From a virus, in the IMG/VR virus record IMGVR_UViG_3300042883_000328, positions 1-32,849 of that record: a stretch of 32,849 nucleotides of DNA; one strand, given 5' to 3'. This document shows, piece by piece, positions 1 through 32,849 of this stretch (its first letter is position 1; every line of letters begins with the position of its first letter). The position numbers were made by a program, and so were the translations under genes. The notes below the pieces were generated by a model that was not told where the DNA came from, searched no databases, and worked only from the letters and a program-made list of their open reading frames with translations.

Positions 1-2
1 AT

Positions 3-1127
3 GGGTTATTTATTCCAATGGAATGGAATATGGAAGGATTTATTGACCGGTATGGTCATCCTGTATTTCAAAAACCGGCTGAACCTATAATGGGTGTAGA
101 TGGGGCATTGATTAAAAATGGAGCCATTGACTATTGGGAAGCTGAGGTTGAGTCATTAAAGAGTGATGCAGATGCCTTAAATGAGTTTTATCGTCAGTTC
201 CCACGTACTGAGTCACACGCATTCAGAGATGAGAGCAAACAGGCTCTATTTAACTTAACTAAGATATATCAGCAAATTGACTATAACGACTCAATGATTA
301 AGGACCATTACCTTACTCGTGGGTCATTCTCGTGGAAAGATGGAATAAAAGATACGCAAGTTATATGGACTCCTGAGCAAAGGGGTAGATTCAATATTAG
401 TTGGGCACCACCTAAGCATATGCAAAATAATGTTCATATAAGAAATGGTATCAAGTATCCCGGCAACGAGCATCTTGGTTCCTTTGGTTGTGACTCCTAC
501 GATATCTCAGCAGTGGTAGGGGGACGTGGGTCTAATGGAGCATTGCACGGTATGACTAAGTTTCATATGGACGATGCTCCTGTTAATCAGTTTTTCCTAG
601 AGTATATTGCTCGTCCTCAGACAGCAGAGATATTCTTTGAGGAGGTACTAATGGCAATTGTATTTTACGGTATGCCAATATTAGTAGAGAATAACAAACC
701 AAGACTATTATACCATATTAAAAATAGAGGCTATAGGGGATACAGTTTAAACCGTCCTGACAAGCAGTTAATGAAATTGTCAAAGACTGAGCGTGAACTT
801 GGAGGTATACCCAACTCTTCTGAAGACGTAAAGCAAGCACACGCATCAGCTATTGAGTCGTATATTGAGAAATTTGTGGGGATGGATTTGGAAGCAAAGT
901 ACAGAGACCCTGAAGAGATGGGTACAATGTCATTTACAAGGACCCTTGAGGATTGGGCAAAATTTGACATTAATGACAGAACAAAGTTTGATGCCTCCAT
1001 TAGTTCAGGTTTATGCATAATGGCAAACCAAAAACATATGTATATGCCGGAGAAAAAAGAATCAAAATTAATTATTAACTTCGCCAAGTATACAAATGAT
1101 GGTACAACAAGTCAATTGATTAGATGA
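3..1127 (+). CDS. terL: Terminase large subunit, C-terminal part (5' end outside window)
   Basis: This is the C-terminal nuclease half of the DNA-packaging terminase, which cuts concatemeric DNA at the start and end of head filling. The frame is open to the window edge and reads GLFIP before the first ATG at 18, so that ATG is internal and the ATPase half lies upstream. Counting from the ATG at 18, the RNase H-like nuclease is suggested by an acidic strand GCDSYD near residues 157-162, a second acidic patch FFEEV near 209, and a late acidic segment FDINDRTKFD near 315-325. EFYRQFPRTESHAFRD is a stretch typical of this terminase group. The stop overlaps the portal ATG (ATGA), so the two genes are translationally coupled. 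G+C looks higher than in the genes that follow. The family call is by eye; the order terL-portal-capsid supports it strongly. Confidence 0.88.
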   Translation, partial: GLFIPMEWNMEGFIDRYGHPVFQKPAEPIMGVDGALIKNGAIDYWEAEVESLKSDADALNEFYRQFPRTESHAFRDESKQALFNLTKIYQQIDYNDSMIKDHYLTRGSFSWKDGIKDTQVIWTPEQRGRFNISWAPPKHMQNNVHIRNGIKYPGNEHLGSFGCDSYDISAVVGGRGSNGALHGMTKFHMDDAPVNQFFLEYIARPQTAEIFFEEVLMAIVFYGMPILVENNKPRLLYHIKNRGYRGYSLNRPDKQLMKLSKTERELGGIPNSSEDVKQAHASAIESYIEKFVGMDLEAKYRDPEEMGTMSFTRTLEDWAKFDINDRTKFDASISSGLCIMANQKHMYMPEKKESKLIINFAKYTNDGTTSQLIR

Positions 1128-3559
1128 AAAATATAGCAATACAAGTAAATGCAACATCTTTTCCAAGTCAGTTAGTAACTGATTCGGAAAAAGCATCCAA
1201 AGAGTTTGGGATACAAGTTGGTTCCGCCATCACATATGAGTGGTTCCGTAAGGACGGAAGTTCTTGTAGGTATTACAGTCAATGGAGAGATTTTCGTAGA
1301 GTAAGATTGTACGCACGTGGTGAACAGTCAATTGCTAAATATAAAAATGAATTAGCGATTGATGGAGACTTGTCTTATTTAAATTTAGATTGGACTCCGG
1401 TTCCTATTATTCCTAAGTTTATTGACATTGTTGTCAATGGTATGTCTGATAGACTTTTTAAGGTAAAGGCTTACGCACAAGATGCGATGTCTCAATCTAA
1501 AAGAAGTAGATATCAAGATATGGTTGAAACTCAAATGGCAGGTAAACCTATTCTAACTAAAATTCAGGAAATGACAGGAGTAAATCCATTTGTGATGGAT
1601 CCTGATAAATTACCTGAAACGGATGAGGAGTTGTCATTGTATATGCAATTGAATTATAAACCTGCTATTGAAATTGCAGAAGAAGAAGCTATCAATACAA
1701 TATTTGACGCAAATCATTATGATGATATTCGTAAAAGAATTGATTACGATATTACAGTTGTTGGGTTAGGAATTGCAAAGCACGAATTTTTACAAGGTGC
1801 AGGTGTTAAGGTTTCATATGTAGATCCTGCTAATGTTGTTTATAGTTATACTGAGGATCCATTCTTTAAAGATTGTTTTTATTGGGGTGAAATTAAAACA
1901 GTTCCAATAATTGAGTTAATGAAAATTGACCAATCTTTAACTAAAGAAGATTTACAAGAAATTACACAATACAGCCAATCTTGGTATGATTATTATAATG
2001 TTGCTCAATTTTATGAGAACAGTATGTTTTATAGAGATACTTGTACACTTTTATATTTCAATTATAAAACAAGTAAGAAGGTAGTTTATAAAAAGAAAAA
2101 TCTTGAAGGTGGTGGTTCACGCATTATTGAAAAAGATGATACATTTAATCCTCCTGCTGAAAAAATGGAGGAAGGCAATTTTGAGAAGATAGAGAAAACA
2201 ATTGATGTTTGGTATGAAGGTATAATGGTAATGGGTACAAATATGCTATTACAATGGAGGTTATCTGAAAATATGGTTCGTCCAAGTTCATCTACTCAAC
2301 ACGCACTACCAAACTATGTTGCTTGTGCTCCACGTATGTACAAAGGAGTAATTGAATCATTATGCAGAAGGATGATACCATTTGCTGATTTGATTCAAAT
2401 AACACATTTGAAATTACAACAAGTTATTGCACGTACAGTTCCTGATGGTGTATTTATAGATGCAGATGGATTAAGTGAAATTGATTTAGGAACAGGTAAT
2501 GCTTACAATCCTGAAGATGCTTTAAGATTATATTTCCAAACAGGTAGTGTAATTGGTAGAAGCTTTACTCAAGATGGTGACTTTAATAATGCAAGAGTTC
2601 CTATTACTCAGTTAAACTCTAACTCAGGAGCAGGCAAAACTCAAATGCTTATTACAAATATGAACCATTATGTGGATATGATTAGGTCTGTAACCGGTCT
2701 TAATGAAGCAAGAGATGGTTCTAATCCTGACCCTAATTCATTGGTTGGTTTACAAAAGCTAGCAGCATTAAACTCAAATACAGCCACAAGACATATACTT
2801 GATGGTTCTTTGTATATATATCGTTCATTAGCAGAAGCATTAACTTATAGGGTTGGTGATATTTTACAATACGCTGACTTTAAAGATGAATTTACAAATC
2901 AGATTGGTAAATACAATGTATCTATATTAAACGATATTAAAGACCTTTATATTTATGATTTTGGTATATTCATTGAGATTTCTCCTGATGAAGAGCAAAA
3001 AGCACAACTTGAAGCTAACATTCAAATGGCATTAGCTAAAGGTGATATTAATCTTGAAGATGCAATTGATATACGTGAGATAAGGAATCTTAAACTTGCT
3101 AATCAATTATTAAAGATGAAGCGCATTAAGACTCAAGAACGTGAGGAAAAAATGGCTATGCAAAAGCAAGCTATGATTGCTCAACAACAATTGAAGTCTC
3201 AAGAAATGGCAGGTCAAATGGCAATGCAAAAAATTGATATGGAGACTAGGTCTAAGATGCAGATTAAACAAGCTGAGATTGCATTTGAAATAGAAAAAAT
3301 GCAGAAAGAAGCTGAGTTAAAATCTCAATTAATGGCTGAAGAGTTCCAATATAGTCAACAAATGCACGGAATGGAGATTAATAATCTAACTGAAAGAGAG
3401 CAAAAGAAAGAAGATGCTAAGGCAAAAAGAATTAGCCAACAAAATACTGAGCAATCTAAGTTAATTAATCAAAGAAAAAACAATCTTCCTCCAATGAGTT
3501 TTGAATCAAATGAGGATAGTTTAGATGGGTTTGATCTAGCAGAATTTTCGCCTAGATAA
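1124..3559 (+). CDS. Portal protein
   Basis: This is the probable portal, the dodecameric ring at the head vertex through which DNA enters and leaves. The 811 residues fit the large portals of P22-like and crAss-like phages. The gene begins inside the terminase stop codon and lies just before the scaffold and capsid genes, the usual portal position. The N-terminal 600 residues are mixed alpha/beta (clip, stem and wing expected). Residues about 660-775 form a long, charged, Gln/Met/Lys/Glu-rich helical stretch (for example EKMAMQKQAMIAQQQ), as expected for a coiled-coil barrel domain at the C-terminus that projects into the capsid. The last 40 residues are acidic and probably disordered. The sequence does not show whether the barrel is retained in mature heads. 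Confidence 0.85.
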   Translation: MKNIAIQVNATSFPSQLVTDSEKASKEFGIQVGSAITYEWFRKDGSSCRYYSQWRDFRRVRLYARGEQSIAKYKNELAIDGDLSYLNLDWTPVPIIPKFIDIVVNGMSDRLFKVKAYAQDAMSQSKRSRYQDMVETQMAGKPILTKIQEMTGVNPFVMDPDKLPETDEELSLYMQLNYKPAIEIAEEEAINTIFDANHYDDIRKRIDYDITVVGLGIAKHEFLQGAGVKVSYVDPANVVYSYTEDPFFKDCFYWGEIKTVPIIELMKIDQSLTKEDLQEITQYSQSWYDYYNVAQFYENSMFYRDTCTLLYFNYKTSKKVVYKKKNLEGGGSRIIEKDDTFNPPAEKMEEGNFEKIEKTIDVWYEGIMVMGTNMLLQWRLSENMVRPSSSTQHALPNYVACAPRMYKGVIESLCRRMIPFADLIQITHLKLQQVIARTVPDGVFIDADGLSEIDLGTGNAYNPEDALRLYFQTGSVIGRSFTQDGDFNNARVPITQLNSNSGAGKTQMLITNMNHYVDMIRSVTGLNEARDGSNPDPNSLVGLQKLAALNSNTATRHILDGSLYIYRSLAEALTYRVGDILQYADFKDEFTNQIGKYNVSILNDIKDLYIYDFGIFIEISPDEEQKAQLEANIQMALAKGDINLEDAIDIREIRNLKLANQLLKMKRIKTQEREEKMAMQKQAMIAQQQLKSQEMAGQMAMQKIDMETRSKMQIKQAEIAFEIEKMQKEAELKSQLMAEEFQYSQQMHGMEINNLTEREQKKEDAKAKRISQQNTEQSKLINQRKNNLPPMSFESNEDSLDGFDLAEFSPR

Positions 3560-3578
3560 AAATATCAAATTTTTTATA

Positions 3579-3586
3579 TATTTTTG
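3579..3586 (+). promoter_or_regulatory. Possible -7 box TATTTTTG upstream of scaffold gene
   Basis: TATTTTTG matches the Bacteroidota -7 consensus TAnnTTTG and lies about 20 nt before the scaffold ATG in a 47-nt AT-rich gap. No TTTG is visible at the expected -33 distance, so the match may be chance in AT-rich DNA. Confidence 0.22.
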
Positions 3587-3606
3587 TATAAATAAAATCA
3601 AATCAA

Positions 3607-4704
3607 ATGGAATTATTAAAAGTTAGATCATTAGATGTAATTGAACCGAAAAGCGTTCAAGAAGTTGAAACACAGTTACTCGAAAAACACGAGCAATCGT
3701 TAAGCAATGAACAAGAAGATTTGCAAATACCTGAAAATGTTGTACACGACACTGTACAAAATTCAGATTTGGAGTTAAAGGAAGAGGACGTTCTTTCATA
3801 TATTGGAAAAAGATACAATAAGCAAATTAACTCATTTGATGAGTTGATGGCTGAACGTAAAGAAAATGAACAATTGCCTGAAGATGTTTCTGCTTATATG
3901 AAATATAAAAAAGAAACAGGTAGGGGATTTGAAGATTTTCTTAAATTGAACAAGGATTATGATTCAATAGATTCTGAACAACTCCTTAAAGATTATCTTA
4001 TATCTACACAAGAAGGTCTTGACAGTAATGATATAGATACATTAATGGAGGATTACAGATTTGATGAAGATATTGACGATGAATTAACTGTAAAGAAAGT
4101 TAAAATCGCCAAAAAGAAAGTTATTGCTGAGGCTAAAAAATACTTCAATTCTCAAAAAGAGAAATACAAAGTGCCCCTTGAGTCAAGTGAGGCATTTGTT
4201 TCCGATGATGAGAAAGAGATGTATCAAAGCTACAAGCAGTATACCCAACAAGCAAAGACAATAGAAGAAGAGAACAATCGTAAACGTCAATGGTTTAACC
4301 AAAAGACAGATGATGTTTTTGGAAATGAGTTCAAAGGTTTTGAGTTCAATGTCAATAACAAAAAAATTACGTTTGCTCCCGGAGATGCCTCAGAGTTAAA
4401 AAAGAATCAATCGACTCCTCAGAACTTTATAAACAAGTATTTGGATGAGCAAGGTTTAATTAAAGATGCTGTAGGATATCACAGATCATTGTCTATAGCA
4501 ATGAACCCTGATAGGTTTGCTAAGTTTTTTTATGAACAAGGGTTATCTGATGCTACTGAAGATGTAATGCGTAAAACCAAAAACATCAATATGTCAGAGA
4601 GAAGAGCACCTGAAGTTAGCAAAACATCAGAAGGTATGCAGGTAAAAGCGATAAATCCTGATTCAGGTAAAAACCTGAGAATTCGCAGTATAAAAAAGAT
4701 TTAA
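3607..4704 (+). CDS. Probable head scaffolding protein
   Basis: I infer a capsid assembly scaffold from position and composition. The gene sits between portal and major capsid protein, and its 365 residues are highly charged, rich in Glu/Lys/Asp/Gln, almost free of Cys and Trp, and predicted largely helical. The N-terminal 60 residues are acidic and look disordered. Residues 115-240 are coiled-coil-like. The C-terminus is basic (IRSIKKI), as in many scaffolds, where a basic helix-loop-helix contacts the capsid protein. No protease motif is visible. An internal capsid protein is the main alternative. The start is preceded by an A-rich leader without Shine-Dalgarno sequence. Confidence 0.6.
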   Translation: MELLKVRSLDVIEPKSVQEVETQLLEKHEQSLSNEQEDLQIPENVVHDTVQNSDLELKEEDVLSYIGKRYNKQINSFDELMAERKENEQLPEDVSAYMKYKKETGRGFEDFLKLNKDYDSIDSEQLLKDYLISTQEGLDSNDIDTLMEDYRFDEDIDDELTVKKVKIAKKKVIAEAKKYFNSQKEKYKVPLESSEAFVSDDEKEMYQSYKQYTQQAKTIEEENNRKRQWFNQKTDDVFGNEFKGFEFNVNNKKITFAPGDASELKKNQSTPQNFINKYLDEQGLIKDAVGYHRSLSIAMNPDRFAKFFYEQGLSDATEDVMRKTKNINMSERRAPEVSKTSEGMQVKAINPDSGKNLRIRSIKKI

Positions 4705-4726
4705 AAACATTTAAAAATTAAAAAAA

Positions 4727-6145
4727 ATGGCAAGTGCATTATTAAACAATCCTACCTACGCCCTGCAACCGTCAGCAGAACAGGTAGCATTACAAACAAA
4801 CTACATTACTAACTTCAACTTCTTGAATCAGTATCTACCTGATACTTATGAGAAAGAATTTGAGCGTTATGGTAACAGAACAATCGCATCTTTCTTACGT
4901 ATGGTAGGAGCAGAGATGCCGTCTAACTCTGATCAAATTAAATGGGCAGAACAAGGACGTTTACACATTAAGTATACCAACTGTACTTCAGCAGCAGCAG
5001 CAGGTGCTTCTACAGCAACTTTTACTGTAGCTGACAGTGGTGTAACTTACATCGCTATCCGTGTTGGACAAACTTTGATGATTCAAAACAATACATCAGG
5101 TGTTTTCAACAAAGCTATTGTAACTGCAGTAGGTTCAGCAACAACTTTCACTGTAGCTTATTATGAGACTGCAGGTCAAGCTTTTGCAGTTTCTACTCAA
5201 TGTACTGTATTCATTTACGGTTCTGAGTTTAAAAAAGGAACTAACGGAATGGTTGGTTCTCTAGAATCAGAAGATGATATCTACAGCAATAACCCTATTA
5301 TCATTAAAGATAAATATGCGGTTAATGGTTCTGATATGGCTCAAATTGGTTGGGTTGAAGTTACTACTGAGAACGGTGCTACAGGATACTTGTGGTATTT
5401 GAAATCAGAGCACGAGACTCGTCTTCGTTTTGAAGATTACCTAGAAACTTCTATGATTGAAGCAGTTCCTGCTGCATCTTCTTCCGGTGCTGCAACTGCA
5501 GGATACATTGGTTCTGAAGGTATCTTCTACGTAGTAAACAATCGTGGTAACGTATGGGGTGGTGGTACTCCAACAAGTCTTTCTGATTGGGATTCTATCG
5601 TTTCTCGTTTGGATAAGCAAGGTGCTATCGAAGAAAACGTAGTATTCGTAAATCGTGGATTGAGCTTTGACATTGACAATATGTTAGCTACATTGAACGG
5701 TTATAACGGAGTTAATGCTGCAGGTGCTGCATCTTATGGTCTTTTTGACAATGATGTTGATATGGCATTAAACTTAGGTTTCACAGGATTCCGTAGAGGT
5801 TATGATTTCTACAAATCTGATTGGAAATACTTGAACGATCCAACAATGCGTGGTGGTCTAAATACTACTGCTGCAACTGCAACCGGTACTATTACAGGTT
5901 TAATGGTTCCTGCAGGTTCTACTTCAGTTTATGACCAAATTATGGGCAAAAACGCTAAACGTCCGTTCTTACACGTTCGTTACCGTGCTTCTGAAGCTGA
6001 AGATCGTAGATACAAAACTTGGATTACAGGTTCTGCCGGTGGTGCTGCTACTAGCGACTTGGATGCAATGGAGGTTAACTTCCTTTCTGAGCGTTGCGTA
6101 TGTACTCTTGGAGCAAATAACTTTGTATTGTTCCGTTACGGATAG
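4727..6145 (+). CDS. Major capsid protein
   Basis: This is the probable HK97-fold shell protein. The 472 residues have about the usual length for crAss-like capsid proteins. The N-terminus contains conserved-looking segments (EKEFERYGNRTIASFLRMVG), and the C-terminal part FLHVRYRASEAEDRRYKTW followed by FLSERCVCTLGANNF resembles the P-domain/A-domain end of this group. Residues about 85-165 look like an inserted beta-rich domain (Ala/Thr/Val-rich, VGQTLMIQNN). Codon choice is more uniform, with more C-ending codons than in its neighbours, as expected for the most expressed gene. The gene is followed at once by a strong terminator, which fits high expression. The start has an A-rich leader (AAAAAAAATGGC) and no Shine-Dalgarno sequence. 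Confidence 0.85.
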   Translation: MASALLNNPTYALQPSAEQVALQTNYITNFNFLNQYLPDTYEKEFERYGNRTIASFLRMVGAEMPSNSDQIKWAEQGRLHIKYTNCTSAAAAGASTATFTVADSGVTYIAIRVGQTLMIQNNTSGVFNKAIVTAVGSATTFTVAYYETAGQAFAVSTQCTVFIYGSEFKKGTNGMVGSLESEDDIYSNNPIIIKDKYAVNGSDMAQIGWVEVTTENGATGYLWYLKSEHETRLRFEDYLETSMIEAVPAASSSGAATAGYIGSEGIFYVVNNRGNVWGGGTPTSLSDWDSIVSRLDKQGAIEENVVFVNRGLSFDIDNMLATLNGYNGVNAAGAASYGLFDNDVDMALNLGFTGFRRGYDFYKSDWKYLNDPTMRGGLNTTAATATGTITGLMVPAGSTSVYDQIMGKNAKRPFLHVRYRASEAEDRRYKTWITGSAGGAATSDLDAMEVNFLSERCVCTLGANNFVLFRYG

Positions 6146-6166
6146 TATTAAAGAAAAACCAAATAT

Positions 6167-6197
6167 GGAGGGTGTCTTTAAAGACACTCTCCTTTTT
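6167..6197 (+). terminator. Rho-independent terminator after capsid gene
   Basis: A 10-bp stem (GGAGGGTGTC pairing with GACACTCTCC, with one G-U pair) closes a TTTAAA loop and is followed directly by TTTTT. It lies 22 nt after the capsid stop codon. It should end or attenuate the capsid transcript and so set capsid message apart from the downstream tail genes. Confidence 0.88.
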
Positions 6198-6224
6198 AAC
6201 TTAAATTAAATTAAATAAAATAAA

Positions 6225-6968
6225 ATGGCAAAGACTATAATAATTGCAGATAAAGTATATAAATTAAAAGTGGGCAATCCACTTTCATACACATTAGCTT
6301 CTAGGAATCACCCTCGTTTTCCTTTAATGTGGTTTGACGAAAAGAATAATCAAAACCGTGCTTTAAGATATTCAGTAAACCAAAAGTCTCCTTTTGAGGA
6401 TGAACAAGATGGTAATGCTATTATTGAACCGATTATTTTTGAGGATGGATTTTTAAGAGTTCCAAGAACAAACCCGGTTTTACAAGAATTTCTACACTAC
6501 CATCCATTAAATGGCAATATTTTTATTGAGGTAGATAAAGAGAAAGATGCAAGTATAGAAGTTGAGGATTTAAATACAGAGGTTGATGCGTTGGTTGAAG
6601 CTCGTCAGCTTACACTTGACCAAATTGAGACTTTAACAAGAGTTTTATTTGGAAAAGACCCCTCTACAGTATCAACTGCTGAGTTAAAAAGGGACATTTT
6701 AGTATACGCAAAAACAAATCCTAGAGAATTTTTGAATGTATTAAATGATCCTGAATTAAAATTCCAAGCAAAAGTTCGTTTATTTTTTGAAAATAAACTA
6801 TTAATACTAAGAAATTCAGAAAAAGAAGTGTGGTTTAATACCATTACTAATAAAAAGAAGATGTTATCCGTTCCATTTGGGGAAGATCCTTATGGTATGG
6901 TTGCCCATTATTTACAAAGCGATGAAGGTCTTGACTCTCTAAAGATGTTAGAATCATCTTTAGGTTAG
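6225..6968 (+). CDS. Post-capsid structural protein of unknown function
   Basis: I cannot give this 247-residue protein a firm function. It lies between the capsid gene and the connector genes and is isolated by a terminator on each side. The N-terminal 100 residues are beta-rich and include FEDGFLRVPRTNPVLQEF, then HYHPLNGNIFIEVD, a pattern seen in proteins encoded next to phage capsid genes. Residues about 125-175 form a helical segment (LTLDQIETLTRVLFG, then STAELKRDILVYAK) resembling a small helix-extended-helix DNA- or protein-binding unit. The C-terminal 60 residues end in an acidic helix. A capsid decoration or head-completion role is possible. The leader is A/T-rich (TAAAATAAAATGG). 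Confidence 0.7.
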   Translation: MAKTIIIADKVYKLKVGNPLSYTLASRNHPRFPLMWFDEKNNQNRALRYSVNQKSPFEDEQDGNAIIEPIIFEDGFLRVPRTNPVLQEFLHYHPLNGNIFIEVDKEKDASIEVEDLNTEVDALVEARQLTLDQIETLTRVLFGKDPSTVSTAELKRDILVYAKTNPREFLNVLNDPELKFQAKVRLFFENKLLILRNSEKEVWFNTITNKKKMLSVPFGEDPYGMVAHYLQSDEGLDSLKMLESSLG

Positions 6969-7003
6969 TAAATATCTCTGTTTTTGTTTGATTAAATAAG
7001 AAA

Positions 7004-7035
7004 GAAGGGGGCACTCATTGTGTCCTCTTTTTTTT
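7004..7035 (+). terminator. Rho-independent terminator before connector genes
   Basis: The left arm GAAGGGGGCAC pairs with GTGTCCTCTT (two G-U pairs) around a TCATT loop, followed by a run of eight T. It lies 36 nt after the stop of the preceding gene and 26 nt before the next start, so the connector/tail genes need readthrough or their own promoter. Confidence 0.82.
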
Positions 7036-7038
7036 ATG

Positions 7039-7046
7039 TATATTTG
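7039..7046 (+). promoter_or_regulatory. Possible -7 box TATATTTG driving the connector/tail operon
   Basis: TATATTTG is an exact match to the Bacteroidota -7 consensus TAnnTTTG. It sits directly after a terminator T-run and 14 nt before the next ATG. An ATTG at 7017-7020 lies near the -33 distance but inside the terminator, and it differs from TTTG at one base. The position between a terminator and a long downstream operon is what makes it plausible. Confidence 0.38.
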
Positions 7047-7060
7047 TAAAAAAAGTACTA

Positions 7061-8014
7061 ATGATAAATGGAGTAAGAAATGCTGTATTATCCGTTCTGA
7101 ATAAGAATAATTATGGATATATATCTCCTTCTGATTTTAATTTGTATGCAGCTAATTCACAAATGGAGATTTTTGAAGAGTATTTTAGCAATTATAATAA
7201 AGTTATAAATGCTGAGAATGCCCGTTTATCAGGTGTAGATTATGCTGATATGGAACAACCTATTGCAGAGGTTTTAGAATATTTTTTAAGAACAGATTAT
7301 CTATCAAAAATTTCTGCTAATAAATTCTCAATGCCAACACCAACGACTACAGGATACTATACGTATATGTTGTTGGATATTAAATGTAAACCTGTTGTCC
7401 TTAGAACAGGCACAAATACAAGTGTAGTTGCTTCGCAATTGGTTGATAGCACTGCATTATTTACTACATATGGTATTGCTGCAGGGGATGTTGTAACCAA
7501 TTTAACTACAGGATTAGTATCTACAGTATTGTCTGTAGTAAGCAATACAGTTTTATCATTAGATTCAAATATATTTTTAGCAGTAGGAAATGCTTATGCT
7601 ATTATTTCTTCTGCCACTGTTGTTCAAGCTGAAAAAGTAATAAATAATAAACTTTCTTTATTGGTTAATTCTAATTTAACTCAGCCAACAGTTGAGTTTC
7701 CTGTTTATGCATTACAAGGTAATGAGCTAACTTTTTATCCTGTTACTATAGTTAATAAAGGTCAAATAGAAGCAACTTATTTTAGGTACCCTGCAGTTCC
7801 AAAATGGACATATATTACACTTGCAAATGGAGAGCCTGTATTTGATCAATCTCAAAATGATTATCAAGACTTTGAGTTACCTACTGAAGATGAGTATAAA
7901 TTAGTAACTAAAATACTTGAGTATTGTGGTATGTCAATTAGAGAAACACAAGTAACTCAATTTGGTATGTCTCAAGAACAAGCTCAACAACCTACATTTG
8001 CTATGCAACAATAA
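7061..8014 (+). CDS. Head-tail connector (ring) protein 1
   Basis: I infer a ring protein that docks below the portal. The 317-residue product begins with a helical segment (YISPSDFNLYAANSQMEIFE) characteristic of connector proteins encoded after the capsid gene in crAss-like and related Bacteroidota phages. Residues about 110-190 look like an inserted beta-barrel (GIAAGDVVTNLTTG, then VLSLDSNIF), after which the helical/beta core resumes and ends in PTEDEYKLVTKILEYCGMS and a Gln-rich tail. It is followed 11 nt later by the second connector gene. The assignment depends on gene order and overall look; no catalytic motif is expected. Confidence 0.62.
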   Translation: MINGVRNAVLSVLNKNNYGYISPSDFNLYAANSQMEIFEEYFSNYNKVINAENARLSGVDYADMEQPIAEVLEYFLRTDYLSKISANKFSMPTPTTTGYYTYMLLDIKCKPVVLRTGTNTSVVASQLVDSTALFTTYGIAAGDVVTNLTTGLVSTVLSVVSNTVLSLDSNIFLAVGNAYAIISSATVVQAEKVINNKLSLLVNSNLTQPTVEFPVYALQGNELTFYPVTIVNKGQIEATYFRYPAVPKWTYITLANGEPVFDQSQNDYQDFELPTEDEYKLVTKILEYCGMSIRETQVTQFGMSQEQAQQPTFAMQQ

Positions 8015-8025
8015 AACTTTAAAAA

Positions 8026-8949
8026 ATGGCATATATATCACAATATGAATATTATGAAAATGGTGGCGTAGTACCTGAAGATAAAAATTGGGGATCATAT
8101 CAATATGTTAGTTTAACAGATATTATCAACAACTTTTTGTTAATGTATTCCGGTAACCATTCTTTGGTTAATAATGAGGAGCGTTTTAAAGTATTATTTC
8201 ACGCAAAACGTGCAATTCAAGAATTAAATTACGATGCTTTTAAAGAGATAAAAATACTAGAGTTAACAGTCCCTGATAATTTAAGGTTTATTTTACCATC
8301 TGATTATGTGAATTGGGTGCGTGTATCGTTATATAAAAATGGATGGTTACGTCCGTTATCTGAGAATATTCAAACCCTTTCATCAAAGGCTTACCTTCAA
8401 GATAATACAGGTAGAATTTTATTTGATCAAAATGGGAATGCATTAAGTCCTCAGTACTCTAGTATAGACCTTGACAGATTAACACATATAAAGAAAAGCA
8501 TATACTTAAATCAAGGAAGCCAATTTAATGGTCAGTTAGGATGGAACTATGATGGAATGTGGTATTTTGATTACAACATTGGTACAGCATATGGTTTAAA
8601 TACAGAGACTGCAAACTTTAACCCTACATTTAATATTGAAAGAAAGACAGGGGTTATTAACTTTGATTCATCAATGTCAGGTGAATCTTGTATACTTGAA
8701 TATATATCTGACGGTATGGAACAAGGGGATAACTCTCTGATTACTGTTAATAAGTTATTTGAAGCATATGTTTATGCAGCAATTGAATATGAAATATTAA
8801 GTTCTAAACTTGGTGTACAAGAATATATTATCGCTCGTTCTCGTAAAAAAAGAAAAGCATTGTTAAATAATGCAAAGATTAGAATCAGTAACATTCATCC
8901 CGGCAGACTCTTAATGAATATGAGAGGAATGGACAAGCAAATAAAATAA
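8026..8949 (+). CDS. Head-tail adaptor (ring) protein 2, P22 gp4 / T7 gp11-like
   Basis: This is the probable second connector ring between portal and tail hub. The 307 residues include features of the adaptor family: a helical N-terminal core (NNEERFKVLFHAKRAIQELN), then the beta segment LELTVPDNLRFILPSDYV and WVRVSLYKNGWLRPL, and a C-terminal helical region with a basic end (RSRKKRKALLNNAKIR). In T7 the gp11-like adaptor sits under the portal and holds the gp12 nozzle, and here the gene directly precedes the hub gene by one base, which matches that partnership. The alternative label tail tubular protein A means the same role. Confidence 0.68.
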   Translation: MAYISQYEYYENGGVVPEDKNWGSYQYVSLTDIINNFLLMYSGNHSLVNNEERFKVLFHAKRAIQELNYDAFKEIKILELTVPDNLRFILPSDYVNWVRVSLYKNGWLRPLSENIQTLSSKAYLQDNTGRILFDQNGNALSPQYSSIDLDRLTHIKKSIYLNQGSQFNGQLGWNYDGMWYFDYNIGTAYGLNTETANFNPTFNIERKTGVINFDSSMSGESCILEYISDGMEQGDNSLITVNKLFEAYVYAAIEYEILSSKLGVQEYIIARSRKKRKALLNNAKIRISNIHPGRLLMNMRGMDKQIK

Positions 8950-8950
8950 A

Positions 8951-11900
8951 ATGGCAAATTTTACAAGGAACTTTATAGCAGGAAGAATGAATAAGGTTGT
9001 TGATCAACGTCTTCTTCCTGAAGGTGAATATGTCGATGCTATGAATATCAGAATGGGTTCTACCGAAAATTCTGAAGTTGGTGTAATTGAAAATACAAAA
9101 GGCAATTTACCTCTTACATCATTGACATATATAGATGGTACGCCATTAAGTGCAACTGCAAGATGTATTGGTGCTATTGAAGATAGTGCAAATGAAACTA
9201 TATATTGGTTTGTTCACGATAATGATTTTGGTATTGGAGCTACAGGGAAACTTGATTTAATTGTTTCTTTTAATATATTTACAAACATATTAACGTATCA
9301 CGTTATTAGTATTAATGATGGAAGTAATTTAAATACAACTTTAAATTTTAATCCAAGTTATCTTATTACAGGAGTTAATATTATTAATGGATTATTATTT
9401 TTTACAGATGATTACAATGCTCCTAGATTTATAAATGTAGGCAGGAACTATCCTAATCCTATTAGCAATATAGACCAAATTAGTGCGGAATCTTTACTTG
9501 TTATTAAAAAACCACCTACAGAGTCTCCTACTATTCAACCTATTGTAACAAGTGGTCAAGAGAATTATTTAGATACAAGGTTTATTTGTTTTGCTTATAG
9601 GTATTTATATATTGATGGAGAATACAGTGCTACATCACAATGGTCTCAACCTGCATTTGTTCCTAATCCTTTTAGTTTTAGTACAGATAATTTTCTAAAT
9701 GAGGGGATGACTAATTTTTGCAATTCTGTTATAGTAACTTATAACTCAGGTGGTCCACTTGTAGTTGGTATGGATTTATTATTTAAACAATCCAATAATA
9801 ATATTATTAAAGTTATTGAGAAATTAAATAAAAAAAACTTAGGATTAGCCAATGATACAGATTATCAATATACATTTACAAATAGCAAAATTTTTACCAT
9901 ATTAGCTGAAAGTGAATTATTGAGATTGTATGACAATGTGCCTAGATATGCTAAAGCTCAAACAATTATGGGCAATAGATTAATGTATGGTAATTATGTA
10001 GAAGGTTACAATCTAGTTGATGAATTTGGATCTCCTATTAAATTTGAATATACAACCGAATTAGTTTCTCTTCCTATAGGTAATTCAGAGATTGTAGATT
10101 CAGTAATTTCAAGTAATTATAATATAGATGGAGCTGTTACTGTTGCAGATTCTGCAGTTACATTTGACTTATCGGGTCAAAATTTAGTAGCAGGTTCTGC
10201 TTTTAATATAGATATAACTATAGATCATTCTCAATTTACGGGAGATACACCATTTCCTGTTGAAGTTACAGACTCAATTGTTTTAAATTTTGGATTCTTT
10301 TTATCTACAACATATAATTCAGTATATGAATTAGCTACAAGTATAGAGTTTCAGAATGCAATAGGCACTGCTGCAAACATACAAACAGTACCTAATGCTT
10401 GTTTAGGAACAACATTTACTGATTCTGTAAACTGTTTACTTCCAAATAATTTAGACGCATATATAAAAGTTGCAAGTGGTATTAGTGCAGTTGGTCAACC
10501 TATTACAATTATAACAAGTCCGGGAAGCAATGTGATAGGGCTTCAGTTTATTGCAATGAAATATGTAGATAATGTTACTACTCCAACTCAAACTTTTTAT
10601 GAATATTATAGAGTATTATACTCAAATGCTACTTTTCAAGAAATAGCTACTCCACAAAGTTTGCATAGCAATCGTGATTATGAGATTGGTATAGTGTATA
10701 TGGATGAGTTTAATAGAGCAACAACTGCTTTAGTTAGTCCAAACAATACTGAACACGTTCCTTGTGGATTTTCAGCTAATAAAAATTCTATACAAGTAAC
10801 AATACCACCTACTCAATTACCTCCTGCTTGGGCAAAGAGATATAAGTTTGTTATCAAACCTGACGAAGAGAATTATGAGACAATTTATTGTAGCATATAT
10901 TTTCAAGACCCATTAACTAATGAGGCTTATTTATTGTTAGCAGGAGAGAATGCAAGAAAAGTTGAAAAAGGAGATAGACTTATTGTAAAAGCAGATTCAA
11001 ATGGAGCAACTGCAAGTTGTGTCTATACAACTGTTTTAGATAAAACTGTAGAATCATCAAATTTTATTGAAATACCAAGTGAGTTAGATCCTACTGTTTT
11101 TATACCAATTCCTGCAGGTGTTTATATGAAAGTTAATCCAAATAGTTTTACTATTGTTCAGGATGAACTAGCCCTTATTGCTCCGGGAAAAAGGCACGAA
11201 AGAGCTGCTGCTGCAGGTTTAATAGGTCCGGGAACATTTCCTATTTTATACTACCCAATGAATTATTATGATACAGTAACATCTGCTTGGGTAGATTATT
11301 CTGTACCTTCAGGAAGTAGAGTTATTTTAAGTATTAAGCAAAATCGTGGAGGAGTAGGATGTTCTTGTGAACAAAGATCAAGTACATTAGAGAAAACAAT
11401 AACAGTTTCTAACAATTATGACAATATGTATGATTGGTGGGTGGGAGATGATATTGAACAAATTTTAAAAGATTGCATAGTAACTGCAGCTTGTGGGGAG
11501 ACTGTTCCTGAAAATGAGTTTATTAATACAATTACAAATGTTGCAGGAGATATACCAACCGATCTTGTAACCAATTATTATAGATTTTATAGAAATACAT
11601 CGACTAATCAATTACAATTGATGATTACCGGAACAAGAAGTTGTACGGGTGTAGGATATCCAAATAATCGCTCTTCTGATGTTGATGCAAATATTACAGT
11701 ATTTCGTGCTGAAAACAATTTAATATTTGAAACAGAACCATCTGATGCTTTACCTGATGTGTTTTTTGAAAATGAAATGTCATTTGCTATTACAAATGGT
11801 AATCATATGGGTAATATCCAAAACCAAAATATAGGTACGGGTACACCTGCAATTGTTGACACTAAGTTTTTCAATTGTTTTGCATTTGGCAATGGAGCAG

Positions 11901-13384
11901 AAAGTTATAAGATTCGTGACTCAATTGTAGGAAGGTCTTTTAATTTTGGTAATAGAGTTACAAGTGTATCAGAACAAGATTACAAAGCAACTGACAGATT
12001 CTCAGACATTACTTATAGTGGTGTATATAATGCAGAGTCAAACATAAATAAGCTAAATGAATTTAATTTAGGATTATTAAACTACAAAAATTTAGAAACA
12101 TCGTTTGGAGATATATTTGTAATGGATGGAAGACAAACAGATGTTCTTGTTTTACAAGAAGATAAAATATCATATGTATTAACAGGTAAAAATTTATTAT
12201 CTGATTCTACAGGTGGTGGTGCAGTAACCTCAGTTCCTGAAGTATTAGGAACCCAAATTGCTCGTACTGAGAAATATGGAGTTAGTTTTAACCCTGAGAG
12301 TTATATTCAGTGGGGATACGACAGATTTTTTACAGATGTAAAGCGTGGTGTAGTTCTTCAATTAAGAGGCGATTCTGTTTCAAATGACCAATTAAAAGTC
12401 ATATCTGAAATGAATATGCGCACTTGGTTTAGAGATACTTTCAACAATTCATTTAGTACTCAAAAATTAGGTGGGTTTGATCCATATATGAATGAGTATG
12501 TTTTGTCAACCAATGACATACAATTACCATCCAACCCTCAGTGTATAAACTGTGGTATTTCTCAAGTATTTAATTTATCAACAGTAGCAGGAGAGGTAAA
12601 ACAAATGGTATACTGTGTTGATTTAGGTCCTACGATAGGATTAACTGACATTACATATGAAGTTATAGCTATATCAGTAGGAGGCGAATTTGAAATAATT
12701 GTTGATTATAATGGAACCATTGGTACTACAGGATTGGTAAATACTTCAGGCACGTTAACATTTAATAAAGACACTGTTTCAGTAGAAACTGCAACTATTA
12801 CAATAAATTACACAGGAGATATTACATTAAATGTTCTTGCTGATTGTTGTAATGCTGAGTCTTTAAACATAGTACAAATTGTTTTGACAAGTGATTATAA
12901 TTCAGGAGATACCATTCACACTCAATATAGATTTAATAGTGGAGCATTTGTTTCTCCATTGCAATCAAGTTTTGTAATTTTTGCTGACGGGACTACCAAT
13001 CCTCTTGTATCAAGATACAATGTAACTACAGATTTTGTTGGTACAGGAGGGTTCCCTCCTGCAGGAAGTACAATGAGTTTAATTTCAAATCAATTTGCAA
13101 CTGATACATTTGTATTTGATGCAGCTAATGACAAGTTTAAATACTTTGTTTCAGATACTTTATATGCAAATACTACTGTTGATATAAATACTTTACTAGG
13201 TTTAGCAACAACTGCAACACCTAACTTAGGTAGTGGTTCATATAATTATGCAGATTTTACTGTTCCAATTCTAGAAGATTATTTATATTTGATATGGGAT
13301 TTCAGAGAATCAGTTCCTGTTACACTTTGTTACTCAAATATAGATTTATTTGACGTTTGTTGTAACTGCGGAGTAGCACCTTAA
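8951..13384 (+). CDS. Tail hub / stabilization protein, P22 gp10-like, with C-terminal beta domains
   Basis: This 1477-residue tail protein probably forms the nozzle below the adaptor rings. The N-terminus (NFIAGRMNKVVDQRLLPEGE, then YVDAMNIRMGS) is the hallmark opening of the P22 gp10-like stabilization proteins of crAss-like phages. The body is beta-rich and Asn/Thr-rich, as expected for beta-propeller and beta-sandwich structure. Residues about 1110-1195 end the conserved body. Residues about 1197-1300 look like an Ig-like beta-sandwich (FEIIVDYNGTIGTTG, TLTFNKDTVSVETATITINY) and 1301-1465 like another beta domain, so adhesion domains seem to be appended. Paired cysteines occur (CSC, CINC, CCNC near the C-terminus). 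It follows the adaptor gene by one base and begins with an A-rich leader. Confidence 0.75.
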   Translation: MANFTRNFIAGRMNKVVDQRLLPEGEYVDAMNIRMGSTENSEVGVIENTKGNLPLTSLTYIDGTPLSATARCIGAIEDSANETIYWFVHDNDFGIGATGKLDLIVSFNIFTNILTYHVISINDGSNLNTTLNFNPSYLITGVNIINGLLFFTDDYNAPRFINVGRNYPNPISNIDQISAESLLVIKKPPTESPTIQPIVTSGQENYLDTRFICFAYRYLYIDGEYSATSQWSQPAFVPNPFSFSTDNFLNEGMTNFCNSVIVTYNSGGPLVVGMDLLFKQSNNNIIKVIEKLNKKNLGLANDTDYQYTFTNSKIFTILAESELLRLYDNVPRYAKAQTIMGNRLMYGNYVEGYNLVDEFGSPIKFEYTTELVSLPIGNSEIVDSVISSNYNIDGAVTVADSAVTFDLSGQNLVAGSAFNIDITIDHSQFTGDTPFPVEVTDSIVLNFGFFLSTTYNSVYELATSIEFQNAIGTAANIQTVPNACLGTTFTDSVNCLLPNNLDAYIKVASGISAVGQPITIITSPGSNVIGLQFIAMKYVDNVTTPTQTFYEYYRVLYSNATFQEIATPQSLHSNRDYEIGIVYMDEFNRATTALVSPNNTEHVPCGFSANKNSIQVTIPPTQLPPAWAKRYKFVIKPDEENYETIYCSIYFQDPLTNEAYLLLAGENARKVEKGDRLIVKADSNGATASCVYTTVLDKTVESSNFIEIPSELDPTVFIPIPAGVYMKVNPNSFTIVQDELALIAPGKRHERAAAAGLIGPGTFPILYYPMNYYDTVTSAWVDYSVPSGSRVILSIKQNRGGVGCSCEQRSSTLEKTITVSNNYDNMYDWWVGDDIEQILKDCIVTAACGETVPENEFINTITNVAGDIPTDLVTNYYRFYRNTSTNQLQLMITGTRSCTGVGYPNNRSSDVDANITVFRAENNLIFETEPSDALPDVFFENEMSFAITNGNHMGNIQNQNIGTGTPAIVDTKFFNCFAFGNGAESYKIRDSIVGRSFNFGNRVTSVSEQDYKATDRFSDITYSGVYNAESNINKLNEFNLGLLNYKNLETSFGDIFVMDGRQTDVLVLQEDKISYVLTGKNLLSDSTGGGAVTSVPEVLGTQIARTEKYGVSFNPESYIQWGYDRFFTDVKRGVVLQLRGDSVSNDQLKVISEMNMRTWFRDTFNNSFSTQKLGGFDPYMNEYVLSTNDIQLPSNPQCINCGISQVFNLSTVAGEVKQMVYCVDLGPTIGLTDITYEVIAISVGGEFEIIVDYNGTIGTTGLVNTSGTLTFNKDTVSVETATITINYTGDITLNVLADCCNAESLNIVQIVLTSDYNSGDTIHTQYRFNSGAFVSPLQSSFVIFADGTTNPLVSRYNVTTDFVGTGGFPPAGSTMSLISNQFATDTFVFDAANDKFKYFVSDTLYANTTVDINTLLGLATTATPNLGSGSYNYADFTVPILEDYLYLIWDFRESVPVTLCYSNIDLFDVCCNCGVAP

Positions 13385-13393
13385 AAAAAACAT

Positions 13394-14743
13394 ATGGCAA
13401 CAAGTTCATCATATTACATAAATGCACCCTCTCTTGGGTCAGCAACTGCTGTATTTACAGATAGTGCATTATTAATTTGTGCTACTGACGGATTCTATTC
13501 AGATGGCGTTATATCAAGAGAGCAGGTAAGTTGTGTCTTATTGCCACAACAAACTTGTCCATCTTGTGCTACACCTTGTGGTGTAAATATATCTGCAAGT
13601 GGTACTCAGGGTATATATTTATTAAATTTAGATACAGGAACTGCAGTAGGTGATGTTGGTGCAGTTATAGTTAGATTTGACCCTTTTAGTGTGCCTGATG
13701 GTATTAGAGGAACACTTGGAGCAAATGTGTATAACAAGTTAACATCATCTGTAGACGGGTTACACGAGAGTACAAATGCAGGATCGTTTACATATGTGGG
13801 ATCAACAGGTGGTGATTGTGGAATATCAGGAACAACTTACCCTGCATTAATTGAATATTTATATGATGGTACGGCATTTTATGCAACAGGCAATACTCAA
13901 AGTGTAACTGTTGCACCGGGTGATGTGTCTTTAGGAGCTTTTGCTCCCGGTAATTGTTTAATGGTTATACCAAAACTTACATCTTCTCCTTCAATAATTA
14001 ATTTTGAGATAGTTGGTCCTTGTTCAGGAACAGCGTGGGATATGTCAGTAGCTTGTCCTGTATTACTTACAGGGTTTAGTTCAAGTGTAATGGCTGCAAG
14101 TTCAGCAGCAGTATGTTTACTATCTGAAACAGTTACTTATTATAATGCATCATTACCAAACACTCCGGGTATTGTTGGGTTGTATGATTTTGTGTATTCA
14201 GATGCTTATGGGTCTACACAGTTACCTGCAGGATTTTATCTTGCAACAGGGTCAATAATAGGTGGTAATGATTGGTTTGAGGTAGATGCCGATGGAGTTG
14301 TAATTAGTTTAGGTACTTGTGTACCACCACCCCCTGTAACGTATAACTGTATCTCAGGCGTTTGTACTGATCCCGGTGATGGAACGGGCACATTTGCTAC
14401 ACTAGGTGCTTGTCAGGCTGCTTGTTTTCCTGTAACATATAATTGTGTCTCAGGTGTTTGCACTGATCCGGGTGACGGAACAGGTACATATGCCACATTG
14501 GGTGCGTGTCAAGCTGCGTGTCCTGCTGCAACTAATGTTATTATGGAAGTTTGGAATAATGTTGGAGGAATTTGTCAATATCAAGTAGGTATGGATTTTG
14601 TAGTTGTACCGGGTAATACGCCTGCTTTTGGTCAGTATTATGCTTCAGGTATTCCTGATGTTTTTTATGTACCAACAGGATATACAAGTACATCATCATC
14701 TACTCCTTTTACTTTTGTTGGTGGTTCTATAGGATGTCCATAA
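13394..14743 (+). CDS. Tail protein with duplicated cysteine-rich repeat
   Basis: This is a 449-residue tail-associated protein of unknown exact role. It is rich in Ser, Thr, Gly, Ala and Cys, with little charge, and predicted almost all beta, like surface-exposed phage tail or fibre proteins. Residues 1-310 contain several CxxC-type pairs (CPSCATPC). Residues 316-379 are two tandem 32-residue repeats, each with four Cys and the core GVCTDPGDGTGT, introduced by a short Pro linker (VPPPPVT). A final beta domain of about 65 residues ends in Cys-Pro. It sits between the hub and another tail gene. Host-surface contact is a reasonable inference; nothing enzymatic is visible. Confidence 0.65.
   Translation: MATSSSYYINAPSLGSATAVFTDSALLICATDGFYSDGVISREQVSCVLLPQQTCPSCATPCGVNISASGTQGIYLLNLDTGTAVGDVGAVIVRFDPFSVPDGIRGTLGANVYNKLTSSVDGLHESTNAGSFTYVGSTGGDCGISGTTYPALIEYLYDGTAFYATGNTQSVTVAPGDVSLGAFAPGNCLMVIPKLTSSPSIINFEIVGPCSGTAWDMSVACPVLLTGFSSSVMAASSAAVCLLSETVTYYNASLPNTPGIVGLYDFVYSDAYGSTQLPAGFYLATGSIIGGNDWFEVDADGVVISLGTCVPPPPVTYNCISGVCTDPGDGTGTFATLGACQAACFPVTYNCVSGVCTDPGDGTGTYATLGACQAACPAATNVIMEVWNNVGGICQYQVGMDFVVVPGNTPAFGQYYASGIPDVFYVPTGYTSTSSSTPFTFVGGSIGCP
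14339..14530 (+). repeat. Tandem 96-bp repeat encoding a 4-Cys module (2 copies)
   Basis: Two in-frame copies (14339-14434 and 14435-14530), 32 codons each. The protein copies differ at a few residues only (Ile/Val, Phe/Tyr and the last three), while many third codon positions differ, so the protein pattern is kept by selection. Each copy reads YNC-x2-GVC-TDPGDGTGT-x-ATLGAC-x2-AC. Confidence 0.9.
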
Positions 14744-14771
14744 TAATAGAATAATAATAAAATAAAAAAAA

Positions 14772-15557
14772 ATGGCAAATTATACATTGACATATAGCGA
14801 TATGGTTTCAGGATGGGTATCTTTTTACTCATACTACCCTGATTGGATGATTGGGATGAATAATTATTTCTATACTTTTAAAGGAGGCAACCTATATAGG
14901 CACAATGTAAATGCTTCTAGGAATACATTTTATGGACAATTTAGTCCTACTACATTACAAAGTGTATTGAATACAGCTCCTTTGGAGAATAAATTATTTA
15001 AAACCATTAATCTTCAAGGAGATGCAAGTTGGTCCGCAGCGTTAGAAACAGACCTGCAATATTCAGGATTTATTCAAGCTTCTTGGTTTGAGAAAAAAGA
15101 AGCCTCTTATTTTGCATTTATAAGAAACAATTCACTAGGTGAACTTGCTCTTAGAAGTGTAAATGGTATAGGAAGAAGTTATCAAGTTACAGGAAGTGGG
15201 TCAGCAGTAATTGTTAAATTTTCAGTTTCTCCATTAATTGCTATAGGAAGTATAATAAGTGTGGGAGATATATTATATTTTTCACTGCCTCCTTATACTG
15301 TTCCTGTTTTAGCAGGAAAAGTTACAGCTATTACGGTTGACTTTCCAAATGGTATAAACCAATTAACTATTGATACTACTATTCCGGGAACTACTCCAAT
15401 ACCTATACAGGATGCATTTTTCTTATATATAAAAAATTCAGTAGCTGAGTCTCACGGGGTGTTAGGACATTATTGTACATTTAGTATTGAGAACACATCT
15501 AGTGCTAAAATTGAGTTATTTGCAGTTCAGTCAGAAGTAATGAAAAGTTTTCCTTAA
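14772..15557 (+). CDS. Tail structural protein of unknown role
   Basis: This 261-residue product has the segments WVSFYSYYPDWMIGMNNYFY, then TFKGGNLYRHN and NTFYGQF. They resemble a segment found in tail-hub or collar proteins of crAss-like phages, in which a similar stretch belongs to the long hub protein itself. Residues about 145-225 form a beta-rich stretch (VSVGDILYF-like, LTIDTTIPG) that may be a small barrel. The rest is aromatic and beta-rich. A hub accessory or detached hub domain is the best guess. It lies 28 nt after the Cys-rich tail gene, behind an A-rich leader, and 12 nt before the GNAT-like gene. Confidence 0.6.
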   Translation: MANYTLTYSDMVSGWVSFYSYYPDWMIGMNNYFYTFKGGNLYRHNVNASRNTFYGQFSPTTLQSVLNTAPLENKLFKTINLQGDASWSAALETDLQYSGFIQASWFEKKEASYFAFIRNNSLGELALRSVNGIGRSYQVTGSGSAVIVKFSVSPLIAIGSIISVGDILYFSLPPYTVPVLAGKVTAITVDFPNGINQLTIDTTIPGTTPIPIQDAFFLYIKNSVAESHGVLGHYCTFSIENTSSAKIELFAVQSEVMKSFP

Positions 15558-15569
15558 ATTTGTGACAAT

Positions 15570-15980
15570 ATGGAGTTATATATACGAGAACTGAACGAAA
15601 ATGATTATGATGAGATTCTTGTAGGATGGTGGAAGCAGTGGGGATGGTTGCCTCCTGAAAGGGATTTTCTCCCTGATAATGGAAAAGGTGGTATTATAGT
15701 ATTTGACCAAGATGTTCCGGTTTGTGCAGGTTTTATGTACATAACCAATTCAAAAGTAGCTTGGGTAGATTGGATAATATCAAACAAGGAATATACAAAA
15801 AAACCACAAAGAAAGGATGCCATTAAGTTATTGGTATCAGCACTTACAAATATTTGTGAAAAAACAGGCAATAAATTTATATACGCATTAATTAAAAATG
15901 AAAGCCTTATAAATACCTATACGGAATTAGGGTATATAAAAGGAGATTCTTATACAACTGAAATGATAAAAACATTATAA
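15570..15980 (+). CDS. GNAT-fold protein in T7 gp13 position
   Basis: A 136-residue protein with the layout of a GNAT N-acetyltransferase: N-terminal strand IRELNENDYDEIL, central strands with VCAGFMYIT and VAWVDWIIS, helix KDAIKLLVSALTNICEKTG, strand FIYALI and the terminal motif NESLINTYTELGYIKGD, typical of the GNAT C-terminal Asn...Tyr...Gly-Phe/Tyr segment. The acetyl-CoA pyrophosphate loop, normally R/Q-x-x-G-x-G/A, reads KKPQRKDA (residues 77-84) and lacks both glycines, so catalysis is doubtful. In T7-like phages a GNAT-fold gene product (gp13) precedes the internal virion proteins gp14-gp16, and this gene occupies that same place. A virion assembly role is therefore as likely as acetylation. 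It ends one base before the next start. Confidence 0.68.
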   Translation: MELYIRELNENDYDEILVGWWKQWGWLPPERDFLPDNGKGGIIVFDQDVPVCAGFMYITNSKVAWVDWIISNKEYTKKPQRKDAIKLLVSALTNICEKTGNKFIYALIKNESLINTYTELGYIKGDSYTTEMIKTL

Positions 15981-15981
15981 T

Positions 15982-16803
15982 ATGGCAGCATTTACAACCA
16001 TTGCAGCAGGAATAGGGTTAGCAACAACTGCAGCTTCTACTACTATGTCATTTGTGCAAGCAGGTCAGCAAAAAAGAGCACAACGTCAAGCTGAAAGAGA
16101 TGCAGATCAAGCTATGCAAGAAGCAAGAAAAAAACTTGAAGTAAATTATTATGACAAGTTATCTATACAAAAAGAACCATATGAATTAGAAAGAGAGGCT
16201 CTTCTTTCTCAAGGTGCTCAAGCTATTCAAGCAGGTGTAGAAAGTGAAAGAGGTGCAGCAGCAACTGCAGGTCGTGTACAAATGGCTATGAATGAAGGAC
16301 AAGGAGGAATAAGGTCTGCAATGGGTCAAGAGTTAAGTAATCTTGAGAAATTAAGTGCTCAAGAAGATAGTAGACTTCGTGATGTAGGAACTCAATTAGA
16401 TTTGGAAGAGGTTGCAGGTGCTCAATTAGCAGCAGCAAATGCTCAAGAATTGGGTGCTCAAGCAATGCAACAGGGGATGCAAGGTGTTACAAGTTTGGGG
16501 CAACAATTAACTCAATATGCTCCACTTTATGAGAAATCACAATCAGCAAAAGAGTTTGGAAAATTGCAATCAGACTATGCTTCTGCTGCTCGAAACAATA
16601 GACTAGACCCTAGATATATGCAAAATGGAGTAGCTATGCCATTCCAACAAGCTGTTCAGTCAATGGGAGGTGGAACAGGAGTTGATTATGGGTTTAATGT
16701 ATCAGGAGTTGGAGCTATGGAGAATGATCCATTTAGAAGTTATATGACTCAACAAGATGTTAGGAATTTAAGAAGAATGAGACAAGCAGGATTTTCAAGG
16801 TAA
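15982..16803 (+). CDS. Internal virion protein, T7 gp14-like
   Basis: A 273-residue protein rich in Ala, Gln, Glu and Gly. Residues 1-30 form a hydrophobic Ala/Gly/Thr segment (ITIA-like opening FTTIAAGIGLATTAA), then a long charged helix rich in Ala, Gln, Arg and Glu. The middle contains LSSQGAQAIQAGVESERGAA-type small-residue helices, and the C-terminus is Gly/Met/Arg-rich. This is the look of T7 gp14 and its analogues, short ejection proteins that insert into the outer membrane at infection. Its place immediately after the GNAT-fold gene and before two larger proteins supports the role. Homology cannot be shown from sequence alone because these proteins diverge quickly. Confidence 0.6.
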   Translation: MAAFTTIAAGIGLATTAASTTMSFVQAGQQKRAQRQAERDADQAMQEARKKLEVNYYDKLSIQKEPYELEREALLSQGAQAIQAGVESERGAAATAGRVQMAMNEGQGGIRSAMGQELSNLEKLSAQEDSRLRDVGTQLDLEEVAGAQLAAANAQELGAQAMQQGMQGVTSLGQQLTQYAPLYEKSQSAKEFGKLQSDYASAARNNRLDPRYMQNGVAMPFQQAVQSMGGGTGVDYGFNVSGVGAMENDPFRSYMTQQDVRNLRRMRQAGFSR

Positions 16804-16817
16804 TTAAAAAATAATCA

Positions 16818-18701
16818 ATGGGAACATATTATAAATACGCAGAAAGAAATGCTGATTCTCAAATAAATTGGGCAGAGGTTGGTAAGGATATGAGCGATAT
16901 GCTCAAAGATGAGGTAAAAATTAGAGAAGAAAAAAAAGCTGCAATTGATGCTGCATCAAGAGAATTTGGTTTAGTATTAGCTCAACCACCACAAGGAGAA
17001 CATACAGGAGCTAATGAGTGGACATTGCGTTTTGGCGATAATGCATCTCAATTTTTAAAAATGCAAGACCAACTTTTGAAGTCAGGTCAAATGAAAGTTA
17101 AAGATTACACCATTTCAAGACAAAATTTAACTGATGGTACTGATGTAGCATTTTCTCTTATGAAAGATTATCAGAAAGTGTATGGAGATAAAATGGAAAG
17201 ATATAGAACTGATAAGTCACAAGATTTTGAACAATGGTTAATGGGGAAGTCTGAAATGATGGCTAATTTTAATAAATCTGATTTGAGGATTAACCCTACT
17301 GATGGTACTGTTAGTATAGCAATGAAAACATTGAAAAATATTGATGGTAAAGATGTTTATGTAATGGACAAAAATCCTAACACATTTGCTACTGTAAATA
17401 CTGTAAAAAATTGGATTCAAGGATTTTATGATAAATTTAATACCAACTCTGCAGCAGATGCTTTTGTTGGACAATTGGGAGATGAATTAAAAGCAACAAC
17501 AACTCAAGTTGCTACATTAAGTAAAACAGGTCAAATAACAAGTGTTGCTGATATCACAAGTAGAACAGATATTGATCCTGATACTAAAGAAGTTCTCTTT
17601 AAATTTATAGATGCAGAAAATCAAGGAATAAAATCAGTTTATGCCAATGATATTAATAGAATGTCTGCTATTACAAATAGTGTAAAATTTTGTAGTAAAA
17701 ATAATAAACAATATACATTTACAGAAGATGAAACAGATGCAAAAAATAATCCTGAGAAAATATTAATAAAAGTAGACGAAAATTCAGGCAAACCAAAACC
17801 TGTTTTTTCAGATATACAAATAAAGGATTCTGATAATTTTATGCGTAATGAATTTAGGCGTAGATATGATTACAAAGAAGACATTAAAACTACTCCTCAA
17901 TTAGATAGAAATGACCCAAGACCAAAAACAGCAGCAGAAATTGGATTTGAACAAGCAAAAGATGAGGCTTTGATTTTTGGACAAAAAGTAGGTAATTTTG
18001 TTTCAGGAGAAAATGCAGAAGAAACTCAAGCTTCTGCTGATTATTTCAATACTTTGCCGGGAGTAAAAGCAGTAAAAGATGAATTTACTTTTGATCTTAC
18101 TGTTACTGATAAAGAAGGTAATTTAATAAATAGAAAATTTGAATTAGATAAAAATGGAGGATTTAAAAATGCTCACAATGTAGGTATATCAATTGCTAAA
18201 TTATTAAATATAGATAAGTTACCTGAAGAAGCAGTTGTAAAAGCTATGGATGATGTATTGAAAAAAGGGAAAGGACCAACAGGATTTTCTGCAACAAGTT
18301 CAACAAAAGAAATTGTAGAAAGAGATTATGGAACTGATTTAGGTAATTATGCAAATGAAAAACTTTCAACATCAATTGTAGAAGATAACCCGGAGGAAAC
18401 AGTTAAAAAGTTAAAACAATCTTTTGGTAAATTAGGTTATACATTTGAAGGAGAAACTCGTGGAATAACTCGAGATGATGTTATACAAATTAAAGCACCT
18501 AATGGTACAATGAGTGAATGGATAAATATTGATGATTTAAAAAATACAAATAAAATTGCAGATTTTATTAAAAAGAATAAAGATAATAATGTAATAAAAG
18601 CATCAAAATTATTTCAAACAGCAGAAGAAAAGGCAGAAGAAGAAACAGCAGCAGCAAAAAAAGCAGGAACAGGAACTATAAAAGGTGGTAAGACTAGGTA
18701 G
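16818..18701 (+). CDS. Internal virion protein, T7 gp15-like
   Basis: A 627-residue, mostly helical, Lys/Asp/Asn-rich soluble protein without signal peptide, membrane segment or recognised catalytic motif. It opens with YKYAERNADSQINWAEVGKD, followed by a helix of alternating charge, which is typical of tail/ejection proteins encoded just before the giant internal protein in Bacteroidota podoviruses. The last 25 residues are an Ala/Glu/Lys helix ending in a Gly-rich basic tail. By position (third gene of the GNAT / Ala-rich / medium / giant series) it corresponds to T7 gp15, which forms the periplasmic tube of the ejectosome. The assignment is from order and size, not similarity. Confidence 0.55.
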   Translation: MGTYYKYAERNADSQINWAEVGKDMSDMLKDEVKIREEKKAAIDAASREFGLVLAQPPQGEHTGANEWTLRFGDNASQFLKMQDQLLKSGQMKVKDYTISRQNLTDGTDVAFSLMKDYQKVYGDKMERYRTDKSQDFEQWLMGKSEMMANFNKSDLRINPTDGTVSIAMKTLKNIDGKDVYVMDKNPNTFATVNTVKNWIQGFYDKFNTNSAADAFVGQLGDELKATTTQVATLSKTGQITSVADITSRTDIDPDTKEVLFKFIDAENQGIKSVYANDINRMSAITNSVKFCSKNNKQYTFTEDETDAKNNPEKILIKVDENSGKPKPVFSDIQIKDSDNFMRNEFRRRYDYKEDIKTTPQLDRNDPRPKTAAEIGFEQAKDEALIFGQKVGNFVSGENAEETQASADYFNTLPGVKAVKDEFTFDLTVTDKEGNLINRKFELDKNGGFKNAHNVGISIAKLLNIDKLPEEAVVKAMDDVLKKGKGPTGFSATSSTKEIVERDYGTDLGNYANEKLSTSIVEDNPEETVKKLKQSFGKLGYTFEGETRGITRDDVIQIKAPNGTMSEWINIDDLKNTNKIADFIKKNKDNNVIKASKLFQTAEEKAEEETAAAKKAGTGTIKGGKTR

Positions 18702-18722
18702 AACAAAATAAAATAATTAATT

Positions 18723-21700
18723 ATGCCGGATTTAAAACAAGCGTTAAAAGATTTTGTAGCTACTTCTAATAGCGGAAAATATCCCGATGAAGCTACCTTA
18801 TTATCTAAATTTCCTGAGTTAAAAGGATATGATATTAATGTATTAAAAGATTTTGTAGCCACTTCTAATAGTGGAAAATATAAAACAGAAGATGAATTAT
18901 TTGCTAAGTTTCCTGAATTTGGAGTTAGTGGGCAAGAATCTCCTTTAAAAAAAAAAGAGGAGCCAATACCTCCAATGGCTCCTCAGCAAGAGCAAACACC
19001 AAGCGCAATACCCGGAGCAAAACCTTATACGGAGTCTCCTTTGGAAGATACTTCTTCGGAGTTGCCATCTTCAGGGACTGACAATAGTTTTTTTAAAAAA
19101 CCATATGCTCCTCCTGTTACAAGTGATATATCTAACATAGGTATTCCAAAATTTGAACAAAAAAAGGTTTTTGGAGAAACCAAATTAAAGGAACAGGAGA
19201 TACCAACTAAAATAAAAGGGTCTATTGAATCAGTTACACCTGAATTAATAAACTCAAATGAAGAGTACGTAGTACCTCAAATGAACTACCAATTTGGTGA
19301 TCTAGGATTTAAGTTTGAAGAGTCAGGTGCTACAGGAGATTGGATGAAGGCTACTGCTCCTAATGGTAAAAGTATAGAGATATCCTTAGACCCATTTATG
19401 TCATCTAAGGCAGTAGACGAATCAAAACGACTTAAAAACTTTATTAAACAAAATACTGCTCAATTAAGTGGTCTAGATTTAATTGAAAAGCAATATCAAA
19501 ATGAAAATAAAAAGTTCTTAAATCAAAAAGAAATTGATGACGAAATAAAGAAAATAAATTTAAGTGAAGAAAATCTTAATTTAGAAATAAAGTCTTTTAT
19601 TGCAGAAAAAAATAATGTAGACAAAGAATTAAAAGATTTAGAAAATACTCCACAAAGTCAAAAGAGCACACAAGAATACTTAGACAAATTAACGTCTGCT
19701 ACACAAAGGAAGTTGGATATACAGTCCAAACAAATTTCTATATCTGAAAAGGTAGACAGGTTACCAAAATCAAAAGAAGAATTAAATAAAGCTGTTGGCA
19801 AATATGCTGATATGAAGTCAGAACAAGGTACTTGGTTAGGGGGTACTTTAAATTTTTTATTAGAAGGAGCATCAAGTATATCTGCAGGTGCAGCTAATTC
19901 ATTTATAGACTTAACTCTTGGATTTTTGCCAACAGATATGTTAATGACTCCCGAACAACAAAAGTCAGAATCTTTACGTATTTCAAAAGAACTAAAAATA
20001 AAACAACCAACTGAAGGACAATCTTATGAGAAATGGTTAAATTCTTTAAGTCAATCAGAAAAAGATGAAATAGATTCTAAAATAATAGATTTAAGCAAAA
20101 AACAAGTAAAAGCTGATATACTTCCTACTATAAGAGAAGGTAATAGAGTTGTTTTAGGAGATTCAAAAACAACTGTTGAATGGACTCGTTTAAAAGAACA
20201 AGGATTTTGGGGAGGAGCTTATGCAGGTCTTATAAAATCATTACCTGCAATACTTCCTTCAATAGCAGGGGGATTGGGAGGAAGAGCATTAACAACTGCA
20301 TCATTTTATTCTCAAATTAGTGATGGACTTGAACAAGAGATGTCATCAAATCCTAATTTTAAAGATATTTCAGAAAATGAAAAGGCTGCTATTATTTTAC
20401 CAATTGGAATAGCAGGTGCTGTTCTTGAAGAATTTGGTTTTAGAAATGCAATAGGAAGTAAAGGATTATTGAATAATTTAGTTTTAAAAGCACTTGGTAA
20501 ATCAGGTGCTACAACTACTGCTACTACATTTAAAGAACTTGTTCAGAATGAAGTTGAAAGTATGATTGCAAAAGGAGTTCTTACATTGACAGCAGCAGGA
20601 CTTGCAGAAGCTGAGACAGGTGCTGCTCAACAAATAGCTGAATATGGTATAAAAGATATTTACAATGCAGCTAAAGGAACTAAAATGTTTAATAATCCTG
20701 AAACATTTACTGCTGAGTGGGTAAAAGAAGTAGTTAAAGCAGGTGCACAAGAAGCAGTTGGTGGATTTATTATGGGTATGCCAACTGCTATTAGTTCTGC
20801 ATATACTAAAAAGGGATTTTTAGCAATGGACGATGCTACATTTAAAATTTTTGAAGCTGCAGCAAATGATGAGAATATTCAAAAAGCATTTGTAACAAAA
20901 CTTAAAAACGAATATAATAATGGAGATATTACTATAGAACAGGCAAAAGAAACATTAAATAACTATAGGAATTCAGTTGGTTTATTTAAATCTATTCCGG
21001 AAGGATTAGATACTGAAGCAAAAAAAGAATCTATGAATCTCTTAAAAGAAAAAAGAGATTTAGAAAATCAAATAATTGGAAAAGATGATGCTTTAGTTAA
21101 ACCGCAAAAAAATAGAATAAATGAAATTAATGAGTCACTAACTAAAATAAGCGAAGATGCCATTCAAAAACAAGCAACAAATGAAAGCGTGTTACTCAGC
21201 GAACAATCCAAAATGGGATTGCAAGAAATGGGCGAAGGAAACGTCCAACCTGAAGTCACTACCACAGGGACCGAAGAAGCCATCACTCCTGAGATCAGCA
21301 CGGAAGAAGTAATTTTTAAAGAAACTCCCTTTGATAATAATCTTTATCAAGATAAGAAAAAGGTTGTTTTAAATAATCAAGAGTTTGAATTTAATAGACT
21401 CAATACAAAAGGTGAAGAAAATGTATTTACAGTAGAAAAAGATGGAGAAGAAATTGGAAGAGCGACATTGTCTAATGATGGAAATTATTTAGAAAATATC
21501 AGAATAAATGAAGATTACAGGAGACAAGGTATTGCTACTAATATGTATAATTATATAGAGCAACAAGCAAATGTAAAATTAAATCCTTCTCCTGTAAAGC
21601 AAAGTAAAGCTGTAGAAGGTTTATGGGAAAAAAGGATGGGACTGAAACCTGTTGCTAAAGAAGCTTCTTTAAAAATAGAGCCAATTATTTCTGAAACTGA

Positions 21701-24700
21701 ATTGCCGGGATATGATAGAATGATTCAAGAGGTAGATGGTATAGTAAAAAAATCAAAGGATCGTGGAGTAACTAATGAAAAGGTGAAAGAGAATGTGATG
21801 GACTATGTTGCAAAGTCATCAGTATATGAAAAAGCCACTGATGTACAACGTGAGAAAGTATTCCGTGAGGTAAATAGAATGTTTGGATTAAAAGAAGTAG
21901 CAGCTCCATCAGCAGCAAAAATTCTTGGAAACATTAAAGATGTTGCCAAAATAACAATGACTGAAAAGCAAGGTCTTGTAAAACAAATAAAGGATTTGGC
22001 AAGAGGCGGTAAAGATGCTAAGAAAGCTATTTATTCAGCAGCTCAACAATTAAGTAAAGAAATAAAAGAATTACGTAAGCAAGGGAAATTAAATACCAAT
22101 CAAGCAGCAAATGTTGTTCGTAAATTTAGTAAAGTAAATGTTTTAAGTAAAATATCTATAGATAGGTTTACTGATTATATGACTAAAGTTTTTGAAAATG
22201 CAGACTACATATCTAAATTATCTACAGCTAAAAAATTAAAACAAAATATATCTGAACTTTCAAGAAATAAAGATAAGAATGCTGATTTAAGAGAGTTAGG
22301 TAGACAATTTTCTGAGATTGATCCGTCAATGGTGGATGATATAGAAAAGTACAATGGAATTGCTGCTCAAATTAAAGAGTCAATAAAAGGTTCTACCGCT
22401 AGAAAAGGAGAAGTAAAATTTGCTGAAATTATAAATATAAAAGATGCATCTAATTATATTAAAGAAACAATAGACGCTCAGGATAAAAAAATAAGAGAAG
22501 AAAGGATTGACGAGATACAAGACCTTATGGGGATAGATGCATCTAAGTTTAGTGCTGAAGATATGCTAGACCTATTAAAGGGAGATAAAAAAGTTGAAGT
22601 AAATAATGAAAAGTCTATAAAAGAAACAGCTAAAAATGCATTTAAAATTTACTCTTCTATTATAAAAAATACAATTAGCACAGGAGTGGATGCCTTTACA
22701 GGAGAAAAAGTTGATTTTACTAAAAAACAAAAAGAATTAGTAAACAACTTTGCTGATATGGATTTGGATTTATTAGATGCTAAGGAGTCAGTTGCAGCAG
22801 TAGATGCATTAACTAATTTTTTACAAAACCATTCAACCGCTAAAATGGAAGGTGTTTTTGCTGATTACACAGGAAGGTTAAATATAAAAACGCTTGTAAA
22901 ACAAGGTAAGGTAGGTATTGCTTTGCGTAAATTATGGAATAAAAGATTAGCAAGAATCTTTACAGAAGGTGGTACTCCTTTACCTGAAGTATTTACTAAA
23001 ATATTTAAAGGAGTTAGAGAAGGTCTTTACATAGCAACTAAATCAGGATTTAATAAAATAGTTAATGGGAATGCATTTGCAAATACAAGGGTTCAAAATA
23101 TAACTAAAGAATATATTGATAAACTATTTAAAGCAAAGCCTAATGGAGAAAAGTTTAATACTGCATACAATGATGCAGAAAGAGGTATAGCTTCAGATTT
23201 AATGAGAAGTGTTATTGGCACTGAATCTGAAATGCAAAAAGAATTTGATAGAAGAAAATCAATATTGAATCAGTCTATTGAAGAACTTTCAACAGGTACA
23301 GATGAGCAACAACAGAAAGGTAAAATATATCAAAAGGTATATGACAATATAGTCAAAGGTTCCAAAAATATAAATGACATAGAAAAAAAACTAGACAAAA
23401 CAAATCTAGAAGCTATTTATTTTTGGATGAAAACTTATGATGATATTTTCCCTGAAATATATGACTATATGTTAAATGTTAGAAATACAGTATTAGAAAA
23501 AAACTTGAATTATTCTTCTCCTGATAGGTATGTTAAATTAAGTAAAGAAAAAAATAAACTTTTAACAGATGACCAACCTATGTATGGAAGAGATGGAGAA
23601 CTTTTAATTAAAAAAGAGGCAGGAGGATTAATGAAAGCAGAACGTCCTGATGAATTACCAAAAGGTATGTATCGTGATTATTCTTTTGATAAAAACAATG
23701 TTAATTCATTACGAGATGTATTAGTTGATATGAATACAGGTGCTGCTATTAGACAACTAGATGCATTTAAAAACTCAAAATATTTTGATAAGTTAATACC
23801 AAATGCAGAAGATAGAGACTTATTAAAAAGAAGATTTGCTTTATATGTATCTAATATTAGAAATGCAGAATACAATGGTAGTGAAGATTTAGAAGGGATG
23901 ATGAAATTTCTTGACAGGTTAGCAACTTTAGGTGTGGGTATGGCATTAGGTTCTCCAACACAGGCGATTAAACAAACTATTCCAATTGGGATAAATACTA
24001 TGGTGAATGCATCAGGAATGCTAAAATTAGGAGCTGCATTTAATCCTGACTTTAATAATTTTTTCTACAATACCGGATATGCTAGTGCAAATAGAGGAAT
24101 TGAATCTCAAGCAGAGATTAGTTCTTTAAACAAAAAGATTGAGACCGCATCAAATAAAGTGGAACTTTTGAAAGCAATTGAGAATGCTAATAAGTGGTGG
24201 TTAAAAACATTTTTAGTTAAACCTGATGTGTTTATTGCAAGAGCTTCTTGGCAAACTTATTATGAACAAGAACTAAGAAAACAAGGAATTGATACTAAAA
24301 ATTTAGATTATAGTAAACATAAATTAAATGAGCAGGCAGGAGACTATGCAGAGACGATGGTATCAAGACAACAAAATACTCCTGACAGTGCATTATCAGG
24401 GTCTTGGTTTAGCAAAAGTGGGTCTGATAGAAAGATACTTGCTAAACTATTTTTAAATATGGCTAATTTTAGAATGAATCAATCATCAAGATTAGCTGCT
24501 GATTTATCTGTATTAGGTCATTGGGGTGTATCTACAACAGAAGATAAAGCCATTGCTGCAAGGTCAATAGCAGGATACGCTGTTGAGCAGGCTATTTACA
24601 GATTAATATCTACAGGTCTTGCTATAGGAATAGGATCAATTGTTTTAGGTATGAGAGGTGATGATGAATCTGAGGAAGATAAAAAGAAAAGAATAGATGC

Positions 24701-25607
24701 AATAATTAAGGGACAATTAACAGGTTCCGTTATGGATATTTTATCTCCTGCACCATTCCTTGATGTTCCTGTAAAAGAAATATTATCACCAACATTAGAG
24801 GGAATTGAGAAAGCAACAGGACTTCCATTATCTATATATGGAAATAAGAAACAAGATTATTCTAATTTATTAGGTGCATATGGTATTCCTATTCAAAGAG
24901 CAGAAGAACTTTATGATGCAATTAAACTAGGCACTACAGGAACATATACAGATGAGTTTGGCAAAGAAAAACAAATAACTGAAGAGGATCAAAAAATTAT
25001 ATCAGAACTGATACCTCTTTCTGTGGGTACTGTGTTAGGTGTAATGCCATCTGATGTTGCTACAGGAGTAAGAGATATAATAAAGTTCTCTAAAAGAAAA
25101 CAAACAACAGATGAGGAAGTAGAACAAAAAATAGAGAATGCTGAAAAAAAGCAGGAAGATGTTGATCAAAAAATAGAAGTGCTTGATAAGTTAAAGCAAA
25201 AAGCAAAGAATCAGTACGAGCAAGAAGCTATTGATGAAAAAATATATGAGTTAGAAGCAGATAAAGAAGAAAAGAAGGTTATCAAAGAAGCAAATGCTGA
25301 AGAAAAAGAACTTAAAAAAGAACTACTTACAAATCCTGTTACCGGAGAAGAGTATGACAATGAAACTGCATTAAAAAAATATAACCCACGTCTTTACAAT
25401 AAAAACTTTGGCGTTAGGTCTCAATGGTATAAAGACCACAAATACGAGAAACTTGTTGAGAAAAAAATGAACGCTGAGATTATAAAGATGGAAGACGAAG
25501 AGCATAACTACCAAAAACCTAAAAAGACTTCTTCTAAAAAAAGAAACTCAGATGGAAGTTTTAAAAGGTCATATTATAGAAAGTATTCATCAGAATCTTC
25601 TAATTAA
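18723..25607 (+). CDS. Giant internal virion/ejection protein, T7 gp16-like, with embedded GNAT domain
   Basis: A 2294-residue multidomain protein, probably packed in the head and ejected with DNA. Visible layout: two tandem 33-residue repeats (1-66), a Pro/Glu-rich linker (67-130), a small beta domain near 193-228, coiled coil 245-365, several Gly/Ala hydrophobic segments (about 494-530, 556-590, 675-700) able to enter membrane, a GNAT-like domain about 870-980 with INEDYRRQGIATNMYNYIEQ, long helical region 1000-1950, a further hydrophobic segment near 1960-1980 (STGLAIGIGSIVLGMRG), an acidic/Lys-rich coiled coil 2120-2215 and a basic Ser/Lys/Arg/Tyr tail. I saw no lytic transglycosylase motif, unlike T7 gp16. 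The gene is the last of the left arm and overlaps the opposing nuclease gene by 8 bp. Confidence 0.7.
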   Translation: MPDLKQALKDFVATSNSGKYPDEATLLSKFPELKGYDINVLKDFVATSNSGKYKTEDELFAKFPEFGVSGQESPLKKKEEPIPPMAPQQEQTPSAIPGAKPYTESPLEDTSSELPSSGTDNSFFKKPYAPPVTSDISNIGIPKFEQKKVFGETKLKEQEIPTKIKGSIESVTPELINSNEEYVVPQMNYQFGDLGFKFEESGATGDWMKATAPNGKSIEISLDPFMSSKAVDESKRLKNFIKQNTAQLSGLDLIEKQYQNENKKFLNQKEIDDEIKKINLSEENLNLEIKSFIAEKNNVDKELKDLENTPQSQKSTQEYLDKLTSATQRKLDIQSKQISISEKVDRLPKSKEELNKAVGKYADMKSEQGTWLGGTLNFLLEGASSISAGAANSFIDLTLGFLPTDMLMTPEQQKSESLRISKELKIKQPTEGQSYEKWLNSLSQSEKDEIDSKIIDLSKKQVKADILPTIREGNRVVLGDSKTTVEWTRLKEQGFWGGAYAGLIKSLPAILPSIAGGLGGRALTTASFYSQISDGLEQEMSSNPNFKDISENEKAAIILPIGIAGAVLEEFGFRNAIGSKGLLNNLVLKALGKSGATTTATTFKELVQNEVESMIAKGVLTLTAAGLAEAETGAAQQIAEYGIKDIYNAAKGTKMFNNPETFTAEWVKEVVKAGAQEAVGGFIMGMPTAISSAYTKKGFLAMDDATFKIFEAAANDENIQKAFVTKLKNEYNNGDITIEQAKETLNNYRNSVGLFKSIPEGLDTEAKKESMNLLKEKRDLENQIIGKDDALVKPQKNRINEINESLTKISEDAIQKQATNESVLLSEQSKMGLQEMGEGNVQPEVTTTGTEEAITPEISTEEVIFKETPFDNNLYQDKKKVVLNNQEFEFNRLNTKGEENVFTVEKDGEEIGRATLSNDGNYLENIRINEDYRRQGIATNMYNYIEQQANVKLNPSPVKQSKAVEGLWEKRMGLKPVAKEASLKIEPIISETELPGYDRMIQEVDGIVKKSKDRGVTNEKVKENVMDYVAKSSVYEKATDVQREKVFREVNRMFGLKEVAAPSAAKILGNIKDVAKITMTEKQGLVKQIKDLARGGKDAKKAIYSAAQQLSKEIKELRKQGKLNTNQAANVVRKFSKVNVLSKISIDRFTDYMTKVFENADYISKLSTAKKLKQNISELSRNKDKNADLRELGRQFSEIDPSMVDDIEKYNGIAAQIKESIKGSTARKGEVKFAEIINIKDASNYIKETIDAQDKKIREERIDEIQDLMGIDASKFSAEDMLDLLKGDKKVEVNNEKSIKETAKNAFKIYSSIIKNTISTGVDAFTGEKVDFTKKQKELVNNFADMDLDLLDAKESVAAVDALTNFLQNHSTAKMEGVFADYTGRLNIKTLVKQGKVGIALRKLWNKRLARIFTEGGTPLPEVFTKIFKGVREGLYIATKSGFNKIVNGNAFANTRVQNITKEYIDKLFKAKPNGEKFNTAYNDAERGIASDLMRSVIGTESEMQKEFDRRKSILNQSIEELSTGTDEQQQKGKIYQKVYDNIVKGSKNINDIEKKLDKTNLEAIYFWMKTYDDIFPEIYDYMLNVRNTVLEKNLNYSSPDRYVKLSKEKNKLLTDDQPMYGRDGELLIKKEAGGLMKAERPDELPKGMYRDYSFDKNNVNSLRDVLVDMNTGAAIRQLDAFKNSKYFDKLIPNAEDRDLLKRRFALYVSNIRNAEYNGSEDLEGMMKFLDRLATLGVGMALGSPTQAIKQTIPIGINTMVNASGMLKLGAAFNPDFNNFFYNTGYASANRGIESQAEISSLNKKIETASNKVELLKAIENANKWWLKTFLVKPDVFIARASWQTYYEQELRKQGIDTKNLDYSKHKLNEQAGDYAETMVSRQQNTPDSALSGSWFSKSGSDRKILAKLFLNMANFRMNQSSRLAADLSVLGHWGVSTTEDKAIAARSIAGYAVEQAIYRLISTGLAIGIGSIVLGMRGDDESEEDKKKRIDAIIKGQLTGSVMDILSPAPFLDVPVKEILSPTLEGIEKATGLPLSIYGNKKQDYSNLLGAYGIPIQRAEELYDAIKLGTTGTYTDEFGKEKQITEEDQKIISELIPLSVGTVLGVMPSDVATGVRDIIKFSKRKQTTDEEVEQKIENAEKKQEDVDQKIEVLDKLKQKAKNQYEQEAIDEKIYELEADKEEKKVIKEANAEEKELKKELLTNPVTGEEYDNETALKKYNPRLYNKNFGVRSQWYKDHKYEKLVEKKMNAEIIKMEDEEHNYQKPKKTSSKKRNSDGSFKRSYYRKYSSESSN
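18744..18881 (+). repeat. Near-identical 39-bp direct repeats, 99-bp period, at the start of the giant gene
   Basis: Copies at 18744-18782 and 18843-18881 differ at two bases only, both synonymous, and encode LKDFVATSNSGKY twice. The rest of each 33-codon unit is diverged but similar (TLLSKFPEL against ELFAKFPEF). The near identity of the first part points to recent duplication or gene conversion. Confidence 0.9.
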
Positions 25608-26013
25608 ACCTTATATATTTTAATGGTTTTTGCTTATCGTAATAAACCATCATCTCTGAATCGGAATAGGAATTAGCACGGGGAGGTCTTCCTCCCCACT
25701 TTATTTCCCCTTTCAACTCATTGGCTTTACCATAAATAATCCCGTCCTCGCACGCCCATATTATGAGAGGCACAAGGCGTTTGTCTATTAACTTTACTAA
25801 TTTATGTGCTGATATTGGTAGAGGGTACGCATCGTGCAATGTCCGGATACGACCCTTTACCTCTGCGTAAGCTATCAGTTTTTCATCCTTATCGAATACT
25901 TTATAATCAATATCTTGAGGATCTAACTTTTTGTATGTACAACCGAACGTGCTTGTGAATAAATCTATTGCTCTTTTTTCTCTAACTAAATCTGCTTCCT
26001 TTTCAAAAATCAT
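25600..26013 (-). CDS. PD-(D/E)XK-like nuclease family protein
   Basis: A 137-residue protein with the core of a PD-(D/E)XK nuclease: N-terminal helix with charged residues (KEADLVREKRAIDLF), then DPQDIDYKVF with Asp34/Asp36, a beta hairpin and AEVKGR giving Glu51-x-Lys53, the catalytic E-x-K. The C-terminal half has VPLIIWACEDGIIYG and KWGGRPPRA, a stretch that appears conserved in small phage proteins of this kind. It may act in DNA repair, recombination or host DNA breakdown; its substrate cannot be read from the sequence. It is the last gene of the minus-strand operon, starts 11 bp inside the preceding gene, and its 3' end overlaps the giant ejection gene tail to tail. Confidence 0.6.
   Translation of the reverse strand: MIFEKEADLVREKRAIDLFTSTFGCTYKKLDPQDIDYKVFDKDEKLIAYAEVKGRIRTLHDAYPLPISAHKLVKLIDKRLVPLIIWACEDGIIYGKANELKGEIKWGGRPPRANSYSDSEMMVYYDKQKPLKYIRFN
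25680..25697 (+). terminator. GC-rich hairpin past the end of the structural operon, possible terminator
   Basis: A perfect 7-bp stem GGGGAGG / CCTCCCC closes a TCTT loop 72 nt beyond the plus-strand stop codon, inside the opposing nuclease gene. Downstream plus-strand sequence is only moderately T-rich (ACTTTATTT), so termination would be weak. The stem also encodes the Gly-Gly-Arg-Pro-Pro part of the nuclease, so coding constraint may explain it. Confidence 0.35.
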
Positions 26014-26188
26014 CTTCTTCCATTGATTTTAAGATTAACCGTAAATCTATAATTAGGTTCCGTATATCTTTTTCCACAGGCACGAAATCCCTGTCCACCA
26101 AATTTTCATAAATATTTGCCAATAGCAGGTGATGTTCATTTATTCTAAATGAAATCCTTTCTGCCCTTAAATTTTCACTATTTTCCAT
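26003..26188 (-). CDS. Small hypothetical protein (61 aa)
   Basis: Not recognised. It is a 61-residue, acidic, predicted all-helical protein (for example ERISFRINEHHLLLANIYEN and DIRNLIIDLRLILKSMEEDD) without Cys or membrane segment. It overlaps the genes on both sides by 11 bp in the same direction, which makes it part of the operon and argues that it is translated. Its small helical form would fit an accessory partner of the DnaA-like protein encoded just upstream or of the nuclease just downstream, but nothing direct shows this. Confidence 0.6.
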   Translation of the reverse strand: MENSENLRAERISFRINEHHLLLANIYENLVDRDFVPVEKDIRNLIIDLRLILKSMEEDDF

Positions 26189-26690
26189 AGTTAGCTATAT
26201 CATTAAACATTAGGTTGATATTTTTTAATACCAATTTTTCCTTCCCCTTTGGCGTTCTTTTATCTATCATTTCAAGTATACTAGAAAGCCTTGTGTACTT
26301 CTGTTCCATTTCCAATACTGATTTCCTTTCCAAAATTAGCTTTTCTATTTGATTATTTAAACTAATAATAGACATTTCTTTTTCATTTTGTGGTTTAACC
26401 ACTACAAGTTCCTCTTTATTTGCTAAAAATGAGTCTTTGCAAACCTTGTACTTTTGCATTAATCCATCTACCTGAGTAAGTAAAGCGTGTACATTACGCA
26501 TATAACTTATAATAGTAGAATGGTCTTTTCTTAAAAACCTACCAATTGAAGAGTAGGTATAGCCTCTTTCCCTAAGAATTTTAGAGAATACTATTCTTGC
26601 ATCTACAATCTCACGTCTTTGTGTTTTGTCTTTTACGTCTTCATTAAATACGGATTTGATAATCTCCGTTAATTCTTGCATTTCGCTCAT
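26178..26690 (-). CDS. DnaA domain-IV-like DNA-binding protein
   Basis: This 170-residue protein carries a helix-turn-helix of the DnaA C-terminal (domain IV) type at about residues 20-75: DARIVFSKILRERGYTYSSI, then GRFLRKDHSTIISYMRNVHA, where DHSTI matches the DnaA signature that contacts the DnaA box. The AAA+ ATPase part of DnaA is absent; instead residues 95-165 form a Lys/Glu-rich helix likely to dimerise. Such stand-alone domains occur in phages and could act as origin-binding factor, transcription regulator or decoy for host DnaA boxes. It lies in the replication arm about 1.7 kb downstream of a repeat-rich non-coding gap that might hold its sites. Confidence 0.72.
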   Translation of the reverse strand: MSEMQELTEIIKSVFNEDVKDKTQRREIVDARIVFSKILRERGYTYSSIGRFLRKDHSTIISYMRNVHALLTQVDGLMQKYKVCKDSFLANKEELVVVKPQNEKEMSIISLNNQIEKLILERKSVLEMEQKYTRLSSILEMIDKRTPKGKEKLVLKNINLMFNDIANYGK

Positions 26691-26701
26691 TTGATTTGAT
26701 T

Positions 26702-26944
26702 TTAGTTTCCTTTAAATATTTCTACTTTGATTCCGTGTTGTTCAAGTTCTTTGAGTCTGAACTCTTGTAATTTTGATAATTTACCATCCGGCTTTTTTAC
26801 TTCAACAAATAGCACGTCACAGTTTGGAGGAATGGCTATTAGATCAGGGATACCATTTTTATTGGTGTTGATTAGTTTGATGACATAATATCCTTGAGCT
26901 TCTAGTTCTTTAATTTTCTTAGACTGTATCTGCTGCTCTTTCAT
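26702..26944 (-). CDS. VRR-NUC domain nuclease
   Basis: An 80-residue protein consisting almost only of a VRR-NUC (PD-(D/E)XK superfamily) domain. Visible elements: N-terminal helix EQQIQSKKIKELEAQGYYVI, the motif NKNGIPDLIA with Asp34, the catalytic FVEVKKPDGK with Glu48-x-Lys50, and LSKLQ with the conserved Gln60. Stand-alone VRR-NUC proteins of phages are thought to be structure-specific nucleases, with Holliday-junction-type activity shown for some family members. The length is normal for the phage form. The start overlaps the preceding gene by 26 bp; no later Met would leave the first helix intact. Confidence 0.85.
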   Translation of the reverse strand: MKEQQIQSKKIKELEAQGYYVIKLINTNKNGIPDLIAIPPNCDVLFVEVKKPDGKLSKLQEFRLKELEQHGIKVEIFKGN

Positions 26945-27242
26945 TAATATTGGTTTGTTCCATTAATTCCCTGATTGACATATTGATATCGGTACACTCT
27001 TCGATGAAGTCTATGAACTCTTGTATGTCATCTATGTCAAACATAAACCTTTCTGCTAAAAAGTATTCATATGGACTACAGGTCTCATCTAGGTCAATTT
27101 CCTCCAATTGTACAGCTAAAGTTTCCTGTGGGAGAACCATTATAGTAAATATAACAGTATACTCCTGTCCTTTTTTAACCCATTTGCTTTGTGGTATGTC
27201 ATTGGGTTTACCCTTGTCGTTAATACATATACATTTTATCAT
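26919..27242 (-). CDS. Conserved-looking hypothetical protein (107 aa)
   Basis: I recognise no function. The N-terminal half is beta-rich with MIKCICINDKGKPNDIPQSK and WVKKGQEYTVIFT, followed by LEEIDLDETCSPYEYFLAER, a pattern I associate with small hypothetical proteins common in Bacteroidota phages and genomes. The first half could be an SH3-like barrel. The C-terminal 40 residues are acidic and helical. It overlaps the VRR-NUC gene by 26 bp and lies 4 bp after the next upstream gene, so it belongs to the same transcript. Confidence 0.7.
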   Translation of the reverse strand: MIKCICINDKGKPNDIPQSKWVKKGQEYTVIFTIMVLPQETLAVQLEEIDLDETCSPYEYFLAERFMFDIDDIQEFIDFIEECTDINMSIRELMEQTNINERAADTV

Positions 27243-27246
27243 ATGT

Positions 27247-27465
27247 TTATTTTGATGGTGTTAGTGATTCTCCTGTGCTTGGATTCCCATATATCTTAAT
27301 ATCATTTTGGTCCACTGTTCTTACTTCACCTGTGTTATACATTCTAATAATAAATTGAGGATTGGAATGAATAGAACCTGCAATCATAAATATTGCTACT
27401 CCATATCCTAATGGTGTTTCTACGTCAAAAGGATTAAGTATTTCGTGTATTGTTTGTATTATCAT
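27247..27465 (-). CDS. Small hypothetical protein (72 aa)
   Basis: Not recognised. The frame is open back to 27528, but starting there would overlap the preceding gene by 95 bp. I prefer the internal ATG at 27465, which has an A-rich leader (AAAACTGAAACAG) like other genes here and leaves a 32-bp overlap. A Met at 27498 is another option. The protein is beta-rich: TPLGYGVAIFMIAGSIHSN, then PQFIIRMYNTGEVRTVDQND, which resembles short barrel-like proteins with a Gly-rich turn. No membrane segment is certain. Confidence 0.55.
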   Translation of the reverse strand: MIIQTIHEILNPFDVETPLGYGVAIFMIAGSIHSNPQFIIRMYNTGEVRTVDQNDIKIYGNPSTGESLTPSK

Positions 27466-27658
27466 CTGTTTCAGTTTTGTTCCAAATATCTTCTCCATCA
27501 TTACCCCAATAATGATCGCATTTACCATCTTTCAAAGGTAACTCCATAAAATAACTTTGGGCATACTCATCTGCTTTTGCAGTAAATCTGTAGCATTGGT
27601 CTTTATAAGGGCAAACGATTTCTTCTATTTGTCCTTTACACATTGTTATGTCAGGCAT
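27434..27658 (-). CDS. Small Cys-containing protein, probable zinc-binding
   Basis: A 74-residue protein with four cysteines (7, 16, 22, 47). The surroundings MPDITMCKG, VCPYKDQCYRFTAKADEY and GKCDHYW match a type of small protein common in phages of Bacteroidota, in which a cysteine cluster probably holds one metal ion. Its cellular role is unknown to me. The C-terminus is Asn/Thr/Asp-rich and overlaps the next gene, so the last 10-15 residues are poorly constrained. It begins 11 bp after the upstream gene stop. Confidence 0.7.
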   Translation of the reverse strand: MPDITMCKGQIEEIVCPYKDQCYRFTAKADEYAQSYFMELPLKDGKCDHYWGNDGEDIWNKTETDDNTNNTRNT

Positions 27659-27669
27659 ATTTATTTGTT

Positions 27670-27867
27670 TTAGTTATAGGTTTGGTTATAGTATTCTACT
27701 GATGTCATTTCGGAATCATAATTAGAATACCCTTCAGTATGAGCATTCATTATCTGCTCTTTTTCTTTTTCCATACAATCATTCTTAAACATTTCCCAAT
27801 GAATGCTATCTTTTTCAATATATAACATTTCAATTCTATCTAGTGCCATTTGCATTGCTGTTTTCAT
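27670..27867 (-). CDS. Small helical hypothetical protein (65 aa)
   Basis: No function known. It is a 65-residue acidic helical protein: MKTAMQMALDRIEMLYIEKD, then EKEKEQIMNAHTEGYSN and a conserved-looking C-terminal YYNQTYN. Proteins with the pattern EKEQI...A...G...YYN-T-[YF] recur as small early genes of Bacteroidota phages. It overlaps the upstream gene by 4 bp, so translation is coupled. Confidence 0.7.
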   Translation of the reverse strand: MKTAMQMALDRIEMLYIEKDSIHWEMFKNDCMEKEKEQIMNAHTEGYSNYDSEMTSVEYYNQTYN

Positions 27868-28139
27868 TCTAATTCTTTTTTATAGTTAAACTCTACTGTA
27901 TAAATAAATACTTTTTTTTCTTCAGGTGTTTCATAATATAAAGTACCTTCTAAGTCTGATCCATACTTAGCCATAAATGGTTCATATTTAACTCTTCTAC
28001 CTGAATGATTGTGCTTATCATTAGCACCCATATAATCATCTACTATTTCAAATAGTCCACTAAATGTATTAGAAGCTGCTATAGGAAATAAGTCTTCTCC
28101 ATCACAGGCATAGTATATATACTTAAAATCTTCTTTCAT
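27864..28139 (-). CDS. Hypothetical protein (91 aa)
   Basis: Not recognised. A 91-residue acidic protein with mixed alpha/beta content (DFKYIYYACDGEDLFPIAAS, later FIYTVEFNYKKELE), no signal peptide and no metal cluster. It is joined to both neighbours by 4-bp overlaps. The short gene size and early-operon position suggest an accessory host-takeover protein, which is only inference. Confidence 0.65.
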   Translation of the reverse strand: MKEDFKYIYYACDGEDLFPIAASNTFSGLFEIVDDYMGANDKHNHSGRRVKYEPFMAKYGSDLEGTLYYETPEEKKVFIYTVEFNYKKELE

Positions 28140-28345
28140 AAATTTTCTATTTCTTGTTTTACTTCATCCCAAAATCTCCATTCTTTATCTAATGGATAAT
28201 GATTCCAATTAATACAACTTCTTATCTCATCTACTGCAATCAATGCACAATTTTTTCCAACATAATGGCTGCAATGATGGTATTTATCTCCATCATTGTA
28301 TAATATTTTTTCAAATAATTCATCTGCTTTTTCTTTTGGTGTCAT
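28136..28345 (-). CDS. Small hypothetical protein (69 aa), first gene after the repeat-rich gap
   Basis: A 69-residue protein that begins MTPKEKADELFEKI and contains CALIAVDEIRS and FWDEVKQEIENL. This pattern (ALIAVDEI followed by [YF]W-x-EVKQEI-x-L) is one I associate with a very common family of small proteins in Bacteroidota phages, of unknown role. It is the first gene after the 344-bp gap, so its transcript probably starts within that gap. The ATG is preceded by an A-rich leader (AATCTAAACTT), without Shine-Dalgarno sequence. Confidence 0.68.
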   Translation of the reverse strand: MTPKEKADELFEKILYNDGDKYHHCSHYVGKNCALIAVDEIRSCINWNHYPLDKEWRFWDEVKQEIENL

Positions 28346-28428
28346 AAGTTTAGATTTATGTTTCTAATTTTGTTTAATATTTGTATTTTGATTTTTAAAA
28401 TTATATGTTTTTATAACTTTATTTCTAA

Positions 28429-28461
28429 TTTGCACCTATTTATATTCTTTTGCATCTATTT
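28429..28461. repeat. Direct repeat TTTGCAYCTATTT, 2 copies, 20-bp period
   Basis: TTTGCACCTATTT at 28429-28441 and TTTGCATCTATTT at 28449-28461 differ at one base and start 20 bp apart, about two helical turns, as protein-binding sites on one DNA face would. Confidence 0.75.
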
Positions 28462-28463
28462 TT

Positions 28464-28491
28464 ATGTCGCTTAAAGTGTCTTAAATGTCGC
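28464..28491. repeat. Direct repeat ATGTCGC, 2 copies, 21-bp period
   Basis: ATGTCGC at 28464-28470 and 28485-28491. TTAAAGTGTC between them is a one-base variant of the TTAAATGTCG that leads into the second copy, so the block reads as three TGTC elements about 10 bp apart. It follows the TTTGCAYCTATTT pair directly. Confidence 0.65.
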
Positions 28492-28642
28492 ATAAACCTT
28501 TCATTTTGTTCCATTAAAGGAATAAATGAATGAAATATCAGAAAAATTCAGGCAAAATGTAAAGCAATACCTTGTCTTTTTGTAAAATAAGTCAAGCTAT
28601 TAGTTTACTTTTTCTACAATTTACTTAGTATTACTACTGATT

Positions 28643-28692
28643 TCGTCATTAAATGGCGGATATGTCGGAAATATGGCGGATTATCGTCATTA
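28643..28692. repeat. Nested repeat block: TCGTCATTA flanking ATGGCGGAT / ATGTCGGAA / ATGGCGGAT
   Basis: TCGTCATTA occurs at 28643-28651 and 28684-28692. Between them lie ATGGCGGAT at 28653, ATGTCGGAA at 28662 and ATGGCGGAT at 28673. The second TCGTCATTA runs 3 bp into the stop codon of the neighbouring minus-strand gene. The block is richer in G+C than the rest of the gap. Confidence 0.75.
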
Positions 28693-28902
28693 TTCTACCA
28701 TATCAAAATCAATATGGTTATCATTCATCAGCTCTCTTAGTTTATCTCTTACCTCATCTAGCTGTTCACGACCTGCATATTTAATTTCAGCCCTTAGAAA
28801 TTGATCTAACTCCCATAAGGTTGAATACATAGCTGATGCTTTTGTTGCCAATCTAAATTCTTGATTGTCTTCCGGTAATTCAAATTCGAGTATTGCTTTC
28901 AT
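28690..28902 (-). CDS. Small hypothetical protein (70 aa) coupled to SF2 helicase
   Basis: A 70-residue acidic protein opening with MKAILEFELPEDNQEFRLAT and continuing with LWELDQFLRAEIKYAG and VRDKLRELMNDNHIDFDM. It is helical after one beta strand. I recognise the opening pattern [KAI]LEF-LPED--EF as that of a small protein frequently found next to phage helicase genes, of unknown function. Its start overlaps the helicase stop by 4 bp. It is the last gene before the repeat-rich gap. Confidence 0.7.
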   Translation of the reverse strand: MKAILEFELPEDNQEFRLATKASAMYSTLWELDQFLRAEIKYAGREQLDEVRDKLRELMNDNHIDFDMVE

Positions 28903-30140
28903 AATGTTTTCTCAAAATGTTTTAAAGTATAATCCTTCTTTTTAGTAACTGCTTTATAAATGTCCTTCTCTATACCACCCTTTGAGAATATCCAATACAC
29001 TTGATTCTCAAGACGATCCTTTGTAGTCATCCGGTCCTTACTCTGCCAATAACTAGTAGCACTGAAGTCAATATTGTAATATACCAAGTACTTAGCGTTT
29101 CTTAAAGATATCCCTTCTCTGCCGGACACAATCTGTAGAGCAATGCTTTTATCAGTAGTGTCAAATTCATTTAGATCAGTTGTCAAGTTTTCATCACGAA
29201 ATACTTGACGTAGTGCATTGAACTCTTCCTTGAACTTATAAAAGATTCCAATCTTGCATCCCTCAAATCTTTTCTTAATGAACTCAGCCTTACTCAAATC
29301 AATCACCATAGACTCTCCACTTTCAAATTTAACAGTTCCTGAGCATAACTGATGCACTTTCATCATTAATTTTACAGGAGTATCTGCTAATATTGTCTGA
29401 CCCTTACCCTCGACCACCAAGTCTCTCTTTAGCTTCTTAATTAAACTATAGGTTACATCACTCATCTCCACTTCAAGCACCTCCTCAGTAGTCTCAGATT
29501 TGAAACCTGCCTCTGCCTGAGTATAATTAATGGTATACGGTTCCATAAACTTAATGATTGACTCTAGTCCTTCACTATAGTCTCTGATCAATAACCCATT
29601 TATCTTCTTGTCTTTCACCTTTACGTACCTATCACAGAACCTATAAAAGTTTGCAAACTCTCTGAATGGATTATTAGGTATGCCATAAACTTGATGATAC
29701 ATCTGCGAGTATGACTCAGGTGTTGGTGTGCCTGATAAAAGAATAACCATTGAATTGCACCATCCAACCACACCCTTAACTAATCTTGCTCTTAGGCTAG
29801 GCTTAGGAAATGCCCCTAGACTATGTGCTTCGTCACATATAACCAAGTCCCACTTCTTTTTATTCATAACAAGATGCAAACTCTCGTAGTTAATAACAGT
29901 CAAACTATAGGATGGACTAAGTGCATTATAGTCAGCCTCGATTGAACTAATGGCTTTCTTTTTTGTTATGAACAGTACATTTTCTACCATCAAATACTTT
30001 GCAATGCCCATACTTGTAAGAGTTTTTCCCGTTCTTACCTCCATAGCAAGATATAAAAACCCATACTGTTTAATTATTTTGCATCCTGAAACAATTATAT
30101 CTTTCTGATAATCTCTATAATCAAATTCATTACTTTCCAT
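28899..30140 (-). CDS. SF2 (SNF2/DEAD-like) helicase
   Basis: A 413-residue superfamily 2 helicase or translocase, probably used in replication, recombination or early gene control. Visible motifs: Q-motif-like YRDYQKD (8-14), Walker A VRTGKT (35-40), motif II DEAH (103-106), motif III SGTPTP (136-141), a central insert with LVVEGKGQTI, and motif VI near 366-377 reading QSKDRMTTKDR instead of the usual Q-x-x-G-R-x-x-R. It ends with VYWIFSKGGIEKDIYKAV and a helical tail, as in phage SNF2-like helicases. At 413 residues it is a minimal form with no extra domains. It starts 1 bp after the upstream gene stop and overlaps the next gene by 4 bp. Confidence 0.88.
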   Translation of the reverse strand: MESNEFDYRDYQKDIIVSGCKIIKQYGFLYLAMEVRTGKTLTSMGIAKYLMVENVLFITKKKAISSIEADYNALSPSYSLTVINYESLHLVMNKKKWDLVICDEAHSLGAFPKPSLRARLVKGVVGWCNSMVILLSGTPTPESYSQMYHQVYGIPNNPFREFANFYRFCDRYVKVKDKKINGLLIRDYSEGLESIIKFMEPYTINYTQAEAGFKSETTEEVLEVEMSDVTYSLIKKLKRDLVVEGKGQTILADTPVKLMMKVHQLCSGTVKFESGESMVIDLSKAEFIKKRFEGCKIGIFYKFKEEFNALRQVFRDENLTTDLNEFDTTDKSIALQIVSGREGISLRNAKYLVYYNIDFSATSYWQSKDRMTTKDRLENQVYWIFSKGGIEKDIYKAVTKKKDYTLKHFEKTL

Positions 30141-30141
30141 A

Positions 30142-30543
30142 TTATAATTCTTTAAATTTTACAGGATATTTTGATAAATAATCAAAAACTCCCTCAAGTT
30201 TTGCGAACTTAATATAGTTACCTTCTGTGTCTAATACCTTTATCATTTCAATTATTATTTTTGGCTCTCCATTTATTTTTTCAAATCTATATTTAACTAT
30301 TTCAAGACTTCCTATTTTTTTATTTTCCATATCATTTAATTTTTTATAATGCTCACAACTTTTAATAATACGGTATAATGCTTCAATGTCATCTTTGTAC
30401 TTTAATACCCTTCTGAACTCAACTGATTTGCCTCTGCCGGATTTCAACTCTTTAGTTTGCATCAGTATATCTCTAAGTGTATTGCAGTACTCTAGCATTG
30501 CCTCATTATTAAGCCCTAACTTACGTTCTATGATGTCTACCAT
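30142..30543 (-). CDS. Hypothetical protein between primase-helicase and SF2 helicase (133 aa)
   Basis: Not recognised. A 133-residue Lys/Glu-rich protein: helical N-terminal half with MLEYCNTLRDILMQTKELKS and DDIEALYRIIKSCEHYKKL, then a beta-rich C-terminal half (LEIVKYRFEKING, KIIIEMIKVLDTEGNYI). It overlaps the primase-helicase gene by 7 bp and lies 1 bp from the helicase gene, so it is co-translated with replication enzymes and may be an accessory of one. No catalytic motif is visible. Confidence 0.68.
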   Translation of the reverse strand: MVDIIERKLGLNNEAMLEYCNTLRDILMQTKELKSGRGKSVEFRRVLKYKDDIEALYRIIKSCEHYKKLNDMENKKIGSLEIVKYRFEKINGEPKIIIEMIKVLDTEGNYIKFAKLEGVFDYLSKYPVKFKEL

Positions 30544-32849
30544 TGGTCTTCAGTTTGTGCTTCAGGCTCTTGCCTTTTTGTGATTATAATCCACCTACCA
30601 TTTTGGTCTCTATCCTCTTGCGGAGTTGTCCCTTCCTTGTACATCGCATAAGCTATCAACCACTTGTAGAACTTTGTCCTACTAATTGTCATCCTACCTC
30701 TTGGTCCGTAGTCAGGGTACTCATCTACAAAGTTTGAATACAACTCGTTTTTATAAAGCCTAATTCCAACTTGCATCATTACCTCTCTATTCTGATGGGT
30801 ATCTACCAACCCACACCACTCTATAAACTCGTGGCAGGTTTCTGCTGATAATTGACGAATCTTTAAATTGACAAATATTGACTTGACGAGTCCGGTTTTC
30901 AAATAACTCTTCAAACATCCAATCATATAGTTGTCAAACTCACACCAATCGTCATCGTTCCAATCGCCAAACATTAGCTTTCCAAATTCGTCTAGCGGAG
31001 TAAAGGACTTGGTATAATACTGATGCAGCTCCAACTCCCATTTCCTTCTAGCAAATGAGTTGCCGGCACCCTTTATCGCATAGTTGGTAGTGATGGCAAT
31101 CTTCGGACTCCTACTGAATGGTATCTTGATAGCATCTTTGTTTTTCTTCTCTAGGGTCAATCCCTCAGTTACTACTGAGAATAACCGCTCAAAGTCAAAG
31201 TGCTTCCTCACGTCATCAAAGCAAAGTATCTGCGTATCTGCTGATACCAACTGATAAGCGAAGCTTCTCTCAAAAGCAAATGACTTACCATCAATCACCA
31301 CCAATTTTTTCATCTTGCTGAGTGCGTTCATAATCAATCCCTTTCCCGTTCCACCTTCAGGGTTATCGCTGATCACCTCATCGTTCAGAATAACTGCCGG
31401 ACAAAATGATAGGTTCTTGTACCCGTGTAACAAAAATCCAATCGTGCTCTCCATTGACTTTACTCTGTGGCTATCCGACCCATTTATATTCTCTATAAAC
31501 TTTCTGAAGTCACAAGCATCAGTCACATCACAAATATTGAAGTTCCGGTCAATAACGTGGTCTTTCCACACGTATCCTCCCAAGTCCAAGTAGTCAATCG
31601 TTGTGACACTATCTTTACTGATCTTAACTGCACAGTTCTTATAATACAAGTAAGACGAGTCTTTATTGTCTGCAATGAAATATATCTCAATGGTCGATAG
31701 CATTGACAAGAACTCTTCCTTAAAGAATCTAGTATTGTCAGCAAAGTAGTTATACACTCCAATGTCATCCAACTCTAGCAAGTGCGTAAGCACAAAGTCC
31801 TTAATCTCCTTCTCAGACGTGTGATCAATTAGATTATTGGTAACCTTGACAAATATATAGTTCTTGCCATTCTCCGGACAGTACTTATAAAACCCATTGT
31901 CTTCCAAGAACTGCTTGAACTGAATGTGGATAATCCTTATAACTCCCCTATCGTTTCTATCCCAAAATGTTTGCTTTGCATTCTCCTCCTCCACCTTATT
32001 GAGCACTGACTCGATAGTCTCGCTATCCAAATTGGAGTCTTGCAGTTGGTAGCGAATCTCTTTTTTTGATACACCTCTTCTGAGTTTTGCTTTGATCTGA
32101 TTGACTCTCTCCTCGTCCTCATAATACTTAGTACCAAAGTTTGCAGTATGCTTGTAGGCTGAGTCAATCGTCAACCCAATCTCTCTGAGCGTAAAGTCCT
32201 CGTCTGCGAATCTGTTAATTACGTACGATGCCAAACTCTTGTTGATACCAAAGTCATTAAATGCCATCGCTAACACGTACGCATTCTGATTACGTTGTCC
32301 CTCTTGCATTGGGTACTTCTTCTGCCACCACTTTACAAGTATCTCCACAATCTTGTTCTCATCCGTAATGGGTATAGTGGCTTGATCTCTTGTACGGCTA
32401 ATCTCCGTATAGGCAGCCTCCTCAATCACATCCCAAACTGATGAGTTGTCGTTAATGTGAATTAAAGGGTCATAGGACTCATAACATACTCTGCTCAGGT
32501 TCTTACTCGTCTTATCAAAATAAGGCGAATTAAAGTGCTTCTCTAGGCTATTGAAGTAATTGGTATGGTTCTCTGCATCTGCCGGAATCTTGACGAGTAT
32601 TTTTAGACCATTCCCTGATGGAGATATAAACACTGAGAACACGTACTTGTTCTTGGACAAGTTCTCTTTGTCTTGCAGTAACTCTTTTTGCTTGGTGTAG
32701 CCATCAAAGTCAAGGCATATCAATCCTGAATGCTCAAGGATAGATGCGTCTGTTCTTTTATTAAACGTACCACTAAAGCATATTGCCGGTAACTGCTTCT
32801 TCAGTTCTTGTCTCTCCGGCTTGCGTTTCTCTAGTCTTATTTTCTTAAC
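30537..32849 (-). CDS. PrimPol-like (BT4734/VirE N-terminal type) primase fused to SF3/D5-like helicase, N-terminus outside window
   Basis: This is the main replication enzyme of the window: primer synthesis plus unwinding. The frame is open to the window edge; 42 residues precede the TTG at 32723 and include KKQLPAICFSGTFNKRTD, so the true start is upstream, beyond 32,849. The N-terminal domain shows HSGLICLDFDGY with the D-x-D pair and VFISPSGNGLKILVKI, the signature of the BT4734-like/VirE N-terminal primase fold. A helical linker follows. The helicase part has Walker A NPEGGTGKGL (about 31,335-31,365) and Walker B ILCFDDVRK (about 31,205-31,230), then KIAITTNYAI as sensor-1-like motif C, and a C-terminal winged-helix-like end. 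G+C is visibly higher than in the structural genes. Confidence 0.85.
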   Translation of the reverse strand, partial: VKKIRLEKRKPERQELKKQLPAICFSGTFNKRTDASILEHSGLICLDFDGYTKQKELLQDKENLSKNKYVFSVFISPSGNGLKILVKIPADAENHTNYFNSLEKHFNSPYFDKTSKNLSRVCYESYDPLIHINDNSSVWDVIEEAAYTEISRTRDQATIPITDENKIVEILVKWWQKKYPMQEGQRNQNAYVLAMAFNDFGINKSLASYVINRFADEDFTLREIGLTIDSAYKHTANFGTKYYEDEERVNQIKAKLRRGVSKKEIRYQLQDSNLDSETIESVLNKVEEENAKQTFWDRNDRGVIRIIHIQFKQFLEDNGFYKYCPENGKNYIFVKVTNNLIDHTSEKEIKDFVLTHLLELDDIGVYNYFADNTRFFKEEFLSMLSTIEIYFIADNKDSSYLYYKNCAVKISKDSVTTIDYLDLGGYVWKDHVIDRNFNICDVTDACDFRKFIENINGSDSHRVKSMESTIGFLLHGYKNLSFCPAVILNDEVISDNPEGGTGKGLIMNALSKMKKLVVIDGKSFAFERSFAYQLVSADTQILCFDDVRKHFDFERLFSVVTEGLTLEKKNKDAIKIPFSRSPKIAITTNYAIKGAGNSFARRKWELELHQYYTKSFTPLDEFGKLMFGDWNDDDWCEFDNYMIGCLKSYLKTGLVKSIFVNLKIRQLSAETCHEFIEWCGLVDTHQNREVMMQVGIRLYKNELYSNFVDEYPDYGPRGRMTISRTKFYKWLIAYAMYKEGTTPQEDRDQNGRWIIITKRQEPEAQTEDQW

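Follow-up and report, generated by a model that had tools for sequence, protein, structure and literature searches.

A GNAT acetyltransferase domain in an exchangeable slot of a giant phage protein

Why would a phage carry an acetyltransferase-like domain within a protein of 2294 amino acids that is encoded beside its structural genes, and is this domain a fixed part of the protein? We address these questions with the IMG/VR virus record IMGVR_UViG_3300042883_000328, whose 32,849 nucleotides (positions 1 to 32,849) were all analysed and are referred to as the window. A sequence-only reading of this DNA had proposed that the giant protein is an ejection protein with an intact GNAT domain, which could enter the host with the DNA and acetylate host or phage targets, and that the gene cassette holds a second, degenerate GNAT fold.

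The giant protein and its GNAT domain

The phage in the window is related to Elemovirus, and the giant protein closes its structural gene block. Terminase, portal, and virion structural PHROGs lie upstream of the giant-protein open reading frame (18723..25607, plus strand) on the same strand, and this is the last plus-strand gene of the block. (Near its N-terminus, the giant protein has a pair of tandem repeats, encoded at 18744-18820 and 18843-18919, with the pattern DFVATSNSGKY..LxxKFPE.) Given this gene order, the relatedness to Elemovirus, and the presence of comparable GNATs in a T7-like gp16 and in a virion protein of phage phi14:2, it is plausible that the product is an ejection protein, and the virus probably ejects it into the host. 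The protein contains hydrophobic segments, but these are not decisive for an ejection role.

The GNAT acetyltransferase domain spans residues 874-973 (21342..21641, plus strand), as delimited with Pfam, an AlphaFold model, Foldseek, and VIA-align. Within residues 890-970, two Pfam models match above their cut-offs: PF13673 (E = 5.6e-7; 30.0 bits versus a cut-off of 23.6) and PF00583 (E = 1.8e-6; 28.6 bits versus 20.7). GNAT is the only domain that Pfam recognised in the window's own giant protein. The pyrophosphate loop of motif A, RRQGIA (R/QxxGxG/A; 21519..21536, plus strand), is complete, and the peptides that had drawn attention to the region are in place (NIRINEDYRRQGIA within 21486-21563, and LWEKRMGL at 21621-21644). 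The claim of a GNAT domain is thereby confirmed, for residues about 874-975.

The full protein also scores 59.9 bits with a profile of eight other phage GNATs (the best of 200 shuffles scored 4.8). A caveat is that this score is somewhat flattering: the profile excludes the window, but seven of its eight members were gathered by similarity to the window's domain, which is somewhat circular. The Pfam matches are independent of this profile. Across the nine aligned GNATs (the window's and the eight others), the G of RxxG is invariant. The nine-sequence alignment was too diverse to be useful as a search query; a four-sequence alignment recovered a pair of T7-like gp16 homologues along with two further loci. 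Searches for the GNAT alone found no direct relatives in the viral contigs or genome contigs that were covered.

The earlier reading had suggested structure prediction as a check, and AlphaFold returned the GNAT fold. Models from a single sequence and from eight sequences have a five-stranded sheet (residues 874-883, 886-894, 900-906, 909-916, and 922-928) and the helix of motif A (937-949), with pLDDT mostly 70-90 in this part. A motif-B-like helix follows (962-972). The top rows from Foldseek are acetyltransferases (probability 1.00 but E = 0.0036), and the model matches HAT1 with a VIA-align Z of 10.0 (rmsd 2.0 over 85 residues). The structural matches span many acetyltransferase families, including protein and aminoglycoside acetyltransferases, and do not indicate the substrate. 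(We also considered a resistance function and rejected it, as the matches to aminoglycoside acetyltransferase families are far below the cut-offs.)

Whether the domain is intact is a separate question. The label 'intact' is supported only for the acetyl-CoA half, with motif A and the sheet; the C-terminal half is short and poorly modelled. After residue ~955, pLDDT is about 33-56, and the exchangeable cassette described below ends at residue 975, after the motif-B-like helix, so that strands beta6-beta7 are absent. A stand-alone 135-aa protein from Pseudomonas phage HRDY3 terminates where the window's GNAT does, and gp205 of Tunturiibacter phage Tunturi_5, which is annotated as an ADP-ribosyltransferase toxin, has a C-terminal GNAT domain with an equivalent end. 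These two proteins argue that phage GNATs of this subfamily may naturally stop at this point. The window's GNAT likely binds acetyl-CoA and is probably catalytic. It has no close relative among the other fetched scaffolds, so conservation of catalytic residues can be judged for motif A only.

The proposed second GNAT is a separate 136-aa protein (15570..15980, plus strand), which is probably degenerate and GNAT-like. It belongs to phrog_17252, which is conserved in flavophages (Elemovirus, Cellulophaga, Tenacibaculum, and Maribacter phages), and the Elemovirus and window members are 41% identical. Its similarity to acetyltransferases is weak (phrog_1249, E = 0.0034), and we found neither the R/QxxGxG/A signature nor a Pfam match in it. 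That the gene cassette holds two GNAT folds, with this one degenerate, is plausible.

An exchangeable slot in a conserved scaffold

A comparison with a near-identical phage shows that the GNAT occupies a slot as an exchangeable module and is no fixed part of the giant protein. The record IMGVR_UViG_3300042318_000386 (L002) is 94-95% identical to the window over 15.8 kb: 94.9% over window positions 8735-21292 and 94.1% over 21648-24528. Between these, the window's 21293-21647 (residues 857-975, plus strand), which encodes a linker and the GNAT, does not align to the 328 bp at 12565-12892 of L002, yet the reading frame is preserved. On either side of this cassette, flanks of about 290 and 350 bases match at 99.7% and 98.6% identity. 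We call the L002 module unrelated because it failed to align and has no Pfam match; it has no counterpart in the other fetched scaffolds either. This in-frame replacement is known from one near-identical pair, and both members are metagenome-derived contigs.

The middle of a 1477-aa virion protein (9301-11700) is a second variable region relative to L002, at 72-92% identity with 95-100% on both sides. Base composition was tried as a sign of foreign origin and gave none: the cassette has 29.0% GC versus 31.4% for the gene, and its GC3 is 16.9% versus 16.6% in the rest of the gene.

The slot lies between two segments that are conserved in relatives. The pre-slot segment is residues 796-856 (21108..21290, plus strand), with the core peptide AIQKQATNESVLLSEQSKMGLQEMGEGN at 21159-21242. 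The post-slot segment, delimited by alignment, is residues 989-1180 (21687..22262, plus strand) and starts with ..ETELPGYDRM... We collected relatives from viral contigs with the whole protein and the post-slot segment as queries; searching IMG/VR with the post-slot segment gave 135 related stretches, of which 80 were retained. The pre-slot peptide is present in about 50 fetched ORFs (duplicates included). From this peptide to the LPGYDRM segment, the slot varies from 123 to 2009 aa, with a median of 667, across 42 ORFs that include near-duplicates and are not all independent; measured in the same way, the window's slot is 131 aa. The C-terminal arm, from near ELPGYDRM, keeps a length near 1280 aa (the median in 64 ORFs), while the length ahead of it ranges from 716 to 2704 aa.

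What else do these proteins carry? To look for modules, we scanned the variable regions upstream in two sets, of 30 and 33 sequences (with the window among the 33). ART-PolyVal is present in 4 of the 30, and LPD23, RadC, a DUF6782 metallopeptidase, leucine-rich repeats, and further GNATs are each found in single or few members. These modules are assigned to the upstream variable regions as a whole, and each may or may not lie between the two slot borders; a Kinase-PolyVal is located inside the slot of L009. Kinase, RadC, and GNAT modules occur in other members of the scaffold family, and one member (L045) combines LPD23, ART, and a metallopeptidase in one polypeptide. Judging by these domain matches, some members of the family seem to carry several disparate effector domains in one polypeptide.

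Residues 851-1114 of another giant protein (L004, ORF 9884-17647) form a 264-aa module (FRAIHDFYGHAELG...) without a Pfam match, and copies with 36-74% identity are found in the related giant proteins, about 20 distinct ones in all. Between L004 and L006/L007, this module is 59% identical but the scaffolds are only 24-34% identical, which is expected if modules move between scaffolds.

What the GNAT might do

We consider it quite probable that the giant protein is a polyvalent virion protein with a cargo slot, and that the GNAT is one interchangeable effector that is delivered at infection and acetylates an amine substrate of the host or the phage. The scaffold would consist of the conserved N-terminal part (about 1-856) and C-terminal part (about 989-2294), and the stretch between the two conserved borders would be swapped among phages, most likely via recombination in the flanks. 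We infer that virions contain the giant protein and deliver it into the cell together with the DNA. Early in infection, the GNAT would then acetylate an amine substrate of the host (or of the phage), and this would most likely be a protein. As for the broader proposal that related phages exchange whole effector enzymes in a dedicated slot of an injected protein, and so strike first with different enzymes, we lean only slightly towards it.

Alternatively, the GNAT could be a catalytically dead fold that is kept in the slot to act as a spacer or to bind protein or DNA. The low-confidence C-terminal half and the missing beta6-beta7 would suit this, and so would the degenerate, GNAT-like look of the neighbouring 136-aa protein. 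But the acetyl-CoA pyrophosphate loop is formed by motif A, which is complete and aligns with the eight other phage GNATs, and other scaffolds carry predicted enzymes, so we think that a dead fold is unlikely, though it is the alternative that we take most seriously. An active enzyme might also have another kind of target: DNA, nucleotides, or a small molecule, as would be the case if it shielded the incoming DNA. In phage Mu, incoming DNA is protected by Mom, a GNAT-like enzyme that modifies DNA; this gives the idea a precedent. Nucleic acids are also the predicted targets of many polyvalent modules (PMC5512222). However, we found no positive sign of a nucleic-acid or small-molecule substrate, and the structural matches include protein as well as aminoglycoside acetyltransferases (which says little about the substrate); we view such a target as improbable.

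Or the domain could be no injected effector at all but act on the phage that encodes it, perhaps by acetylating virion proteins as they assemble. In favour of this, it is part of an apparent virion protein. Its exchange in a slot, with kinases and ADP-ribosyltransferases in the relatives, fits effectors better than assembly, and we rate this explanation as the least probable of the three. The delivered effector remains our preferred reading, in which the GNAT appears as one of a set of interchangeable tools for early infection. If it is correct, the window and L002, two nearly identical phages, record an effector exchange at defined borders of a virion protein; they would also make a clean test, with one scaffold and two different cargos. 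The pre-slot peptide and the LPGYDRM segment would also be a sequence handle for gathering early-infection effectors from environmental phage genomes.

Comparison with other phages and with polyvalent proteins

GNATs or GNAT-like modules are found in several other large phage proteins. In gp16 of Pectobacterium phage PP74 (L012), a T7-type ejection protein, a short GNAT of the kind seen in the window's protein is buried. This GNAT is in a 193-aa insert (residues 711-903) at a single point between residues 715 and 720 of T7 gp16. The PP74 scaffold is T7 gp16 with its transglycosylase domain, and beyond the GNAT we saw no similarity to the window's scaffold. Literature searches for GNATs in gp16-type ejection proteins turned up nothing, or no paper evidently on the subject.

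Giant virion proteins of Cellulophaga phages phi14:2 (g067; crAss-like), phi13:2, and phi46:3 (both Pachyviridae) also have a GNAT-like module, in scaffolds that differ from the window's. A 140-aa stretch is about 81% identical across the three (L014, L015, and L018), and the rest of the proteins do not align, which suggests transfer between phage families. The resemblance of this stretch to the GNAT of the window is weak (E = 0.04-0.5 with tblastn, and about 2e-4 with blastp for phi13:2 and phi46:3), and its Pfam matches are sub-threshold or none. The phi14:2 protein is annotated as a virion protein from MS/MS proteomics.

The Elemovirus phages elemoA and elemoE, which infect Flavobacterium and are named as podophages (vB_FspP), likewise have a gene block that closes with a giant structural protein. 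They share the pre-slot peptide with the window at 55% identity, and tblastn detects no part of the window's giant protein in Elemovirus other than residues 808-856; the remainder of the 3694-aa Elemovirus protein has no tblastn-detectable similarity to it.

Polyvalent proteins were defined by Iyer et al. 2017, who listed GNATs, kinases, and ARTs as constituent domains, proposed that these proteins are injected along with the DNA, and suggested recombinational cassette variation for one case, in Verrucomicrobium (PMC5512222). The polyvalent GNATs that they described come from (pro)phages of Gammaproteobacteria, a single uncultured Mediterranean phage, and T4SS-type elements (PMC5512222). A member of their GNAT family 2, gp113 of mycobacteriophage Alice, gives a weak BLASTP pair with the window (E = 0.026 over 45 residues). 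Unlike those settings, the window's GNAT is in a phage group related to the flavobacterial Elemovirus, and in one slot with fixed borders. In the open-access literature, we found no description of this phage group, of a fixed-border slot, or of exchange between nearly identical genomes; the group and its slot appear to be undescribed so far. The kind of protein is already known, and from its sequence features the window's family fits it. Like polyvalent proteins, its members are very large and carry exchangeable predicted effectors (GNAT, kinase, ART, LPD23, RadC, and metallopeptidase), of which the Kinase-PolyVal, ART-PolyVal, LPD23, RadC, and GNAT modules are hallmarks of that kind. They are also encoded beside structural genes, as is seen for the 2294-aa gene itself.
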